DNA of 64,000 bases from Sphingomonas sp. GTDB taxonomy: Bacteria > Pseudomonadota > Alphaproteobacteria > Sphingomonadales > Sphingomonadaceae. The stretch is from positions 62,001 through 126,000 of the forward strand of contig NZ_JAIEPC010000016.1 in the NCBI RefSeq assembly GCF_019749955.1, in the 5' to 3' direction. The notes under the pieces were generated by a model. It was not told where the DNA came from, did no database searches, and was given only the letters and a program-made list of their open reading frames with translations. This document shows positions 1 to 64,000 of this stretch, piece by piece. The translations under genes were made by a program, and so were the position numbers. Position 1 is the first letter of the stretch. Every line of letters starts with the position of its first letter.

Positions 1-42
1 GAAGGGGAGGGGCTATAAGTCATGCTCGATGAGACTTGGTAT
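1..42. repeat. Right end of a palindromic intergenic element
   Basis: The first 42 bases start with a GAAGGGGAGGGGCT block and finish with GAGACTTGGTAT. The same arrangement closes the complete element at 7879-8050, where the block GAAGGGGAGGGGCTT is followed by GAGACCTGGTAT. The window therefore opens inside a second copy whose left part lies outside. No coding function is seen. Confidence 0.6.
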
Positions 43-125
43 TAGGGGATTTGACGTCATCGACCCAAGCCCCTTGGCCACAAGCCGTGGTTGCCCTTCG
101 TCGCGAGCAGCTTACCTAAGGAGGC

Positions 126-1268
126 GTGACCAGCGCCATGACTGCCCGACTCGCCGATGGCGTCCGAAGGATTGACCCTGTGCACTGGGATGCCTGCGCC
201 GGGGCGGGCAATCCGTTCCTGAGCCACGCTTTCCTCTCGATCCTCGAAGAATCGGGCAGCGTGTCGCCGCGTGGCGGGTGGCAAGCGATCCCGATCATCG
301 TCGACGGGGCCGACGGCGCGCCCGCCGCGATTGCGCCTGCTTATGCCAAAAGCCACAGCCAGGGCGAATATGTGTTCGACCACGCCTGGGCCGATGCGTG
401 GGAGCGGGCAGGGGGGCGCTATTACCCCAAGCTTCAGGTGGCGGTGCCGTTCACGCCGGTGCCCGGCCCGCGGCTGTTGCTGCGCGACCCCGCCGCCGCG
501 CCCGCGCTGATTGCCGCAATCGAAGCCGTGACCGACCAGCACGACATGTCGAGTGCGCATGCGACCTTCGCCTCGCCCGACCAGATCCCGTTGTTCGAAG
601 CGGCGGGCTGGCTGATCCGCGCGGGCACGCAGTTCCACTGGGCGAATGACGGCTATACGTGCTTCGACGATTTCCTCGCCGCGCTCGCCAGCCGCAAGCG
701 CAAGGCAATCCGCAAGGAACGCAGCAGCGCTGTTGAAGGCCTGACGATCCGCCACGTCACCGGCAGCGACCTGACCGAGGCGCATTGGGACGCCTTCTGG
801 GTGTTTTATCAGGACACCGGCAGCCGCAAATGGGGCTCCCCCTATCTGACGCGGCGCTTCTTCTCGCTGCTCGGTGAACGGATGGGCGACCGCGTGCTGC
901 TGATGCTCGCCGAGCGCGACGGGCGGCCGATTGCGGGGGCGCTCAACCTGATCGGCGCCGACACGCTCTATGGCCGCTATTGGGGCTGCACCGAGGACGT
1001 GCCCTTCCTCCATTTCGAGCTCTGCTATTATCAGGCGATTGATGCCGCGATTGCGCGGGGGCTGAAATTCGTCGAAGCGGGCGCGCAGGGCGAGCACAAG
1101 TTGGCGCGCGGCTATGCGCCGGTCGCGACCTGGTCGGCGCATTATTTGCCCGATCGCAATTTCCGCCGTGCCGTGGCCGATTTCCTGGTCCGCGAGCGCG
1201 AAGCCGTCGCTGCCGACCGCGACTATCTCGGCGCTATGACTCCGTTTCGGAAGGCGGCGGCGGGGTAA
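126..1268 (+). CDS. FemAB-like / GNAT-fold acyltransferase (COG3146-type)
   Basis: This 380-residue protein resembles the COG3146 'peptidogalycan biosynthesis' family, which has two GNAT-like halves related to FemAB aminoacyl transferases. Visible family features are the N-terminal NPFLSHAFLSILEESGS stretch, the central SRKRKAIRKER basic motif and the C-terminal GAQGEHKLARGYAP block. No specific substrate is established. Two starts are possible: GTG at 126 lies one base after an AAGGAGG ribosome binding site (118-124), too close, while the in-frame ATG at 138 is 13 bases away, rather far. The 3' end overlaps the convergent membrane-protein gene by 35 bases. Family call is good; biological role is unknown. 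Confidence 0.8.
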   Translation: MTSAMTARLADGVRRIDPVHWDACAGAGNPFLSHAFLSILEESGSVSPRGGWQAIPIIVDGADGAPAAIAPAYAKSHSQGEYVFDHAWADAWERAGGRYYPKLQVAVPFTPVPGPRLLLRDPAAAPALIAAIEAVTDQHDMSSAHATFASPDQIPLFEAAGWLIRAGTQFHWANDGYTCFDDFLAALASRKRKAIRKERSSAVEGLTIRHVTGSDLTEAHWDAFWVFYQDTGSRKWGSPYLTRRFFSLLGERMGDRVLLMLAERDGRPIAGALNLIGADTLYGRYWGCTEDVPFLHFELCYYQAIDAAIARGLKFVEAGAQGEHKLARGYAPVATWSAHYLPDRNFRRAVADFLVREREAVAADRDYLGAMTPFRKAAAG

Positions 1269-2856
1269 TCAGGTCGCGGGTCAGCTCCGGCCCCGGCTTG
1301 CCGTGGTCGATCTTGAACAGCGCGCTGGTGCCGTCGCGCCACACCGGGATCAGTCCTTGTTCAAGCCGTTTGTCATAAGGCGGCGGGATGATCAGCCAGA
1401 CATAGTCGAACGCCTCGCGCGGGAAGCGGGCCAGACTGCGCCCGATCGGTCGCCACCATTCGCGCGGGCATTGCTGATAGGTCACGAGCTGCGACGGATC
1501 GTGCGAATAGCGGGCGGCGGGGCGATATTTGGTGGTCAGCAACTGCGCGCCGGCCATCGACCATTGATCGTTCGAATAGGCCATCTTGCGTTCGAGCGCG
1601 AGCGCGGGGACGTGCTGCAACCGGCTCATGAACCACTCGCTATGGCAGGTCTCGCCGACGAAGCTCACCAGCCGCGCGCCTTCGGGCAAATGCTCGAGCG
1701 CTTTCAGCTCGCGGTCATAGCTGTTGCTGTAGAGCGCGAAGCTCGCGGTATTGCCCGCGATGCGCACCAGGAAGAACGCCAGGCCGAGCGCGGCCACCGT
1801 CATCGTGCCCCTGATCGACAGGCCGGGCTTGGGCCGGAGGCCAATCATCGCAATCGCCAGCATGAACGGCGCGAGTCGCATATCGGCATAGGCCGATCCG
1901 AACACGATGCGCGGCAGCAGAATGAACACCGCGAGCAGGAACAGCGCCGACAGCAGCAGGTTGCGCGAATATTCGATATTGGGGTCGCGCACGCCCTTGA
2001 ACAGGATCAGGTAGAGCACGGCGGTCGAGGCGATGTCGAATGCCTGCCAGCGGTCGCGGATCGGCATCGTCAGCCAGCTGATCTTGGCGCGCAGGTTGAA
2101 CCAGTCGCCGGTCTGGCCCGTCACATCGGCGCCGCTGCGCCACGCGACCATCAACCCGATCGGCAGCGCGAGCGGCAGGCAGCCGATCCCGGCGCGCACC
2201 CACGCGCCCGCCCAATGCGCTGCACGCTCGGACCAGCTATCGGCGGTTTCGGGCAAGCGATCATGCTGGCGGATCATCTCCGCTGAAAAGGCCATCACGC
2301 CGAGGAAACCCCAGCCAAAGGTGTGGCACACCCACAGCGCACAGCTCAGCGGCAGGAAGATCACCGCGCGCAACGCGAAGCGGTTGTGCCGCGCGAGCCA
2401 CAGCCACAGCCCGAACATGTTGAGCGCCAGCGCCATCGACAGCGCGAAATTGACGAAGCCGAAATGCAGCGGAAAGCTATACGCCAGCGGCAGCGCGAAC
2501 AGCGCGGTGGCGGGCACCCGCCCATGCACTTCGCGCGCGATCCACAGCAGCCCGGTGACGGTCAGCACTGGAATCGCGATCACGAGCAGCTTGACGCTCA
2601 GCTCCAGCCCGAAAATCGGCGCGAGCGGCACGATCAGCAGATCAAAGCCCAGATTGCCGATCAGCGACCATTTGAAATCATACCAGTCGAGCAGCCACGG
2701 CGCCTGTTCGCCCGACAATTGCACGCGGTACCGGCCCATATGCCCCGGCAAATCGACCAACGGCGGAATCGTCGGCCACAGCAACGGGATGGCCGCTATC
2801 GCCGCCATTGCGACGATAAACCAACGCGTCTGCCACCAGTGGATTTTGCCCGCCAT
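1234..2856 (-). CDS. Polytopic inner-membrane protein, function unknown
   Basis: The 540-residue product has about ten hydrophobic segments, starting near residue 12 (WFIVAMAAIAAIPLLW) and ending near residue 375. A soluble C-terminal portion of about 160 residues follows. The early PPLVDLPGHMGRY loop and the large C-terminal periplasmic-looking domain recall GT-C type glycosyltransferase relatives or O-antigen-type membrane proteins, but no diagnostic catalytic motif is evident. It is transcribed with the upstream membrane protein at 2866-4587, with a 9-base gap between them. Its stop lies inside the convergent acyltransferase gene. The pairing suggests a joint cell-surface role, which is inference. 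Confidence 0.6.
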   Translation of the reverse strand: MAGKIHWWQTRWFIVAMAAIAAIPLLWPTIPPLVDLPGHMGRYRVQLSGEQAPWLLDWYDFKWSLIGNLGFDLLIVPLAPIFGLELSVKLLVIAIPVLTVTGLLWIAREVHGRVPATALFALPLAYSFPLHFGFVNFALSMALALNMFGLWLWLARHNRFALRAVIFLPLSCALWVCHTFGWGFLGVMAFSAEMIRQHDRLPETADSWSERAAHWAGAWVRAGIGCLPLALPIGLMVAWRSGADVTGQTGDWFNLRAKISWLTMPIRDRWQAFDIASTAVLYLILFKGVRDPNIEYSRNLLLSALFLLAVFILLPRIVFGSAYADMRLAPFMLAIAMIGLRPKPGLSIRGTMTVAALGLAFFLVRIAGNTASFALYSNSYDRELKALEHLPEGARLVSFVGETCHSEWFMSRLQHVPALALERKMAYSNDQWSMAGAQLLTTKYRPAARYSHDPSQLVTYQQCPREWWRPIGRSLARFPREAFDYVWLIIPPPYDKRLEQGLIPVWRDGTSALFKIDHGKPGPELTRDLITPPPPSETES

Positions 2857-2865
2857 CCGCGCGCT

Positions 2866-4587
2866 CTAGTCTGCGCGGGGGGCTTCCCGCAAGCGGGGTG
2901 CGACACGCCATAGTTTCGCCCCCGATGCGGTGGCGATCGGGGTGAGCCAGTCGGGCGCTTTGTCGGCGCGAAGTTGGCTGAGCAAGCGGTGCGGGTCGCG
3001 GGTCGTTGTACGGTCGACTTCGCCAAAATCGCTCGGGCAGAGCAGCACATAATCGACCTGCCAGCGCGCGGCGATGGCCTGCGCGGCATCGGGCGTGCCG
3101 AGGAAAAAGCGGTACATCGCCGCGTTCCCGGCATTGTTGCGGTGATAGGGCGCGGCGATCATCCGGTGCGGCCCGGCAGCAATCGCATAGGCGCCGACAT
3201 CGATTGGCGCCATCACTGTCCCGGTCGGCAGCGCGGCGAGCGCTGCTTGCGGGCTGCACGCGGCGCTCGGTGTGCCGGTCGGCGCAAAGGCCTGCGCGGC
3301 AATCGGATAGAGCATCCCGGCCGAGCCAAGCCATGCCCCCGCCAGCCACAGCGCGCCGCGCGCCCGCGCTTCGCCAATCGCAACGGCCAGCGCAGGCGTT
3401 CCGAGGATCACCCCGGCGTAAACGCCGCGCAGTTCGAAACAGGCGACGGCGAAGGCGGTGAGTTGCAGCGCGAGCAGCATCGCCCAGCCGCTCTGCGGTC
3501 CCCGGCGCAATTGCCACAAGGTCGCGGCAATTCCCGCGATCAGCAGTCCGGCATAAGCGACGGCGGTCGCGAAGGGTGCTGCGAACAGCGACTGCGCTTC
3601 ACCGACATGATCGAGCCACAGTCGCGCCACCAGCGGGTCGACCGCGCCATAGGGGTTCGCACAGCCATGCGCGATCGGCAGCAGCGGCAGCGCGACGATT
3701 CCGCCGATCATCAGGCTCGCCGCCGCGCGCAGCGATCTGGTGCCGAGCAGCGGCGTCGCAAGGCCCAGCACTGGCGGGGCCACCGCACCGATTTGCGCCG
3801 CCATCCAGACGGTGCGAGTGAAGCTGTCGCAGGCGGGATAGCCCCAGTCGGTGGTCGCGAAGATTGCGGCACCGAGCGCGATGGTACCGCTCAGGCCCGT
3901 TCCGAGCCCGGCTAGCTGTCCGGATGTGCCGCTGCGGCCCCACCACCAGCCGACCCAGACGGACAGCGAGACGAGGCTCAGAACCGGCGCCATCTCCATG
4001 CCCGTGATCAGGCTCGCGCCCGTCGCGACGCCAGCGACGATCCCGCTCACCCAACCGGGCGCGGCGAGCAACGCGCGCACCGCGACCAGCACGAGCACAA
4101 TCTGCAACCCGTGGTGATCGATCCGCCCCGGCGCGAATAGCGTGGTGACGGGATAGGCAACCCCCGCAACGATGATCGCGGTGCGCGCCGCCTCGGGCGC
4201 GAGTTTGCGCGTGATCGCCGCGACCAGCGCCAGCGCCGCGCCGAACAAGGCCAGCGGCCAGATCACGACAGCGGCTACTTCAGCGGCATGCACGCCGATC
4301 AGCGGTCTCAGCAAGGTGATGATCGCGGCAGGGACGAGATCGGGCAGCCGTGACCAATGCATCTCAAGGCCGCCCGCGAGCCGGTGCTGCCGCACATCTT
4401 CAAACGCCTGCCCGCCCAGCCAGTCGCGAATCTGCTGCAACCGCATCGCATCATCGGTGTCGGGCAAATGGAGCGCCGATAGACTCCCCCAATCGCGCGC
4501 CGCCCAGGCAAGCCCGAGCAGCAACGAGAAAACAAACGCGAGCAGCACATCGCCGCGATTTGCCCGGTGGTGCTGCGAAATCCCCAT
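2866..4587 (-). CDS. Large membrane protein with STT3/GT-C-like topology
   Basis: The product has 573 residues, an N-terminal membrane segment (about residues 13-32) and then a loop with PDTDDAMRLQQIRDWL. That loop resembles the first acidic catalytic loop of oligosaccharyltransferase STT3/PglB-type GT-C enzymes. A second motif, GRIDHHGLQ, sits after the next transmembrane pair, where STT3 proteins also carry acidic or His residues. Many further hydrophobic helices follow, then a soluble C-terminal domain of about 130 residues. A lipid-linked sugar transferase is therefore plausible but not proven; database entries for similar sphingomonad proteins often carry uninformative names. It likely forms an operon with the membrane protein just downstream. 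Confidence 0.55.
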   Translation of the reverse strand: MGISQHHRANRGDVLLAFVFSLLLGLAWAARDWGSLSALHLPDTDDAMRLQQIRDWLGGQAFEDVRQHRLAGGLEMHWSRLPDLVPAAIITLLRPLIGVHAAEVAAVVIWPLALFGAALALVAAITRKLAPEAARTAIIVAGVAYPVTTLFAPGRIDHHGLQIVLVLVAVRALLAAPGWVSGIVAGVATGASLITGMEMAPVLSLVSLSVWVGWWWGRSGTSGQLAGLGTGLSGTIALGAAIFATTDWGYPACDSFTRTVWMAAQIGAVAPPVLGLATPLLGTRSLRAAASLMIGGIVALPLLPIAHGCANPYGAVDPLVARLWLDHVGEAQSLFAAPFATAVAYAGLLIAGIAATLWQLRRGPQSGWAMLLALQLTAFAVACFELRGVYAGVILGTPALAVAIGEARARGALWLAGAWLGSAGMLYPIAAQAFAPTGTPSAACSPQAALAALPTGTVMAPIDVGAYAIAAGPHRMIAAPYHRNNAGNAAMYRFFLGTPDAAQAIAARWQVDYVLLCPSDFGEVDRTTTRDPHRLLSQLRADKAPDWLTPIATASGAKLWRVAPRLREAPRAD

Positions 4588-4655
4588 GGCACCGGGGTAG
4601 CGGCGCCGTGGTTAAGGCGGGGTTTCGGGGGCTGGGGTTGTGGATAACGCTCGAC

Positions 4656-4746
4656 CCGTTCGTGCTGAGCTTGTCGAAGCACCGTACTTCTTCTTCCGAC
4701 CGCCGGAAAAGAAAGAACGGCCCTTCGACAAGCTCAGGGCGAACGG
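4656..4746. repeat. ~90-bp palindromic intergenic repeat, copy 1
   Basis: The left arm begins CCGTTCGTGCTGAGCTTGTC and the right arm, read in reverse complement, begins CCGTTCGCCCTGAGCTTGTC. Together they form a long imperfect hairpin. Four more copies occur at 6568, 15896, 34846 and 61218. This copy lies just downstream of argG, where the hairpin could serve as a transcript end. Confidence 0.85.
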
Positions 4747-4816
4747 TGAGAGTTGGTTGTGCTCGTCTCCGGCCAAGGTGCAGATTTCGGCCCGCTACGC
4801 TAGCGATAACGAAGTG

Positions 4817-6037
4817 TTACCCCTGATCCCGGCGCCCCAGCAGCCGCAGCCGCAGCGCGTTCAGCTTGATGAACCCCGCCGCGTCGCGCTGGTCGTACGC
4901 GCCCTGATCGTCCTCGAAGGTCACGACCTTCTCGCTATACAACGAATAGGGCGACTTGCGGCCAATCACATAGACGCCGCCCTTGTACAGCTTGAGCCGC
5001 ACCGTGCCCGTCACCTTCGCCTGCGATTGGTCGATCGCCGCCTGCAACATCTCGCGTTCGGGGCTGAACCAGAAGCCGTTGTAGAGCAGCTCGGCATAGC
5101 GCGGCGCGAACTCGTCCTTCAGATGCGCCGCGCCGCGATCGAGCGTCAGCTGTTCGATCCCGCGATGCGCGAGGTGATAGATCGTCCCGCCCGGCGTTTC
5201 GTACATGCCGCGCGATTTCATCCCGACGAAGCGATTCTCGACCAGATCGAGCCGCCCGATGCCGTGGCGGCGGCCCAGCTCGTTGAGTGCGGTCAGCAGG
5301 CTCGCGGGCGACATCCCCTCGCCATCGAGCGCCACGCCATCGCCGCGCTCGAAATCGATCGTGATCACTTCGGGCGTGTCGGGCGCGTCCTCGGGATTGA
5401 CCGTGCGCGAATAGACGTAATCGGGCACTTCCTCCCACGGATCTTCGAGCACCTTGCCCTCGGACGAGGTGTGGAGCAAATTGGCGTCGGTCGAAAACGG
5501 CGCTTCGCCGCGCTTGTCCTTGCTGACCGGAATCTGGTGGGCCTCGGCGAATTCGATCAGCTTGGTGCGGCTGGTCAAATCCCATTCGCGCCACGGCGCA
5601 ATCACCTTGATATCGGGCGCGAGCGCATAATAGCCAAGCTCGAAGCGGACCTGATCATTGCCCTTGCCGGTCGCGCCGTGGCTGACGGCATCGGCGCCGA
5701 CCATCTTGGCGATCTCGATCGTACGCTTGGCAATCAACGGCCGCGCGATCGAGGTACCGAGCAGGTACAGCCCTTCATACAGCGCGTTCGCCCGCATCAT
5801 CGGGAAGACATAATCCTTGACGAAGGTCTCGCGCAGATCGTCGATGAAGACATGCTCAGGTCTTACCCCGGCCATCTCGGCCTTGCGCCGGACGGGTTCG
5901 AGTTCTTCGCCCTGGCCGAGATCGGCGGTGAAGGTCACCACCTCGCAGCCATAGGTCTGCTGGAGCCATTTCAGGATCACGCTGGTGTCGAGCCCGCCTG
6001 AATAGGACAGTACGACTCGATTGATCTGGTCGGTCAT
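4817..6037 (-). CDS. argG: Argininosuccinate synthase
   Basis: ArgG joins citrulline and aspartate using ATP to make argininosuccinate, the penultimate step of arginine synthesis, in the cytoplasm. The 406-residue length is typical. The N-terminal ATP-pyrophosphatase P-loop [10 protein letters not shown] is at residues 10-19. Other family blocks are [13 protein letters not shown] (about residue 120), [16 protein letters not shown] and the C-terminal [15 protein letters not shown] region. The ATG at 6037 is preceded by a CAGGAGCTTGCC ribosome binding site. It stands alone, with a palindromic repeat downstream and a divergent DUF1801 gene upstream. Confidence 0.97.
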
Positions 6038-6113
6038 GGCAAGCTCCTGAAGGCGGGAAAGCGGCGCGCTTTACGAAGGCGCGGGGACAGGTGCAAGCGA
6101 CTAGGGGGAAGGA

Positions 6114-6536
6114 ATGGCCAAGGCAAACAAGACCGTCGAAACTGAGGTGAGCGTCGAGGATTTTCTGGCCCGCGTCGAGCCGCCGCAACGCGTGGCAGAT
6201 GCGCGGGTGTTGATCGACTTGATGGCGCACATTTCCGGCGAGCCGCCCAAGCTGTGGGGGCCGTCGATCATCGGCTTCGGCAGTATCCACTACCGCTACG
6301 AAAGCGGGCGCGAGGGCGACACGCCCGCCATCGCCTTTTCCCCACGCAAGGCCGAATCCGTCCTCTATGTCGGCGCGAGCACCCCCAACATCGCCGCGCT
6401 GCTGCCGGGCTTAGGCAAGCACAAGACCGGGAAGGGGTGTCTCTATGTGAAGAAGCTCGCCGATGTGGATGCGGAGGTGCTCGAGGCGGTGGTGCAAACG
6501 GCGTGGGAGAACCGGCTGGCGGGGCATGGAGCTTAG
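6114..6536 (+). CDS. DUF1801 domain protein
   Basis: The 140-residue protein matches the DUF1801 (YdhG-like) family. It has an early helix RVADARVLIDLMAHISGEPPK, then GPSIIGFGSIHYRYESGR, a SPRKAESVLYVG strand and a C-terminal GCLYVKKLADVD segment. Members are small cytoplasmic proteins without an assigned reaction. GGGGGAAGG lies just upstream of ATG 6114. It is divergent from argG and followed by a palindromic repeat. Confidence 0.85.
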   Translation: MAKANKTVETEVSVEDFLARVEPPQRVADARVLIDLMAHISGEPPKLWGPSIIGFGSIHYRYESGREGDTPAIAFSPRKAESVLYVGASTPNIAALLPGLGKHKTGKGCLYVKKLADVDAEVLEAVVQTAWENRLAGHGA

Positions 6537-6567
6537 CGGCGCGTTGATTTCAAAGGAATGCCCAAAT

Positions 6568-6658
6568 CCGTTCGTGCTGAGCTTGTCGAAGCACTGCCTT
6601 TCTTCTTCGAACCGCAGGAAAAAGAAGGACGGCCCTTCGACAAGCTCAGGGCAAACGG
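6568..6658. repeat. ~90-bp palindromic intergenic repeat, copy 2
   Basis: This copy has the same arms as at 4656-4746: CCGTTCGTGCTGAGCTTGTC on the left and the complement of GCCCTTCGACAAGCTCAGGG on the right. It lies between the convergent ends of the DUF1801 gene and the RES toxin gene. Confidence 0.85.
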
Positions 6659-6690
6659 GAATGCGAGGCGCGGCCCAGCCCGAAAAGACC

Positions 6691-7398
6691 CTACAACGCC
6701 TCCACCCGCCACACAGGCGACCCCGACCAAGTCAGCCGGTACATCGCGCCCTGCACCACCGATTGCACCGCATTGGGCCATAGCGCCGCGATGCAGGTGC
6801 CGCCGGGATGGCGTACCGAGGGGTAAATGATCCCCACATGCCCCCCGGCAATCGCCGCTGCCGCCACCGCATTGCCCGCCGGATAGCCGGTCGCCGGGTC
6901 GGGATCGAGGCTGGCATGCGCAGGCACCGCGCGCAGATCGGCGAACAGCCCCGCGATGCTCGCCAGCATCTCGCCATAATCAACCACCGCGTTGAAATCG
7001 CCCGCGTCGGCGAGCGCCAGCGTCAGATGATGGCCGACTTCGGCCAGGCAAGTCTCGACCGCGCGTGCGGCATACCAGGCACCGCGCTCCGCCGAGCTGA
7101 AGCGCATCGGCTGGCGCGGCTTGGCATAGGCAAAGCTCGCGTTGATGAAGCGGGCGTGCGGCACACCGTGGACCAGCTCGGCCGCCGACAACCCGCTGCG
7201 TCCGCGCGCTTCGGCGTTCAGCCGCGCGCTGGTCGCGCCTTCGATTTCCGCCAGCAGGGCGAGATCGTCGGCGCTGTCGGCGAGCGGGGCGAGCACTGCC
7301 TCGCGCAGCCGCGCGGTCGCGACCAGCCGCACGGTGCGGGCAAAGGCGTCGCGGACAAGCGGGATGCCGTCGATCGCGAAGCCGTCAGAGCCCGCCAC
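6691..7398 (-). CDS. RES-domain toxin (NAD+ phosphorylase family)
   Basis: RES toxins degrade NAD+ and stop growth when their antitoxin is lost. The 235-residue protein shows family features: GVPHARFINASFAYAKP, a conserved Arg-bearing block (PMRFSSAERGAWYAA), the Glu in ETCLAEVGHH, and a late Ser in IIYPSVRHPGGTCIA. These fit the Arg/Glu/Ser residues that give the domain its name. The gene start overlaps the end of the upstream antitoxin gene by 14 bases, the normal RES-Xre order. The start at 7398 inside the antitoxin gene is the first in-frame one giving the full domain. Confidence 0.88.
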   Translation of the reverse strand: MAGSDGFAIDGIPLVRDAFARTVRLVATARLREAVLAPLADSADDLALLAEIEGATSARLNAEARGRSGLSAAELVHGVPHARFINASFAYAKPRQPMRFSSAERGAWYAARAVETCLAEVGHHLTLALADAGDFNAVVDYGEMLASIAGLFADLRAVPAHASLDPDPATGYPAGNAVAAAAIAGGHVGIIYPSVRHPGGTCIAALWPNAVQSVVQGAMYRLTWSGSPVWRVEAL

Positions 7399-7813
7399 GC
7401 AGCGCGTCGATATATTGCCGCACCTCGAGCATGCGGGGGATGCCGCCTTCGATCATCGCCTGAATGGGCGTCAACCGGTCGAACACCGGGCCGCGATTGG
7501 CGAGCGCGGGCCAGCGATCGGCCATGCTGTCGGCGAACAACAGGTGCAGCCCCTTGAACACGCCGATCAGCGCCGAGGCGCGGGTCAATTGGTCCTGGCT
7601 GAGTGCGCCGTCCCATTTCCCTGCCTTCATCCGGTCCCACGTGCTTTCGGACACGCCGAGCAGGGCGGCGCCGTCGGCATTGCTGCCGCGCCACGCATCG
7701 ATCACGCGGATGACCGCTTTGACCGCGACCGGGCTTAGGCGACGACGGTCATCGTCCGCCGCAAAGCTCTGCAAGCCCTCAACCGGGCGCTCCACTAGGC
7801 TAACCGAGGCCAT
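7385..7813 (-). CDS. Xre/MbcA/ParS-type antitoxin
   Basis: This 142-residue protein is the cognate antitoxin of the RES toxin. The central region (about residues 48-66, DGAALLGVSESTWDRMKAG) is the Xre-like helix-turn-helix. The C-terminal part, from about residue 73 (QLTRASALIGVFKGLHLLF) to the end, is the toxin-binding domain of the Xre-MbcA-ParS family, including the usual LANRGPVFDRLTPIQAMIEGGIP stretch. Such antitoxins bind the toxin and normally repress their own promoter. It overlaps the toxin gene by 14 bases, so the two are translationally coupled. Confidence 0.88.
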   Translation of the reverse strand: MASVSLVERPVEGLQSFAADDDRRRLSPVAVKAVIRVIDAWRGSNADGAALLGVSESTWDRMKAGKWDGALSQDQLTRASALIGVFKGLHLLFADSMADRWPALANRGPVFDRLTPIQAMIEGGIPRMLEVRQYIDALRGGL

Positions 7814-7878
7814 TTCGCATCTCCTGACGCCAGCTTACGCGTCATATGGTGCGGAGGTAAATGAATTGCAAGCGCGTC

Positions 7879-8050
7879 ATACCAAGTCTTACGGAGCAAA
7901 ACCTATAGCCCCTCCCCTTCAGGGGAGGGGTTGGGGTGGGGCCTGTCCGCTAGGCGCTGCCTCGGTGAGACTGCGACGCCCCACCCCCAAACCCCTCCCC
8001 TGAAGGGGAGGGGCTTAAGAAGATGAGTCGGAGCCATTGAGACCTGGTAT
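7879..8050. repeat. 172-bp palindromic element with imperfect terminal inverted repeats
   Basis: The left end reads ATACCAAGTCTTACGG and the right end, in reverse complement, reads ATACCAGGTCTCAATGG. Inside are two CCCCTCCCCT-TCAGGGGAGGGG-type hairpins facing each other. No open frame is present, so this looks like a miniature, non-coding mobile or palindromic unit. The last base touches the stop codon of the cfa gene. A truncated copy opens the window at 1-42. Confidence 0.75.
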
Positions 8051-9276
8051 CAGCCGCGCATCACCCGCTCGGCCTCACCCATATAGTCGCGGGTGATCGG
8101 CAGCGCGTGGCGGTTGCGGGCGTATTGGAGCTGGAAATTGACCAGCCCGCCATATTTGAACGCACACAAAGCGCCCGCCAGATAAAATTGCCACATGCGG
8201 AAGAAGGGCTCGTCGTACAGCGCGACAATCGCGTCCTTGGCGGCGGTGGTCCGGTCGTACCAATGTTGCAGCGTATAGGCGTAATGCAGCCGCAGCACTT
8301 CGACATCGGTCAGGAACATCCGCTGATGCTCGCTCGCCGCGACGATCTCCGACAGCGCGGGGTTATAGCCGCCGGGGAAGATATATTTGACCGTCCATTT
8401 ATCGGTCACACCGGGCGGGCCCATGCGGCCGATCGTGTGGATCAGCATCACGCCATCGGGCGTCAGCAGATCGCGGCACTGGCGGAAAAAGGTGCGGTAA
8501 TTGGGCGGGCCGACATGTTCGAACATGCCGACCGAGACGATGCGGTCGAACTGACCGGTGACATGACGATAATCGATCAGCTCGAACTTGACCTTGTCGG
8601 CGACGCCCGCCGCTTCGGCCCGCGCGCGCGCAACCTTGATCTGCTCTTCGGATAGCGTCACGCCGAGCACGTCGGCACCAGTTTTCTCGTAGAGATAGAG
8701 CGCCAGCCCGCCCCAGCCGCAGCCGATGTCGAGCACGCGCATGCCGGGCTTCAGTGCGAGCTTGGCGGCGATATGTGCCTTCTTGTCGGCCTGCGCCTGT
8801 TCGAGGCCATTGGCGGCGTCGGTGAAATAGGCGCAGCTATACTGCCGGTCGGCATCGAGGAAGAGATCGTAGAGCCGGTCGCTCAGATCATAATGATGCG
8901 CGACATTGCGCTTCGACGCGCGCGCCATGTTCACCCGGCCGACGCGGTGAGTGACGCTTTCGAGGGCGCGCGTGAAGAAAGTGGGTTGCAGCGTGTTGGT
9001 GCCACCTTCCCACAGATCGTTCATCGTCATCAGCGTGACGAGATCGAGCACCCCGCCTTCGTCGAGCACGAGCCGCCCGTGCATATAGGCCTCGCCCGCG
9101 CCGAGCGCGGGGTCGCGGATGATCGATCCCGCCGCACCTTTGTCGGTGAAGCGGATCGTCACATTGGGATAGCCCGCCTCGGGCGTGCCGAAGCGCTTTT
9201 CGCTGCCATCGAAATGACGAACGGTGAGCTGCCCGCGCTTCACCGCGCGGGCGAGGAAGAGATCAATCAATGCCAT
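8050..9276 (-). CDS. cfa: Cyclopropane-fatty-acyl-phospholipid synthase
   Basis: Cfa uses S-adenosylmethionine to add a methylene bridge to unsaturated acyl chains of membrane phospholipids. The 408-residue product has the SAM-binding motif VLDIGCGWGGLALYL near residue 180. It also has the Cfa-specific blocks YSCAYF, GMFEHVGPPNYRTFF and IFPGGYNP, and an N-terminal lipid-binding region. It starts 18 bases after the stop of the molybdopterin oxidoreductase gene on the same strand, so it is probably the third gene of that operon. Its stop is abutted by a 172-bp palindromic element. Confidence 0.93.
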   Translation of the reverse strand: MALIDLFLARAVKRGQLTVRHFDGSEKRFGTPEAGYPNVTIRFTDKGAAGSIIRDPALGAGEAYMHGRLVLDEGGVLDLVTLMTMNDLWEGGTNTLQPTFFTRALESVTHRVGRVNMARASKRNVAHHYDLSDRLYDLFLDADRQYSCAYFTDAANGLEQAQADKKAHIAAKLALKPGMRVLDIGCGWGGLALYLYEKTGADVLGVTLSEEQIKVARARAEAAGVADKVKFELIDYRHVTGQFDRIVSVGMFEHVGPPNYRTFFRQCRDLLTPDGVMLIHTIGRMGPPGVTDKWTVKYIFPGGYNPALSEIVAASEHQRMFLTDVEVLRLHYAYTLQHWYDRTTAAKDAIVALYDEPFFRMWQFYLAGALCAFKYGGLVNFQLQYARNRHALPITRDYMGEAERVMRG

Positions 9277-9294
9277 AAGGTCGCCCGTTAGTGA

Positions 9295-10062
9295 TCAGAT
9301 ACCGGCGAACCAGTCATAATCTACATTGTCCTGCCAATAGCCGCCATGGCCACCCTGAATGTGCGAAAAATCTTCGACCAATTCCATGCCGATGACATAT
9401 TTCGCCTGTTTGTAGCCAAGGTGCCGCTCGGCGCGCAGCCGCAGCGGCGCCCCGTGCGGCACCGATACCGGCGACCCGTTCATTGCCCAGGCGAGAATGG
9501 TCTGCGGGTGAAACGCATCGAACATGTCGAGCGATTCATAATAGGGCAGCGCCGCGCCGTGATAATGATCGGCGCAGTGGAAAACGACATATTTGGCCTT
9601 CGACTGGACGTCGGCCAGCTTGAGCAGCGACCCCACCGTCGGCCCATGCCATTGGCCCACCGCCGTCCAGCCTTCGACGCAATCATGCTTGGTGATCTGG
9701 GTGCGCGCGGGCATTGATCGGATCTGCGCCATCGACAGTTCGAGCGGCTTGTTGACCAGCCCGTAGATTTTCAGCCGATAGCTGGTGAATTTGTCGGCAA
9801 CCCAAGCGCTATATTCGGGCGTTCCCGGATTGAGCGACCCATTGGCGCGGAACACCGGCGACATCTGGTCGGGGCGATATTCGGGCGCCAGCGACGCATA
9901 GCTCGAAAGCCCGCGTTGCAGGAAATAATGCGCCTCATTTTCCTTGTAGATGTATTTAAGGACATCGGGATTGTGGATGACACTGTCGCAGCCCGACAGC
10001 AGCAGCCCGGCGCCAGCGCTCGCCCCGGCAAGCAGCGAGCGGCGCGTGATGATCTCAGACAT
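9295..10062 (-). CDS. Tat-exported molybdopterin oxidoreductase (MsrP/sulfite-oxidase fold)
   Basis: The 255-residue protein starts with a twin-arginine signal (ITRRSLLAGASAGAGLLL) that ends in LSGC, a lipobox, so it may be a Tat-exported lipoprotein. The molybdenum-ligand Cys lies in KHDCVEGWTAVGQWHG, the signature of MsrP/YedY-type enzymes. It is shorter than E. coli MsrP (about 330 residues). Its ATG overlaps the stop of the upstream cytochrome b gene (TAATG), so that membrane protein is likely the electron partner. Repair of methionine sulfoxide in envelope proteins is the best-known function in the fold; the substrate here is unproven. Confidence 0.85.
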   Translation of the reverse strand: MSEIITRRSLLAGASAGAGLLLSGCDSVIHNPDVLKYIYKENEAHYFLQRGLSSYASLAPEYRPDQMSPVFRANGSLNPGTPEYSAWVADKFTSYRLKIYGLVNKPLELSMAQIRSMPARTQITKHDCVEGWTAVGQWHGPTVGSLLKLADVQSKAKYVVFHCADHYHGAALPYYESLDMFDAFHPQTILAWAMNGSPVSVPHGAPLRLRAERHLGYKQAKYVIGMELVEDFSHIQGGHGGYWQDNVDYDWFAGI

Positions 10063-10829
10063 TAATGACCCTCCTCAGGGACTTTCCAGTAACCCGTGAT
10101 CATCGAACCGACCTCACGGATCGGGCCTGCCAGAATCACCAGCGCAAGATGGACGACGATGAAGCCGACGATGCCGCACATCGCCAGAAAATGGAGCGAC
10201 CGCGCGGAGGCGCGCCCGCCGAACAGGTCGAGAATCCATGGCCACGCCGCATTGATGCCCGGCGACATGCCGAGCCCGGTAAAGATCACCAGCGGCAGCA
10301 GGATGAAGATCAGCGTCGCATACGCAATCTTCTGCAGCACGTTGAAGGCGCCGGGGTTTTTCGGATCATGGAAGCGCAGCGCCAGATGCTCCTTGATGTC
10401 ATACCAAAGGTGCGACGGCGTGATTTCCGACGGTTTGATCACGAGCTGCTTCTGGAAGTGGCGGTTGATCAGGCTGGTGATCATGAAGCCCAGCAGCCCG
10501 AACGCCAGCACCAGCGCGAAAAACAAATGCCAGCGCCGCGACAGCGACAGATTATAGCTTGCCGGAATCGTAACCCAGCTCGGCCAGTGCGGCAGCTCTA
10601 GCCAAGGCACGTCAGGCTGCGCGCCATGCGGACCCCAATAGAGGTGCGGGTGCGCGTTCAGGATGCCGAGTCCTGAGCCGATCATGATGAAAATCGTGAC
10701 GACATTCACCCAGTGCCAGATCCGCGTCGCCAGCAAATGCTTGTAAATGTGGCGCGGCGGCGCCGGCGCGGGCGCGACCGGCGCCGGTTCCGGCATCGGC
10801 TGCGCCATCGGATCGATCACTGCGTCCAT
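10062..10829 (-). CDS. Membrane cytochrome b (cytochrome b561 / Ni-hydrogenase b-type)
   Basis: The protein has 255 residues with four or five membrane helices. His residues suitable for heme b are in TRIWHWVNVVTIFIMIGSG (first helix), RRWHLFFALVLAFGLLG (second) and ARSLHFLAMCGIVGFIVVHLALVI (fourth). This is the di-heme cytochrome b561 / thiosulfate-reductase b-subunit architecture rather than the MsrQ fold. A Pro/Ala-rich tail of about 25 residues precedes the first helix. It is the first gene of an apparent operon with the molybdopterin oxidoreductase and cfa, so it probably passes quinol electrons to the exported enzyme. The start is uncertain, with a second ATG seven codons in. Confidence 0.82.
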   Translation of the reverse strand: MDAVIDPMAQPMPEPAPVAPAPAPPRHIYKHLLATRIWHWVNVVTIFIMIGSGLGILNAHPHLYWGPHGAQPDVPWLELPHWPSWVTIPASYNLSLSRRWHLFFALVLAFGLLGFMITSLINRHFQKQLVIKPSEITPSHLWYDIKEHLALRFHDPKNPGAFNVLQKIAYATLIFILLPLVIFTGLGMSPGINAAWPWILDLFGGRASARSLHFLAMCGIVGFIVVHLALVILAGPIREVGSMITGYWKVPEEGH

Positions 10830-10904
10830 TCCATTCCCCGTCTATTGTGCGCCTGTCGCGCCAATGCCTATGCTAGCGAAAGATACGATACCACTCGACA
10901 AAAA

Positions 10905-11546
10905 GTGACAGCACAAAAAGGCACCGATTTGGGCGTTTTTCGCTACTACGAGCCGCGCGACGGACATGACCTTGCGCATGATCCGCTCAACGCGATCGTG
11001 GCGCCGCGGCCGATTGGTTGGATCAGTTCGCTGTCTTCAGGCGGCGTGCGCAATCTCGCGCCCTATAGCTTCTTCAATTTGTTCAATTATGTGCCGCCGA
11101 TCATCGGTTTCTGCTCGATCGGGCCGAAGGACAGCATCGCCAATATCGAAGCGACCGGCGAATTTGTGTGGAACCTGGTGAGCCGCGATCTCGCCGAGGC
11201 CATGAATGCGTCGTCGGCAAGCGTCGCGCCCGAAGTCGACGAATTCGATCTCGCCGGATTGGCGGCAGCACCCTCGCGCCTCGTCGCTGCCCCGCGCGTC
11301 GCGGCGAGCCCGGTGCAGTTCGAATGCCGCCACAGCCAGACGCTCCAGCTGACGAGCGCGGCGGGCGATCCGGTCGAGGCCTGGGTGGTGTTTGGCGAAG
11401 TGGTGGGGGTGCATATCGCCGAGGAGGCGATCGTCGACGAGGCCTTCAGCACGCTCGCCGCGCGCGGCGTGATGCGCGGCGGCGGCTGGGGCGATTATTT
11501 CGAAGTGACGGCGGACGCACTGTTCCGGATGAAGCGGCCGGGGTAG
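10905..11546 (+). CDS. Flavin reductase-like (FMN-binding split barrel) protein
   Basis: The product matches the flavin reductase-like domain family that binds FMN or reduces flavin with NAD(P)H. The motif NAIVAPRPIGWISSLSSGG near the N-terminus and LAPYSFFNLFNYVPPIIGFCS, followed by FVWNLVS, are diagnostic. The frame is open further upstream, but homologues begin close to FRYYEPRDGH. I therefore place the start at GTG 10905; an in-frame TTG at 10929 is an alternative. It is divergent from the cytochrome b operon. Confidence 0.85.
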   Translation: MTAQKGTDLGVFRYYEPRDGHDLAHDPLNAIVAPRPIGWISSLSSGGVRNLAPYSFFNLFNYVPPIIGFCSIGPKDSIANIEATGEFVWNLVSRDLAEAMNASSASVAPEVDEFDLAGLAAAPSRLVAAPRVAASPVQFECRHSQTLQLTSAAGDPVEAWVVFGEVVGVHIAEEAIVDEAFSTLAARGVMRGGGWGDYFEVTADALFRMKRPG

Positions 11547-11712
11547 GGGGCGGGCTGGTAAAGCGGCCCCTCGGCTTACGACTGCTTTTCGGACCTTGGC
11601 ACCCAGCATTAGAAGCGTTGAAAGCTGACTTTGCGTCGGAAGCGCACGCATAAAGGTTTATGCTTCTTGCGTTTCTACGAGAAAACGGAGAAGTCCCGCG
11701 AATGGTCAGTGA

Positions 11713-12495
11713 ATGCAGAGGTTAAACTTCCGCTGGTTAGCGCGGTTCGCCCTTGGAATGCTTCTGGTGCTGGGCTTGTTATCAGCTTGGCAATGGTCGA
11801 CCAGTCTGGTTCGCACGATCGAATCCGTGGCCCTGCAAGAGACTCGAACCTACCGCGTCTTCAATCCGCATTCCGAAGGTCGGATAGTCTACTCACTCGA
11901 CGGCTCCACTCTCAGGAATAGTCTTGCACCGGCTGTAGTGTTTTCTGTCGCAGCCGTCTTGCAAGGTGATGAACCTCCTAAAATTATTGCCGTATTCTCC
12001 AATGTTAATCGCGATCGCGATTTTCGACCTGCCACAAGTGCACCCACATATTGGCGACCTCGGATAGTCGGACGCTCAAGCGCATTCGACACATTCTTGA
12101 TGCGCGAATTGGTGCCGTTGATTGAAGGGCACCGGGTGAGCGATAAGCGGCGCTATATTCTTGGGCACTCCCTGTCCGGCCTATATGCCCTCGATCTAGC
12201 AACGAGGTTTCCGGGGCAATTTGCGGGCGTCTTCGCTTTTGCGCCGACATTTAGTCAAGACACCACGATTGACGGGCGACTTCCGATTGCCTGCAATGCA
12301 GATACTGTTTTGTATGCGAATTGGGGATTGGAAAGTGCCCGCGACACCGAAGTTTTTGCTGCAACCGCAACACGATGGAAAGCTGATCGTCGCTGCCAGC
12401 AACGTCCTCCATTAACGCCGCGCCACTACGGTTCGCTGCACCAGATCGTAATGTTGACCGGGCAACTGCATGCAGCATTTCTGCTATTCAATTGA
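11713..12495 (+). CDS. Membrane-anchored or secreted alpha/beta-fold esterase (esterase D/PF00756-like)
   Basis: The 260-residue protein opens with a hydrophobic segment (ALGMLLVLGLLSAWQW, about residues 13-28) acting as a signal or anchor. The nucleophile elbow GHSLSGLYAL is near residue 150, followed by FPGQFAGVFAFAPTF, as in the putative esterase family (PF00756). A candidate His lies in HYGSLHQIV near the C-terminus. The substrate is unknown. Base composition is clearly less GC-rich than in the flanking genes and no good ribosome binding site precedes ATG 11713, which hints at recent acquisition or a non-native start. About 215 bases on its 3' side hold no recognisable gene. Confidence 0.65.
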   Translation: MQRLNFRWLARFALGMLLVLGLLSAWQWSTSLVRTIESVALQETRTYRVFNPHSEGRIVYSLDGSTLRNSLAPAVVFSVAAVLQGDEPPKIIAVFSNVNRDRDFRPATSAPTYWRPRIVGRSSAFDTFLMRELVPLIEGHRVSDKRRYILGHSLSGLYALDLATRFPGQFAGVFAFAPTFSQDTTIDGRLPIACNADTVLYANWGLESARDTEVFAATATRWKADRRCQQRPPLTPRHYGSLHQIVMLTGQLHAAFLLFN

Positions 12496-12711
12496 ACGGC
12501 AACGACAGCTGAACGAACGGCGACATATCGACCGACGCGTTCAAATCCGGACATTCAACTTCCCACCCACTGCCGGACTGTCGCGCTTCTGCGGTAACGC
12601 TCCAGTCTGCACATCAGGTTGGTCGACGCGCTCGCGGTTGCTTCGCTGCGGGCGCACTGCCGATTGACTGCGATTGCCCATAACCCCCGGCACATCGCGC
12701 CAATCTGCCCG

Positions 12712-13221
12712 CTACCCCAGTAAACCCGGCCCGAGCAGCATCAGCAGCTTCACATCGATGGCCACCCCCTCGGCGCGCTTGGCGGCGACGAAATCGGCAA
12801 TCCCGCTGAGCGCCACGCGGTGGACGGTAATGTCTTCGCCCGCATCCCCACCGCCGTCGCTGACCCGGACCAGATCAAGCGCGCGCACCAGCGTGAAGCC
12901 TTCGGACACCATGCCGGGGGACGAGTAGAAGGACCCAACCGTCTCGACCCGCATGGGGCGATAGCCGGTTTCCTCCTCCAGCTCGCGCGCCGCCGCGACC
13001 TCAACGGCTTCGCCCTCGGTCTCGTCGCCGACCAGCCCGGCGGGGAGTTCGAGACAGCGCTGGCCGATTGGCACGCGGTGTTGCTCGACCAGAATGACGT
13101 CGCCGTTATCGATCGCGAGGATCACTGCCGCGCCGATCCCCCGCGCGCGCGACGCATATTCCCATTGGCCGTCGACCTGCATCGTCATGAAGCGGCCCTG
13201 CCAGACGGTCTGCGCGCTCAC
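12712..13221 (-). CDS. NUDIX hydrolase (ADP-ribose pyrophosphatase-like)
   Basis: This 169-residue enzyme carries the Nudix box within residues about 66-90. The key residues are GDETEGEA followed by ARELEEETGY, which matches GX5EX7REUXEEXGU. The N-terminal YASRARGIGAAVILAI and EQHRVPIGQRCLELPAG blocks are those of ADP-ribose/sugar-nucleotide pyrophosphatases. It starts with GTG at 13221, overlapping the TGA of the upstream TPM gene (GTGA), so it closes the lemA-TPM-TPM-NUDIX operon. The exact nucleotide substrate is not visible. Confidence 0.9.
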   Translation of the reverse strand: MSAQTVWQGRFMTMQVDGQWEYASRARGIGAAVILAIDNGDVILVEQHRVPIGQRCLELPAGLVGDETEGEAVEVAAARELEEETGYRPMRVETVGSFYSSPGMVSEGFTLVRALDLVRVSDGGGDAGEDITVHRVALSGIADFVAAKRAEGVAIDVKLLMLLGPGLLG

Positions 13222-13874
13222 AGTTCGATCAGTCGATCGGGCAGTTCGTTCACATCGGCGTCGGTCTTGGGGAAATGCTCGGCGATGATCGCGCCGATTG
13301 CCGCCACCGCAGCGACCATCCCGGCGCCGGTCCGTCCCGCGCGGACTTCGGCGACAAGCGCGGCCATCGCATCGCCCCAGCGTTCGGGCGGGACTTTGCC
13401 GTGGATCGCTTCGTCGGCGACGATTTCGGCCATATGCTCAGCCGTCGACAGATAGAGCAGCACGCCGACGCGCTTGGCGGTGCGCTGTTCGGCGGCGACC
13501 TTGAACAGCTCAATGGCACGCGCGCGCACCCGGCGGCGCTTGGTCGCCTTGGGCGTCAGCGCGAGCCGCCAGTCCATCCGCACCAGCGCATAGCGGACGA
13601 TCAGGAACGCGACGACTTGCAGGATCATCACGCCGAGCAGCACCAGCCGCTCATCGGGCGCGGCCCAGCCATCGCTGGTGAACGGCAGCCACGCCGGGTC
13701 AATCGCGACAACGGCGGGGACCAGCAGCGCGGCCAGCAAACCATATTGCGGCGGCACATCGCGGTAAGCGTCAGAAACCGGCGCGATCATCGTCACGATT
13801 TCACCGTCGGTGCCCGCCTCCGCCGCAGCCACGGCGGCACTCACCGCATCGCGTTCTTCGGGACTAAGCCGCAT
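13218..13874 (-). CDS. TPM-domain membrane protein
   Basis: The product has about 218 residues. The N-terminal AAVAAAEAGTDGEIVTMIA segment is followed by two hydrophobic stretches (YGLLAALLVPAVVAI and LVLLGVMILQVVAFLIV). A cytosolic or periplasmic part follows with RAIELFKVAAEQRTAKRVGVLLYLS and HMAEIVADEAI, typical of the YgcG/TPM (TLP18.3) family. I start it at ATG 13874, which overlaps the stop of the preceding gene (TGATG); in-frame GTG and TTG codons lie 3 and 6 bases upstream. It is the second of two adjacent TPM proteins, as is common beside LemA. Confidence 0.85.
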   Translation of the reverse strand: MRLSPEERDAVSAAVAAAEAGTDGEIVTMIAPVSDAYRDVPPQYGLLAALLVPAVVAIDPAWLPFTSDGWAAPDERLVLLGVMILQVVAFLIVRYALVRMDWRLALTPKATKRRRVRARAIELFKVAAEQRTAKRVGVLLYLSTAEHMAEIVADEAIHGKVPPERWGDAMAALVAEVRAGRTGAGMVAAVAAIGAIIAEHFPKTDADVNELPDRLIEL

Positions 13875-14755
13875 CACCAATCCCCCGAGGCGCCGCCGCC
13901 CCCGAACGAGCCGCCGCCACCGCCGCTGAAGCCGCCGCCGCCCCAGCTACCGTCGCTGCCGCCGCCGCTGCTACCGCCGCCCCAGCCTGACCCGCCGCCC
14001 CAGCCCGAGCTGCGATTGTTATTCTCGGCCGCCGCGCGCGCGACTTCGAGCGCGGTCCACAGTGCGACCGACCCCCAATCGCTGTTGCCGCTGCGGTACG
14101 CCCGACCCGTCCGGCGCCGCGTCGCGGCAAGCACGATGGAGCCGACGACGAGCAGCCAGAAGACAACGCCTGCGCCGATCCCGAACGCCGCAGTGCCCGA
14201 TGATTTCTTTTTGCGAGCCTTGTCGAATTCCTTGATTGCGGCATCGGTGCGCGCCTTGGCTTCATCCGGGTTGGCGCGCAGTTGGGCAATCAACGCGTCG
14301 GTGCCCGCCGTCATCGCGCCCGGCACATCGCCTGCCTTGAGGCGCGGCACCATCAGTGTCGAAATCACCTGCGACGAAAAGGCATCGGTCAGATAGGGCT
14401 CAAGCCCATAGCCGACTTCGATCCGGGGGCCGCGCTTGCCCTTGGGTTCGTTGGGCGCAATGAACAGGATCGCGCCGTTGTTGACGTCCTTCAGCCCCAC
14501 GCCCCAGGCGCGCCCGAGCCGATAGCCATAATCCTCGATCGGATAGCCCTGCAGGTCGGGGATCGTCGCGACGACGAGCTGACGCCCGGTTTCCTTCTGC
14601 AACGCCTCTAGCTTCGCGGTCAGATCGGCCTTGGTTTCCGGCGGCAGTACATTGGCGGCGTCGACGACCAGCCCCGTGAATTTGGGGAAGGTCTGCGCCG
14701 TAGCCGCGCTGCCAAACAGCAGCAGCGCGGCGAGGAAGGCGAGGAAGCGGATCAA
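13874..14755 (-). CDS. Secreted/anchored TPM-domain protein with glycine-rich tail
   Basis: The 293-residue protein has a signal peptide (FLAFLAALLLFGSAATA, cleavage after about residue 21). The TPM domain runs from about residue 28 to 165, with VVDAANVLPPETKADL, TGRQLVVATIPDLQG and a GAILFIAPNE strand. One transmembrane helix (AFGIGAGVVFWLLVVGSIVL) follows. The last 50 residues are a Gly/Ser/Trp low-complexity tail ending GGGGASGDW. The start is TTG 14755, overlapping the TGA of lemA. Proteins of this form act with LemA at the inner membrane; the molecular role is unsettled. Confidence 0.87.
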   Translation of the reverse strand: MIRFLAFLAALLLFGSAATAQTFPKFTGLVVDAANVLPPETKADLTAKLEALQKETGRQLVVATIPDLQGYPIEDYGYRLGRAWGVGLKDVNNGAILFIAPNEPKGKRGPRIEVGYGLEPYLTDAFSSQVISTLMVPRLKAGDVPGAMTAGTDALIAQLRANPDEAKARTDAAIKEFDKARKKKSSGTAAFGIGAGVVFWLLVVGSIVLAATRRRTGRAYRSGNSDWGSVALWTALEVARAAAENNNRSSGWGGGSGWGGGSSGGGSDGSWGGGGFSGGGGGSFGGGGASGDW

Positions 14756-15333
14756 CTGCCGAAGTCGACCTTCGGTGCAGCCTCGGCGCCCGGCGTCGTG
14801 GCCGCGAACGGCGCCTTCGGCTTGGCGCCATAAACGATGCTGGCAGTGATCGCAGTCGGGAAAGTGCGGATCGTGGTGTTATACTTTTGCACCGCCGCAT
14901 TATAATCGCGCCGCGCGATCGTGATGCGGTTCTCGGTGCCTTCGAGCTGGCTCAATAGCGTGGTGTAATTGGCTTGGCTCTTCAGCTCTGGATAGGCTTC
15001 CTGCATCCGCTGGAGCGACAGGCCGAGCGAGCTTTGCGCGCGGTCGAACTGCGCGAGCTTGGCCGGATCGGTCAGATCCTCGGACGACACCCGGATCGTG
15101 TTGGCGGCGGCGCGTGCCTGCGTCACTTCCACCAGGATGCTCTTTTCCTGCAAGCCCGCGCCCTTCACCGTCGCAACGAGATTGGGGATCAGATCGGCGC
15201 GGCGCTGATAGTCGTTCTGCACATCGGCCCAGCGCGCCTTCACGTCTTCGTCTGCCGTCGGAATGCTGTTGAGGCCGCAGCCGGACAGCAGCAGCACCGA
15301 CGCGGCCAACCCATATCGAGTACGAGACTTCAT
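14752..15333 (-). CDS. lemA: LemA family lipoprotein
   Basis: The 193-residue protein has a lipoprotein signal with LLSGCGLNSIP (Cys about residue 19), followed by the LemA fold. That includes VKARWADVQNDYQRRADLIPNL at about residues 32-53, then TQARAAAN and AYPELKSQANYTTL, ending in TFPTAITASI. A strong GGAGGG ribosome binding site lies 8 bases before ATG 15333. It heads the operon with two TPM proteins and the NUDIX hydrolase, all joined by overlapping start/stop codons. Confidence 0.93.
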   Translation of the reverse strand: MKSRTRYGLAASVLLLSGCGLNSIPTADEDVKARWADVQNDYQRRADLIPNLVATVKGAGLQEKSILVEVTQARAAANTIRVSSEDLTDPAKLAQFDRAQSSLGLSLQRMQEAYPELKSQANYTTLLSQLEGTENRITIARRDYNAAVQKYNTTIRTFPTAITASIVYGAKPKAPFAATTPGAEAAPKVDFGS

Positions 15334-15422
15334 GACCTATTCCCTCCAAACCCTTGCCAGCGCCCTTTACGCGAGGCAGCATCCGCCCCCAAGCCAAATC
15401 GGCGTGTACCGGGGGAGTGACG

Positions 15423-15857
15423 ATGCTGAAGGAATTTAGGGATTTCATTGCGCGGGGCAATGTCCTCGATCTCGCCGTCGCGGTGATTATCGGCGCGGCC
15501 TTCGGCAAGATCATCACCGCGCTGACCGACGACATCATCATGCCGGTGATCGGCAAAATCTTCGGCGGACTCGATTTTTCGAGCCATTTCCTGATCTTGG
15601 GCGACGTGCCCGAAAAGCTGCAAGGCTCGACCGATTATGCTGCGCTGAAGGCGGCGGGGGTGCCGCTGCTCGGCTGGGGGTCGTTCGTGACGGCCGCGAT
15701 CAATTTCATCATCGTCGCCTTCATCATCTTCCTGATCGTGCGATCGGTAAACAAGATGACCGCCAAGCCCGCCGAGGCGGCGCCCGAGCCAGCGGCTGAA
15801 CCCGCCGACGTCGTGCTGCTGCGCGAGATCAGGGACGCGCTGGTGAAGCGGGATTAA
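15423..15857 (+). CDS. mscL: Large-conductance mechanosensitive channel MscL
   Basis: MscL opens under membrane tension and releases solutes during hypo-osmotic shock. The 144-residue protein starts MLKEFRDFIARGNVLDLAVAVIIG, the classical N-terminal amphipathic helix plus first transmembrane pore helix. A periplasmic loop and the second helix (SFVTAAINFIIVAFIIFLIV) come next, followed by a charged C-terminal helix (EIRDALVKR). ATG 15423 follows a GGGGGAGTGACG ribosome binding site; the in-frame extension upstream has no family support. It is divergent from lemA. Confidence 0.96.
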   Translation: MLKEFRDFIARGNVLDLAVAVIIGAAFGKIITALTDDIIMPVIGKIFGGLDFSSHFLILGDVPEKLQGSTDYAALKAAGVPLLGWGSFVTAAINFIIVAFIIFLIVRSVNKMTAKPAEAAPEPAAEPADVVLLREIRDALVKRD

Positions 15858-15895
15858 GGTTAGGGCGAGCCGGGGCGATTGGCCCCGCGCTCACC

Positions 15896-15986
15896 CCGTT
15901 TGCCCTGAGCTTGTCGAAGGGCCGCCCTTCTTTTTCCGGCAGCTCGCAGAAGAAGGACAGTGCTTCGACAAGCTCAGCACGAACGG
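15896..15986. repeat. ~90-bp palindromic intergenic repeat, copy 3
   Basis: The arms CCGTTTGCCCTGAGCTTGTC and the complement of GCTTCGACAAGCTCAGCACG face each other around a degenerate centre. The copy sits between the converging 3' ends of mscL and the Rrf2 regulator, a position where a bidirectional hairpin could end both transcripts. Confidence 0.85.
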
Positions 15987-16008
15987 GGTGGTTGCAGAAT
16001 GCTCTCGC

Positions 16009-16440
16009 TCAGGCCGCAACCAGATCCTCGGCAATCGCATCCGCCAAGCTGGTGCCATCGAGAATCCGCGCGGTCTCGTCGCGCACCCGCGCCATCGCCT
16101 GACGGATCGCGCAAGCGGCTTCGCTCTTGCAATCGGCGCAGCGGCGGTAGGCCGTCCGGCTGACGCACGGCACCAGTGCTAGCGGCCCTTCGATCACGCG
16201 GATGATCTCGCCGAGTGAAATCAGGTGATTGGGGCGCGATAGCACATAGCCACCCATCTTGCCGCGGTGGCTGTGCAGTAGCCCTGCTTCGCGCAGATCA
16301 GCGAGGATCAGCTCAAGGAATTTGCGCGGGACATTGGCGGCCTCGGCAATCCGGTTCATCGGGATCGGCGGACCACCTGCGGGAGCCTCGGCCAGATAGA
16401 GCATCGCGCGGAGCGCGTAGCGGGAACGCTGCGTCAACAT
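16009..16440 (-). CDS. Rrf2-family transcriptional regulator with cysteine cluster
   Basis: The 143-residue protein is an Rrf2 family winged-helix regulator. It starts MLTQRSRYALRAMLYLAE, has RIAEAANVPRKFLELIL as recognition region and GKMGGYVLSRP as wing. Four cysteines (C92, C101, C104, C110) lie where IscR, NsrR and RsrR hold an Fe-S cluster, so redox, iron-sulfur or NO sensing is likely. It is longer in its Cys region than RirA-type sensors need, and the regulated target is not apparent. No isc/suf genes are near; tmRNA is transcribed divergently from just upstream. Confidence 0.88.
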   Translation of the reverse strand: MLTQRSRYALRAMLYLAEAPAGGPPIPMNRIAEAANVPRKFLELILADLREAGLLHSHRGKMGGYVLSRPNHLISLGEIIRVIEGPLALVPCVSRTAYRRCADCKSEAACAIRQAMARVRDETARILDGTSLADAIAEDLVAA

Positions 16441-16529
16441 AATGGCGGCTCTATGAACCGACTTTGCGGCGAGTGGAAGGCAGTCTTTTCATTAATTGCG
16501 CAGCGCCTATATGTGCTTTTGTCGGGTTC

Positions 16530-16785
16530 GCCCGACTATGGCGATAAACGATGGCGTGGACTAGGCGCAGCGGACCCGGGGGCAGTACCCGGCGGCTCCA
16601 CCAAAACCCCTTGGGCTTGCCAAGGGGCTCTGACGGGGCCGAACCAGGATCGACGTGTGTTGAATGGCGCTGTCTTTTGCTCGGAATGGGACCACCGTGA
16701 CGGCCCATAACCAAGTGCCAACGATAACGAGGCGCTCGCAATTGCGGCCTAACCCAAGACTTAACGGTCTAGGTTAGTACGACGA
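16530..16785 (+). ncRNA. ssrA: Split, circularly permuted tmRNA (ssrA)
   Basis: The acceptor piece ends in CGGCTCC-ACCA (16593-16603). The coding piece starts GGGGCCG at 16635. These two 7-mers pair as a full acceptor stem that includes the G3-U70 wobble recognised by alanyl-tRNA synthetase. The intervening 31 bases contain a CCCCTTGG/CCAAGGGG hairpin that is presumably cut out. The resume frame GCC AAC GAT AAC (from 16717) encodes ANDNEALAIAA and stops at TAA 16750-16752, a proteolysis tag of alphaproteobacterial type. The outer 5' and 3' ends are estimates. The RNA rescues stalled ribosomes together with SmpB. Confidence 0.93.
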
Positions 16786-16939
16786 AAGCGCGGTTGGGCT
16801 GCACCGGGCAACAGAAGCAGTTACGGCGGTACGGGGAGCACCGAGCAACAGAAGCTCCCCACTTTTTTCCAGGCTTGATTGGCGCCGCCAAACGGCAATC
16901 GCCCGGTTGCGGTTCGGTAACTGGAAGCGGATTGACCGG

Positions 16940-17347
16940 ATGCACCCCACGCCCCATCAAATCGCTGCCTGCTGGATTCGATATGCGCGTTACGACCCTC
17001 GCGCGGTTCCGGACAGGGTGTTCCAGCGCGGGTGGCTACTGATTGAACTGGCAAGGCTACACCCGGCTCTCGCTTGGGAAGCGATCAAGTGCATCGTCGG
17101 GTACTACACGGAAGAAGAGCTCTTCACCGAGGCCGCTACTGAGGCGCGACGTATCGTCGCAAACACTGCTGCGGGCCCGCTGGAAACCCTCCTCGCCGCT
17201 CATGGCGTTGCTTTCATTGAGGCCGTGGAAGCGGACGCTCGACGGGATCGCCGGATGCTATGGGCGCTCGGCTGTGTTTGGCAAAACTCGATCTCAGATG
17301 ATGTGTGGATGCGGGTGCAGCGCGCAGCGGGTCATGTTTCGCGGTGA
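16940..17347 (+). CDS. Small cytoplasmic protein, DUF6869-like
   Basis: The 135-residue product contains LAWEAIKCIVGYYTEEELFTEA, then AAGPLETLLAAHGVAFIE and a C-terminal WALGCVWQNSISDDVWMRVQ. These blocks resemble the uncharacterised DUF6869 family, from memory and not checked by search. There is no signal peptide or membrane helix. I use ATG 16940, preceded by GGAAGCGG; an in-frame TTG at 16907 would add 11 residues. It stands alone between ssrA and a helicase gene. The following 213 bases show no gene. Confidence 0.65.
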   Translation: MHPTPHQIAACWIRYARYDPRAVPDRVFQRGWLLIELARLHPALAWEAIKCIVGYYTEEELFTEAATEARRIVANTAAGPLETLLAAHGVAFIEAVEADARRDRRMLWALGCVWQNSISDDVWMRVQRAAGHVSR

Positions 17348-17560
17348 CATTATGTTTGACTTCCACCACAGGCAGCACTGACCGGGCCAGCAGCGACCCT
17401 CGCTGCCGCCGAGCCGACCGCACGGGTTGCATACCCCACAAAACTTGACGCTGCGGCCCAAAGGGCGCATGGCCGCGCCCTTGCTCGTTTGGCGCCCTGC
17501 CCGGACTAAAGGGGCCCGAACTGACCGCCGCCGGTTCGCGGCCTGCCAATCTGGAAGACG

Positions 17561-19264
17561 ATGACCCTTTCCGAACTCCCCCCGCTTTTGTCGGATGCGC
17601 TCGCCGCGCGTGGCTATGAAGCGCTCACCCCCGTCCAGACCGCCGTCGCTGCGACCGATGCGGTTGGGCGCGATCTCCTCGTCTCGGCCCAGACCGGGTC
17701 GGGCAAGACCGTCGCTTTTGGCCTTGCGATTGGCAATCAGCTGCTCGGCGAGCATGGCCTCACGCACGGCATCGCTCCGCAAGCGCTGGTGATCGCGCCG
17801 ACGCGCGAACTCGCGCTGCAGGTCAGCCGCGAGCTGATGTGGCTCTATGCCAAGGCGGGCGCGCGCATCGCGACCTGCGTTGGCGGGATGGACGCCTCGA
17901 AGGAGCGGCGCTCATTGAGCCACGGCGCGCATATCGTCGTCGGCACGCCGGGGCGGCTGCGTGATCACCTCGAGCGCGGCGCGCTCGACTTGTCGGCACT
18001 CAAGGTCGCGGTGCTCGATGAAGCCGATGAAATGCTCGACATGGGCTTTCGCGAAGACCTTGAGGAAATCCTCGACGCGACGCCGAACGAACGCCGCACC
18101 CTGCTATTCTCGGCGACGATCCCGAAGCCGATCGTCGCGCTCGCCAAGCGCTATCAGCGTGACGCCTTGCGCATCTCGACGGTGGGTGAGGATCGCGGGC
18201 ATGGCGACATCGCCTATCAATGCGTCACCATCGCGCCGTCGGACACCGAAAATGTCGTCGTCAACATGCTGCGGCTGCACGAGGCCGAGACTGCGATCCT
18301 GTTCTGCGCGACCCGCGACAATGTCCGACATCTGCACGCCAGCCTGATCGATCGCGGCTTTTCTGCGGTCGCCTTGTCGGGCGAGCATAGCCAGAACGAA
18401 CGCAACGCCGCCTTGCAGGCACTGCGCGATGGCCGTGCGCGTGTGTGCGTTGCGACCGATGTTGCCGCGCGCGGCATCGATCTGCCCAATCTGACGCTCG
18501 TCGTCCATGTCGAGCTGCCGCGCGATGCCGAGGCGCTTCAGCACCGTTCGGGCCGCACGGGTCGGGCAGGGCGCAAGGGCACTGCCGTGCTGATCGTCCC
18601 CTATCAGCGCCGCCGCATGGTCGAGCGGATGCTCGCGGGCGCGAAAATCGCCGCCGAATGGACCGATCCGCCGACCGCCGACGATATTCGCGCGAAGGAC
18701 CGTGAGCGGCTGCTCGCCACCTTGCTCGCGCCGGTCGAGATCGACGACGACGACCGCGCTCTCGGTGCCAAGCTGCTCGAAACCAAGAGCGCGGAGGATA
18801 TTGCCGCGCTGCTCGTGCGCGCGCACCGCGCGGCGATGCCGCAGCCTGAGGAATTGATCGAGCGCGGCGCGACGCCGCCGGCCGGCAAGGCTGGCCCCGG
18901 CGGCACCGCCAATCACCGCGCCGGTTTCGACGATGTGCTGTGGTTCAAGATCGATATCGGCCGCCGCCAAAATGCCGATCCGCGCTGGATCCTGCCGCTG
19001 CTGTGCCGTCGCGGGCATATCACCAAGCAGGAAATCGGCGCGATCCGGATCGGGCCGAACGAAACCTTCTTCCAGATTCCGCGTGGCGTTGCGGGCAAGT
19101 TCCAGGACGCGCTCAAGCGCACCGTGTCCGAAGACGGCGGCGAGATCGTCCCCGCGCCGCAGGGACCAAGCGACACCGGCCCGCGCCGTGGTGCCCAACC
19201 GCCCGCGCATCGCGGCGCGGTGCGTCCGACCAAGCCCCATCGCGGCCCGCCGCGCGGACGCTGA
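17561..19264 (+). CDS. DEAD-box RNA helicase with DbpA-type RNA-binding domain
   Basis: The 567-residue protein has all helicase core motifs: Q motif ALTPVQTAV, motif I AQTGSGKT (residues 43-50), APTRELALQ, LDEADEMLDMGF, SATIP, and the domain-2 motifs ATDVAARGIDLP and HRSGRTGRAGR. After a linker, residues about 450-530 (DVLWFKIDIGRRQNADPRWI) form a DbpA RNA-binding domain, which in DbpA recognises 23S rRNA during 50S assembly. A short basic, Pro-rich tail follows. The start ATG 17561 has GGAAG six bases upstream. A ribosome-assembly helicase related to DbpA/DeaD is the best call. Confidence 0.92.
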   Translation: MTLSELPPLLSDALAARGYEALTPVQTAVAATDAVGRDLLVSAQTGSGKTVAFGLAIGNQLLGEHGLTHGIAPQALVIAPTRELALQVSRELMWLYAKAGARIATCVGGMDASKERRSLSHGAHIVVGTPGRLRDHLERGALDLSALKVAVLDEADEMLDMGFREDLEEILDATPNERRTLLFSATIPKPIVALAKRYQRDALRISTVGEDRGHGDIAYQCVTIAPSDTENVVVNMLRLHEAETAILFCATRDNVRHLHASLIDRGFSAVALSGEHSQNERNAALQALRDGRARVCVATDVAARGIDLPNLTLVVHVELPRDAEALQHRSGRTGRAGRKGTAVLIVPYQRRRMVERMLAGAKIAAEWTDPPTADDIRAKDRERLLATLLAPVEIDDDDRALGAKLLETKSAEDIAALLVRAHRAAMPQPEELIERGATPPAGKAGPGGTANHRAGFDDVLWFKIDIGRRQNADPRWILPLLCRRGHITKQEIGAIRIGPNETFFQIPRGVAGKFQDALKRTVSEDGGEIVPAPQGPSDTGPRRGAQPPAHRGAVRPTKPHRGPPRGR

Positions 19265-19401
19265 ACGCTCTACCCGAACCGCTTGCGAGCCAAAAAAAGC
19301 CGGTCGCGTCGCTTGCAAACACAAAGCGGGAATTACCGGGATTGGGTGGAAAACGGACAGGCAGCTTTCAGGAGTTACGTGGCGATAGCTGCCATCCGCA
19401 A

Positions 19402-20409
19402 TCACAGCATGCCAAGATTGTGAAGCCACTGCTTGACCTGTCCCGGCCATTCGCGGGAGATCGGATCGGACGTTGGCCGCATCCCGAAAGCGTGGCCGCC
19501 TTTGGAATAGATGCGCAAATCGACCGGTACGCCTGCATCGCTCAGAGCCAGCGCATAGGCCAATGGCTGCCGGACCTTGTCCATAGGATCGTTCATTGCA
19601 TGAAGGATCAGCGTCGGCGGTGCTTTGGGGCTGATAGTGACCCAAGGCTTTAGTTCGAGGCTGTTCTTACCCTTGCTGTCATCTAGCATACGGGCTGTAT
19701 AGGCGACGATCGCGAAGTCGGGGCGTGGCGATTGGTGATCGGCCGCGTCCGTAAGCGGATAGGTCCGCTCTTCAGTGTTGCTCATGTTCGCTGCGAGATA
19801 GGCGCCTGCTGAAAAGCCGATTACGCCGATTTTGTGGGGTTCGATTCCATATGACGCTGCCTGCTGCCGCAGTAGCCCCATCGCGCGCTGCGCATCTTCC
19901 AGCCCCAAAAGCACCCTCGGCCGCACTTGCTTGCCGTTCTCCCTCGGCCATACTTGCGGCACTCGGTACTTCAAGACGGCGCATGTCATTCCCTGCTGCA
20001 CCACCCAATCGCAAATTTCAGTGCCTTCCAGATCGAGCGCCAGGACTTCAAATCCACCACCCGGCAGGACAAGCATCGCCGCGCCGTTGTTGCGCCCCTT
20101 CGGCCGGTAAACGGTCATTGTCGGTCGAGTGACGTAGCTCGCCCAGTGCCATTTACGCCCGCCAACAAGACCTGTGCCGTTTCCAAGTCCCTCGGGACGA
20201 TCGCCAGAATCAGGTTTGGCGAGAGGCGTACTTGCAGGCCATAGCGGTATCTGCTCCCCGCCGTTAGTTGGCTGCCAGACGCCGGGCCGTTCGTTCTTCG
20301 GCAGGACTTCCTTGGCTTGTGATGCATCGGGTTTGCTGATCTGCCCGCAGGCTGCCCCGGCAATGCCGAGTGCGAGAACAGACGGCACGACAAACTTGGA
20401 CCACGACAA
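19402..20409 (-). CDS. Secreted alpha/beta hydrolase (acetyl-xylan-esterase/BD-FAE-like)
   Basis: The protein has an N-terminal export signal (KFVVPSVLALGIAGAAC), then a hydrolase fold. Its motifs are the oxyanion strand MLVLPGGGFEVLA, the nucleophile elbow GFSAGAYLAANM, the acid region TLILHAMNDPMD and His in KGGHAFGMRP. This is the pattern of exported carbohydrate esterases such as BD-FAE. I place the start at TTG 20409 because AGGAGA lies 6 bases before it; an in-frame GTG at 20448 lacks a ribosome binding site. The gene is less GC-rich than its neighbours, suggesting acquisition. The substrate is not known. Confidence 0.78.
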   Translation of the reverse strand: MSWSKFVVPSVLALGIAGAACGQISKPDASQAKEVLPKNERPGVWQPTNGGEQIPLWPASTPLAKPDSGDRPEGLGNGTGLVGGRKWHWASYVTRPTMTVYRPKGRNNGAAMLVLPGGGFEVLALDLEGTEICDWVVQQGMTCAVLKYRVPQVWPRENGKQVRPRVLLGLEDAQRAMGLLRQQAASYGIEPHKIGVIGFSAGAYLAANMSNTEERTYPLTDAADHQSPRPDFAIVAYTARMLDDSKGKNSLELKPWVTISPKAPPTLILHAMNDPMDKVRQPLAYALALSDAGVPVDLRIYSKGGHAFGMRPTSDPISREWPGQVKQWLHNLGML

Positions 20410-20679
20410 ACCCGTTCTCCTGCAATGAAGAAGCCATTTCCAAAACACGGCTCACTCTGGCGTGAAGTTTACCGCCCGATGCTTGACTCGCAACTGGTGC
20501 CTTGCCGATTGGGAACCTCTGGCGGGGTTGCCGACACGCTTTAGGACCGAGCGTCCGCGCTCGACATCACTGAACAAACGACCGCTTCTGAGAGGTCAGA
20601 GCAATCATCGAAACTACCGGGTTTGGGGCGAAAGCCGCCACCGGCCTGCCTTGTATTCGCAAGCGACATCAGCGCCAAA

Positions 20680-20713
20680 AAAGGCGCGACCGGCAAATGC
20701 CTGTCGCGCCTTT
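20680..20713 (-). terminator. Rho-independent terminator of the DUF1223 gene
   Basis: AAAGGCGCGAC (20680-20690) pairs with GTCGCGCCTTT (20703-20713). An inner GGCA/TGCC pair leaves a tiny loop. Read on the minus strand the stem is followed by a T-run, as expected about 60 bases after the DUF1223 stop. The rest of the 20410-20774 gap has no recognisable gene. Confidence 0.8.
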
Positions 20714-20774
20714 CAGGTTGGTCCTGCGCGCCCGAAAAAGGGGGAAACGGACGCGCAGGTAGGCGGGAGCGGGG

Positions 20775-21509
20775 TTAGATCTTCGCCGCCGACAGGATCG
20801 GGCCGCCCTTGCCGTTCTGGACAAGGATCGCGGTCTTCAGCCCAGCAGGCGCAGCGGGGAGCGCGAAGCTCGCGGCCTTGCCCGACCAGCTGCCGACATT
20901 GACGAGCTGCTTGACGACATTGCGGTGCGGAAGGGTGACGCCGCCATTCTCACCCGCCTGGATCGCGACGTTGATCGTGCGCGGATCATAGCGGACGACC
21001 CAGACAGTCGCATTGGCCGCCTTGCCGTCGCCGATCGTGACCTTGCCGTTCGCGGCAGCAATCGCCGGGCCGGTCTTGACGACATTGCGCGCAATCGCCG
21101 CATTGAGTTCGCCTTCGCGGCTGCCGAGCACGGCGTCACGCCCGTTGACGATCACCTGCGGCGTCGCAACTTGGCTGCGGCCGGCGGTGTGGGCATAGTC
21201 CCACTGGCGCGCGGTATAGGCGGGGGTCGCAAAGCTGTCCTTCCAGCCGAGGCTATCCCAATAGGTGACCGCGAAGGTCAGCGGGATCACGTCGCCACGA
21301 TCGGCGAGGCGGTTGATCACCTTGATCGCGGGCGGGCAGCTCGAGCAGCCCTGGCTCTGGTAGAGTTCGACGACAACAGGATGCGCCGGATCGCCAGCGA
21401 GCGTGGTCGGCGTCGCGCCAGCGCCTTCACCCGACGGTGCTGGCGAAGCGGTTGCGCCTGAGCAGGCTGCAAGGAAAAGGGCAGTCGAAACAGCAAGAAG
21501 CGTACGCAT
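20775..21509 (-). CDS. DUF1223 thioredoxin-like lipoprotein, SigF-dependent
   Basis: The 244-residue product begins MRTLLAVSTALFLAACSG, a lipoprotein signal with Cys16. The DUF1223 domain follows, with VVVELYQSQGCSSCPPA giving a thioredoxin-like CxxC pair (C55, C58). Later family blocks include FAVTYWDSLGWKDSFATPAYTARQWDYA and a TPQVIVNG strand. The ATG at 21509 follows GGAG by 8 bases; in-frame ATG and GTG codons lie just upstream. An exact SigF promoter (21564-21589) precedes it by about 50 bases. A thiol-redox job in the envelope during metal or oxidative stress fits, by inference from that regulation. Confidence 0.88.
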   Translation of the reverse strand: MRTLLAVSTALFLAACSGATASPAPSGEGAGATPTTLAGDPAHPVVVELYQSQGCSSCPPAIKVINRLADRGDVIPLTFAVTYWDSLGWKDSFATPAYTARQWDYAHTAGRSQVATPQVIVNGRDAVLGSREGELNAAIARNVVKTGPAIAAANGKVTIGDGKAANATVWVVRYDPRTINVAIQAGENGGVTLPHRNVVKQLVNVGSWSGKAASFALPAAPAGLKTAILVQNGKGGPILSAAKI

Positions 21510-21563
21510 GGTCATCACTCCGTAAATGTTCAGGTGGCCACCGGGCGACCCTATGCCCTGCTA

Positions 21564-21589
21564 TTCGTGAGGGTGTGGCCGCTGGTTAC
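21564..21589 (-). promoter_or_regulatory. SigF-type promoter of the DUF1223 gene
   Basis: Read on the minus strand it is GTAACC (21589-21584), a 16-base spacer, then CGAA (21567-21564). This equals the SigF consensus described in Caulobacter, from established knowledge. It lies in the gap between nrsF and the DUF1223 gene and points to the latter, giving a leader of roughly 45-50 bases. Confidence 0.85.
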
Positions 21590-21595
21590 AACCAA

Positions 21596-22237
21596 TTACC
21601 AGCGCAGCAATTGCGGGCCGAAAAGCGCGCCGATCGCGGTCGGAATCGCGATGCCGAGCGTGTACCAGGTCACCACAAAGCTCGCCGAAACCTCGGGGCA
21701 ATGCAGGCCATAGAGCGCCGCGCCGAACGCGCCCGCCGCCAGCCCCGCCGCCGCCCCCGCCGCGCGCAAATTGGTCGGCGCGAGCTGGCGGAACGACCAC
21801 AGCAGCCCCGCGAAGATCGGCAGCGACAGCACGCCGACGCGCATCGAACATTGCCGCCAGCTACTCCCCAGCCACATCGGCAGCCAATGCTCGCTCGGTG
21901 TCGCCGCGAGTTCGACCCCCGCCAGCGCCGCCAGCAGCGCCAGCGGCACCGCGATCCGCCACAGCCCGCCGCTACCCGCCGCATCGGGGCGCGCCACATG
22001 ATGCACCGCCAGCACCGCGACCACGCCCAGCGCAATCGTATAGGCCGCCTTCATCAGGAAGCGCGCGTTCATCATCGCGCCGGGCAGATCGGGCCGCAGC
22101 CCCATTGTCTGCACCACCAGCGCCAGCGTCACCGCGCCGCCCGCGACCAGCCCGATCGCCAGCCGTTGTTCGACGGCGCTCTGAGATACCGGCCGCGTCT
22201 GCGCGGACAGCGATTGGATCAATTCTTCGGTACGCAT
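21596..22237 (-). CDS. nrsF: NrsF (DUF1109) membrane anti-sigma factor
   Basis: NrsF holds the ECF sigma factor SigF inactive at the inner membrane until stress. The 213-residue protein has an N-terminal cytosolic segment (MRTEELIQSL) and six predicted membrane helices. Two cysteines, C130 in SSWRQCSMRVG and C180 in YGLHCPEVSASF, lie almost exactly where Caulobacter NrsF has the two Cys needed for response to chromate and cadmium. Its ATG overlaps the stop of the sigma gene, so they are co-expressed and stoichiometric. Confidence 0.92.
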   Translation of the reverse strand: MRTEELIQSLSAQTRPVSQSAVEQRLAIGLVAGGAVTLALVVQTMGLRPDLPGAMMNARFLMKAAYTIALGVVAVLAVHHVARPDAAGSGGLWRIAVPLALLAALAGVELAATPSEHWLPMWLGSSWRQCSMRVGVLSLPIFAGLLWSFRQLAPTNLRAAGAAAGLAAGAFGAALYGLHCPEVSASFVVTWYTLGIAIPTAIGALFGPQLLRW

Positions 22238-22791
22238 TACTTACCCTTCAGTCGTGCAGCGAGCGCCTTCAGCCCGCGGTGGACGGAAACCTTCACATCG
22301 GCTTCGCTGATGCCATCGGCCTCGGCGGCTTCGGCGACGCTGAGGCCATCAATCTTGGTGCGACGGATCGCGCTGGCCTGTTTGGCCGAAATCTCGCTGA
22401 GCAGCCCGTCGACATCCATCTTTGCCGACGCTGCCTCCTGAAAGCCTTCGGCGACCAGGATTTCCTCCAGCCCTTCGAACGACACATGCTGGCGCTGCCG
22501 CCGGAAATGATCGATCATCTTGTAGCGCGCGACCGCATAGGCCCATGCGGTGAAGGGCCGGTCGCGGTCATAGCTTGCGCGCCGCGTGTGGATGGCAATC
22601 AGCGTTTCCTGCACCAGATCCTCGACATCATCACCCGCCCCGCGCAGCCGCCGCGCGAAGAAACCGCGCATCAGCGGCGCGAGCGCGGTCAGCAACCGGT
22701 TCTGGGCAGCGCCGTCGCCATCAAGGCCCCGCACCATCCAGCCCTTCAGCTGCTCTTCGCTCGCTCTGCCTTGCGCTCCTGATAGAGCCAT
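22237..22791 (-). CDS. sigF: ECF RNA polymerase sigma factor SigF
   Basis: The protein has up to 184 residues. Sigma region 2 is at about residues 35-105, with GDDVEDLVQETLIAIHTRR and RPFTAWAYAVARYKMIDHFRR. Region 4 is at about 125-180, with IDGLSVAEAAEADGISEADVKVSVHRGLKAL. The arrangement sigF-nrsF and the surrounding GTAACC-N16-CGAA promoters identify it as SigF. The longest start, ATG 22791, lies inside the -10 element of its own promoter, so an mRNA from there could not contain it. The next in-frame ATG is 22737 (residue 19). The true start is unresolved. Confidence 0.92.
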   Translation of the reverse strand: MALSGAQGRASEEQLKGWMVRGLDGDGAAQNRLLTALAPLMRGFFARRLRGAGDDVEDLVQETLIAIHTRRASYDRDRPFTAWAYAVARYKMIDHFRRQRQHVSFEGLEEILVAEGFQEAASAKMDVDGLLSEISAKQASAIRRTKIDGLSVAEAAEADGISEADVKVSVHRGLKALAARLKGK

Positions 22792-22816
22792 TCGGTTGAT
22801 CCAGTGACTTGGTTAC
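22791..22816 (-). promoter_or_regulatory. Autoregulatory SigF promoter of sigF-nrsF
   Basis: On the minus strand it is GTAACC (22816-22811), 16 bases, then CGAA (22794-22791). The final A of CGAA is the first base of the longest-frame ATG of sigF. The motif is exact and oriented towards sigF, indicating autoregulation. Confidence 0.85.
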
Positions 22817-22858
22817 ACGTCGTGCGATCGGCGTGCTTAGCGCGACTGCGCGACGCTT

Positions 22859-22884
22859 GTAACCAATGCCGTGGTGCGCGCGAA
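22859..22884 (+). promoter_or_regulatory. SigF-type promoter facing the thiolase gene
   Basis: GTAACC (22859-22864), 16 bases, then CGAA (22881-22884). It is exact and points to the plus strand. The next gene in that direction is the thiolase at 23027, which would have a leader of about 135 bases containing the hairpin at 22925-22956. Confidence 0.75.
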
Positions 22885-22924
22885 CCCCGGATGTGACCTG
22901 CCCTTTCAGGCCTCCCGGGTCACC

Positions 22925-22956
22925 GGACGGCGGTGCGTATCTGTATGCCGCCGTCC
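22925..22956 (+). other. Strong hairpin in the thiolase leader
   Basis: GGACGGCGG (22925-22933) pairs perfectly with CCGCCGTCC (22948-22956) around a 14-base loop. No T-run follows on either strand, so a simple terminator is unlikely. It could attenuate or stabilise the leader that starts at the SigF-type promoter. Confidence 0.5.
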
Positions 22957-23026
22957 GTAAGGGGCCTGACAAGCCCGACCCGCTCGGCTAGCCTCTCCGC
23001 CAAAAGCACAACAGGAGAGAGCCCCC

Positions 23027-24217
23027 ATGCGCGAAGCCGCGATCGTCGCCACTGCCCGCACCCCGATTGGCAAGGCCATGCGCGGGGTGTTCAACGTCAC
23101 CGAAGCGCCGGTGCTCGCGGGCCACGTCATGAACGCCGCGGTCGAGCGCGCCGGGATCGACCCCGCCCGCATCGACGAGATCTTATGGGGCGTCGGCAAC
23201 CAATGGGGCAGCCAGGGCGGCAATGCCGGGCGCATGGCGGTGTTCGCAGCAGGCCTGCCGCAAAGCGTCCCCGCTTTCTCGCTCGATCGCAAATGCGGCT
23301 CCGGCCTCACCGCCGTCGCCCTCGCCGCGCGCTCGATCATCTGCAACGAGATCGACGTGGCGCTCGCAGGCGGCATGGAAAGCGTGAGCATGACCGCGCA
23401 GAATGCCCCGCGCTACATCAACCAGTCGGTGATCGCCAACGAACCCGCCGCGTACATCCCGATGATCGAAACCGCCGAGATCGTCGCCGAACGCTATGGC
23501 ATCACCCGCGAGGCGCAGGACCGCTACGGCGCGATGAGCCAGCAACGCGCCGCGCGCGGGCTGGAGGCAGGCGCCTTCATCGAGGAAATCGCCCCGATCA
23601 CCGTCGAGCGCGCGCTGCTCGACAAGGAAGGCAAGGAAACCGGCCGCGAGCAAGTGACGGTCAGCCAGGACGAAGGCATCCGCCCCGGCACGACGTACGA
23701 GGGCCTCAGCGGCCTGCGCACCGTCTGGCCCGGCGGCGAATTCACCGGCCCCGGCAGCAACATCACCGCAGGCAACGCCAGCCAGCTCTCCGACGGCGCG
23801 AGCGCGCAGATCGTGATGGACCGCGCGACCGCCGAGGCCGAGGGCAAGGAAATCCTCGGTATCTATCGCGGTTTCCAGGCGGCAGGCTGCGCGCCCGACG
23901 AAATGGGCATCGGCCCGGTCTTCGCCATCCCCAAACTCCTCGCGCGCGCGGGGTTGACGGTGGCGGACATTGGCCTGTGGGAGCTCAACGAAGCCTTCGC
24001 CTCGCAATGCCTCTACTGCCGCGACACGCTCGGCATCGATCCGGAGAAGTACAACGTCAACGGCGGCGCGATCGCGATCGGCCACCCGTTCGGGATGACG
24101 GGGTCACGGCTGGTGGGGCATGCGCTGATCGAGGGGCGGAAGCGGGGGGTTAGGTGGGTGGTGGTGTCGATGTGTACTGCGGGGGGTATGGGGGCTGCGG
24201 GGTTGTTTGAGGTTTGA
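23027..24217 (+). CDS. Acetyl-CoA C-acyltransferase (thiolase)
   Basis: This 396-residue thiolase condenses or cleaves acyl-CoA with acetyl-CoA. The acyl-accepting Cys is C90 in DRKCGSG. The second half has [23 protein letters not shown] with the catalytic His, and the C-terminal [15 protein letters not shown] with the second catalytic Cys. The family call is certain; the choice between degradative (FadA-like) and biosynthetic (PhaA-like) use is not. GGAGAGAG lies just before ATG 23027. It sits alone, downstream of a SigF-type promoter at 22859. A second thiolase of equal length is at 44568. Confidence 0.93.
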
Positions 24218-24236
24218 CGGGGAGGGTTTGCGGGCG

Positions 24237-24914
24237 TCAGTTCGCAGCCGGGCCACAGCGATCATTCGGCGTCCACGCCACTGGGCCGAGATCCTTGACG
24301 ATTTGACGAGAAGCAACCCCCATCGCGCCGGGGACGGCCCCAAGCCGACGAAGGCCGGAGACGATCTTTGCTTCGCAGCTGCCCGATGCCACCGCCCAGC
24401 CTAAGGCGCGAAGCGCAGTGCCGGATTGCCCCGGCGAGGGGATCGACGCGAAACGAGCCCTTGGGAGATGTAGCCCAGGATCCCTGCTCGCGCTGCGTTC
24501 CTGGTTTTTTGCCGCATTCACGGCAATCAAACCGATCACACTGGTTACGACTTTCGTTGTCTCGCTTGGTCCTGCAGGCGGCGGTGCGTGCGTAACCGCG
24601 TCTGACAGGGCCAACAGCATCAGAAAGTCGAGCGTCTCCCGATCTGGTGCTGCCGCAACCCAATCCTGGGGCAGCCGGATTATCCCATCGCGACGTTGCT
24701 GGAGCAAGGATTGATCGGCATTGACGAGTTGCAGCTCGAACGCCAAATCGTCTGGTCGCACAAGCTGTTGCAACCTGGCGAAGCGGGCCTGCAAATCCGT
24801 AATTTGGCCCTGCTGGATGGTCACCCTTGTCGAGTCAGTCGCAGTCATCTGCGCAATTGCAGGAGAAGCGAAAACTGCAATTGGCAACAGGCAGTAAGAT
24901 GATATTTTCAGCAT
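24237..24914 (-). CDS. Exported protein of unknown function
   Basis: The 225-residue product has a clear signal peptide ([21 protein letters not shown]). After it comes a helical segment with [21 protein letters not shown], then [25 protein letters not shown] and a Pro/Gly-rich C-terminal half with no recognised domain. ATG 24914 has GGAG 7 bases upstream, so the longer upstream frame is not used. It follows the small HTH gene by 16 bases and probably shares its transcript with the DUF2975 gene. It belongs to a less GC-rich islet (24.2-26.7 kb). I do not recognise the family. Confidence 0.7.
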
Positions 24915-24930
24915 GGTTCGTCTCCATCGT

Positions 24931-25149
24931 TTATTCGGCATCAGAATCCGCCTGAAACTCAAGAATATCGCCGGGCTGACAATCGAGCGCCGCGCATATT
25001 GCGGCCAGGGTCTTGAATCGCATCCCTTGGATCTTGCCAGATTTAAGAAGGGACAGATTTTGCTCGGATATACCAATTAGCGCAGCCAACTCTTTCGAGC
25101 GCATCTTGCGGCGCGCTAGCATAACATCGAGTCTAACGATGATTTCCAT
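24931..25149 (-). CDS. Small helix-turn-helix regulator (YozG/Cro-CI type)
   Basis: The 72-residue protein is almost entirely one HTH domain: VMLARRKMRSKELAALIGIS, then EQNLSLLKSGKIQGMRFKTL and AAICAALDCQPGDILEF. This is the YozG-like Cro/CI type that usually accompanies a DUF2975 membrane protein. It begins 2 bases after the DUF2975 stop. The 21-bp palindrome at 25723-25743 in front of the operon is a natural candidate operator, which is inference. Confidence 0.9.
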   Translation of the reverse strand: MEIIVRLDVMLARRKMRSKELAALIGISEQNLSLLKSGKIQGMRFKTLAAICAALDCQPGDILEFQADSDAE

Positions 25150-25151
25150 GT

Positions 25152-25697
25152 TTAAAGAAAAGTCTTGTTTTCGGCGTCGACGCGGTGAAGCTCACGCACG
25201 ATCATCACGAAGAGGAACAAGAAGATCGTTCCGATTGCCTTTAGAAGCGTATCCTGCTGCAAGTTGAACCACCATTTGTATGGTGCCGGAACGTCGGTCA
25301 GCATAGCGGCGAGCGCGTAGAGCGGCGCGGCAAAGACGGTGAATAATGTTCCCAGAAAGGCCGCCAGGCCGAGCCGGACCAGTCTGCGCTCCACCCCGGT
25401 CGTCATCGTCTCACCGCGCCCCAATGCGCCGAACAAGCCGAACATTTCCAGAAAAACCCAGACTGACAGGAAAAGATCGAGCGAAAGCACGATGCCGAAA
25501 CCAATCCAGGTCTCGATGCTGATAAGCTCAGGTAAATTTGGCGCCAGCCAACGATTATAACTTCCCATCGCGGCGCGGTCGAATCCAAGCGGAATGGCGA
25601 ACACTGTCCTCAAGGCAGCGCCAGCGAGACAGATCGCCTGGGCGATGCGGACAAGCAGCAGTGAGCGGGGGCTGGTTCGCGACGTCTCGCCTGTCAC
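25152..25697 (-). CDS. DUF2975 membrane protein
   Basis: The 181-residue protein has four membrane helices: LVRIAQAICLAGAALRTVFAI, WIGFGIVLSLDLFLSVWVFLEMF, LVRLGLAAFLGTLFTVFAAPLYALAA and LLKAIGTIFLFLFVMIV. The central GRGE motif after the second helix, and the coupled YozG-like HTH gene downstream, are standard for DUF2975. Function is unknown, though such pairs behave like regulator/membrane-effector modules. Start ATG 25697 is close to the divergent outer-membrane protein gene, 70 bases apart. Confidence 0.85.
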   Translation of the reverse strand: MTGETSRTSPRSLLLVRIAQAICLAGAALRTVFAIPLGFDRAAMGSYNRWLAPNLPELISIETWIGFGIVLSLDLFLSVWVFLEMFGLFGALGRGETMTTGVERRLVRLGLAAFLGTLFTVFAAPLYALAAMLTDVPAPYKWWFNLQQDTLLKAIGTIFLFLFVMIVRELHRVDAENKTFL

Positions 25698-25722
25698 AAT
25701 ATAATCACCTTGAAAACGATAA

Positions 25723-25743
25723 AATTCATGTATGACATGAATT
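25723..25743. promoter_or_regulatory. 21-bp palindromic operator in a divergent promoter
   Basis: AATTCATGT, spacer ATG, ACATGAATT is a perfect 9+9 inverted repeat. It is nested in an imperfect outer repeat, TCACCTTGA (25706-25714) versus TCAAAGGTGA (25754-25763). It lies midway between the DUF2975 start (25697) and the outer-membrane protein start (25768), so one bound regulator could control both directions. Confidence 0.7.
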
Positions 25744-25767
25744 ATCTACTGTCAAAGGTGATTCGGT

Positions 25768-26724
25768 ATGCGACCTTTCGGGCTCCTGTTTGTCTCAATC
25801 CTGGTTTTTGCCAGTTCCTCGGCGCGTGCATCCGAGCATGATGCGCCGGCACGTGAACCAGCGAAAGATCCGCCGGCACGCGCACTACAGAATGATCTGC
25901 AAACTCAGTCCGGCAGCGAATTGTCGCTTTCGGCGAGCCATTATGCCTACGTAGAGCCTAATGTGAACCGAGTGGGCGGAAATGTGCGGTTTGAAGGCCC
26001 GAAAATCGGTGTAGATTATTCCCGCACCTTCAAATTTGATGAAAGAAGACACCTATTCTTTATTGCCAATTTGCGCGGTTTAGTAGGAGACGTTATTTAC
26101 ACGTCTCCGACTCAAACCGCCTTGGTTATGTCCGACCCTGCCGATCCATCGCGTTCCGTTGTGACAAGGTCCGTCGGCCCGGATGTTCAACAGTTCGGCG
26201 TAAGCGACTGGTATGTCGAAGGTCGGGCCCTGATTGGGAAGGACTTTGTCAAACGCGGGTGGGTGCTCTCGCCCTATGTCGGGGTTGGCTTCCGGCACCT
26301 CTCGAATCTCAAAGGCCAACGTCAGCAGGACTATCTCTACCTACCATTTGGCATTTCCGTACAGACATCGGCGCTGCTGAAGCGAAAAATTGAATTCAAA
26401 CTCGAAGCGGACGTTCTGCTGCAAGGCTGGCAGCAAACGCGCTTCTCACAGCTGCCGCCGTCGGGCACCTTTTTGAGCGCCACCGACGTGAAGTTCAATC
26501 AGCGGCTGGGAGGAGCGCTGCGGACAAGTGCCAAAGTCCATCTGGATCGGCGCTGGTCACTCGAACCCTATTTCATACATTGGGTCATCGACAGATCGTC
26601 GGTCGACACCTCCATCATACAGTTTACGAATACTGCGGGCCAGCCAGCCCAATTGAGTGCCGTTCTGGTCGAGCCGTTCAATTTTACCAATGAGTTTGGG
26701 GTTAAGCTTGGCCTTCGGTTTTGA
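25768..26724 (+). CDS. Outer-membrane beta-barrel protein, function unknown
   Basis: The 318-residue protein has a signal peptide (LLFVSILVFASSSARA). A barrel of alternating strands follows from about residue 45, such as LSLSASHYAYVEPNV, GWVLSPYVGVGFRHL, KIEFKLEADVLLQG and RWSLEPYFIHWVID. It ends EFGVKLGLRF, with the terminal Phe that marks substrates of the BAM complex. There is no TonB box or plug. It is divergent from the DUF2975/HTH operon and shares its palindromic operator, so the three may be co-regulated. Base composition is lower in GC than the surroundings. Confidence 0.8.
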   Translation: MRPFGLLFVSILVFASSSARASEHDAPAREPAKDPPARALQNDLQTQSGSELSLSASHYAYVEPNVNRVGGNVRFEGPKIGVDYSRTFKFDERRHLFFIANLRGLVGDVIYTSPTQTALVMSDPADPSRSVVTRSVGPDVQQFGVSDWYVEGRALIGKDFVKRGWVLSPYVGVGFRHLSNLKGQRQQDYLYLPFGISVQTSALLKRKIEFKLEADVLLQGWQQTRFSQLPPSGTFLSATDVKFNQRLGGALRTSAKVHLDRRWSLEPYFIHWVIDRSSVDTSIIQFTNTAGQPAQLSAVLVEPFNFTNEFGVKLGLRF

Positions 26725-26844
26725 TGGCGGCTTGCAAGCCGGGCGCGTTACGCCATTTAATTGATGGGGCAGATTGACCTGTCCTTTCCCCGGCAGAATC
26801 GTAAATTAGGTCAAATAATCTGAAAGCAGCCGGGACGCTAATGA

Positions 26845-26996
26845 CCTGCTCCCCCTTCCAAAGTAGGAAAACCTCTGCGACTCTCTCCCCGACTCGCTCT
26901 TTCGCATTGCTATCACCCCCGTCGCACCACTCGCGCGCGCAACCTCCAACCGGGGCACCCCCCCTAGGATGGTCGTAACCTTTGACACCTTTCGCC
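26845..26996 (-). repeat. Dispersed ~160-bp repeat, copy A
   Basis: Read on the minus strand it starts GCGAAAGGTGTCAAAGGTTA and ends with TCGCAGAGGTTTTCC and a purine-rich GGAAGGGGGAGCAGG. The copy at 47744-47907 shares both ends but differs in the middle. This copy starts 3 bases after the stop of the hydrolase-OsmC gene and runs in the same direction. Confidence 0.75.
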
Positions 26997-26998
26997 CC

Positions 26999-28201
26999 TC
27001 ACACCAGCCGCGTCTTGATTACCGGCGCGCTTTCCAGCGTGCGGTGGACCGGGCATTTGTCGGCGATGACGAGCATCCGCGTGCGCTGGGCTTCGGTCAG
27101 CGCACCCGCCAGCGTGATGTCGCGGCTCAGCACTTCGATTTTCGGGCGGCCCTCGCCGGTGCTCGCGCAATCCTCCGAATGGCAGCGGTCGTGGCGCAGC
27201 AGCACCGATACGCCCTCGAGCGGAATGCCCTCGCGTTCGGCGACGAGCTTGATTGTCATCGCGGTGCAGGTGCCGAGCGCCGACAGCAGCAAGTCATAAG
27301 GCGTCGGCCCCAGATCATTGCCGCCGACGCGCAGCGGCTCGTCGGCGAGGAAGCTGTGGCCTGATGAATCGACGATCGCCGTGAATTTGGCGTCGGTGGT
27401 GGTGACGCGGACATGGCCTTCGGGCGGCGCATCGACGGCCTGCGCGGGCGCGAGGAAGGGCTCGACCCAGGCGGCGATGATCGCGGCGGCATAGGCGGCA
27501 GGCGCGGGCTGGGTGAGCAAATGGTCGGCGGTGCCGAGCGAGACGAAGCTCTTCGGATGCTTGGCCGCGTCGAAGATCTTGCCGGCATTCTCGATGCCGA
27601 CGGTCGCGTCGGTCGCCGAATGGAGCACGAGCAGCGCGCGCTTGAGCTTCGCCAGCCGCCCGGCCTGGTCATGCCCCTCAACCGCGTCGAGGAAAGCGCT
27701 GGAGACTTCGAACGGCCGCCCGCCGATCGTCACTTCGGCCTGGCCCTGGCTGCGGACTTTCGCGACCTGATCGCCGAGCTGGTGGAGAACATGCGCGGGG
27801 TCGAACGGCGCGCCGATCGTGACGACGGCGGTGCATTCGGGAATCTCGCCAGCGGCGGCGATGACGGCCGCGCCGCCGAGCGAATGGCCAACGAGGATCG
27901 CGGGCGCGCCGACGGTACCGCGCAGATACGCGGCGGCGGCGACCAAGTCGGTGACGTTCGCCGCGAAATGGCTGTCGGCGAAGCGCCCTTCGGACTTGCC
28001 GAGCCCGGTGAAGTCGAAGGCGAGCGTGGCGATGCCATGTTCGGCCAGCGCCATGCTGATCCGCCGCGCGCCGTGGCTGTTGGCGGTGCAGGTGAAGCAA
28101 TGCGCGAACAGCGCGACGGCGCGCACGCGGCCCGGCGGCATCTCGAGCCGCCCGACAAGGCGGTGACCATTGGCGTTGGTGAAATCGACGTCGCGGCGCA
28201 T
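26999..28201 (-). CDS. Bifunctional alpha/beta hydrolase / OsmC fusion protein
   Basis: The 400-residue protein joins two domains. Residues 1-250 form an alpha/beta hydrolase with oxyanion loop FAHCFTCTANSHGARR, nucleophile elbow VGHSLGGAAV and DHLLTQP with the catalytic His. Residues 265-400 form an OsmC/Ohr-type peroxidase-like domain with LSALGTCTAMTIKLVAEREG and a second Cys in SEDCASTGEGRPKIE. OsmC proteins use Cys thiols to reduce organic hydroperoxides. The fusion is a recognised family; its combined substrate is not established. ATG 28201 follows GCAGGAGGCAGGCCCC, a good ribosome binding site. Confidence 0.92.
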   Translation of the reverse strand: MRRDVDFTNANGHRLVGRLEMPPGRVRAVALFAHCFTCTANSHGARRISMALAEHGIATLAFDFTGLGKSEGRFADSHFAANVTDLVAAAAYLRGTVGAPAILVGHSLGGAAVIAAAGEIPECTAVVTIGAPFDPAHVLHQLGDQVAKVRSQGQAEVTIGGRPFEVSSAFLDAVEGHDQAGRLAKLKRALLVLHSATDATVGIENAGKIFDAAKHPKSFVSLGTADHLLTQPAPAAYAAAIIAAWVEPFLAPAQAVDAPPEGHVRVTTTDAKFTAIVDSSGHSFLADEPLRVGGNDLGPTPYDLLLSALGTCTAMTIKLVAEREGIPLEGVSVLLRHDRCHSEDCASTGEGRPKIEVLSRDITLAGALTEAQRTRMLVIADKCPVHRTLESAPVIKTRLV

Positions 28202-28280
28202 GGGGCCTGCCTCCTGCTGTTATCGTGCTTGGCTTAGCAGGTGGCAGCGGCGAGGCATATGGCGCCGCGCATCCGATCCG

Positions 28281-29102
28281 TCAGGCGGCGACGCGCAGCC
28301 ACAGCGCGCTCGCGTCGTCGGATCGCTTGAAGCGCGGGAAGCGCGTGCAGGCGGCGTCGCCCGCCTCGATCGCGCGCAGCTCGAAGGCGAGCTCGACGAG
28401 GCCCCGTGTGGCGAGGCTCGCCATCAGCTCCTCGGCATCGAGCGCGGCATAACTGTCGACCAGCGCGGCGAATCCGTCGCTCATCAGCAGCACGTCGTCG
28501 CCGGGCGCTGCGGGCACCACCGCGAGGCCGAGGTCCTCACGCGCCAGCGGCTCGACGCCGAGCACATGGCGTGGCAGCCGCGCCCGCGATTGGCGCAGCA
28601 TCGCGGTGATCTCGGCGGGACGCTGTTTGGCGCCGAGCCCATGGCCAGCGAAGCGGGCGGCGCTCGCAGCTTCGGGGTCGCGGTCGACGCGCGGGCCGAT
28701 GCGGGCCACCTCTTCGCCGCGCCGGATCAGCGCGGTGCAATCGGCGGCCCAGGCGAGCTCGATGCCATGCGGCCCTGCGCGCGCAGCGAGGAAGGCGGCG
28801 GAAGGCAGCTCCCACCGCCCCAGCGCGTCACGCTGCTGCGCGGCGGCATAGCGGCGCTGAACCTGTGCGAAGACGTGTGCGCAGATCGCGTCGATCGATC
28901 CGTCGTCGACCTGCGCGAAGGCGGTGTTCGCAGCATCGGCGATCCACGCCGCGCCCCCTTGTGTGCCGACCAGCCCGGGCGGGCCAAGATCGGTCGCACC
29001 GTCGATCACCCAGGCGAGCCGCCCGGTGCCGCCGATGCGGTCATCATTGGGGGTGTGGGCATCGCCCGCAATGCTGAGCGACTGGAGGAGATCGAAGCGC
29101 AT
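28281..29102 (-). CDS. PP2C-like protein phosphatase
   Basis: The product, about 273 residues, has PP2C metal-site motifs: NDDRIGGTGRLAWVIDGATD near the N-terminus (Asp-Gly pair), DDVLLMSDGFAALVD near residue 200 and SDDASALWL at the C-terminus. The canonical motifs are present but the protein is minimal. No kinase partner is adjacent. I start it at ATG 29102 (MRFDLLQ); a TTG two codons upstream is possible. It follows the bkd E2 gene by 55 bases on the same strand, so transcription with the dehydrogenase operon is possible, and a regulatory link to E1 phosphorylation is only speculation. Confidence 0.78.
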   Translation of the reverse strand: MRFDLLQSLSIAGDAHTPNDDRIGGTGRLAWVIDGATDLGPPGLVGTQGGAAWIADAANTAFAQVDDGSIDAICAHVFAQVQRRYAAAQQRDALGRWELPSAAFLAARAGPHGIELAWAADCTALIRRGEEVARIGPRVDRDPEAASAARFAGHGLGAKQRPAEITAMLRQSRARLPRHVLGVEPLAREDLGLAVVPAAPGDDVLLMSDGFAALVDSYAALDAEELMASLATRGLVELAFELRAIEAGDAACTRFPRFKRSDDASALWLRVAA

Positions 29103-29157
29103 CTCCAATGTTTAGCGCATCCGTGTGACGGATTGGGGATGCGCGCGCCGCAATCCG

Positions 29158-30429
29158 TCAATCCGCGAACAGCAGCACCGGCGTTTCGAGCAGCTTCTTG
29201 AGCGCCTGGACAAAGCTTGCCGCGTCCCAGCCGTCGACGACGCGGTGGTCGCAGCTGATCGACAGATTCATCAGCTTGGCGCGGACAATGTCGTCGCCCA
29301 CAAAGACGGGACGTTCGACGATCTTGTTGGGGCCGATAATCGCGACTTCGGGGCGGTTGATGACCGGCGTCGTCGCAATGCCGCCGAGCGGCCCGAGCGA
29401 GGTGACGGTGAGCGTCGAGCCGCTCAGTTCGGCTGACGTCGCCTTGCCGCTCCGCGCAGCTTCGGCAAGGCGCCCGATTTCGCTCGCGAGCTGCCAGACG
29501 TTGCGATCCTGCGCATCGCGGATGACGGGGACCATCAACCCGGCTTCGGTCTGCGTCGCCATGCCGAGATGGACCGCGCCGTGGCGGGTCACCACGCCCG
29601 CTTCATCGTCATAGCGCGCGTTGATCATCGGGAAGTCGGGGATCGCGCGGCAGATGGCGACGATCATCAGCGGCAGCATCGTGAGCTTGGGGCGGCCACC
29701 GCGATTATTGTTGAGATCGGCGCGCACGCGCTCGAGCTCGGTCACATCGATTTCGTCGACATAAGTGAAGTGCGGGATCGCGCGTTTTGACGCGGCCATG
29801 TTTTCGGCAATGCGGCGGCGCATGCCGATGACTTTCACCGGCTGATCGGCGCGCGCGCGGCTCGCGTGCGGCGGGTGGTAGCCTTCGCCACTGCCGTAGC
29901 GGAGGTACGCATCGAGATCGGCGTGACGGACGCGGTCGCCGTCGGTCTTCACCTGACCCAAGTCGATGCCGAGATCGGCGGCGCGGGCACGCACGGCGGG
30001 GGAGGCGAGGACGGCGTTCCCCTTCTCGCTTGGGGAAGAGTGCAGGGGTGGTGACTCGGGTTCCTCCACCTCCGGAGTCTCGGCTTCATCTTGCGCGGTG
30101 ACTTCTTCTTGCGCCGCGCTTGCCGGCACCATCTTCAGCTCGGTCTCGACGGGCCCAATAGCTGCCGCTTCCTCGGCAGAGAAATCGCCGTCGGTCTCGA
30201 TCACTACCAGCATCGCGCCGATTGCGATCTGATCGCCGACTTCGCCCGCGAGCTCGATCACTTTGCCCGAAACCGGCGATTCCATTTCGACGGTCGCCTT
30301 GTCGGTCATCATGTCGGCAATCTGCTGATCCTCAGCGACATGGTCGCCGACGGCAACGTGCCACGTCACGATCTCGGCTTCCGAAATGCCTTCGCCGATG
30401 TCGGGGAGCTTGAAGGTAAAGCGGGCCAT
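29158..30429 (-). CDS. bkdB: Branched-chain 2-oxoacid dehydrogenase E2 (dihydrolipoyl acyltransferase)
   Basis: E2 carries the lipoyl arm and transfers the acyl group to CoA. The 423-residue protein has one lipoyl domain (residues 1-80, lipoyl-Lys in MTDKATVEMESPVSG). A Glu/Pro-rich linker and the E1/E3-binding domain (AVRARAADLGIDL) follow. The catalytic domain is at about 195-423, with SCDHRVVDGWDAASFVQ holding the catalytic His and Asp. ATG 30429 overlaps the E1-beta stop (TAATG). Order E1-alpha, E1-beta, E2 is the usual bkd order; E3 is not in this window. Confidence 0.93.
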   Translation of the reverse strand: MARFTFKLPDIGEGISEAEIVTWHVAVGDHVAEDQQIADMMTDKATVEMESPVSGKVIELAGEVGDQIAIGAMLVVIETDGDFSAEEAAAIGPVETELKMVPASAAQEEVTAQDEAETPEVEEPESPPLHSSPSEKGNAVLASPAVRARAADLGIDLGQVKTDGDRVRHADLDAYLRYGSGEGYHPPHASRARADQPVKVIGMRRRIAENMAASKRAIPHFTYVDEIDVTELERVRADLNNNRGGRPKLTMLPLMIVAICRAIPDFPMINARYDDEAGVVTRHGAVHLGMATQTEAGLMVPVIRDAQDRNVWQLASEIGRLAEAARSGKATSAELSGSTLTVTSLGPLGGIATTPVINRPEVAIIGPNKIVERPVFVGDDIVRAKLMNLSISCDHRVVDGWDAASFVQALKKLLETPVLLFAD

Positions 30430-31475
30430 TATGCGTCCTTCATGATCTTCTTGAGCGCTTCGCCGATGCGGACGGGTCCTGGGAAATAGGCCCATTCAAG
30501 GCTGTGCGGATAGGGTGTGTCAAAGCCGGTGACGCGTTCGATCGGTGCCTCGAGGTGGTAGAAGCAGCGTTCCTGCACCAGTGCCGACAATTCCGCGCCG
30601 AAGCCGCCGGTGCGGGTGGCTTCGTGGACGATCATGCAGCGGCCGGTTTTCTTCACCGATACCTCGATCGCGTCGATATCGAGCGGCACGAGCGTGCGCA
30701 GATCGATGATTTCCGCGTCGACCCCGGCCTCTGCCACCACTGCCTCGCACACATGAACCATCGTGCCGTAAGCGAGGATCGTCAGCGCCTCGCCCGCGCG
30801 CGCGATCCGCGCCTTGCCCAGATCGATCCGGTAGTAACCGGTCGGCACATCGCCCGCCGGATGCTGCGACCAATTCTGCGCGGGGCGATCCCAATAGCCG
30901 TTGAACGGGCCGTTATAGAGCCGCTTGGGCTCGAAAAAGAGCACGGGGTCATTGTCTTCGATCGCCGCGATCAGCAGCCCCTTGGCGTCATAGGGCGTCG
31001 CGGGAATGACGGTCTTGACGCCGCAGACATGGGTGAAGATGCCCTCGGGGCTCTGGCTATGCGTCTGCCCGCCGAAGATGCCGCCGCCGAAGGGCGAGCG
31101 CACCGTGATCGGCGCGGTAAACTCGCCCCCCGAACGGTAGCGCAACCGCGCGGCTTCGGACACCAATTGGTCGAGCGCGGGATAAATGTAATCGGCGAAC
31201 TGGATCTCGGGCACCGGGCGCAAGCCGTAAGCGCCCATGCCGATTGCGACCCCGATGATGCCGCATTCGGTGATCGGCGTGTCGAACGCGCGGGTCTTGC
31301 CGTATTTCGCCTGCAAGCCTGCGGTCGCGCGGAACACGCCGCCGAAATAGCCGACGTCTTCGCCCATCACGATGACGTTTGGGTCGCGGCCCATCATCAC
31401 GTCCATCGCGCTGTTGATCGCCTGGATCATGTTCATGCGGGTGGTGTCGCCGGAGGGCGCGAGGGTGTCGCTCAT
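30429..31475 (-). CDS. bkdA2: Branched-chain 2-oxoacid dehydrogenase E1 beta subunit
   Basis: This 348-residue protein is the transketolase-like beta subunit. It has MNMIQAINSAMDVMMGRDPNVIVMGEDVG, then FDTPITECGIIGVAIGMG and a C-terminal DLRTLVPLDIDAIEVSVKKTGRCMIVHEATR. These are standard E1-beta blocks contacting the thiamine cofactor and subunit interface. The start is ATG 31475, which overlaps the TGA of E1-alpha; the in-frame extension further upstream lies entirely inside the E1-alpha gene and has no support. It works with E1-alpha to decarboxylate keto acids from Val, Leu and Ile. Confidence 0.94.
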   Translation of the reverse strand: MSDTLAPSGDTTRMNMIQAINSAMDVMMGRDPNVIVMGEDVGYFGGVFRATAGLQAKYGKTRAFDTPITECGIIGVAIGMGAYGLRPVPEIQFADYIYPALDQLVSEAARLRYRSGGEFTAPITVRSPFGGGIFGGQTHSQSPEGIFTHVCGVKTVIPATPYDAKGLLIAAIEDNDPVLFFEPKRLYNGPFNGYWDRPAQNWSQHPAGDVPTGYYRIDLGKARIARAGEALTILAYGTMVHVCEAVVAEAGVDAEIIDLRTLVPLDIDAIEVSVKKTGRCMIVHEATRTGGFGAELSALVQERCFYHLEAPIERVTGFDTPYPHSLEWAYFPGPVRIGEALKKIMKDA

Positions 31476-32758
31476 TTCTGCGCCCATGGCCGGCCGCTCG
31501 CGGTTTCTTCGGCGATCATTTGCGCCTGTTGTTCCTTCAAATGCCAGGGCAGTTCCTCGAACACGCCCTCGAACAAGGTGTCGAACGGCTGGTGGAGGCC
31601 GTGGCCGAGGATGCCGTTCTTCTCGGCTTCCTTCTGCGCGGCTTTCACCGCTTCGGCGAGTTCGAGGTCCTGCGCGGCGTGGCGTTCCTCGTCCCATTCG
31701 CGCAAGCCGATGAGGTGATCCTTGAGCCGCTTGATCGGGTCGCCGAGCGGCCATGCGGTCGGCTCGCCCGCCGAGCGATAGGCGCCGGGATCGTCCGACG
31801 TCGAATGGCCTTCGGCGCGATAAGTGAACAGCTCGATCAAGGTCGGTCCGGCATTGGTGCGCGCGCGCTCGGCGGCCCAGGCCGTCGCCGCATAGACCGC
31901 GAGCGCATCATTACCGTCGACCCGCAGCCCCGCGATCCCATAGCCGACCGCACGCGCCGCGAAAGTCGTCGATTCGGCGCCGGCAAAGCCCGAGAAGCTC
32001 GAAATCGCCCATTGGTTGTTGACGATGTTCAGGATCACCGGCGCGCGGTAAACGCTCGCAAAGGTGCAGGCCGAGTGGAAATCGCCTTCCGCCGTCGATC
32101 CTTCGCCGCACCAGGTCGCGGCGATCCGCGTGTCACCCTTCGCCGCGCTCGCCATCGCCCAGCCGACGGCTTGCGGATATTGCGTCGTCAGATTGCCCGA
32201 GATCGAAAAGAAGCCACACTCTTTCACCGAGTACATGATCGGCAATTGCTTGCCTTGCAGCCGGTCGCCCTTGTTCGAATAAATCTGGTTCATCATGTCG
32301 ACCAGCGACCAGTCGCGCGCGATCAACAGCCCCTGCTGGCGGTAGGAAGGGAAACACATGTCGTCACGGTCGAGCGCATAGGCGGCGGCAACCGCGACGG
32401 CTTCTTCGCCAGTACACTTCATGTAGAAGCTGGTCTTGCCCTGCCGCTGGGCGCGGAACATGCGCTCGTCGAACGCGCGGACCAGCGCCATGCTGCGCAG
32501 CATACGGCGCAGCATATCGGGCGAAAGCTTGGGGTCCCAAGGACCAACCGCGCGGTCCTCTTCATCGAGAACGCGGACCAGCGAATAGGCGAGATCGGTG
32601 AAGCTCGATGGGTGCGCATCGGTTTCTGGGCGCGCCGCAGCGCCCGCCGAGGGCACCGCGACTTCGGCGAAATCGACCGCGTCGCCGGGGCGGAAACGCG
32701 GCTCGGGGACATGCAGGGTCAGCGGCGGCAAATTGGCGCGCAAGTGATCGCCGGCCAT
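31472..32758 (-). CDS. bkdA1: Branched-chain 2-oxoacid dehydrogenase E1 alpha subunit
   Basis: The 428-residue length and sequence fit BCKDH E1-alpha rather than the shorter pyruvate dehydrogenase form. The thiamine diphosphate motif is at GEGSTAEGDFHSACTFASVYRAPVILNIVNN (G-E-G-S start, N-N end). FYMKCTGEEAVAVAAAYAL, CFPSYRQQG, and the loop YRAEGHSTSDDPGAYR, with the Ser/His site that is phosphorylated in mitochondrial homologues, are all present. It starts the bkd operon (ATG 32758). A preceding GGAGAAGAT serves as ribosome binding site. Confidence 0.95.
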   Translation of the reverse strand: MAGDHLRANLPPLTLHVPEPRFRPGDAVDFAEVAVPSAGAAARPETDAHPSSFTDLAYSLVRVLDEEDRAVGPWDPKLSPDMLRRMLRSMALVRAFDERMFRAQRQGKTSFYMKCTGEEAVAVAAAYALDRDDMCFPSYRQQGLLIARDWSLVDMMNQIYSNKGDRLQGKQLPIMYSVKECGFFSISGNLTTQYPQAVGWAMASAAKGDTRIAATWCGEGSTAEGDFHSACTFASVYRAPVILNIVNNQWAISSFSGFAGAESTTFAARAVGYGIAGLRVDGNDALAVYAATAWAAERARTNAGPTLIELFTYRAEGHSTSDDPGAYRSAGEPTAWPLGDPIKRLKDHLIGLREWDEERHAAQDLELAEAVKAAQKEAEKNGILGHGLHQPFDTLFEGVFEELPWHLKEQQAQMIAEETASGRPWAQK

Positions 32759-32848
32759 ATCTTCTCCCGAGTGAGTCGCTCAGGCTTCGCGAGCCCTGAT
32801 CAGGCTTTGCGCACTTTGTTATAAAATTTCAACGGCAATGTTGAAGCG

Positions 32849-33754
32849 TCAGCGCCCGCCGAACGCTTCAAGCGCCGCGCGCGCAATCGGCTCGCCCCAT
32901 TCCTGCACGAAATGGCCGCCGCCCGCGATCATCATCGGCTCGGGGCAGCCTTTGATTTGCTTGCGCAAGACAGCCATCTGCGGCGGGCCAAGCACCGGAT
33001 CGGCATCGCCGACGGCCATGAAGCTCGCGCCGTTCCATTCGGTCGACCACCACGCGCTGGCGGCGCGGCCATAATCGGCACCGGCCATATCGGGTTCGAT
33101 CGGGACCAGCGCCGGGAAGATCTGCGCGCCGGCCTTGTAGCTTGCGTCGGGATAGGGCGCGTCATAGGCGGCGATCTCCTCGGGCGTCAGATGCGGGGTG
33201 CCGCGCGCGATCAGCGCGCCGATCGGCAGATCGGGCGTCGACAGCGCATAATTCTTCCACGCCATGAAGCCGGGGCCTGCTGGCTGGCCGGTGCCGATGG
33301 CGGTATTCATCACGATCAGCCGATCGAGCCGCGCGGCAAATTCAGCCGCGATCGGCAGGGTCAGGCCAATCAGCCCGCCCCAATCCTGCACCACGAGCGT
33401 GATGTGCTGAAGGTCAAGCCGCTCGACCAGCGCGAGCAGATAATTGCGGTGAAAGTCGAAGCTGTAATCGCTCTGATTGACGGGCTTGTCCGAGCGCCCG
33501 AACCCGAAGAAATCGGGGGCGACCACGCGCGCGCCGCTTCCGAGGAACACCGGGATCATCCGGCGGTAGAGATAGCTCCAGCTCGGCTCGCCGTGCAGGC
33601 AGAGGAATGTCCGATCGGCATCCTGCGGGCCTTCATCGATATAGGCGGCGCGCAGCCCCTCATAGCCGGGCAGGTCGTCGACATAATGCGGCGCCCAGGG
33701 AAAGCCGGGGAGGTTGGCAAAACGGTCATCGGGCGTGCGCTTGGCGTCGAGCAT
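32849..33754 (-). CDS. Haloalkane dehalogenase (HLD-I, DhlA-like)
   Basis: Haloalkane dehalogenases hydrolyse carbon-halogen bonds through an Asp nucleophile. From ATG 33754 (GAGGA 6 bases upstream) the protein has 301 residues. The nucleophile and first halide-binding Trp are D124 and W125 in VVQDWGG, the same numbers as Xanthobacter DhlA. The oxyanion strand is LHGEPSWSYLYR. W166 in the cap can be the second halide contact, D252 in GDADPVLGP the acid and H281 in GGGHFVQEWG the base. This matches subfamily HLD-I. Whether natural halogenated substrates are used is unknown. An in-frame ATG-like extension of 10 codons is not needed. Confidence 0.87.
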   Translation of the reverse strand: MLDAKRTPDDRFANLPGFPWAPHYVDDLPGYEGLRAAYIDEGPQDADRTFLCLHGEPSWSYLYRRMIPVFLGSGARVVAPDFFGFGRSDKPVNQSDYSFDFHRNYLLALVERLDLQHITLVVQDWGGLIGLTLPIAAEFAARLDRLIVMNTAIGTGQPAGPGFMAWKNYALSTPDLPIGALIARGTPHLTPEEIAAYDAPYPDASYKAGAQIFPALVPIEPDMAGADYGRAASAWWSTEWNGASFMAVGDADPVLGPPQMAVLRKQIKGCPEPMMIAGGGHFVQEWGEPIARAALEAFGGR

Positions 33755-33822
33755 GGGGGGTCCTCGATTCGGCTCTAATGGCACGCCTTATGTCACAATG
33801 CGCGAAGGGCGCGCAATCGCGT

Positions 33823-34830
33823 TCAGGCCGCCTCGATCGTCTGTTCGATCACACCGAAGATCGGGTGGTGCTTGTCGTCCTCGGCCCAGATGCGGACGGT
33901 GTCGCCCGCCTTGAGGAACGGCGTCACCGCCGCACCGGCGCGGATCGTCTCGACCGTGCGCACTTCGGCCAGACAGGCATAGCCGACGCCGCCCTCGGCA
34001 ATCGGTTTGCCCGGCCCGCCGTCGGCATCGCGGTTCGATACGGTGCCCGAGCCGACGATCGTGCCAGCGCCCAGCGCGCGCGTCTTGGCAGCATGCGCGA
34101 TCAGCGTGCCGAAATCGAAGGTCATGTCGACACCCGCCTCGACTCGGCCAAGTGGCTTGCCGTTCAAGTCGATCATCAACTTGCGGTGAAGCTTGCCGTC
34201 GGCCCACCAGGTGCCGAGTGCATCAGGTGTCACGAACACGGGCGAGAAGGCGCTCGCCGGTTTGGACTGGAAGAAGCCGAACCCCTTGGCGAGTTCGCCG
34301 GGGATGAGGTTGCGCAAGCTCACATCGTTGGTCAGCCCGACCAGCCGCACCGCCGCCAGTGCCTCGTCGCGGGTCGCGCCCATCGGGACGTCGCCCGTGA
34401 CGGCCACGACTTCGGCCTCGAGATCGCAGCCCCAAGCTTCATCCTTGAGCGGGATCGCATCCCGCGGGCCGAGGAAACCGTCCGACCCGCCCTGATACAT
34501 CAAGGGATCATGCCAGAAGGTTTCCGGCATTTCGGCGCCGCGTGCCTGCCGCACCAGCGCGACATGGTTCACATAGGCCGAGCCATCGGCCCATTGGTAC
34601 GCGCGGGGCAGCGGGGCGGCGGCATCATGTTCGTGGAACCGCCGCATCGGGATCATCTCGTGCTGCAAATCGGTATGCAGATTGCGCAGATCGGGCAGCA
34701 GCCTGTCCCAATCGTCGAGCGCGGCTTGCAACGTCGGCGCGATATGCGTCGCGTCGGCGCACCAGGCGAGATCGTTCGACACGACGACGAGCTTTCCATC
34801 ACGCCCGTGCTTGAGGCTGGCCAATTTCAT
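33823..34830 (-). CDS. Fumarylacetoacetate hydrolase family protein
   Basis: The 335-residue enzyme belongs to the FAA hydrolase superfamily, which cleaves 1,3-diketone acids with a divalent metal. The N-terminal SH3-like part contains CADATHIAPTLQAALDDW. The catalytic part has FWHDPLMYQGGSDGFLGP, the metal-ligand block DEAWGCDLEAEVVAVTGD, and GLTNDVSLRN. The C-terminus carries GTIVGSGTVSNRDADGG. Fumarylacetoacetase of tyrosine breakdown is a plausible identity because of its length, but no hmg or maiA gene is here. ATG 34830 has GAGAGGA 7 bases upstream. Confidence 0.87.
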   Translation of the reverse strand: MKLASLKHGRDGKLVVVSNDLAWCADATHIAPTLQAALDDWDRLLPDLRNLHTDLQHEMIPMRRFHEHDAAAPLPRAYQWADGSAYVNHVALVRQARGAEMPETFWHDPLMYQGGSDGFLGPRDAIPLKDEAWGCDLEAEVVAVTGDVPMGATRDEALAAVRLVGLTNDVSLRNLIPGELAKGFGFFQSKPASAFSPVFVTPDALGTWWADGKLHRKLMIDLNGKPLGRVEAGVDMTFDFGTLIAHAAKTRALGAGTIVGSGTVSNRDADGGPGKPIAEGGVGYACLAEVRTVETIRAGAAVTPFLKAGDTVRIWAEDDKHHPIFGVIEQTIEAA

Positions 34831-34845
34831 CGAAAAATCCTCTCG

Positions 34846-34934
34846 CCGTTTTGCCCTGAGCTGGTCGAAGGGCTGTTCTATCTTGCCCCGGCTTAGAAGG
34901 AAGAGCGGTGCTTCGACAAGCTCAGCACGAACGG
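34846..34934. repeat. ~90-bp palindromic intergenic repeat, copy 4
   Basis: The left arm CCGTTTTGCCCTGAGCTGGTC is slightly decayed; the right arm is the usual AGCTCAGCACGAACGG. It sits 16 bases before the start codon of the FAA hydrolase gene, so it lies within or next to that gene's leader. Confidence 0.8.
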
Positions 34935-35030
34935 AAATATGATCGACGATCGAAGGGGGCCGCAAGCAGGGATTGACCCGGTGGGTTTCGACACGCAACC
35001 TGTCGGCAAAAGAACCACGAGAGGACTGAC

Positions 35031-36182
35031 ATGCTCGATACGCTCCCCGGCCGCTTCGCCTATAACGAGGATCATGAGGCGTTCCGCCAGACGGTGCGCA
35101 GCTTCCTACAAAAGGAAGGCGTGCCCAAGGTCAATGAATGGGAGGAAAACCGCCTGGTCCCCAAGGAATTCTGGCGCAAGGCGGGCGAAATCGGCATGCT
35201 CTGCCCGACGGTGCCCGAGGCTTACGGCGGGTTGGGGCTCGATTTCGGCTATAACGCGATCGTCGACGAGGAAATGAGCTATCTCGGTGTGCCGGCCGGT
35301 TTCTCGCTCCAGTCGGACATCGTGTGCGATTACATCGTCCAGTACGGCAGCGAAGAGCAGAAGAAGCAGTGGCTGCCCAAGCTCGTCTCCGGCGAGACGA
35401 TCACCGCCATCGCGATGACCGAGCCCGGCACTGGCTCTGATCTTCAGGCAATCCGCACCAGCGCCAAGAAGGACGGCAATCACTATGTCGTCAACGGCAG
35501 CAAGACGTACATCACCAATGGCCAGAACGCCGATCTAATCCTCGTCGTCGCCAAGACCGACCCCGACGCCAAGCCCGCCTACAAGGGCATGTCGATCATT
35601 CTGGTCGAAGCCGACCGCGAAGGCTTCAAGCGCGGCCGCAAGCTCGACAAGATCGGGCAGGACGCCGCCGACACATCGGAGTTGTTCTTCGAGGACGTCC
35701 GCGTGCCGATGACCAATTGCCTCGGCGAGGAAGGCAAGGGCTTCATCTATCTGATGAGCCAGTTGCCGCAGGAACGCCTGTCGATCGCGGTCGGCACGCA
35801 GGCAAGCGCGCAAAAGGCGTTCGACGAAACGGTCGAGTTCACCAAGACGCGCAAGGCCTTTGCCGGGATGGTCTTCGATTTCCAGAACACCCGCTTCGTG
35901 CTCGCGGATCTGAAGGCCAAGCTGCAGGTCGGCTGGGCGCATCTCGACTGGGCGATCAAGCGGCATCTGGCGGGCGAGCTGACCCCGACCGAGGGGGCGG
36001 CCGCCAAGCTGTGGCACACCGAGCTGCAATGGGAAGTGATGGACAAGTGTCTCCAGCTCCACGGCGGTGCTGGCTATATGAACGAATATCCGATCGCCCG
36101 CATGTGGCGCGCGGCGCGCGTCAGCCGGATTTACGGCGGCACCAACGAAATTATGAAGGAACTGATCGGGCGGTCGCTCTGA
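35031..36182 (+). CDS. Acyl-CoA dehydrogenase (long-chain/isovaleryl-like)
   Basis: This FAD enzyme introduces the first double bond of an acyl-CoA. The 383-residue protein has AMTEPGTGSDLQAI (FAD/substrate loop), the middle strand VVNGSKTYITNGQ and the C-terminal ARVSRIYGGTNEIMKELIGRSL. The usual base position reads YGGT (G369) instead of YEGT. The catalytic Glu is therefore probably E248 in SQLPQERLSIA, as in long-chain and isovaleryl-CoA dehydrogenases. GAGAGGA precedes ATG 35031. It fits with the nearby branched-chain keto acid dehydrogenase genes. Confidence 0.93.
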   Translation: MLDTLPGRFAYNEDHEAFRQTVRSFLQKEGVPKVNEWEENRLVPKEFWRKAGEIGMLCPTVPEAYGGLGLDFGYNAIVDEEMSYLGVPAGFSLQSDIVCDYIVQYGSEEQKKQWLPKLVSGETITAIAMTEPGTGSDLQAIRTSAKKDGNHYVVNGSKTYITNGQNADLILVVAKTDPDAKPAYKGMSIILVEADREGFKRGRKLDKIGQDAADTSELFFEDVRVPMTNCLGEEGKGFIYLMSQLPQERLSIAVGTQASAQKAFDETVEFTKTRKAFAGMVFDFQNTRFVLADLKAKLQVGWAHLDWAIKRHLAGELTPTEGAAAKLWHTELQWEVMDKCLQLHGGAGYMNEYPIARMWRAARVSRIYGGTNEIMKELIGRSL

Positions 36183-36259
36183 CGAGCGATTGACAGCGGG
36201 CGGCGTTGGCGGAATGTTGCCCGCGACAAACGCCGTCCGGGCAAAGGGGAATCCATTAC

Positions 36260-37699
36260 ATGGCACTGAAATTGCCGAGCGGTTATGCTCTTCTCGGGGC
36301 GCTTGCCGCATCGTTGGCGCTCGCGAGCTGCGCGACCGATGGGGCCGCGCGGCCCAAGGCCGAAGCGGCGACCCCAACCCCCAAGCCAACTCCCGGCAAA
36401 TCGTACAACCACGATCCCTTTCCCTCGACCTACAAGCCTTATCCGGGCGTACCGACGCTGATCACCAATGTGACGATCTTTGACGGCGAAGGCGGCAAGA
36501 TCGAGCGCGGGCAGGCGCTGTTCGCCGATGGCAAGATCGTCGCGATTGGGCAAACGGTGCAGGCGCCCGCCGGAGCAACCGTGATCGACGGTACGAAGAA
36601 ATATCTCACCCCCGGCATCATCGATATCCACAGCCATTTGGGCGACTATCCCTCGCCGGGCGTCCAGGCCAATTCGGACGGCAATGAAGCGACCGGCCCG
36701 GTCACGGCTGACGTCTGGGCTGAACATAGCGTCTGGCCGCAGGACCCCGGTTTCAGCCGCGCGCTCGCCAATGGCGGCGTGACGACGCTCCAGATCCTGC
36801 CCGGCTCGGCCAATTTGTTCGGCGGGCGATCAGTGGTGCTCAAGAATGTCTATGCGCGCACCGAACAGGGGATGAAATTCCCCGGTGCGCCCTATGGCCT
36901 CAAGATGGCGTGCGGCGAAAATCCCAAGCGCGTCTATGGCAGCAAGGGCCGTCAGCCCTCGACCCGGATGGGCAATGTCGCGGTTGATCGCCAGACTTGG
37001 GCGCGCGCGGTCGAATACAAGCGCAAATGGGACAAGTATGAGAAGGACGGCGGCGATATCCCCACGCGCGACATCGCGATGGATACGCTGCGTGGCGTGC
37101 TTGCAGGCGAAATTCTTGTCCAGAACCACTGCTACCGCGCCGACGAAATGGCCATCGTGATGGATATGGCCAAGGAGTTCGGCTACAAGGTCAGTGCGTT
37201 CCATCACGCGGTCGAGGCTTACAAAATCGGCGATCTGCTCAAGGCGAACGGCACTTGCGCCGCTGTTTGGGCCGATTGGTGGGGATTCAAGATGGAATCC
37301 TATGACGCCATTTCCGAAAATCTGCCGCTGCTCGAAAATGCGGGCGCCTGCGCGATGATCCACTCGGACGACGCCAACGGCATCCAGCGGCTCAATCAGG
37401 AAGTCGCCAAGGCGCTGGCGGCGGGCCGGCGCGCGGGCATGCAGATCAGCGACGCGCAGGCCTGGACGTGGCTGACCTATAACCCGGCCAAGGCGCTGGG
37501 CATTGCCGACAAGACCGGCAGCCTGAAGCCCGGCAAGATGGCCGATGTCGTGCTGTGGAACAACGACCCGTTCAGCGTCTATGCGCGGCCCGAAAAGGTG
37601 TGGATCGATGGCGCGCTGCTCTACGATGCCAATGATCCCAAACGGCGACCGGTATCCGATTTCGAACTTGGCCAGCCCGGCTCGGGAGATGTGAAGTGA
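36260..37699 (+). CDS. Exported amidohydrolase (lipoprotein)
   Basis: The 479-residue protein has a lipoprotein signal (LLGALAASLALASCATDG, Cys about residue 26). An imidazolonepropionase-like amidohydrolase domain follows. Visible are GTKKYLTPGIIDIHSHLGDY (metal-binding HxH), NGGVTTLQILPGSAN, VSAFHHAVEAYKIGD and MIHSDDANG (late Asp). The C-terminus has AKALGIADKTGSLKPGKMADVV. ATG 36260 has AAAGGGGAA upstream; earlier in-frame codons lack one. GTGA overlap with the next amidohydrolase indicates an operon. The substrate could be a cyclic amide or peptide-like compound; this is not visible. Confidence 0.88.
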   Translation: MALKLPSGYALLGALAASLALASCATDGAARPKAEAATPTPKPTPGKSYNHDPFPSTYKPYPGVPTLITNVTIFDGEGGKIERGQALFADGKIVAIGQTVQAPAGATVIDGTKKYLTPGIIDIHSHLGDYPSPGVQANSDGNEATGPVTADVWAEHSVWPQDPGFSRALANGGVTTLQILPGSANLFGGRSVVLKNVYARTEQGMKFPGAPYGLKMACGENPKRVYGSKGRQPSTRMGNVAVDRQTWARAVEYKRKWDKYEKDGGDIPTRDIAMDTLRGVLAGEILVQNHCYRADEMAIVMDMAKEFGYKVSAFHHAVEAYKIGDLLKANGTCAAVWADWWGFKMESYDAISENLPLLENAGACAMIHSDDANGIQRLNQEVAKALAAGRRAGMQISDAQAWTWLTYNPAKALGIADKTGSLKPGKMADVVLWNNDPFSVYARPEKVWIDGALLYDANDPKRRPVSDFELGQPGSGDVK

Positions 37700-38994
37700 A
37701 GCGCTTGCTGCTCCTCACCGCGGCGTTTCTCGCCAGCCCCGCCGCCGCACAGTCGGTCGCGATCACCAACGCGCGTCTCGTCATCGGTGACGGCTCCGCC
37801 CCGATCGAAGGCGGTACCGTTGTCGTGCGCGACGGCAAGGTCGTTGCGGCGGGCAAGAATGTCGCCGTCCCGCAAGGGATTGAGACAGTCGATGCTGGCG
37901 GGCGTTTTGTCACCCCGGGCATCGTCGCGGGCTTCACCCGCATGGGGATCATCGAAGTCGACGGCGTTGATGAAACCAACGACGCAGGCGCAAGCAATTC
38001 GCCGTTCCACGCTGGGATCGATGTCGCCCCGGCGGTCAATCCGCGCACCAGCTCGATCGCGCTGAACCGCGCCGAGGGGATTACGCGTGCCGTGGTCGCG
38101 CCGACGACGCGCGGCTCGATTTTCGCGGGGCAGGGGGCGATCATCGATCTCGGCGCCGACAACAATAGCGTGTCAACGCCGCGCGCTTTCCAGTTCATGG
38201 AATATGGTGAGTCGGGCGCCAGTGCCGCCGGTGGCAGCCGTCCAGCGGCGATGACGGCGTTTCGCGATGCGCTGAAATCGGCGCAAGCCTATGCCCGCGC
38301 GCCCGGTGCCTATCTCGATCAAGGGCGCGATGTACTCGTCAATCGCGTTGATGCCGCTGCGCTCGGCGCAGTGGTGACGGGGAAAATGCCGCTGCTGATC
38401 CATGTCGAGCGCGCGTCGGACATGCGCGCGCTGATAGCGCTTCGGAAGGATTTTCCGGCGCTGCGCATGGTGTTCGTCGGTGCTTCCGAAGGCTGGATGG
38501 TTGCGAGCGAACTTGCCGCCGCCAAGGTTCCGGTGATCGCGTCGGCGCTCAACGATTTGCCCGAATCCTTTGAATCGCTTGCCGCGACGCAGTCCAATGT
38601 CGGGCGGATGAAGGCGGCCGGTGTGCTCGTCGGCATCGGCACGATCAACGACAATGAAGCGCGTCAGGCACGGCTGGAAAAGCAATATGCCGGCAATCTG
38701 GTCGCGTTGCATCATGTGCCGGGTGCGACGGGGCTGAGCTGGGACAGCGCCTTTGCCGCGATCACCTCGGCACCGGCAGAAGCGGTTGGGCTGGGCGGCG
38801 AAATCGGCTCGCTTCGTCCCGGTCGACGCGGCGATGTCGTGATCTGGGACGGCGATCCGCTCGAGCTCAGCAGCGCGGCGGTCGGCGTCTATGTCGATGG
38901 CGTCAAACAGCCCTTGGGTACGCGACAGGGCGAATTGCTCAAACGCTATCGCCAGCCGCAGGAAGGTGCGCTACCAAAGGCGTATGAGCGCTGA
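37696..38994 (+). CDS. Exported amidohydrolase-family protein
   Basis: The 432-residue product starts with GTG 37696 inside the previous stop (GTGA). It has a signal peptide (LLLLTAAFLASPAAA) and an amidohydrolase-like fold. It carries GGRFVTPGIVAGFTRMG where other members have HxH, so the first metal pair seems absent. Ends such as GGEIGSLRPGRRGDVVIWDGDP keep the family pattern. Loss of the HxH suggests it may be a non-catalytic or divergent partner of the upstream amidohydrolase. Confidence 0.85.
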   Translation: MKRLLLLTAAFLASPAAAQSVAITNARLVIGDGSAPIEGGTVVVRDGKVVAAGKNVAVPQGIETVDAGGRFVTPGIVAGFTRMGIIEVDGVDETNDAGASNSPFHAGIDVAPAVNPRTSSIALNRAEGITRAVVAPTTRGSIFAGQGAIIDLGADNNSVSTPRAFQFMEYGESGASAAGGSRPAAMTAFRDALKSAQAYARAPGAYLDQGRDVLVNRVDAAALGAVVTGKMPLLIHVERASDMRALIALRKDFPALRMVFVGASEGWMVASELAAAKVPVIASALNDLPESFESLAATQSNVGRMKAAGVLVGIGTINDNEARQARLEKQYAGNLVALHHVPGATGLSWDSAFAAITSAPAEAVGLGGEIGSLRPGRRGDVVIWDGDPLELSSAAVGVYVDGVKQPLGTRQGELLKRYRQPQEGALPKAYER

Positions 38995-39038
38995 GGCGTG
39001 CGGCTCGCGCTATTGATGCGCGTGTGGAGTAAGGCGTG

Positions 39039-40514
39039 ATGGCAATCCGGAAGCAGCGGCTGGCAACGGCACTGAGCGTGATCGCGCTCTTGGCGGGGTG
39101 CAGCTCCGGCGGCGGGCCCACCGCGACGAGCGGGGGATCGACCAGCAGCACCGCATCGGCGCCAGCGCCTTCGCCTTCACAAAGCCCCACCAGCGGCACC
39201 TGCACATTGCGCGCGCGGCAGGATTGGGCGCTCGCGCAATTGCGCGAATGGTATCTCTTCCCCGAAACGCTGCCCCCAAGCCTTGATCCGGCACCCTTTA
39301 CGACCGTCAGTGACTATATCGACGCGCTGACGGCGACCGCGCGGTCGCAGAATCGTGATCGCTTTTTCACCTTCATCACCTCGATCTCGGGCGAGAATGC
39401 GTTTTTCAGCTCGGGGTCGAGTGCCGGGTTCGGCGTTCGCCTTGCGTTTGATTCGGCCTCGCGCCTCTTTGTCGCAGAAAGTTTCGAGGGAGCACCTGCG
39501 CTCGCCGCCGGGATCGATCGCGGCGCGCAGATCGTCGCGATCGGCAGCAGCGCAACCACGCTCCAGACGGTCGCGTCGCTGATCGCAAGCGGCGGCAATA
39601 GTGCCGTTACCAACGCGCTCGGCCCGAACACCGCCGGGACGGTGCGCGCGCTGCAAATTGCCGACGCAGCGGGTACGCGCACCGTGACGGTCACGAAGGC
39701 CGACTTCTCGCTGACGCCGGTGTCGTCGCGTTACGGCGCGCAGATCATCAATGACGGCGGTCGGCGGGTTGGTTATCTCAATCTGCGCACGTTCATATCG
39801 ACTGCCGACCAACAGTTGCGCGATGCCTTCGCCAATTTTCGCGCGCAGGGCATCACCGACATCATCATCGATTTCCGCTATAATGGCGGCGGGCTGGTGT
39901 CGACCGCAGAGCTGATGGGCGATCTGCTTGGCGGCAACCGTTCGACGTCGCAGGTGTTCAACATCACTGCATTCCGCCCGGATAAAGCGAGCAACAACTC
40001 GACCCGCAATTTCCGGCCACTGGCCCAGTCAATCTCGCCGATGCGGATCGCGTTCATCGGTACGAGTGCGAGCGCGTCGGCAAGCGAACTGGTCGCCAAT
40101 TCGATGCTGCCCTATCTGCGCACCAATACCGCGTTGATCGGCGCGAACACCTTTGGCAAGCCGGTCGGCCAGATCGGCCTTGACCTTGCCGCTTGTGACG
40201 ACCGGCTGCGCGTGGTGGCCTTTGCGGACCAGAATGCCGATCGACAGGGCGATTATTTTACCGGGCTGGCCAGCGTGTTTCCGGTCACTTGCCGGGCGTC
40301 GGATGATTTTTCGCGGCCACTGGGCGATCCACAGGAAGCATCGACTCGAGCGGCGCTGAACTTCCTGAGCGGGCAAAGCTGCACGCCGATTTCAAGCGCG
40401 CCGGGCGGCACCACCGGCTCGCAAAATGCCACCGATACGATCAGCCCCGAACAGCAATTACTGTCGGTGGATCATCCCACGCCTGCCCAGCGCGAGGTGC
40501 CGGGGTTGTTCTGA
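39039..40514 (+). CDS. S41 family peptidase, lipoprotein
   Basis: The 491-residue protein begins with a lipoprotein signal (ALSVIALLAGCSSGGG) and a Ser/Thr/Pro-rich linker. A cap region, a PDZ-like part (GASAGFGVRLAFD-type strand through ALAAGIDRGAQIVAIG) and an S41 C-terminal-processing protease domain follow. The catalytic Ser is in the TSASASASEL block and the Lys in GANTFGKPVGQIG. An upstream GTG is in frame, but ATG 39039 has the better spacing to GGAG. It follows the two amidohydrolases by 44 bases and is probably in the same exported-hydrolase group. Confidence 0.88.
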   Translation: MAIRKQRLATALSVIALLAGCSSGGGPTATSGGSTSSTASAPAPSPSQSPTSGTCTLRARQDWALAQLREWYLFPETLPPSLDPAPFTTVSDYIDALTATARSQNRDRFFTFITSISGENAFFSSGSSAGFGVRLAFDSASRLFVAESFEGAPALAAGIDRGAQIVAIGSSATTLQTVASLIASGGNSAVTNALGPNTAGTVRALQIADAAGTRTVTVTKADFSLTPVSSRYGAQIINDGGRRVGYLNLRTFISTADQQLRDAFANFRAQGITDIIIDFRYNGGGLVSTAELMGDLLGGNRSTSQVFNITAFRPDKASNNSTRNFRPLAQSISPMRIAFIGTSASASASELVANSMLPYLRTNTALIGANTFGKPVGQIGLDLAACDDRLRVVAFADQNADRQGDYFTGLASVFPVTCRASDDFSRPLGDPQEASTRAALNFLSGQSCTPISSAPGGTTGSQNATDTISPEQQLLSVDHPTPAQREVPGLF

Positions 40515-40523
40515 CTCGCGCGA

Positions 40524-42044
40524 TCAGCCAGTTGCGGCGATCTGGTAGAAGAAATCAACAAAGCCCATCGCGGCGTCGTCCATCCCGAGCACTTTGGGAT
40601 TGGCGCTGTCGATCACGAGATATTCGTCGGGGGCATGCGCGCCGCTGCCATGGCCAAAGCCGAACTGGCCCGCCGGCAGCGACACCGGCGCCGAGGTGAA
40701 GACGAACCCCGGCCATGATCCGGAAAGGCGGGGATAAACCGATGTCTTGAGCCCGGCACGGGTATAGGCTGCCAGCTCGGCCTTGATCAGCGAAGAATTT
40801 TCATCGGTTTGCGTGGGATCATAACCGCCGCTCACCTTGACCTCGATATCGCTGTAGCCGCGCTTGGCGAGGTGCGCTTTCAGCTTGGCGACGCAATCGT
40901 CGAACGTCTGATCAGGCACCAGCCGCATGTCGAGCTTGGCGACCGCGCGCGACGGCAGGATCGTCTTGCCGCCGGGGCCGGTATAGCCCGCAATCAGCCC
41001 TTCAATGTTCACCGTCGGCATGGCGGCTTCGCGTTCGAGCACCTGGGGCCAGGGCAGGTCGTCGATAAAGTGCTGGATGCCCATGGCCTTTTTCGCCTGC
41101 ACTGGGTCACGCTTGCTCGCTGAATCCGCGATCAATGCTTTTTCGCGGGGCGTGAGCGCGCGCACCTTTTCGAACCAGCCATCGATTGCGGGCGTGTTGC
41201 CGCCATCGCTGACCAGGGTCTGCATCGCCTCGATCAAGTGCCAGGCGGGGCTGTCGACGATCGCCTTGTTGCTTGAATGCAGATCCTTCGCCGGGCCGCG
41301 CCCCCATTTTTCGCCGGATGAGATAAGTTCGCATTCGATGATACCCTTTGCGCCCAGATTGACGACCACGCCACCGTCGGAGGGATTCTGCCAGGCCGAA
41401 GGAATGACCGCGCCGACGCATTTGCGGAGCGCCGCCAAAATGTCCGGTCGGCGCACGATCTGGGTGAAATGTGGCGACCCGATTTCCTCTTCGCCCTCAC
41501 ACACGAGCACCAGATTGACCGGCGGCTTGCGCCCCGCCGCCTTCATCGCGTGCAGCGCCTGGAGCACGATCGCCTCCGGCCCCTTTTGGTTGATCGCGCC
41601 GCGGGCGATCATCACCTTGCCCATTCCCGCTCGATCGACGATCCGCCCTTCGAGCGGCGGCGAACTCCACTCGGCCGGGTCGAACTGCTTGACGTCGTAC
41701 ATGAAATACAAGGCCAGCGTCTTCTTGGCGCCATTGTCCATGGTCGCGAAGACACCCGGGACACCGTCGGTTGGCACGCGCTCCACTTTCTGGAAGCCCG
41801 CGTCGCGCGCGAGCTGCATCATATAGGCGCAGCCTGCTTCGGTATTGCGCCCCTCGGCCGCGATCGTCGGCAAGGCGATCCAGTCGCGCAGCCGTTTGAT
41901 CGCGGCATCATGGCCTGCAGCGATGGCGGCGCGAATGGGCGCCATATCATCCTTGGCCATCGCCATGCCGGGCAGGGCCGCCGCCGCGCCCAACGCGGCA
42001 CCCTTCAACACGGTTCGCCGATCGGGTGCGATGTCGTTCCCCAT
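40524..42044 (-). CDS. Tat-exported M20 family peptidase
   Basis: The 506-residue zinc peptidase starts with a twin-arginine signal (DRRTVLKGAALGAAAALPGM). The M20 fold follows, with LYFMYDVKQFDP in the first metal strand (D where families have HxD), GAINQKGPEA, LVCEGEEEIGSPHF (catalytic Glu pair) and GFGHGSGAHAPDEYL. ATG 42044 has GGAAGG 7 bases upstream. The reading frame stays open for about 1500 further bases upstream, but this is across the helicase gene and not coding. It converges with the S41 peptidase gene with a 9-base gap. Confidence 0.9.
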   Translation of the reverse strand: MGNDIAPDRRTVLKGAALGAAAALPGMAMAKDDMAPIRAAIAAGHDAAIKRLRDWIALPTIAAEGRNTEAGCAYMMQLARDAGFQKVERVPTDGVPGVFATMDNGAKKTLALYFMYDVKQFDPAEWSSPPLEGRIVDRAGMGKVMIARGAINQKGPEAIVLQALHAMKAAGRKPPVNLVLVCEGEEEIGSPHFTQIVRRPDILAALRKCVGAVIPSAWQNPSDGGVVVNLGAKGIIECELISSGEKWGRGPAKDLHSSNKAIVDSPAWHLIEAMQTLVSDGGNTPAIDGWFEKVRALTPREKALIADSASKRDPVQAKKAMGIQHFIDDLPWPQVLEREAAMPTVNIEGLIAGYTGPGGKTILPSRAVAKLDMRLVPDQTFDDCVAKLKAHLAKRGYSDIEVKVSGGYDPTQTDENSSLIKAELAAYTRAGLKTSVYPRLSGSWPGFVFTSAPVSLPAGQFGFGHGSGAHAPDEYLVIDSANPKVLGMDDAAMGFVDFFYQIAATG

Positions 42045-42120
42045 TGCCATGCCTTCCACTCGTTGGTGCTGGCCGACAGGATCAGCATATGATCGCAACT
42101 TGCAAGTAGTTCGCGCGGGA

Positions 42121-42149
42121 TTGACTTTGTGCAGCGCACAACCTATCTG
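42121..42149 (+). promoter_or_regulatory. Sigma-70-like promoter of the RhlE-type helicase gene, with palindrome
   Basis: TTGACT (42121-42126), 17 bases, TATCTG (42144-42149). The spacer holds TTGTGC-AGC-GCACAA, a perfect 6-bp inverted repeat (42127-42141) that could be an operator. About 150 bases of leader follow before ATG 42303, with a GCGGGG/CCCCGC hairpin near 42233-42251. Confidence 0.6.
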
Positions 42150-42302
42150 AACGGTGATCGAGGCATCATGCAGCGTGATCGGGCATCTTGCCCCGGCTCT
42201 GCTTCGGTCCAAGCCCAAAGCTTCCCAAATCACGCGGGGGGTTAAACCCCGCCGCCGCGCCCGGACTCCGTTCGGGCTCGCTGGCATATTGAAAGTATAC
42301 CC

Positions 42303-43799
42303 ATGTCCTTCGACAATCTCGGCCTTGCCGAGCCGTTGGTGCGCGCACTCGCCGCCAAAAACTATACCGACGCCACCCCGATCCAGCGCCAGTCGATCCC
42401 GCCGTTGCTTGAAGGCAACGACCTGCTCGGCATCGCGCAGACCGGCACTGGCAAGACCGCGGCCTTCATGCTGCCGTCGATCCAGCGGCTGCGCGCCGCC
42501 AATGAGCATGTCCGCCCGCGCGCGTGCCGAATGCTGGTGCTCGCGCCGACGCGCGAACTCGCCAGCCAGATCGCGGTGAGCGCACGCGAATACGGCCGCT
42601 TCACCAAGCTTTCGGTTGCAACCGTGTTCGGCGGTACCTCGGTCGGCAAGGATCGCGCGACGCTCGTCAACGGCATCGACATTCTCGTCGCGACGCCGGG
42701 CCGTCTGCTCGACCTGATCGAGCAGCGCTACCTGACGCTTGGCGATATCGAGATCCTCGTACTCGACGAAGCTGACCAGATGCTCGACCTCGGCTTCATC
42801 CACGCGCTGCGGAAAATCGTGAAACTGGTGCCGAAGAGCCGCCAGACCCTGTTCTTCTCGGCCACAATGCCCAAGGCGATCCGCGAGCTGGCCGACCAGT
42901 TCCTGACCGATCCGGTGACGGTGTCGGTGACGCCGGTCGCGACCACGGCCGAGCGCGTCGATCAGTTCGTCACTTTCGTCCAGCAGGCCGAGAAGCAGGC
43001 GCTGCTGACGCTGACGCTGCAGGATCCAGCAGTCGAGCGCGTGCTCGTCTTCACCCGCACCAAGCATGGCGCCGACCGCGTCGTGAAGCTGCTCGCGGCG
43101 AACGGCATCGCGTCGAACGCGATCCACGGCAACAAGAGCCAGGGCCAGCGTGAGCGCGCGCTGAGCGAATTCAAGTCGGGCCGGGCGAAGATCCTCGTCG
43201 CGACCGACATCGCCGCGCGCGGCATCGACGTGTCGGGTGTCAGCCATGTCGTCAATTTCGAGCTGCCCAATGTACCCGAGCAGTACGTCCACCGCATCGG
43301 CCGCACCGCGCGTGCGGGTGCCAGCGGCGTCGCGATTAGCTTCTGTGCCGAGGATGAACGGCCCTATCTGCGCGATATCGAGAAGCTGACGCGCCAAAAG
43401 ATCACGATCCAGCCGCTGCCCGAGAATTTCCTGACGCAGGCCAATACGCTGAAGGCGCAGCGTGCCAAGGTGATCGGGGCCGATCCGGCACCGCGTGAAG
43501 AGCGCCAGCAGCGCGGGCCTGCGCGCCCGCGTGCAACGCATCATGCGCGCCCGACGGGCGGTCGCCCCGAAGGTGCCGGCCGTTCGGCTGGTCCGCGTCC
43601 TGAGGGCGCGGCACGTCCGTCTGGTCCGCGTCCGGAAGGTGCCGCGCGGCCGCAGGGCGCTCGCCCAGAAGGTGGGCGGCCCGCTGGTCCGCGTCCTGAA
43701 GGTACGCGTCCCGAGGGTGCGCGTCCCGGCAGCAATAACCGTCGCGGCGGTCGTGGTCGCGGTGGTCGTCCCGGCGGTCCGCGCGCGGCTGCCGTCTAA
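42303..43799 (+). CDS. DEAD-box RNA helicase (RhlE-type)
   Basis: The 498-residue protein has the RhlE-like start MSFDNLGLAEPLVRALAAKNYTDATPIQ. Motif I is AQTGTGKT (residues 45-52), with LDEADQMLDLGF, FSATMP, ATDIAARGIDVSGV and HRIGRTARAG. After residue about 395 comes a disordered basic tail of seven RPEG-type repeats and a GRGRGG stretch, a typical RNA-binding extension. It most likely acts in ribosome assembly or mRNA turnover, particularly in the cold. The leader of about 150 bases hints at post-transcriptional control. Confidence 0.94.
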   Translation: MSFDNLGLAEPLVRALAAKNYTDATPIQRQSIPPLLEGNDLLGIAQTGTGKTAAFMLPSIQRLRAANEHVRPRACRMLVLAPTRELASQIAVSAREYGRFTKLSVATVFGGTSVGKDRATLVNGIDILVATPGRLLDLIEQRYLTLGDIEILVLDEADQMLDLGFIHALRKIVKLVPKSRQTLFFSATMPKAIRELADQFLTDPVTVSVTPVATTAERVDQFVTFVQQAEKQALLTLTLQDPAVERVLVFTRTKHGADRVVKLLAANGIASNAIHGNKSQGQRERALSEFKSGRAKILVATDIAARGIDVSGVSHVVNFELPNVPEQYVHRIGRTARAGASGVAISFCAEDERPYLRDIEKLTRQKITIQPLPENFLTQANTLKAQRAKVIGADPAPREERQQRGPARPRATHHARPTGGRPEGAGRSAGPRPEGAARPSGPRPEGAARPQGARPEGGRPAGPRPEGTRPEGARPGSNNRRGGRGRGGRPGGPRAAAV

Positions 43800-43802
43800 A
43801 CT

Positions 43803-44468
43803 CTAGTCGAGCCGCCGCAGCCACTCGCCCCCATCCGCCCGGATGGTACGTAGCGAGTTGGCAGCGGCGGTCTCGTCCTCATACCCCACAGCCATCCCGC
43901 AAAAGAGCATCCGCTCGGGCGGGGTGCCGAGAAAGGCGTCGACCGTCTCCGGATAGATCGCCCAGCATTCCTGCGCGCAGGTGGCGAGCCCCGCTTCGAC
44001 TGCGAGCAGCATGAAGCTTTGCAGATACATGCCGAGGTCGCTCCACTGCGGCGGCCCCATCATCCGGTCGACAGTGCAGAAAAGAGCGGCGGGCGCGCCG
44101 AAGAAGTCGAAATTGCGGCGAAACTCGCGCTGCCGCGCGTCGGTGTCGCCGCGCTCGATCTGCATTGCGCCGTAGAGCGCCATGCCGACCTGAAAGCGCC
44201 GGTCCTTGTACGCGCCCGACAGCGCGCGCGGGTAGATGTCGTATTGCGCGGCCTCGAGCGACCCCGACGCGAGCTTGTCCGCCATCAGTGCCTTCAGCCG
44301 CGCCATCGCGTCGCCCGTCACGATATCGACATGCCAGGGCTGAAGATTGCCGCCCGACGGCGCCCGTGCTGCCGCCACCGCGAGTCGTTCGATCAGCTCG
44401 GGCGGCACCGGACGGGACAAGAACCCGCGCACTGACCGTCTTGCCGCTACGGCATCCGAAACGTCCAT
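43803..44468 (-). CDS. Nitroreductase family protein
   Basis: The 221-residue FMN protein has the nitroreductase pattern: AVAARRSVRGFLSRPVPPELIERL, then AAARAPSGGNLQPWHV (FMN contacts), a middle helix with SDLGMYLQSFMLLAVEAGLATC and a C-terminal FCGMAVGYED. It reduces quinones or nitroaromatics with NAD(P)H in related enzymes; the physiological substrate is unknown. Its end converges with the helicase gene, with a 3-base gap. Confidence 0.92.
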   Translation of the reverse strand: MDVSDAVAARRSVRGFLSRPVPPELIERLAVAAARAPSGGNLQPWHVDIVTGDAMARLKALMADKLASGSLEAAQYDIYPRALSGAYKDRRFQVGMALYGAMQIERGDTDARQREFRRNFDFFGAPAALFCTVDRMMGPPQWSDLGMYLQSFMLLAVEAGLATCAQECWAIYPETVDAFLGTPPERMLFCGMAVGYEDETAAANSLRTIRADGGEWLRRLD

Positions 44469-44567
44469 TGAACAGCACCTTTCGATGATCGGGTATGTCG
44501 CCTGAGCCTTGCCCAGCCGCGCCGATTAGGCAATGGTGCCGCCAAATCCAAGCATGGGAGAGGATCA

Positions 44568-45740
44568 ATGGCAGAAGCCTATATCGTCGACGCGGTCCGC
44601 ACCGCGGGCGGCAAGCGCGGCGGCAAATTGGCCGGCGTTCACCCGGTCGACATGGCCGCGAGCGTGCTCGACGCGATCATTGCGCGCACCGGCATCGATG
44701 GCGCTGCCGTCGACGACGTGATCATGGGCTGCGTGATGCAGGGCGGGCAGCAGGCGGGCCAGGTCGGCCGCAATGCCGTGCTCGCCGCTAAGAACCTGCC
44801 CGATAGCGTCCCCGCCGTCTCGATTGACCGCCAGTGCGGATCGTCGCAGCAATCGATGCAGTTTGCAGCACAAGCCGTGATGTCGGGCACGCAGGACATC
44901 GTGATCGCCTCGGGCGTCGAGAGTATGACGCGCGTGCCGATGGGCTCGACGATGATGCTCCACATGAAAGAGGGCATGGGCAACTACAAGTCGCCGCGCC
45001 TCGAAGAGAAATATCCCGGCATCATGTTCAGCCAGTTCATGGGCGCCGAGATGATCGTCAAGAAGCACGGCTTCGACCGCGCGATGCTCGACGCATTCGC
45101 GCTCGAAAGCCACCGCCGCGCGATTGCTGCGACCCAGAGCGGCGCGTTCGACAACGAGATCATCACGATCGAGATCGAAGGCCCCGAGGGTACCGAACAG
45201 CACCGCAGCGACGAAGGCATCCGCTACGACGCGACGCTCGAATCGATCGGCTCGGTCAAGCTGCTGCAGGAAGGCGGCAGCATTTCCGCCGCCAACGCCA
45301 GCCAGATCTGCGACGGCGCGTCTGCCGTGATGATCGTCAGCGAAGCCGCGCTGAAAGAGCATGGCCTCACCCCGCTCGCGCGCATCGTCAACCTGACGGT
45401 GACCGGCGGCGATCCGGTGATCATGCTCGAAGAACCGCTGTTCGCGACCGACAAGGCGCTGAAGCGCGCCGGGCTCAGCATCGACGACATCGGCCTCTAT
45501 GAAGTCAACGAGGCGTTTGCGCCGGTGCCGCTGGCGTGGCTGAAGCATGTCGGCGGCGATCATGCCAAGCTGAACGTCAATGGCGGCGCGATTGCGCTGG
45601 GCCATCCGCTCGGCGCGAGCGGCACCAAGCTGATGGCGACGCTGGTGAATGCGCTCAAGGCACGCGGCGGGCGTTACGGCTTGCAGACGATGTGCGAAGG
45701 CGGCGGCATCGCCAATGTAACGATCATCGAGCGGCTGTAA
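44568..45740 (+). CDS. Acetyl-CoA C-acetyltransferase (thiolase)
   Basis: This 390-residue thiolase has Cys C90 in DRQCGSSQQS, the NEAFAPVP and NGGAIALGHPLGASG motifs with the catalytic His, and a C-terminal MCEGGGIAN with the second Cys. It probably performs the last step of beta-oxidation or the reverse condensation. GGAGAGGATCA precedes ATG 44568. A palindromic repeat and then an SDR gene follow on the same strand. It is distinct in sequence from the thiolase at 23027. Confidence 0.94.
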   Translation: MAEAYIVDAVRTAGGKRGGKLAGVHPVDMAASVLDAIIARTGIDGAAVDDVIMGCVMQGGQQAGQVGRNAVLAAKNLPDSVPAVSIDRQCGSSQQSMQFAAQAVMSGTQDIVIASGVESMTRVPMGSTMMLHMKEGMGNYKSPRLEEKYPGIMFSQFMGAEMIVKKHGFDRAMLDAFALESHRRAIAATQSGAFDNEIITIEIEGPEGTEQHRSDEGIRYDATLESIGSVKLLQEGGSISAANASQICDGASAVMIVSEAALKEHGLTPLARIVNLTVTGGDPVIMLEEPLFATDKALKRAGLSIDDIGLYEVNEAFAPVPLAWLKHVGGDHAKLNVNGGAIALGHPLGASGTKLMATLVNALKARGGRYGLQTMCEGGGIANVTIIERL

Positions 45741-45759
45741 GCCAAGGGAAACCAACAAG

Positions 45760-45842
45760 CCGTTCGTGTCGAGCGCAGTCGAGACACGGGCCACTGGCAC
45801 ACCGCTTGTGGCCGGTCCCTCGACTTCGCTCGGGACCAACGG
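45760..45842. repeat. 83-bp palindromic intergenic repeat, second type
   Basis: CCGTTCGTGTCGAGCGCAGT at the left pairs with the reverse complement CCGTTGGTCCCGAGCGAAGT of the right end, around GGGCCAC/GTGGCC. It is related in style to the 90-bp family but differs in sequence (GTCGAGCGCAGTCGAG core). It lies between the thiolase and SDR genes. Confidence 0.75.
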
Positions 45843-45865
45843 CGATAAATTGAGGGGATAAACAC

Positions 45866-46648
45866 ATGAAACTCGACTCAACCGTTGCCGCCGTCGTCAC
45901 CGGCGGCGCTTCCGGCCTTGGCGAAGCGACCGCGCGCGCGCTCGCGGCGAAGGGCGTCAAGGTCGCGATCTTCGACTTGCAGGCCGAAAAGGGCGAGGCC
46001 GTTGCGGCCGAGATCGGCGGCGTGTTCTGCGAAGTGAACGTCACCAGCGACGAGAGCGTCGACGCCGGCTTTGCCAAGGCGCGCGCGGCGCATGGGCAGG
46101 AACGCGTGCTGATCTGCTGCGCCGGCACTGGCAATGCGGTGAAGACCGCGAGCCGATCGAAGGAAGATGGCAGCATCAAGCACTTCCCGCTCGCCGCCTT
46201 CGACTGGCTGATCCAGATCAACCTGATCGGCACCTTCCGCTGCGTCGCCAAATCGGCGGCGGGGATGCTGACGCTCGAACCGATGGAAGACGGCGAGCGC
46301 GGCGCGATGGTGATGACCGCATCGGTCGCCGCCGAAGATGGCCAGATCGGCCAGGCGGCTTACTCGGCGTCGAAGGGCGGCGTTGTCGGCATGACGCTGC
46401 CGATCGCGCGCGACTTGATGGGCGAGGGCATTCGCATCAACACGATCCTGCCGGGCATTTTCGAAACGCCGCTGATGCGCGGCGCGCCGCAGCCGGTGAA
46501 GGATGCGCTGGCGGCGTCGGTGCCCTTCCCCAAGCGGCTCGGCAATCCGCCCGAGTACGCGCATCTCGCGCTGACGATGGTCGAGAACAGCTATTTCAAC
46601 GGCGAGGATGTGCGGTTGGACGGCGCGATCCGGATGGCGCCACGCTGA
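45866..46648 (+). CDS. SDR-family dehydrogenase (3-hydroxyacyl-CoA dehydrogenase-like)
   Basis: The 260-residue protein has the Rossmann motif TGGASGLGEATARAL (TGxxxGxG), the SDR segment CCAGTGNAVK and the catalytic YSASKGG (Tyr, Lys). The LPGIFETPLMRGAPQPV block resembles type II 3-hydroxyacyl-CoA dehydrogenase (HSD17B10). It is next to a thiolase, which supports a beta-oxidation role. ATG 45866 follows GAGGGGATAAAC. Confidence 0.92.
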   Translation: MKLDSTVAAVVTGGASGLGEATARALAAKGVKVAIFDLQAEKGEAVAAEIGGVFCEVNVTSDESVDAGFAKARAAHGQERVLICCAGTGNAVKTASRSKEDGSIKHFPLAAFDWLIQINLIGTFRCVAKSAAGMLTLEPMEDGERGAMVMTASVAAEDGQIGQAAYSASKGGVVGMTLPIARDLMGEGIRINTILPGIFETPLMRGAPQPVKDALAASVPFPKRLGNPPEYAHLALTMVENSYFNGEDVRLDGAIRMAPR

Positions 46649-46776
46649 CGCGCCGAGTGGCCGGGCGCACGCCGCGCCCGGACTCACCCCAGCGCGGCCA
46701 GCGGCGCGCCCGCGCCGTCTGACGACCCGGCATTTACTGCCGGGTCGCGTGCCCCCTCCCACCAGGACCGCCCCCC

Positions 46777-47292
46777 ATGACCGTTTCACTCTTCACGTTT
46801 GTCGACCTCTACCGCCGTCATCTCGTCACCGCCGGGCATCTGCTCACCAAGGGGAGCGCCTTTGCCGCCGAGCAGGGCATCAGCGAGGCCGAGATGCTCG
46901 GCTGGCGGCTGGCCGATGACATGCACCCACTGGCGTTCCAGCTAATGGTCGTCGCCAATTTCAGCCGCAGCTGGCCCGCGCGCGTCGCCGATCTGCCGAT
47001 CCCCGAGGCAATCACCGCTGATCTGGACGCGGCAGGCTTCCACGCCGCTTTTGCCGATGCGCAGGCGTATCTCGCGACGCTGACCCCTGAGCAATTCGCG
47101 GGTCGTGATGATGTGGCGCTCACCGTTCAGCTCGGGCCAAACACGACGATGGCGCCGACGCTCCCCGCCGGCCAGTGGCTGAGCGTATTCGCGACGACCA
47201 ACATCGTGTTCCACCTGTCAACCGCCTATGGCATTTTGCGGATGAAGGGCGTGCCGCTCGGCAAGTTCGACTTGTTCGCCGCCGGTATCTGA
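46777..47292 (+). CDS. DUF1993 domain protein
   Basis: The 171-residue protein matches DUF1993. The start is MTVSLFTFVDLYRRHLVTAGHLL, followed by DDMHPLAFQLMVVANFSR (with a conserved His) and a FHLSTAYGILRMKGVPLGKFDL end. The fold resembles DinB-like four-helix bundles that can bind metals; no reaction is known. It is followed 5 bases later by a thioesterase gene on the same strand. Confidence 0.88.
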   Translation: MTVSLFTFVDLYRRHLVTAGHLLTKGSAFAAEQGISEAEMLGWRLADDMHPLAFQLMVVANFSRSWPARVADLPIPEAITADLDAAGFHAAFADAQAYLATLTPEQFAGRDDVALTVQLGPNTTMAPTLPAGQWLSVFATTNIVFHLSTAYGILRMKGVPLGKFDLFAAGI

Positions 47293-47297
47293 GCCGG

Positions 47298-47732
47298 ATG
47301 GCGCGCCCCGAACCCTGGCGGCTGTCGCCCAACGCCTATCCGCATCATGAGACGATCCAGACGCGGTTTCAGGACCTCGACGTGCTGGGGCATATCAACA
47401 ATGTCGGCATGGCCGCGATCCTGGAGAGCGGGCGCGTCAAGTTCAACAAGGCGTCGGGACTCGATGCGTGGCGCGAGCAGCAGCGCTGGCTGGTCGCGCA
47501 AGTGATCATCAACTATCTGGGCGAAGGGCATTTTCCTGCCGATGTCGTCGTGTCGAGCGGGATCGGGCCGATTGGCGGGCGCAGTTGGACAATCCTTTCG
47601 ACCGCGTTCCAGCACGGGCACCCCATTGCCACTTGCGACACGGTGGTGGTGATGGACCGCGAGGCGGGCCTGACCGCGCTGCCCGACGCCTATCGCGCGG
47701 CGCTGGAGGCGTGGCAGGTCCGCAGCGGCTGA
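47298..47732 (+). CDS. Acyl-CoA thioesterase (4-hydroxybenzoyl-CoA thioesterase fold)
   Basis: This 144-residue hotdog protein has FQDLDVLGHINNVGMAAILESGRV, with the Asp and the N-terminal helix typical of 4HBT-type thioesterases. A VDREAGLTALPDAYRAAL-like tail follows. ATG 47298 is 5 bases after the DUF1993 stop, so it is translated from the same mRNA. It probably hydrolyses a short acyl-CoA from the neighbouring beta-oxidation genes; specificity is unknown. A dispersed repeat lies 11 bases after the stop. Confidence 0.87.
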   Translation: MARPEPWRLSPNAYPHHETIQTRFQDLDVLGHINNVGMAAILESGRVKFNKASGLDAWREQQRWLVAQVIINYLGEGHFPADVVVSSGIGPIGGRSWTILSTAFQHGHPIATCDTVVVMDREAGLTALPDAYRAALEAWQVRSG

Positions 47733-47743
47733 AGGCGCGCGGC

Positions 47744-47907
47744 GCGAAAGGTGTCAAAAGTTACGACCATCCCGGGGGTGGGGTGGGGCGGAATTCATTG
47801 CGAGCTGCGCCGTTCTCGCGGACGACGGGGAGCAGGCGATTCGGTTGTCAAAGAGCGGGCTTTGACCGGAGAATCGCAGAGGTTTTCCGACATTGAAAGG
47901 GGCAGGC
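47744..47907 (+). repeat. Dispersed ~160-bp repeat, copy B
   Basis: It starts GCGAAAGGTGTCAAAAGTTA and ends TCGCAGAGGTTTTCC followed by AAAGGGGCAGG, sharing both ends with copy A at 26845-26996. As there, it starts shortly after a stop codon (thioesterase, 11 bases) and runs in the direction of that gene. Confidence 0.75.
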
Positions 47908-47914
47908 GGGGGGC

Positions 47915-48133
47915 TAGAGCGGTTTGTGATCACACCAACTCACCCCTCTCCTTCAGGAGCATCGGGCGAAGCGCGCCCCGCGCGCTTCAGGTCCGGCTGG
48001 GAGCCGGACCGGCCCGATGCTGGGACTGGGGTAGGAACGGCCGCAAGAGGTGCGCTGGTCGAGATACCCCACCCCAACCCCTCCCCTAAAGGGGAGGGGC
48101 TCAAGTGATTCCGTCAGATCACAAACCGCTCTA
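47915..48133. repeat. 219-bp element with perfect 17-bp terminal inverted repeats
   Basis: TAGAGCGGTTTGTGATC (47915-47931) and its exact reverse complement (48117-48133) bound 219 bases with no coding frame. Inside near the right end is a CCCCTCCCCT-AAAGGGGAGGGG hairpin, the same core as in the element at 7879-8050. It looks like a non-autonomous miniature element. It almost touches copy B of the other repeat (47907). Confidence 0.75.
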
Positions 48134-48138
48134 ATCCG

Positions 48139-48510
48139 CTATCCGATCGCGCCCAACGCCCAGAGCAGCAGCATGCCGAAGCCGATCGTCGCGACCGACG
48201 CATGCACGGCGATCGAACCGCCGATGATGCCGGGGCGCGATGTGGCGATGATCGGCACGAACAGCCCGGTCAAAAGGGCGCCGGCGATGAGCAACGCGAC
48301 GGTCGACCCCGTGGCATGGCCCGCCACCTTCTCGCCGCTCGGCGCGCCGCGCAACAGCATGACCAGCAGTTCAAGGCCTCCGGCGCCAAACAGCAAATGC
48401 ACCCCCGCCAGCGTCTGCGAATTGCGCTCCCCGCGCAGATAGCGATAGCCCATCACGGCGCCGATCGCGACGCCAATGCCCAGCAACAGCACGACTGGTT
48501 CCACGGTCAT
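48139..48510 (-). CDS. Small four-helix membrane protein, function unknown
   Basis: The 123-residue protein has four hydrophobic segments: VVLLLGIGVAIGAVMGY, LAGVHLLFGAGGLELLVMLL, TVALLIAGALLTGLFVPII and VHASVATIGFGMLLLWAL. A histidine lies in two of them. No family is recognised with confidence. It is on the same strand as the crotonase upstream, 144 bases away, with a strong hairpin between. Confidence 0.65.
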   Translation of the reverse strand: MTVEPVVLLLGIGVAIGAVMGYRYLRGERNSQTLAGVHLLFGAGGLELLVMLLRGAPSGEKVAGHATGSTVALLIAGALLTGLFVPIIATSRPGIIGGSIAVHASVATIGFGMLLLWALGAIG

Positions 48511-48540
48511 CGCGCGCCTCCCTTGCGCCCTTGATCACGA

Positions 48541-48566
48541 CCGTTGGTTTTGCAGGAAACCAACGG
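48541..48566. other. Perfect 10-bp hairpin between crotonase and a membrane protein gene
   Basis: CCGTTGGTTT (48541-48550) pairs with AAACCAACGG (48557-48566) around TGCAGG. It sits downstream of the crotonase stop on that gene's strand. There is no T-run on either side, so termination is possible but unproven. Confidence 0.5.
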
Positions 48567-48654
48567 GTTGATGCACGCAGTAACCCGACGTTGCCCCATG
48601 TCGACCCGATTGTCGAACGGTCGCCATTTGCGCAGACGACCGGCCGGCCCAGCC

Positions 48655-49437
48655 TCAATCCGCGAACACCGCCGCGCGCTTCTGCATGTTCGCCATCACC
48701 GCTTCGACCTGATTGGGCTGACGGATCACGCCGAGTTGCACATCGCTTTCGGCTTGCAGGATCGCCGCGCTGTCGAGGTCGGGCTGGAGGTTGAACAGCT
48801 TCTTCGATCCCTGCACCGCTTGCGGGTTGCGCGCGGCGATCTGCGTCGCGAGCGCGTGTGCTTCGGTATAGGGATCGGTGGCGATCCGCGTCACAAAGCC
48901 GAAGCCGAGCGCTTCGTCGGCGTCGAATTCGCGCGCGGTATAGGTCAGCTCGCGCAGCACATCGTCGCGGGCGATTCCCCGCCACAGTGCGATCCCGGCC
49001 ATGTCGGGGACGAGACCCCAATGGACTTCGCGGATCGAGAAGCGCGTGTGCGGCGCGGCGATGCGGATGTCGGCGCCCGACATGATCTGGAAACCGCCGC
49101 CGAAAGCCACGCCATGGACGGCGGCGATGACCGGCACCGCGAGCGTGCGCCAGCCCCAGGCGGCGTGCTGCGGCAGGTTGGCGTCGCCATGGGTGCGATC
49201 GGCGAGCGACGTGCCCGAACCACCGCTCGCCATGCTCGCCATGTCGAGCCCGGCACAAAACGCGCGGCCCTCGCCCGACAGCACGACGCAGCGCACGTGC
49301 GGCATATGCGCAATCTGGTCGATCGCATTGGCGATCTGGCTGAACATCTCGGGGTCGAGCGCATTCATCTTGTCGCCGCGCGTCAGCTTCACATCGGCGA
49401 CGTGATCCGAAACGGTAATGCGGATGCGGTTTTCCAT
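48655..49437 (-). CDS. Enoyl-CoA hydratase/isomerase family (crotonase)
   Basis: The 260-residue protein has the crotonase fold with oxyanion-hole segments SGEGRAFCAGLDMASM and VHGVAFGGGFQIMSGADIRIA. The IREVHWGLVPDMAG block follows, then a C-terminal trimerisation helix region. Glu residues typical of a hydratase are not both evident (position 2 reads P-D-M), so the exact reaction is uncertain. It precedes an acyl-CoA ligase gene in opposite order on the same strand, in a fatty-acid/aromatic acyl-CoA setting. Confidence 0.9.
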   Translation of the reverse strand: MENRIRITVSDHVADVKLTRGDKMNALDPEMFSQIANAIDQIAHMPHVRCVVLSGEGRAFCAGLDMASMASGGSGTSLADRTHGDANLPQHAAWGWRTLAVPVIAAVHGVAFGGGFQIMSGADIRIAAPHTRFSIREVHWGLVPDMAGIALWRGIARDDVLRELTYTAREFDADEALGFGFVTRIATDPYTEAHALATQIAARNPQAVQGSKKLFNLQPDLDSAAILQAESDVQLGVIRQPNQVEAVMANMQKRAAVFAD

Positions 49438-49485
49438 CGGGTGCCTTTCCCTATCGCAAGGACGAACGCGGTTGGATCGACGCGC

Positions 49486-51027
49486 TCAAACAATCCGGCT
49501 CTCGCTATTGCCCCAATAGCGATCGCGCAACAGCCGCTTGTAGAGCTTGCCGGTCGGCGCGCGGGGGAGTTCGGCGGCGAAGTCGATCTGGCGCGGGGTC
49601 TTGACGCCTGACAGCTCGGCGCGGCACCAGGCGGTGAGTTCGGCGGCGAGCGCGTCACCCGCTTCGGCCATGTCGACCGGCTGCACCACCGCAATCACGC
49701 GCTCGCCCATGTCGGGGCAGGGGCCGCCGATGACGGCAACATCGGCGACGCGCGGGTGGGTGATCAGCCGGTTCTCGATTTCCTGCGGATAGATGTTCAC
49801 CCCGCCCGAGATGATCATGAAGCTCTTGCGATCGGTGAGGTAGAGATAGCCTTCGTCGTCCATCCGGCCAATGTCGCCGAGCGTCGTCCAACCCTCGGCG
49901 TGGCGCGCTTCGGCGGTCTTCTCGGGGTCGTTGTGATATTCGAACACGCCGCCGCCGCCGAAATAGACGAGGCCTTCGGCGCCCGTCGGCAGTTCATTGC
50001 CCGCTTCGTCGCAGATATGGAGCTGGCCGTAAGCGGCCTTGCCGACCGACCCCTTGTGCGCGAGCCACTGCGCCGAATCGATCGTGGTCAGGCCATTGCC
50101 CTCCGACCCCGCATAATATTCGTAGAGCACCGGTCCCCACCAGTCGATCATCGCCTCTTTGACCGGGATCGGGCAGGGCGCGGCGGCGTGGATCGCGACT
50201 TTCAGGCTCGACAGGTCGTAGCGCGCGCGGGTGGCGTCATCGAGCTTCAGCATCCGCACGAAATGCGTCGGGACCCATTGGCTGGTGTTGACGCGGTAGC
50301 GCTCGATCGCGGCGAGCGCGGCTTCGGGATCGAAATGCTGCATCATCACTACCGTGCCGCCGTGGCGCATCACCGTCATCGACCAGCGTAACGGCGCGGC
50401 GTGATAGAGCGGGGCGGGCGACAGATAGATGCTGTCGGGGCCGATCCGGTACAGCGCCTGCGCGAGCATGACGAGGACGTTGGGCGCGGCAATGCCGGGG
50501 TCTTCGGGCAGCGCCACGCGAACACCCTTGGGCCGCCCGGTGGTGCCCGACGAATAGAGCATGTCGGTGCCTGCGCGTTCATCGGCGATCGGGGTAGCGG
50601 GCATCGCGGCGACTGCTGCTTCCCAGCCGTTCCAGCCGGGCGCGGTGCCGCCGATCATGTAGCGCGTGTGGTCGCCCAGCAGCGGCGTCAGCGCCTCGGC
50701 GGTTGCAGCCATCGCAGCGGAAGCGATGATCAGCCGCGCGCCGCTGTCACGGATGATATAATCGACTTCGGGCGCGGTGAGCTTGCTCGGGATGCAGACG
50801 TAGAAGAGGCCAGCGCGCTGTGCGCCCCATACCAGCCCGAAGAACTCGGGGACGTTATCGAGGAACAGCGCGACCGTGTCGCCGATGCCGAGCCCCGCTG
50901 CGCGGAAGAGCTGGGCCGCGCGGTTCGAGGCCGCGTCAAGCTGCGCATAGCTGATCGTCTCGCCGGTTTCGGCGACGATCAGCGCCGCCTTGTCGGGCGC
51001 CGTCTGCGCGTGAACGCTCGGGTGCAT
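49486..51027 (-). CDS. AMP-dependent acyl-CoA synthetase/ligase
   Basis: The 513-residue protein has the adenylate-forming motifs: YSSGTTGRPKGVRV (ATP loop), YEYYAGSEGN, YLTDRKSFMIISGGVNIYPQEIEN (hinge and A8) and PRAPTGKLYKRLLR (catalytic Lys). It probably activates a carboxylic acid to its CoA ester. The start is ATG 51027 with GGGAGAGGACC upstream. It follows the regulator gene at 51061 by 33 bases on the same strand. It is likely coupled with the crotonase 48 bases downstream. Confidence 0.92.
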   Translation of the reverse strand: MHPSVHAQTAPDKAALIVAETGETISYAQLDAASNRAAQLFRAAGLGIGDTVALFLDNVPEFFGLVWGAQRAGLFYVCIPSKLTAPEVDYIIRDSGARLIIASAAMAATAEALTPLLGDHTRYMIGGTAPGWNGWEAAVAAMPATPIADERAGTDMLYSSGTTGRPKGVRVALPEDPGIAAPNVLVMLAQALYRIGPDSIYLSPAPLYHAAPLRWSMTVMRHGGTVVMMQHFDPEAALAAIERYRVNTSQWVPTHFVRMLKLDDATRARYDLSSLKVAIHAAAPCPIPVKEAMIDWWGPVLYEYYAGSEGNGLTTIDSAQWLAHKGSVGKAAYGQLHICDEAGNELPTGAEGLVYFGGGGVFEYHNDPEKTAEARHAEGWTTLGDIGRMDDEGYLYLTDRKSFMIISGGVNIYPQEIENRLITHPRVADVAVIGGPCPDMGERVIAVVQPVDMAEAGDALAAELTAWCRAELSGVKTPRQIDFAAELPRAPTGKLYKRLLRDRYWGNSESRIV

Positions 51028-51060
51028 TGGTCCTCTCCCATTATGTCTTGGGGGGAGAGG

Positions 51061-51711
51061 CTAACGGGCGGCGGTGGCGGCTTCAATCGCGAACTGGTCG
51101 GGCGCCGGCACCGCGAGCCGATAGCCCACGCCCTTTTCGGTGCGTAGCAGCGGCACTGCAAAGTCGCGGTCGATCTTGGCGCGCAGGCGCGAGACATGGA
51201 CGTCGAGCACATTGGTGCCCGGATCAAAGCCGACGCCGCACACCCGCTCCAGCAGCGCCGCGCGGCTGATCGACTCGCCGGGATGCAGCGCCAGTTCGAG
51301 CAGCAGGCGATATTCGCGCGGCAGCAGCTCGATCGGCATGCCGCCGCGCCACACCCGGCGGTCGATGGTGTCGATCGCGAGATCGCCGAGCGTGATCAGG
51401 CGTGGGCTGCCGCGGCGGATGAGGGCCGCGACCCGCGCAGCGATCAGCCGGTCGCTCGCCGAATGGACGACGGCATCATCGGCACCGGCATCGATCGCGT
51501 CGATGACGGCGGCTTCGTCATTCTCAACAATCATCAGCACGGGCGAGGGTGACCGCTGCCGAAGCACCGCCAGCGTTGTTTCGGGTGGTATCGTGCCTTG
51601 GGCGACGATCAGCAGCGCCGCGACGCCGGGCGTGCCATCGGCGGTGATCCCGCGATCGGCCAGCGCCGCGACGAGCGCGGGACGATCAGACGAGAGCCAG
51701 ACGCGTGACAT
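51061..51711 (-). CDS. OmpR-type winged-helix regulator with degenerate receiver
   Basis: The 216-residue protein has an N-terminal receiver-like domain (residues 1-103) and a C-terminal OmpR/PhoB winged helix (about 105-205). The latter shows LPREYRLLLELALHPG, RVCGVGFDPGTNVLDVHVSRLRAKI and RTEKGVGYRL. The receiver has no Asp where phosphorylation should occur: the strand reads ALLIVAQGTIPPE. It therefore probably acts without phosphorylation. It follows the cupin-like gene by 56 bases on the same strand and may regulate that operon. No histidine kinase gene is adjacent. Confidence 0.85.
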   Translation of the reverse strand: MSRVWLSSDRPALVAALADRGITADGTPGVAALLIVAQGTIPPETTLAVLRQRSPSPVLMIVENDEAAVIDAIDAGADDAVVHSASDRLIAARVAALIRRGSPRLITLGDLAIDTIDRRVWRGGMPIELLPREYRLLLELALHPGESISRAALLERVCGVGFDPGTNVLDVHVSRLRAKIDRDFAVPLLRTEKGVGYRLAVPAPDQFAIEAATAAR

Positions 51712-51767
51712 AGGCAGGGTCTAACCCGCCCGACGCACGGACGACGCGCGACCTGCTCCATTTTGGA

Positions 51768-52580
51768 TCATGCTGCGAGCGCCTGCGCAGCGGCGACCGA
51801 GGCGAGCGCGGCAGCGGCGGTGCGCCGCATGCGCGGCGAGGGATGCCGCGCGGCGAAGGAAGTGGCGAGATCAAGCCCGTTGCCGCCACCGAAATGCACA
51901 GCGAGCGACATCAGCACTTCGGACGCCGTTGTCGTCATGCTGCGCACAATCGTGCGCGCGGTGACGTCGAATTCGTACTGGTTGCGCCATTGCTGGGCGG
52001 GATCGCGCGCGAGGATGTTGAGCGATACCGAGAGCGCTTCGGGCGGGTGCTGGACATGGACGTCGCGGTGCGCGCGGTAAAGCAGCAGCCGACCGGGATC
52101 GAGGCGGGTCGTACCGACGGGCCGAAGGTCGACCGGCTCACCGGGCCATCCCTCGACCTGGTCGCCGTCATAGACAAAATCGTCGCTGAGATAGCCCGGT
52201 CCGGCATAGCCATAGGTCAGGAACGGGAAATTATGGTCGTGCGCGAAGCCGTAGAAAAAGGCAGCGGGGCCGCTGGCGCGCAGAACCGCGTCGCTGCGCG
52301 CTGGCCAGAAATTGGCGCGCACGACGAAGCGGCGGTCGGCGGTGAGCAGCATGACTTGCGGGCCATAGCTGTTGGCGGTCTGGCGCTGGTGGCGGTCCTT
52401 CAATTCGGCAATGGCGAGATCGGCGAGGAAATCGCGGTTGCGCCCCAGCCCGGCGAGCAGCGGGCCAAGGCTGGCGAAAGCGTCCTCATCGCGCGCGTCG
52501 GCGGGTGTCGACGCCAGCGCATCGGCCAGCGCCTCCAGCGTGATCGCGGGGGGCTCGCCGGGATCGATCAGTCGCGGCAT
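51768..52580 (-). CDS. Cupin / 2-oxoglutarate-oxygenase-like protein
   Basis: From ATG 52580 the protein has 270 residues. The centre carries GFAHDHNFPFLTYGYAGPGYLS, with an HxH pair, then FVYDGDQVEG and LDPGRLLLYRAHRDVHVQHPPEALSVSLNI. The pattern HxH, later G-x(5)-P-x-G and a second His suggests a cupin-type metal site like that of oxygenases. I have no firm family match. It overlaps the end of the HEAT-like gene by 13 bases, so they are translationally coupled. It sits in the operon with the 53-residue peptide. Hydroxylation of that peptide is one possible role, as inference. Confidence 0.6.
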   Translation of the reverse strand: MPRLIDPGEPPAITLEALADALASTPADARDEDAFASLGPLLAGLGRNRDFLADLAIAELKDRHQRQTANSYGPQVMLLTADRRFVVRANFWPARSDAVLRASGPAAFFYGFAHDHNFPFLTYGYAGPGYLSDDFVYDGDQVEGWPGEPVDLRPVGTTRLDPGRLLLYRAHRDVHVQHPPEALSVSLNILARDPAQQWRNQYEFDVTARTIVRSMTTTASEVLMSLAVHFGGGNGLDLATSFAARHPSPRMRRTAAAALASVAAAQALAA

Positions 52581-53512
52581 TGCAGCTTGGCCTCGACCAG
52601 CGGGATCATTTGCGCGGCGGCGGCGCGAATTTCGGCGTGCGGATCGTCGAGCATCGCGCGCAGCCGGGGCAGCGCCGCACCGGCATCGAGCGCGAGCCAT
52701 TCGCGCATCACGCCCCAGCGCACAAAATGCGCCGGATCGCGGCTCGCCAGGTCGAACACGTCGCCCGCATCGGCGCGCCCGGCGTGGCGCAACAGTGCTG
52801 CGAGCATCTGCGTGCGCGAGGCGATGTCGTCGAGCGCCGCGACGCGGACCAGCGCGCCGTCGCCCTGCGCATATTCGCGCATGACGGCGGCGCTGTCGGC
52901 GCGGACGGTCGCGGTTACGGTGACGATGTCACTCGTCGCGCCGTCGATCAGCTGGGCGTGGCTGCGTCCGTCAATGCGGCGGACCAGCCCGTCGACGAGC
53001 CGCACCGCGCCCACCGGACGGCAAGGCGGCGCATCTGCTGCGGTAAAATCGGGCGTCGCGGGCTCCGCGCGCCACAGCAGCAAGGTCGCACCGCCGCCGC
53101 GCTCATACCGCACCACCGACAAACGGCCGGGGACGACCACTGTGGTTGGCCGGGGGGCCGCCGCCAGCGTCGCCGCGGACAGTATGGCAGCCGTGATCGT
53201 AACGGCGGGATGCTCGAACAGGATCGCGCCGGTGCGCAGCGGATCGCGGCTGAAGCGCAGCGGCGGATCGATCCAGGCGTCTAGCGCCAGCGCATCGATC
53301 AGCGGCGCGATCAGATCAACCGCCCAGTCGGGATCGGCGAGCAGCACCATCGCGCGATCGGCAATCGATTCAGCGGAGGCATTGTCGCAATCGGCGAACA
53401 GCGCCGTCGCGCGGGCGTAGGGCGCACTCTGGCGCCAGTCCTGCGCGAGCATTGCCGAGGCAGCCTGCGCTTCGGTGAGTCGTGCACGTGCGGGCGGCGT
53501 TGCCTGCTGCAT
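52568..53512 (-). CDS. HEAT-repeat-like protein coupled to a small peptide gene
   Basis: The 314-residue protein starts with ATG 53512, whose A is the last base of the upstream peptide stop (TGATG). The middle, about residues 95-185, is beta-rich (TTVVVPGRLSVVRYERGGGATLLLWRAE). The C-terminal 100 residues (LVRVAALDDIASRTQMLAALLRH to LPRLRAMLDDPHAEIRAAAAQMI) look like HEAT repeats, which form protein- or peptide-binding surfaces. No catalytic motif is seen. The gene order peptide, HEAT-like, cupin-like suggests it presents the peptide to the metalloenzyme, which is inference. Confidence 0.65.
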   Translation of the reverse strand: MQQATPPARARLTEAQAASAMLAQDWRQSAPYARATALFADCDNASAESIADRAMVLLADPDWAVDLIAPLIDALALDAWIDPPLRFSRDPLRTGAILFEHPAVTITAAILSAATLAAAPRPTTVVVPGRLSVVRYERGGGATLLLWRAEPATPDFTAADAPPCRPVGAVRLVDGLVRRIDGRSHAQLIDGATSDIVTVTATVRADSAAVMREYAQGDGALVRVAALDDIASRTQMLAALLRHAGRADAGDVFDLASRDPAHFVRWGVMREWLALDAGAALPRLRAMLDDPHAEIRAAAAQMIPLVEAKLQCRD

Positions 53513-53673
53513 CACACCGCGCGCGGATCCATTTCGTAAACGATCACGGCGATCGCGACGATAATTTCAAAAATATCGTCGCCGACAATCTCGCCCATGC
53601 GGATGGCCCCACTGACCGCGACTTGGGTGCTAAGATCGACAATTTGATCAATATCGATACCAATGATGCCCAT
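53512..53673 (-). CDS. 53-residue peptide, candidate modified-peptide precursor
   Basis: This small open frame begins ATG 53673 with AAAGG 6 bases upstream and stops with TGA that overlaps the next ATG. The coupling and the ribosome binding site argue that it is real. The peptide starts MGIIGIDIDQIVDLSTQ and ends IVAIAVIVYEMDPRAV. It alternates acidic and aliphatic residues, has one Tyr, no Cys, and no signal peptide. Because it precedes HEAT-like and cupin-like genes, a ribosomally synthesised and modified peptide is possible. It could also be a small scaffold or regulatory protein. I do not recognise the family. Confidence 0.6.
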   Translation of the reverse strand: MGIIGIDIDQIVDLSTQVAVSGAIRMGEIVGDDIFEIIVAIAVIVYEMDPRAV

Positions 53674-53806
53674 AGCCAGCCTTTATTATCACTTCGAGGA
53701 AAGGTTAAGCGACGTTGCTTGGGCGGGAGAGTTAAATCGCTGAAAGGTTTCCCTGTGCTTGTTGCGGCTTGGCACGCCCCCGATGCTGTGTGTAAAGCCG
53801 CGCGCA

Positions 53807-54238
53807 ATGTCTCAGCCGCCGTTCGATCCCCGCATTTTCATGAGTTATGGCAAGCGCGCGCATGCGGGGCGGCTGGGGATTGAGTATCATGCGCATGGCC
53901 CCGATTGGGCCGAACTCGCGCTGCCCTATAATCCCGCGCTGATTGGCGATGAAACCAGTGGTGTGCTCGCGTCGGGGCCGATCCTGTCGATGATGGACAT
54001 GGCGACGAGTCTCGGCGTCTGGCTCAAGCTGGGCGAATTCCGCCCGCATGCGACGCTCGACCTGCGCATCGATTATCTGCGCCCCGCCACCCCCGGCAAG
54101 ACCGTGTACGGGCGGGGCGAATGCTATCGGATCACCCGCGCGATTTCGTTCGTGCGGGGGACCGCGCATGACGGCGACCCCGGCGATCCGCTCGCGCATG
54201 TCGCCGGCACCTTCATGTTTACCGAGGTGCAGCCATGA
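53807..54238 (+). CDS. PaaI-type hotdog thioesterase
   Basis: The 143-residue protein has the PaaI hotdog fold: LPYNPALIGDETSGVLASGPILSMMDMATSLGVW, a helix with the conserved Asp, and LRIDYLRPATPGKTVYGRGEC strands. It hydrolyses acyl-CoA thioesters in relatives. ATG 53807 is used; a longer in-frame start at 53759 has no support. Its stop overlaps the ATG of a second, related thioesterase (ATGA), so the two may form a heteromeric enzyme. Divergent from the peptide operon. Confidence 0.88.
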   Translation: MSQPPFDPRIFMSYGKRAHAGRLGIEYHAHGPDWAELALPYNPALIGDETSGVLASGPILSMMDMATSLGVWLKLGEFRPHATLDLRIDYLRPATPGKTVYGRGECYRITRAISFVRGTAHDGDPGDPLAHVAGTFMFTEVQP

Positions 54239-54624
54239 AGCTGCCGCCCTATGCCGATCTGCTCGGCCTGTCGGTCGAAGCAGGCGACATTGGCCCGCCG
54301 GTGTTGATGATGCCCTATTCGACCGATGTGATGGGGCGCCCCGGCTTCCTGCACGGCGGCGCGCTCGGCGGGCTGCTCGAAGTCGCGGCCATCGCGGCGC
54401 TGCGCCACGCGCTTGCGCTGGAGGATGCGGGCGACAGCCGGATCAAGCCGATCAACGTGACGGTCGATTTCATGCGCGGCGGCCGCGAGAAGGAAACGCG
54501 CGCGCTCGGCATCGTCACCCGGCTGGGCAACCGCGTCGCCAATGTCGAAGCGCATGCGTGGCAGGACGACCGCGACCGCCCGATCGCGTCGGCGCGGATG
54601 AATTACCTGATCGTGCGCGGGTGA
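54235..54624 (+). CDS. Second PaaI-type hotdog thioesterase
   Basis: The 129-residue protein has GRPGFLHGGALGGLLEVAAIAAL (the HGG loop typical of PaaI enzymes) and INVTVDFMRGGREKETRALG strands. It overlaps the previous thioesterase gene by 4 bases. The neighbouring pair probably form one functional unit of uncertain substrate. Confidence 0.88.
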   Translation: MKLPPYADLLGLSVEAGDIGPPVLMMPYSTDVMGRPGFLHGGALGGLLEVAAIAALRHALALEDAGDSRIKPINVTVDFMRGGREKETRALGIVTRLGNRVANVEAHAWQDDRDRPIASARMNYLIVRG

Positions 54625-54806
54625 AGCGCACGCGGTTGAGCGTCTGTACCCGCAAGGCACGCTTCGCGTCGGCGGCTGATGCGCTGGCGGTCGCGCGGAC
54701 GGCATCGGTGCTGCTGCGCCCCTATCGCTGCGACCGCTGCCGCCGGTTCCACCTGACCAGCCGGACCAAGGGGATGCGGATGGGGCGTTTGGAGGTCGAG
54801 GGCTGA
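54621..54806 (+). CDS. 61-residue protein with a Cys/His zinc-site motif
   Basis: A GTG start at 54621 overlaps the stop of the thioesterase gene (GTGA). The product has C9 and a C-x2-C pair (C37, C40) followed by H44 in RPYRCDRCRRFHLTSR, a likely zinc site, and is rich in Arg. Similar small proteins occur in other sphingomonads, by memory. It probably belongs to the thioesterase transcript. Role unknown; binding to nucleic acid is a guess from its charge. Confidence 0.7.
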   Translation: MKRTRLSVCTRKARFASAADALAVARTASVLLRPYRCDRCRRFHLTSRTKGMRMGRLEVEG

Positions 54807-54911
54807 CTGTGCCCTCAACCAACCCTGTCTCGCACGCGGGAGAGGGTCGGGTCTGGAATTGCAGATGCAGTCTGATCACGATATCTACAGACGTCGGAGA
54901 AGCGGCTGTAA

Positions 54912-55313
54912 ATGGAGTTTTTTTCAGTGCGGCGGATGTGCGCTCTATTTCTAGCAGCTTGCGCCTTCATTACGGCTCCGTCCATTGCCTGCGGGCCACC
55001 CTCATTCAATTTCGAGCGCAGGAGCGCGCGACTAAGTCCAACGGTCGACGACCAATTGACCGAAACGGTTGGCAACTTTCGACGGGCAAGCCCAGGATCG
55101 AGGCTCCGTCTCACGGCCTGGGGCGACGGCACGGGCACCACGGTTGCAAATCGACGCTTGGCGCTGCGGCGTGCGAACTCGGTTAGCGCCGCTCTTATCC
55201 GCCGGGGCATCCCGCGTCGGGCAATCGACATTAGCATTAGGTCAGCCCCCGCAGGCGAGCCTGGCGGTTGGGTTTGGGCCGAGGTGACGGGAGCGCAGGC
55301 AGGCTGCGGCTAG
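54912..55313 (+). CDS. Secreted small protein with OmpA-like domain
   Basis: The 133-residue product has a signal peptide (RMCALFLAACAFITAPSIACG; ATG 54936 is an alternative start). About 85 residues resembling an OmpA-like peptidoglycan-binding fold follow: TETVGNFRRASPGSRLRLTAWGDG, then ANRRLALRRANSVSAALIRRGIP. The RANSVSAALIRRGI helix is the most typical part. A Cys pair (in ACGPP and QAGCG) could form a disulfide. It is short and partly degenerate, so function is uncertain. GAGAAG precedes it. The 280 bases after it hold no gene. Confidence 0.6.
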   Translation: MEFFSVRRMCALFLAACAFITAPSIACGPPSFNFERRSARLSPTVDDQLTETVGNFRRASPGSRLRLTAWGDGTGTTVANRRLALRRANSVSAALIRRGIPRRAIDISIRSAPAGEPGGWVWAEVTGAQAGCG

Positions 55314-55593
55314 GAACGGGCGCAGGCGCTTTGCGGGAAACGATGCCGTTAGACGAGCCTGATGACGTCGGCTGACACGCCGACGTACATGCCCACGCGA
55401 TACCGGTTCGCGGTAATGTAGACCCAACCGCCCTTTGCCATGTGGTGTTATCGCCAGCGGCAGCCCCGAAAGAAAAGCCAAGCCCCGTGGCAAGCACGGG
55501 GCGACGAGCCAAAAGGAAAGGGATAAGTCAGGCACAAAAGCTCGTTAAAACTGCCCGTCGGCAATCCACCACAAACGGCCATTCCTTCGAGAC

Positions 55594-56544
55594 CTAACCC
55601 TCAACCACCCCCGCCGTCGCTCTACGATTGACCCGCAGTTCGAACACATCAGGCCGACTATAATGGCCGTCGGTGTCGAGCGCCGCTAGTTCGCGGTCGA
55701 TCATCCGCATATCGAGTGTCGCGGCAATGATCTCCGCCTGCGATCCCGCCTCGGCCAGCACCGCGCCATCGGGGGCGTAGATCGCGCTGCCGCCATTTTG
55801 CAGTTGCTCGTCGGGAATTTGCCGGATCAGTGCCTCCGCCTCGGCATCGCCGCCCACCCGCGCGAGGCCGTCGAGCAGGTCGTCGCGGTGCTGGATCGTC
55901 GCCGCCGACAGCACGAAGCAGCGCCCTTCAAAGGCATAATGCCGCGCGGCGACCGCATACATGTCGCGCGCGCTCGGCCATGCGGCGACGTGGATATGCT
56001 CGCCAGCGTGATGCATCGCCGCGCGCGCGAACGGCATCCAATGTTCCCAGCAAATGAGGTTCCCGAGCCGCCCCCAGGGCGCTTCATGCACATCAAGCGT
56101 CGAGCCATCGCCGCGCGCCCAGATCAGCCGCTCGCCATGCGTCGGCACGAGCTTGCGGTGCGGCAGCGGCGCTGTGCCGGGGCGGAAGATATACTGGGTG
56201 TTGGTCAGACTCGACCGCACCCGTGCATGCGCGCCGACCGACACGCATATGCCGCTCTTGTCGACCAGTGCTTGCAGCGGCTCAAAGCGCGGATCGTCGT
56301 CGCGCACGGCCTGCTCGAGCATCAGCGCGTGGAGCGCCTTCGCCCCCGGGTGATCCCAGAGCGCCGCGCCCGCCGCTTCGTCGAGCCACAGCGGATAGCC
56401 GCCGAGGAAGGTTTCGCCGAACGCGATGACCTCGGCGCCCTCGTCGACCGCGCGCGCGACATGATCGACGAGCGCGGTGATCCCGTCCGAAATCGCGAGC
56501 GGGATCGGCGCTGCCTGGACGATTGCTGCTTTCACGTGCTTCAT
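55594..56544 (-). CDS. Nitrilase-family carbon-nitrogen hydrolase
   Basis: The 316-residue enzyme has the complete catalytic triad of the nitrilase superfamily: E44 in AFGETFLGG, K131 in PHRKLVPTHGERLIW and C165 in LICWEHWMP. The CWEHWMP and LVPTHGER motifs match true nitrilases, so hydrolysis of a nitrile to the acid plus ammonia is likely; an amidase is less likely. The ATG at 56544 overlaps the stop of era by 4 bases (ATGA), so it is translated from the era operon. An upstream in-frame start lies within era and is not used. Confidence 0.9.
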   Translation of the reverse strand: MKHVKAAIVQAAPIPLAISDGITALVDHVARAVDEGAEVIAFGETFLGGYPLWLDEAAGAALWDHPGAKALHALMLEQAVRDDDPRFEPLQALVDKSGICVSVGAHARVRSSLTNTQYIFRPGTAPLPHRKLVPTHGERLIWARGDGSTLDVHEAPWGRLGNLICWEHWMPFARAAMHHAGEHIHVAAWPSARDMYAVAARHYAFEGRCFVLSAATIQHRDDLLDGLARVGGDAEAEALIRQIPDEQLQNGGSAIYAPDGAVLAEAGSQAEIIAATLDMRMIDRELAALDTDGHYSRPDVFELRVNRRATAGVVEG

Positions 56545-57440
56545 TCGACCCAGTCCAGCCCCATGTCGCGGTAGACGCCGCGATCCTCGTCCCAATTCTC
56601 CTTCACCTTCACGTGGAGGTAAAGGTGGACTTTGCGCTCCATCAGCATCGACAGTTCGGCGCGGGCGCGGGCGCCGATTTCCTTGATCCGCGCGCCGCCC
56701 TTGCCAAGCACGATCGCGCGCTGGGTGGTGCGCGCGACGAGGATTTGCTGGTGGATTTCGACCGACCCGTCCTCGCGTTCCTTATATTGTTCGGTCTCGA
56801 CTGCGCTGTCATAGGGTAGCTCGGCGTGGAGCTGGAGGTAGAGTTGCTCGCGCGTTACTTCGGCGGCGAGCGACCGTTCGCTGGCGTCGGACACCTGATC
56901 GGCGGGGAAATGCCACGGCCCCACGGGCATCTCGGCGGCAAGCGCGGCTTTGAGCTCGGGCAGGCCATCGCCGGTGGTCGCGCTGACGAAAAACGTCTCG
57001 GCGAACGGCACCTTGGCGTTGAGCGTTTCGGCATGCACCAGCAGCCGCGCCTTGTCGGCAAGGTCGACCTTGTTGAGGATCAGGAACTTCTTCTCGCGCC
57101 GCCCCGCCAGCCCTTCGGCAATCGGCAGCACCTTTGGGCCGAGCCCGCCTTTGGCGTCGACCACCATCGCGATCAGGTCGGCGCCTTCCGCCCCGCTCCA
57201 CGCGGCGGCGACCATCGCGCGGTCGAGGCGGCGCTTGGGCTCGAAAATGCCGGGCGTGTCGACGAGCAGGATTTGCGTGTCGCCTTCGAGCGCCACGCCC
57301 ATCAGCCGGACGCGCGTGGTCTGCGCCTTGGGGCTGACGATCGCGACTTTCTGACCGACCAGGCCATTGACGAGCGTCGACTTGCCCGCGTTGGGGGCAC
57401 CGACGACGGCGACGAGGCCGCATTTTTGGGTTTCAGTCAT
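56541..57440 (-). CDS. era: GTPase Era
   Basis: Era is an essential GTPase that binds 16S rRNA during 30S maturation. The 299-residue protein has GAPNAGKST (G1), DTPGIF (G3) and NKVD (G4), then a KH domain at about 215-290 (GGARIKEIGARARAELSMLM). The first AUG is at 57440; a TTG codon just upstream is not likely. It belongs to a minus-strand block with lepB and rnc upstream, the standard order, here with an added GNAT gene. Confidence 0.97.
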   Translation of the reverse strand: MTETQKCGLVAVVGAPNAGKSTLVNGLVGQKVAIVSPKAQTTRVRLMGVALEGDTQILLVDTPGIFEPKRRLDRAMVAAAWSGAEGADLIAMVVDAKGGLGPKVLPIAEGLAGRREKKFLILNKVDLADKARLLVHAETLNAKVPFAETFFVSATTGDGLPELKAALAAEMPVGPWHFPADQVSDASERSLAAEVTREQLYLQLHAELPYDSAVETEQYKEREDGSVEIHQQILVARTTQRAIVLGKGGARIKEIGARARAELSMLMERKVHLYLHVKVKENWDEDRGVYRDMGLDWVE

Positions 57441-57588
57441 CAACTTGTTCCGTCACCCTGGACTTGGTCCGGGCTCCACTGGGGTTCTGGCATGGCATGG
57501 GTTGCTCTTGCGCCAGCATGCGTGCCTCGACAATCCAATATCAGCAATGCCTGTGCGCTAACCGCGATCACCACACGGACAGTTGTGT

Positions 57589-58083
57589 TCATGCATAAAA
57601 GGCGGGGTGATAGCGCACATCGCCCTTTGGCGTTGCCCCTCTAAGCGTCAGTTGCTGAAAATAGGGGTGGGCTTCGCTATTGCACGTCAACTGGGGATCG
57701 TGCGCGAATCCGAAGCGACCATAATAAGCGGGATAGCCCAGCAACACGCACCCATCGGCCTTCAATGCCTTGATGCGTTCGATCCCTTCGCGGATCAGGG
57801 CGCTGCCGATGCCGAGCGATTGCAAACCCGGTTTGACCGACACCGGGCCGAGAACGAACCAGTTGCCGGGCTGGTTGTCGATCGTGACGCGCGAGAAGGC
57901 GATGTGGCCAATGATTTCGGCGTCGCGCTCGGCGACCAGCGAAACGGCCAGTGCGCCATCTGCGCGGAGCGCGTTGATCAGGTCCTGCTCATCCCCTTGG
58001 CTGTACGGCATGGGTTTGAAGGCAGCTTGGGTGATCTCGTAGATTGTCTGGACGTCCTCAGGACGCTCGTCTCTGATGTGCAT
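57589..58083 (-). CDS. GNAT-family N-acetyltransferase
   Basis: The 164-residue protein has a GNAT fold: an N-terminal IRDERPEDVQTIYEITQAAF, the acetyl-CoA-binding motif GLQSLGIGSALIREGI (Q/RxxGxG/A type) and the C-terminal YYGRFGF block. It resembles YhbS-type acetyltransferases. The ATG at 58083 is 9 bases after the rnc stop, so it lies inside the rnc-era transcript. The substrate is unknown. Confidence 0.9.
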   Translation of the reverse strand: MHIRDERPEDVQTIYEITQAAFKPMPYSQGDEQDLINALRADGALAVSLVAERDAEIIGHIAFSRVTIDNQPGNWFVLGPVSVKPGLQSLGIGSALIREGIERIKALKADGCVLLGYPAYYGRFGFAHDPQLTCNSEAHPYFQQLTLRGATPKGDVRYHPAFYA

Positions 58084-58092
58084 GAGCCGTGC

Positions 58093-58761
58093 CTACCCCT
58101 CCAACTGCCCCAACAGCGCCTGCGCCGCCGCCGTTTCCGCTTCCTGTTTGGAGGCGCCGGTGGCGGTTGCTTCCGCGAGCTTGCCGATCGTCACCTGCAC
58201 CGTGAAGCGCGGGGCGTGGTGAGGGCCGGAGCGTTCGACGATGCTATATTCGGGCGGGCGGCGGTTGTGCGCGGCGGCCCATTCCTGGAGCGCGGATTTG
58301 GGATGCTGCGGCGCGCGGATGTCGCGTTCGATGCGGGTCGCCCAGAGCGCTCGCACCGCCGCGCGCGCCGCCTCCAGCCCATGATCGAGGTAGAGCGCGC
58401 CGATCAATGCTTCGAGCGCGTCGCCAAGCACATTGTCGCTGTCGAACGCGCCGTCGTCGCGCGCTTGCTTGCCGAGCTTCAACTGCGCGGGGAGCGATAG
58501 TTCGCGCGCGATTTCGGCGCAGACCGGGCCGGTCACCAAGGCATTCAGCCGCTTCGACAGCGCGCCCTCGGCTTCGTTCGGGAAACGCGCGAACAGCCAC
58601 TCGGCGATCGTCAGTCCCAGCACGCGGTCGCCGAGAAATTCGAGCCGTTCGTAATTCGCCGCCGCCTGGCTGCCGTGCGTGACGGCGCGCTCGTATAGCG
58701 CGAAGTCACGCGGCACGGCGCCCAGAGACCGCGCGACCCAATCGGCCAGATCGCCGCTCAA
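58093..58761 (-). CDS. rnc: Ribonuclease III
   Basis: RNase III cuts double-stranded RNA, including rRNA precursors. From the start the protein has 222 residues. The signature ERLEFLGDRVL is at residues 38-48, ALEALIGALYLDHG holds further catalytic acids, and a C-terminal dsRNA-binding domain carries PPEYSIVERSGPHHAPRFTVQV and GASKQEAETAAAQALL. The start appears to be TTG 58761, which overlaps the stop of lepB (TTGA), with AAAGG a few bases before. The longer frame upstream runs through lepB and is not coding. Confidence 0.95.
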   Translation of the reverse strand: MSGDLADWVARSLGAVPRDFALYERAVTHGSQAAANYERLEFLGDRVLGLTIAEWLFARFPNEAEGALSKRLNALVTGPVCAEIARELSLPAQLKLGKQARDDGAFDSDNVLGDALEALIGALYLDHGLEAARAAVRALWATRIERDIRAPQHPKSALQEWAAAHNRRPPEYSIVERSGPHHAPRFTVQVTIGKLAEATATGASKQEAETAAAQALLGQLEG

Positions 58762-59582
58762 AAGCCTTTGCCGATCCGGTCGCCGCGCGCCGCCGAGAAC
58801 CACGTCCACGGCAGCAGCCACGACGCGCTGCCATCGGTCGAGAAGAAAGTGAATTGCGCGCGGCCGACCAGATTTTCCACCGGCACAAAGCCGATCCCCT
58901 GACCCGGTATCTGGGGAAAGCGGCTGTCGAGACTGTCGTCGCGGTTGTCGCCCATCATGAACACATGGCCGGCGGGCACCGTGAACAGCTCGGTGTCGTC
59001 GGCCGCCGTGGTCCCGCGATCGAGCACGGCATAGCTCTTTCCGTTCGGCAGCGTCTCGCGATATTGGCGATAGCGGCAATAGGCTTTGCCGAAACTCTGC
59101 TCGGCAAAAGGCGCGGCGCAGCCGTAATTGGGGCTGGCCGGGATCACGAAATCCTCGACCGGCTCCTGCCGCACGGCGACGCCGTTGAGGATGATCTGGC
59201 CGTGGCGCAGCTGGATCGTGTCACCGGGCAGGCCAATGACACGCTTGATATAGTCCTCGCGGTCGAGCGGCGGCGCCTTGAACACCGCGACATCGCCGCG
59301 TTCGGGCAGCCGCGCCAGGATACGCCCGGGGATCAGCGGCACGCTGAACGGCAGGCTGTGGCGCGAAAAGCCGTAGGAGAATTTCGACACCACCAGATAA
59401 TCGCCGATGTACAGGCGCGGCAGCATCGATTCCGACGGGATGACGAAGGGCGAGAAGATGAAGCTGCGCAGCAGCGTGAACAGGATTGCCAGCCGCACCA
59501 GAAACCACAAGGTCTCGCGCCACTCCGCGCGCGCGGGTCGCGTTGGGGCGGCGGCAATCGGGGTGGCGGTCATATCATCCAT
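58758..59582 (-). CDS. lepB: Signal peptidase I
   Basis: LepB removes signal peptides at the inner membrane. The protein of about 274 residues has a membrane segment (TLWFLVRLAILFTLLRSFIF, about 24-43). The catalytic Ser52 is in PSESMLPRL and the Lys113 in DYIKRVIGLPGD. FMMGDNRDDSLDSR is the conserved box E. ATG 59582 is chosen; ATG 59573 also fits. It is the first gene of lepB-rnc-GNAT-era-nitrilase and diverges from pgi. Confidence 0.96.
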   Translation of the reverse strand: MDDMTATPIAAAPTRPARAEWRETLWFLVRLAILFTLLRSFIFSPFVIPSESMLPRLYIGDYLVVSKFSYGFSRHSLPFSVPLIPGRILARLPERGDVAVFKAPPLDREDYIKRVIGLPGDTIQLRHGQIILNGVAVRQEPVEDFVIPASPNYGCAAPFAEQSFGKAYCRYRQYRETLPNGKSYAVLDRGTTAADDTELFTVPAGHVFMMGDNRDDSLDSRFPQIPGQGIGFVPVENLVGRAQFTFFSTDGSASWLLPWTWFSAARGDRIGKGF

Positions 59583-59707
59583 TATGCGCGCGCTTTGCGG
59601 CGGGCGAGGGCGGCGCGTCAAGTATCGGGGTCAAGCCGGGGGTGGCGGCGGCGCGGGCGCAGTGCTAGCGCGCGGGCATCCCCGATGCAGCCACAGGAGC
59701 CCCTGCC

Positions 59708-61201
59708 ATGACCGCCGACTGGCACGCGATCGAAACGCTCGACCCGCCCCGGCTCGAAGCATTGTTCGCCAATGATCCCGATCGGCTGGCGCGCTTTTCG
59801 ATCGATGTTGCAGGACTCCACTTCGACTGGTCGAAGACGCATCTGACGGCGGATGCGGTGGCGGCGTTTGAGGGACTCGCCAAGGCGCAGGGCTTTGCCG
59901 CCAAGCGCGAGGCGCTGTTCGCGGGCGAGCCGGTCAACGCCACGGAAGGCCGCGCGGCCGAACACAGCGCCGAACGCGGCGAAGGGAGCGAGGAAGCGGT
60001 CGCGCGCGCGGCGCAACTCCACGCCCGCATGCGCGCGCTGATCGATGCGATTGAGGCGGGCGCGCTCGGCCCGGTGCGGAATATCCTGCACATCGGCATT
60101 GGCGGGTCGGCGCTGGGGCCCGACCTGCTGATCGACGCGCTTGGCCGTGACGACGCGCGCTATGATGTCGCGATCGTCTCGAACATCGACGGCTGCGCGC
60201 TTGAAGCCGCTTTCGCGCAGTTCGAACCCGATGCGACTTTGGTCGTGGTGGCGTCCAAAACCTTCACCACCACCGAAACTCTGCTGAATGCGACGAGCGC
60301 GCTGCAATGGCTGCGCGAGGGCGGGGTCGATGATCCCTATGGCCGGGTGATCGCGCTGACCGCCGCGCCCGACAAGGCCGTCGAATGGGGCGTCGATGAA
60401 ACCCGCGTGTTGCCCTTCGCCGAGTCGGTGGGCGGGCGCTATTCGCTCTGGTCGTCGATCGGGTTTCCGGCAGCGCTCGCGCTGGGTTGGGATGCGTTTG
60501 AGGAGTTGCTCGACGGTGCGGGCGAGATGGACCGGCATTTCCGGCTCGCCGCCGCGCATGAAAATGCGCCGATGCTCGCGGCCTTTGGCGACCTGTTCTA
60601 CACGCAAGTGAAAGGCGCCGAGACCCGCGCGGTGTTCGCTTATGACGAGCGGCTGCGGCTGTTGCCGAGCTATCTCCAGCAGCTTGAGATGGAATCGAAC
60701 GGCAAGGCGGCCGGGCTCGATGGCAAGCCGGTCGGGCGTCACACTGCGCCGATCACCTGGGGCGGGGTGGGGACGGATGCGCAGCATGCGGTGTTTCAGT
60801 TGCTCCACCAGGGCACGCATCTGGTGCCGGTCGAATTTGTCGCAGTGACTGAACCGGGCGATGCGCTTGATGAGGAGCATCACCGCCAGTTGCTGCTCAA
60901 TTGCTTCGCGCAAGGTGCCGCGCTGATGAAGGGCCGCGCCAACGATGCCGACCCGGCGCGCGCCTATCCGGGCGACCGCCCGAGCGCGACGATCCTGATC
61001 GAAAGCCTCGACGCGCACAGCCTTGGCGCGCTGATCGCTTTCTATGAACAGCGCGTGTTCGTGAGTGCGGCGCTGCTCGGGATCAACCCGTTCGACCAGT
61101 TCGGCGTCGAACTCGGCAAGGAAATGGCCAAGGCGGCGGGGGCAGGGGGGCTGGATTTTGACCCCTCGACCACCGATTTGATCAAGCGCGCGCTGGGATA
61201 A
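59708..61201 (+). CDS. pgi: Glucose-6-phosphate isomerase
   Basis: Pgi interconverts glucose-6-phosphate and fructose-6-phosphate. The 497-residue protein has ILHIGIGGSALGPDLL, then VVASKTFTTTETL (phosphate loop) and VGGRYSLWSSIGFP. Signature 2 is represented by GALIAFYEQRVFVSAALLGINPFDQFGVELGK. It starts at ATG 59708 with GGAGCCCCTGCC upstream. A palindromic repeat follows its end. Confidence 0.97.
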   Translation: MTADWHAIETLDPPRLEALFANDPDRLARFSIDVAGLHFDWSKTHLTADAVAAFEGLAKAQGFAAKREALFAGEPVNATEGRAAEHSAERGEGSEEAVARAAQLHARMRALIDAIEAGALGPVRNILHIGIGGSALGPDLLIDALGRDDARYDVAIVSNIDGCALEAAFAQFEPDATLVVVASKTFTTTETLLNATSALQWLREGGVDDPYGRVIALTAAPDKAVEWGVDETRVLPFAESVGGRYSLWSSIGFPAALALGWDAFEELLDGAGEMDRHFRLAAAHENAPMLAAFGDLFYTQVKGAETRAVFAYDERLRLLPSYLQQLEMESNGKAAGLDGKPVGRHTAPITWGGVGTDAQHAVFQLLHQGTHLVPVEFVAVTEPGDALDEEHHRQLLLNCFAQGAALMKGRANDADPARAYPGDRPSATILIESLDAHSLGALIAFYEQRVFVSAALLGINPFDQFGVELGKEMAKAAGAGGLDFDPSTTDLIKRALG

Positions 61202-61217
61202 CGCATCAACATATCGA

Positions 61218-61307
61218 CCGCTCGCCCTGAGCTTGTCGAAGGGCCGTCCTTCTTTTGCGGAACGTGGGAAAAGAAGAACAGGGCTTCGACAAGCTCAGCC
61301 CGAACGG
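61218..61307. repeat. ~90-bp palindromic intergenic repeat, copy 5
   Basis: CCGCTCGCCCTGAGCTTGTC and the complement of GCTTCGACAAGCTCAGCCCG face each other. It occupies nearly all the space between pgi and gor and ends 15 bases before the gor start codon, so it lies in the gor leader. Confidence 0.85.
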
Positions 61308-61322
61308 TCTTGGAGACTATAA

Positions 61323-62666
61323 ATGGCCAATTACGACTATGACCTTTTCGTCATCGGTGCCGGTTCGGGCGGGGTGCGCGCGGCGCGCGTGTCGGCGGCG
61401 TACGGCGCCAAGGTGGCGGTTGCCGAGGAGTTTCGCGTCGGCGGCACCTGCGTGATCCGCGGCTGCGTGCCCAAGAAGCTGCTCGTTTACGGCGCGCATT
61501 TCGCCGAGGATTTGGCGGATGCCCGCCGCTTCGGCTGGGACGTGCCGCCGTGCAATTTCGACTGGCCGCGCCTGCGCGACAATGTGCTTGCCGAGGTCGA
61601 TCGGCTCAACGCCGCTTACACCACCACGCTCGACAGCCATAAGGTCGAAGTCATCCTCGACCGCGCCGAAGTCGCCGGCCCCAATGAAGTGCGGCTCGCC
61701 AGCGGCAAGACCGTGACGGCCGGCCGCATCCTGATCGCCACCGGCGCGCGGCCGCAATTGCTGCACTTCCCCGGCAGCGAGCATGCGATCACCTCGAACG
61801 AAGTGTTCCATCTGCCAGCGCTCCCGAAGCGCGTGCTGATCGCGGGCGCGGGCTATATCGCCAATGAATTTGCGGGCATCTTCCACGAATTCGGCAGCGT
61901 GGTGACCGTCGTCAACCGCAGCGACGCGATCCTGCGCGGTTACGACGAGCAGATCCGCGACCGGCTGCTGCAAATCTCGATGGGCAAGGGCATCCAGTTC
62001 CGCTTCAACACCCAGTTCAAATCGATCGAAAGGCAGCCCGACGGCAGCCTGTTGGTCGAATTCCTGACCGGCGAACCGATGACGGTCGATTGCGTGATGT
62101 TCGCAACGGGGCGCGTGCCCAATACCGAAGGCTTGGGGCTGGAAGAAGCGGGCGTCGTGCTCGATAACGGCGCGGTGAAGGTCGACGACGACAACCAGTC
62201 GAGCGTGGCAAGCATCTATGCCGTCGGCGACGTTACCAACCGCGTGCAGCTCACCCCCGTCGCGATCCGCGAGGGGCAAGCGTTTGCCGACACGGTGTTC
62301 GGCAGCAAGCCCACCCGCGTCGATTACGGCTGCATCCCGAGCGCAGTGTTCAGCCACCCGCCGATCGGCGCGGTCGGGCTGACCGAGAGCCAGGCCAAGC
62401 AGAAATATGGCGCAGTGCGGGTCTATACTTCGGACTTCCGCCCGATGAAGAATGTGCTCGCCGGCCGCAACGAGCGCGCGCTCTACAAGATGGTGTGCGA
62501 CGGCGCGTCGAACCGCGTGGTGGGCCTGCACATGATCGGACCCGAGTCGGGCGAGATTATTCAGGCAGCGGCGGTGGCGGTGAAGGCGCGACTGACCAAG
62601 GACGCGTTCGACGAGACGGTGGCACTGCACCCGACGATGGCGGAGGAATTGGTGTTGATGAAGTGA
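61323..62666 (+). CDS. gor: Glutathione-disulfide reductase
   Basis: Gor reduces oxidised glutathione with NADPH. The 447-residue FAD protein has the N-terminal FAD motif VIGAGSGGVRAARVSA, the redox pair C43 and C48 in GGTCVIRGCVPKK, and AGAGYIANEFAGIF as NADPH fold. VNRSDAILRGYDEQI has the Arg residues typical of NADPH preference. ALHPTMAEELV carries the C-terminal catalytic His and Glu. The start at ATG 61323 follows GGAGACTATAA. It is preceded by a palindromic repeat. Confidence 0.97.
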   Translation: MANYDYDLFVIGAGSGGVRAARVSAAYGAKVAVAEEFRVGGTCVIRGCVPKKLLVYGAHFAEDLADARRFGWDVPPCNFDWPRLRDNVLAEVDRLNAAYTTTLDSHKVEVILDRAEVAGPNEVRLASGKTVTAGRILIATGARPQLLHFPGSEHAITSNEVFHLPALPKRVLIAGAGYIANEFAGIFHEFGSVVTVVNRSDAILRGYDEQIRDRLLQISMGKGIQFRFNTQFKSIERQPDGSLLVEFLTGEPMTVDCVMFATGRVPNTEGLGLEEAGVVLDNGAVKVDDDNQSSVASIYAVGDVTNRVQLTPVAIREGQAFADTVFGSKPTRVDYGCIPSAVFSHPPIGAVGLTESQAKQKYGAVRVYTSDFRPMKNVLAGRNERALYKMVCDGASNRVVGLHMIGPESGEIIQAAAVAVKARLTKDAFDETVALHPTMAEELVLMK

Positions 62667-62723
62667 TTCACCGGGCTATAAGTCACTGGTTACGAAACGA
62701 TTCTGGTCGGACCGGGGGGTGAA

Positions 62724-64000
62724 ATGGCCAATGATCCGTCCACGGCTGACGATCGGGACGACGGCATCGAACGCTGCTATTGCATTTTCGAAGGCGGCGG
62801 TGCGCGGGGCCTGCTCCATATCGGCGCTTTGCAGGCGCTTCAGGAAGCCGGGCGCGAGCGCGGGTTGCAGCTACGCGGATTTGCCGGCACATCGGCAGGC
62901 GCGATCATCGCGGCCTTGGCATCGGCAGATTACCAGGCAGAGGAACTGATCGTCCCCTTGGGGCAGGACATCCCGGACGGCGGTTCCAGGACAATCCTTG
63001 ACGACATTGAGCTGCCGCCGGTGCCTTGGCTTCGATTGCGGCGCGGCTTTCGGCCGCCGCCCGAACCGGTGCGGACGGTCCCACGCATGATTGGCATCGG
63101 CTGGGTCTGGCTCTTGCTGCTCCGGGCACCGACGGCGCTGTGGCTGGTCGGGCCTGTCATGTTCGCAACTCTGATCGGCCTCAGTGCGACGGCACCCGGG
63201 CTGGTTGGCCTTGCGTTCGGGTCGCCCAGCAGCTGGACATGGGTATGGCTGATCTGGGTTCAGGCGCTGTCGCTCGCCGCCGTGCTCGGCGTCGCGTTCG
63301 GCATGGTCGCGATGACCGCGCAGGGGCTGGTGTCGCTTGATCGTGTTCGCGACGGCATAGACGCGGCGCTGCGCCGGAAGATCGTCGGCGCCGAAGCGCG
63401 CGGCGTGACTTTTGCCGATCTCGACCGTTACTGGCAGCAGAAGCAGCAACAGGCGCTTGCGTCCGGCGCCGACGTGGACGCTGTGTTCGTGCCCGCGCTG
63501 AAGATTGTCGCGACCGACATTTCGAACGGCAAACCGCAGATTTTTTCGTCGCGGACGACCCCCGATCGCCCGATCGCCGATGCCGTGGTCGCGTCGATCG
63601 CGATCCCCGTTATCTTTCGGCCACGGCGACTCGAGTTCACGCGCGAATGGCGATGGTGGTATCGCTGGTACGTTGACGGCGGCGTCGTCTCAAACCTACC
63701 GGCGTGGGTATTCGACGAGGAACGCCGCCTGGACCCGGAGGCCGCGACCGCGCTGTCGTCGATCAAGGGTCGGGTTGCGACGACGCGCGTCACCGGGGTC
63801 GGGTTCAGCCCGTTGCGTGCGACCGTAAAAACCGTCCTGAGCGCGCAGCCTATGCTGCAGAACCGGGGCATCGACCGGATGTTCACCGCGCCGCTCGATG
63901 CCGACAAACTGGGGCTGCTTGAATTCGATGCAGCCCTTGACCGGGTGCGCGCGGCGATCAATGGCGCGTACAATTCGGCGAAGCTCAATCTCATTCTGCC
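62724..64000 (+). CDS. Patatin-like phospholipase, membrane-inserted, truncated by window end
   Basis: The frame from ATG 62724 (GGGGGGTGAA just upstream) stays open for 425 codons to the window edge. The oxyanion motif GGGARG is at residues 24-29, the nucleophile S57 in GTSAGA, and the Asp of the dyad D318 in VDGGVVSN. Between them is an unusual insertion with two hydrophobic regions, about 122-153 and 172-200. This suggests a membrane-embedded lipase rather than a soluble patatin. The substrate is probably a lipid acyl ester. The C-terminus is missing. Confidence 0.88.
   Translation, partial: MANDPSTADDRDDGIERCYCIFEGGGARGLLHIGALQALQEAGRERGLQLRGFAGTSAGAIIAALASADYQAEELIVPLGQDIPDGGSRTILDDIELPPVPWLRLRRGFRPPPEPVRTVPRMIGIGWVWLLLLRAPTALWLVGPVMFATLIGLSATAPGLVGLAFGSPSSWTWVWLIWVQALSLAAVLGVAFGMVAMTAQGLVSLDRVRDGIDAALRRKIVGAEARGVTFADLDRYWQQKQQQALASGADVDAVFVPALKIVATDISNGKPQIFSSRTTPDRPIADAVVASIAIPVIFRPRRLEFTREWRWWYRWYVDGGVVSNLPAWVFDEERRLDPEAATALSSIKGRVATTRVTGVGFSPLRATVKTVLSAQPMLQNRGIDRMFTAPLDADKLGLLEFDAALDRVRAAINGAYNSAKLNLIL

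Follow-up and report, generated by a model that had tools for sequence, protein, structure and literature searches.

A putative peptide-modification operon of Sphingomonadaceae that encodes a short peptide, a cupin-like protein and its apparent paralogue

An operon in the window (the whole 64,000-nucleotide stretch of Sphingomonas sp. DNA that was analysed) probably represents a putative and so far undescribed route of chemical peptide modification. The reading that we consider likely is RiPP-type maturation by a new pair of maturases, in which a peptide would be modified by an enzyme of CDO fold together with a catalytically dead paralogue of that enzyme. The features of the operon are as follows.

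51061..51711, minus strand: regulator gene, OmpR/PhoB-type winged-helix
51768..52580, minus strand: cupin-like gene
52568..53512, minus strand: HEAT-like gene, ATG start within TGATG
53512..53673, minus strand: peptide gene, 53 aa, precursor-like; N-terminal part leader-like, GIDIDQIVDLSTQVAVSGAI; C-terminal part hydrophobic, DDIFEIIVAIAVIVYEM
53730..53745, minus strand: conserved upstream element, which reads TTTCAGCGATTTAACT in the window and ends 57 bases ahead of the peptide start

The layout described in the initial annotation, four minus-strand genes in close succession, was confirmed on the window coordinates: the peptide stop and the HEAT-like ATG overlap by 1 base (TGATG; an alternative GTG start is possible one codon upstream, at 53515), the HEAT-like and cupin-like genes overlap by 13 bases (52568-52580), and a 56-base gap separates the cupin-like gene from the regulator. 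As that annotation had also said, the three leading genes match no recognised family, none of the core proteins reaching a Pfam or NCBIfam family cut-off. PADLOC and PHROGs assigned no family to the five proteins searched, and the phage collection searched gave no match, so that a defence or phage origin is unsupported here.

The peptide-HEAT-like-cupin-like core is real and goes beyond chance. The cupin-like gene is present in 106 of 298 sampled genomes of its family (about one third), and we compared 93 loci, namely the window copy, 12 further loci and 80 stretches from the matches in family genomes (the 80 chosen mostly best first, with weaker, fragmentary or skipped matches left out). A peptide profile built from 18 of these loci was scanned over both strands of whole loci. 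At E<0.01 it matches 81 of the 93, including 63 of the 75 outside profile building, always on the operon strand and with no match on the other strand or elsewhere in the loci; the peptide stop lies 868-1168 bases 5' of the cupin start in 80 cases and 2250 bases 5' in the other (L042). The short precursor gene that a RiPP locus should carry beside its enzymes is thus found in 81 loci by profile and in 11 more by eye (a small ORF whose N-terminus is similar), the remaining locus, L087, being truncated by a contig end. By our script rule the HEAT-like ORF is missing from four loci; an ORF is visible at its position in L058 and L114, two shorter overlapping ORFs occupy it in L097, and the region is cut by the contig end in L087. 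The 13-base overlap between the HEAT-like and cupin-like genes recurs in 51 of 89 loci. The initial annotation had allowed that the three genes might not be co-conserved; we found their order to be fixed.

The peptide is under purifying selection (dN/dS about 0.13, window versus L031), and its N-terminal half is better conserved than its C-terminal half (mean column entropy 1.90 versus 2.62 bits). A hypervariable core had been entertained as one alternative; in the alignment the core does vary across sphingomonads, yet it is conserved inside clades, and that description does not fit. Cys is found in just 18 of the 81 peptides. The usual CDO thiol reaction therefore cannot be the common one, and Cys dioxygenation was ruled out in that role.

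The assignment of the cupin-like protein to the CDO superfamily draws on structure prediction and on a profile match of modest strength. All 50 matches listed for the predicted model (VIA rows) belong to that superfamily (CDO, thiol, mercaptosuccinate and ergothioneine dioxygenases, PCO and ADO), the best listed being 8vni (Z 14.8, rmsd 3.4 over 173 residues); the prediction is uneven, with mean pLDDT of 80, 70, 47, 46 and 45 for the five models. Comparison with a CDO profile, from which 8 of 23 CDO_I loci were excluded for want of an ORF with the motif pattern, gave 44% (E 2e-4) with 29 rows and 5.5% with the 93-row alignment. When 29 cupin members were searched at E up to 1, CDO_I itself (PF05995) did not appear in the families that they matched, and the window genome has no match to it; against PDB sequences, a single-sequence search gave a chance-level match only, and the 29-row cupin profile found no CDO chain (best E 0.21). 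The protein could have proved to be a known enzyme acting on a small molecule, but no named family was reached by Pfam or NCBIfam cut-off.

Three histidines of this protein, His114, His116 and His175, are each present in 92 of 93 loci and fall in register with the H-x-H and distal H of CDO-family proteins in the profile comparison, which suggests a conserved CDO-type three-His site where a metal would bind. Members of the CDO superfamily also carry an outer-sphere Ser-His-Tyr catalytic triad. The corresponding positions here read Ser-Asn-Met/Leu (Ser186 in 91 of 93 loci with Thr in 2, Asn188 in 92 of 93, and position 190 mostly Met, Leu or Val), and the full triad is absent. The protein also has a short C-terminal HEAT-like tail. 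It resembles an active iron dioxygenase, and is probably a metal-dependent peptide-modifying enzyme.

The HEAT-like protein, read by the initial annotation as a generic binding protein, instead resembles a dead twin of the enzyme: a CDO-like cupin domain that lacks the conserved metal-binding histidines is followed by C-terminal HEAT-like helices. Among the 50 matches listed for its predicted model, 49 share the CDO-superfamily fold (best listed match Z 11.5, rmsd 3.2 over 150 residues). With large alignments the HEAT-like and cupin families match at 94-97%, compared with at most 0.9% for 7 reversed or column-shuffled controls; the first, 13-row alignments gave 3.2% only, and the HEAT-like family matches the CDO profile at 2.4%. 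Compared by part, again with large alignments, the helical tails alone reach 72% and the beta domains alone 4-6%, so it is the match over the full length, together with the predicted folds, that argues for paralogy of the cupin domains. The HEAT-like protein thus appears to be a paralogue, and is a probable partner, of the enzyme, with enzyme and pseudo-enzyme conserved as a pair. Of the proposed trio of precursor, binding protein and metal enzyme, the co-conserved gene order and the lack of a named family for the cupin-like protein stand, the generic binder does not, and modification of the peptide is what we infer.

Outside Sphingomonadaceae homologues are rare (the wide searches give lower-bound counts, as just the top few candidates of each genome were scored), but they retain the HEAT/cupin pair, often with other short peptides. 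Two different small ORFs lie 5' of the pair in L123 and in L165, and the peptide of L179/L180 contains LTLEDAEFVSGGG; 6 of the 21 non-family loci showed no convincing peptide, L176 being ambiguous and L168 left out. The initial annotation had remarked that no transporter or peptidase was present. This holds for the sphingomonad loci, which have nearly none of the types searched for, and fails for several of the non-family homologues, which adjoin MacAB/Yip1-type exporters or TldD/E-type peptidases: the 21 non-family loci contain homologues of HlyD (8), ABC (8), MacB (5), Yip1 (5) and TldD (1), versus HlyD 1, MacB 0, Yip1 0, TldD 0 and any of three ABC queries 5 in 94 sphingomonad loci, a comparison biased toward the non-family loci, from which the queries came and whose stretches are longer (about 17.5 versus 12.5 kb each). 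Pfam agrees with the exporter and peptidase assignments that were tested. In L123 and L176 a Yip1-family protein, a membrane fusion protein, an ATPase and a MacB-like permease adjoin the pair.

These results also bear on other readings of the operon. The pair could be a small-molecule (thiol) dioxygenase complex with the peptide as a third subunit or regulator and not a substrate, in keeping with the thiol and mercaptosuccinate dioxygenases that are its closest listed folds, with the lack of Cys in most peptides, with the conservation of the sphingomonad peptide expected of a subunit, and with sphingomonad loci that hardly ever have a linked exporter. We regard this as unlikely, however, given that the non-family peptides differ widely, are paired in L123 and L165 and in some cases have leader-like GG ends, that exporters and TldD/E adjoin the pair in several loci, and that the His-Tyr of thiol dioxygenases is not retained. 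Plant cysteine oxidases (PCO) and ADO oxidise protein N-termini, acting on an N-terminal Cys, and an oxygen- or redox-sensing switch of this sort, with the oxidised peptide signalling to the regulator or the membrane, would be consistent with the presence of both among the listed structural matches and with the regulator without phospho-acceptor linked in some lineages; most of these peptides, however, lack the N-terminal Cys, and a linked regulator was found in no more than 26 of the 93 loci (itself a lower bound). We regard the switch as very improbable. Least probable is an unmodified bacteriocin-like or membrane-active peptide served by two immunity or chaperone factors, a reading compatible with the hydrophobic C-terminal halves and with the peptide-toxin-type efflux systems of relatives (compare YknWXYZ), against which stand the three histidines, each in 92 of 93 loci, which argue for catalysis, and the rarity with which immunity proteins are so conserved across a family.

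The regulator gene, which the initial annotation counted in the operon, was rejected as a constant part of it: we count it in at least 26 of 93 loci, a lower bound because homologues were clustered at E<1e-10 from ORFs of at least 80 aa. Its description as phosphorylation-independent fits what is seen by eye, namely a degenerate receiver without the phospho-acceptor Asp in the window protein and a receiver that is degenerate or missing in 24 of 25 clustered homologues (L050 least clear); the homologue of L045 has a normal receiver. The upstream element consists of half sites TTWCA and TTAAY, 10 bases apart, and in 30 of 81 loci TTWCAN5TTAAY occurs within the 140 bases upstream, versus 0 for the backwards control. 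Genome-wide, the 16-base pattern has 2 sites in the window genome (2 also for the backwards control) and one site in each of 6 among 14 other genomes (control none). In 5 of these 6 the site is found some 1.2 kb upstream of the cupin gene of this operon, and in G041 it is at another place. The element is rarer in loci with a linked regulator (4 of 22) than in those without one (26 of 59), which speaks against the linked regulator as its reader, a role left unsupported.

Under the favoured reading, peptide maturation by the enzyme and its dead paralogue, the operon would yield a ribosomal peptide modified post-translationally (RiPP logic). The N-terminal leader of the 53-aa peptide would be recognised by the HEAT-like protein, the enzyme or both; the cupin-like protein, with its predicted thiol-dioxygenase fold and three-His metal site, would heterodimerise with its dead paralogue, which would present the peptide, and would oxidise the hydrophobic C-terminal part. 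Outside Sphingomonadaceae the same pair may act on other short peptides, which would be trimmed (TldD/E, double-glycine-type leaders) and then exported by MacAB/Yip1-type pumps; within the family the operon would be mostly a chromosomal trait with the conserved upstream element and no linked exporter, adjoined in some lineages by the phosphorylation-independent regulator. More tentatively, we raise the possibility of a new RiPP class, defined by a maturase of thiol-dioxygenase fold that teams up with its dead paralogue to modify hydrophobic peptides, most of them free of Cys, by an oxidation chemistry new to the fold; its products could be bacteriocin-like and exported in scattered proteobacteria, and Sphingomonadaceae could have domesticated the system to make an endogenous modified peptide, such as a signal or a cofactor, controlled by a promoter element of its own.

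The CDO fold is known mainly for thiol oxidation. Should the pair indeed modify the peptide, this fold would gain a thiol-free reaction on a peptide, and genome mining could use the dead-twin arrangement as a simple handle; the core proteins reach no Pfam or NCBIfam family cut-off even though roughly one in three of the sampled family genomes carries the cupin-like gene. The cupin-like protein shares with the CDO superfamily (mercaptosuccinate dioxygenase 8vni, Pseudomonas aeruginosa thiol dioxygenase 4tlf) the predicted fold, with model residues 12-216 aligned to 8vni, and the H-x-H and distal His. It differs in having no named-family match, a HEAT-like tail and Asn-Met/Leu in place of the His-Tyr of Ser-His-Tyr, and in being encoded alongside a dead paralogue and a peptide gene. 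Among the open-access papers listed by our searches, none was seen to describe a CDO-like or HEAT-repeat protein as the maturase of a RiPP. YknWXYZ, the efflux system for the SDP peptide toxin of Bacillus, has the same Yip1-family protein, membrane fusion protein, ATPase and MacB-like permease as L123 and L176, whereas the window locus has no such exporter; the available part of that account mentions no CDO-like pair with the system (PMC4887032). In the biosynthesis of biphenomycin-like RiPPs, the cupin-like (JmjC-related) enzyme PbsQ/BpmG introduces a hydroxyl group into one residue of the ribosomal peptide; PbsQ acts alongside an MNIO, an arginase and a B12 radical SAM enzyme (PMC12257519). 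The likeness is that of a cupin-like protein linked to a ribosomal peptide, the modification being known for PbsQ and inferred for the window operon, among whose neighbours no MNIO, arginase or B12 radical SAM gene was seen in the ORF list, read without family search. The same account describes RiPP pairs of an MNIO, a TIM-barrel protein, and a partner carrying an RRE (PMC12257519); their working logic of a peptide, a metal oxidase and a leader-taking partner is like that proposed here, whereas the two proteins of the window pair appear to share a single cupin fold.

The four genes of the operon all lie on the minus strand:

53512-53673, minus strand: peptide
52568-53512, minus strand: HEAT-like protein
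51768-52580, minus strand: cupin-like protein
51061-51711, minus strand: regulator

The window sequence confirms the arrangement proposed in the initial annotation, in which the peptide and HEAT-like genes overlap by 1 base, the HEAT-like and cupin-like genes overlap by 13 bases, and a 56-base gap precedes the regulator. The cupin-like protein was matched in 106 of 298 Sphingomonadaceae genomes (46 of 96 genera), and a second collection yielded 12 loci with a match; our sphingomonad comparison set (93 loci) comprises the window copy, these 12 loci and 80 fetched stretches. A HEAT open reading frame (ORF) could be assigned in 89 of the 93 loci, and 51 of these show the 13-base HEAT/cupin overlap. 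A peptide profile derived from 18 loci and scanned against both strands of all 93 matched 81 loci (E < 0.01), always on the operon strand and in 80 of 81 cases at the expected position, with no match on the opposite strand at this threshold. Eleven of the 12 profile-negative loci have a short ORF with a similar amino-terminus (by eye), and the twelfth, L087, runs out at a contig edge. Because the gene assignments and peptide profile matches recur across the 93 loci, the peptide/HEAT-like/cupin-like trio is real and old; the original proposal had been made to depend on co-conservation of the three genes, and co-conservation is what we found. L042 (3539-5033) is an exception in spacing: its peptide is located 2250 bases upstream of the cupin gene rather than the usual approximately 950, and something intervenes between the peptide and HEAT-like genes.

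In alignment, the peptides consist of an amino-terminal motif (approximately P-K-ID(L/I)--LPDLDT--G-FGS), a linker and a hydrophobic carboxyl-terminal part that falls into several types, among them DDRIVIIMVYLYE and, in the window clade, DDIFEIIVAIAVIVYE; a cysteine-bearing group has the type EVGG--C-G------I. A single Gly position is conserved in 80 of 81 peptides, and Cys is present in 18. Mean column entropy is 1.90 bits over 24 amino-terminal columns versus 2.62 bits over 27 carboxyl-terminal columns, the pooled pN/pS is 0.35 (114 non-independent pairs), and dN/dS between the window and L031 peptides is about 0.13. These alignment features appear to be leader-and-core traits, yet the cores are conserved within clades; of the two patterns initially envisaged, a hypervariable or a conserved core, the hypervariable one is not seen in sphingomonads, whose cores vary between clades rather than within them.

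As anticipated, the cupin-like protein matches no recognized family at the cut-offs of Pfam or NCBIfam, where its only recurrent weak matches were to HEAT repeats. The best of five AlphaFold2 models had a pLDDT of 80 (the others 70, 47, 46 and 45), and in structure comparison (VIA) all 50 matches listed belong to the cysteine/thiol dioxygenase (CDO) superfamily (best Z 14.8, rmsd 3.4, 173 residues). A 29-member profile compared with 15 CDO-family sequences gave 44% probability over 165 columns, and the 93-row alignment gave 5.5% (six reversed or shuffled controls, 0.3% at most). H114, H116 and H175, each conserved in 92 of 93 sequences, line up with the metal ligands of CDO in the profile alignment. 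The S-x-H-x-Y triad is catalytic in CDO; in the cupin-like family it is replaced by S-x-N-x-M/L. Because the three histidines are conserved and the triad is altered, the protein is probably an active metal enzyme, though not a canonical thiol dioxygenase.

The HEAT-like model (pLDDT 78) has an order of secondary-structure elements similar to that of the cupin-like protein, and 49 of its 50 listed structural matches are CDO-superfamily proteins, the top Z being 11.5 (rmsd 3.2, 150 residues). Full-length profiles of the two families matched at 94-97%, versus 0.9% or less for seven reversed or column-shuffled controls; the tails alone gave 72%, the beta domains alone 4-6%, a first comparison of 13-row alignments 3.2%, and HEAT-like versus CDO proteins 2.4%. 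Despite the low beta-domain, 13-row and CDO scores, we read the HEAT-like protein as a paralogue of the enzyme, because profile match, element order and predicted fold agree across the whole length. The partner looks catalytically dead, because no column of the 89-sequence alignment has His in more than 38.

The enzyme-partner pair is rare outside Sphingomonadaceae. Cupin-like searches, whose counts are lower bounds, found at least 5 matches in 337 genomes (4 in the family, 1 outside), at least 15 in 398 (13 and 2), and, in two other families, matches in at least 10 of 198 and at least 8 of 196 genomes; two plasmids, one from Alteromonas and one from Vibrio, carry homologues. Among 21 non-family loci, the HEAT profile matches the ORF directly before the cupin ORF in 17, and inspection by eye picked out candidate peptides in 13 and none in six (L124, L166, L167, L170, L171 and L172), with L176 ambiguous and L168 left out. 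Two distinct peptides occur in each of L123 and L165, and the L179 and L180 peptides contain a stretch, MKELTLEDAEFVSGGG, that resembles a double-glycine leader. In L169 (7440-11400) and L173 the enzyme pairs are diverged and the peptides belong to a different type; L169 contains two tandem pairs, and one peptide with two similar stretches, STLFIFAARK and STAFIFAAQR. The Vibrio plasmid locus (L124, NZ_CP080241.1), amid recombinase and restriction-modification genes, has a short cupin gene, a preceding ORF that shares about 10 bases with it, and no clear peptide.

Linked regulators cluster in at least 26 of the 93 loci. By eye, the receiver is degenerate or missing in 25 of 26, including that of the window, in agreement with the phosphorylation-independent regulator of the initial annotation; L045 has a normal receiver, and L050 is the least clear case. 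A motif near ATTACAATnTTTTAATTTC is over-represented upstream of the peptide: TTAATTTC occurs there in 21 of 81 loci (0.2 expected), and in 30 of 81 the looser TTWCAN5TTAAY lies no more than 140 bases away (0 for the backwards control). Its window form is as follows:

53730-53745: conserved upstream element, two half sites 10 bases apart

Because the element is rarer where a regulator is linked (4 of 22 loci versus 26 of 59 without), its reader in most genomes is probably not the linked regulator.

The reported lack of a transporter or peptidase largely applies to the sphingomonad loci (n = 94: HlyD 1, ABC ATPases 5, MacB, Yip1 and TldD 0) but not for several non-family loci (n = 21: HlyD 8, ABC ATPases 8, MacB 5, Yip1 5, TldD 1), a contrast somewhat inflated because seven of the 21 non-family loci supplied the queries and the stretches of the latter are longer. 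Pfam confirmed HlyD, ABC, MacB and Yip1 in L123 and L176, HlyD, ABC and MacB in L165, HlyD and ABC in L174, and ABC and Yip1 in L172; in L175 it confirmed Yip1, and in L177 two PmbA/TldD proteins encoded immediately after the cupin gene. L176 (G1301) carries the cupin-like gene three times within about 15 kb, with Yip1-HlyD-ABC-MacB and S49 peptidase genes between copies. Sphingomonad neighbor clusters, common to 33-55 of 93 loci, consist, where identified, of general genes (among others thioesterase, RuvX, signal peptidase S26, ACPS, PdxJ and phosphoribosyl transferase; identities from nine genes of L089 and one of L078), a setting that would suit a vertically inherited operon with a domesticated role and no dedicated exporter.

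In the mechanism we propose, the peptide leader would be recognized by the pair and the core oxidized by the three-His enzyme, with trimming and export left to linked factors in some non-family loci and to unlinked factors in sphingomonads. We consider it likely that this is a peptide-maturation operon; the bolder reading, a new class of ribosomal peptides modified after translation (RiPPs) with new chemistry for the CDO fold, is tentative and falls a little short of an even chance. RiPP operons are of a known kind. The Yip1-HlyD-ABC-MacB set of non-family loci resembles YknWXYZ, described in PMC4887032 as the efflux pump for the SDP peptide toxin. No report of a CDO-fold enzyme with a dead paralogue as maturase was found among the open-access papers searched; the nearest precedent found is PbsQ, which PMC12257519 presents as a JmjC-related cupin-like hydroxylase of biphenomycin-like RiPPs.
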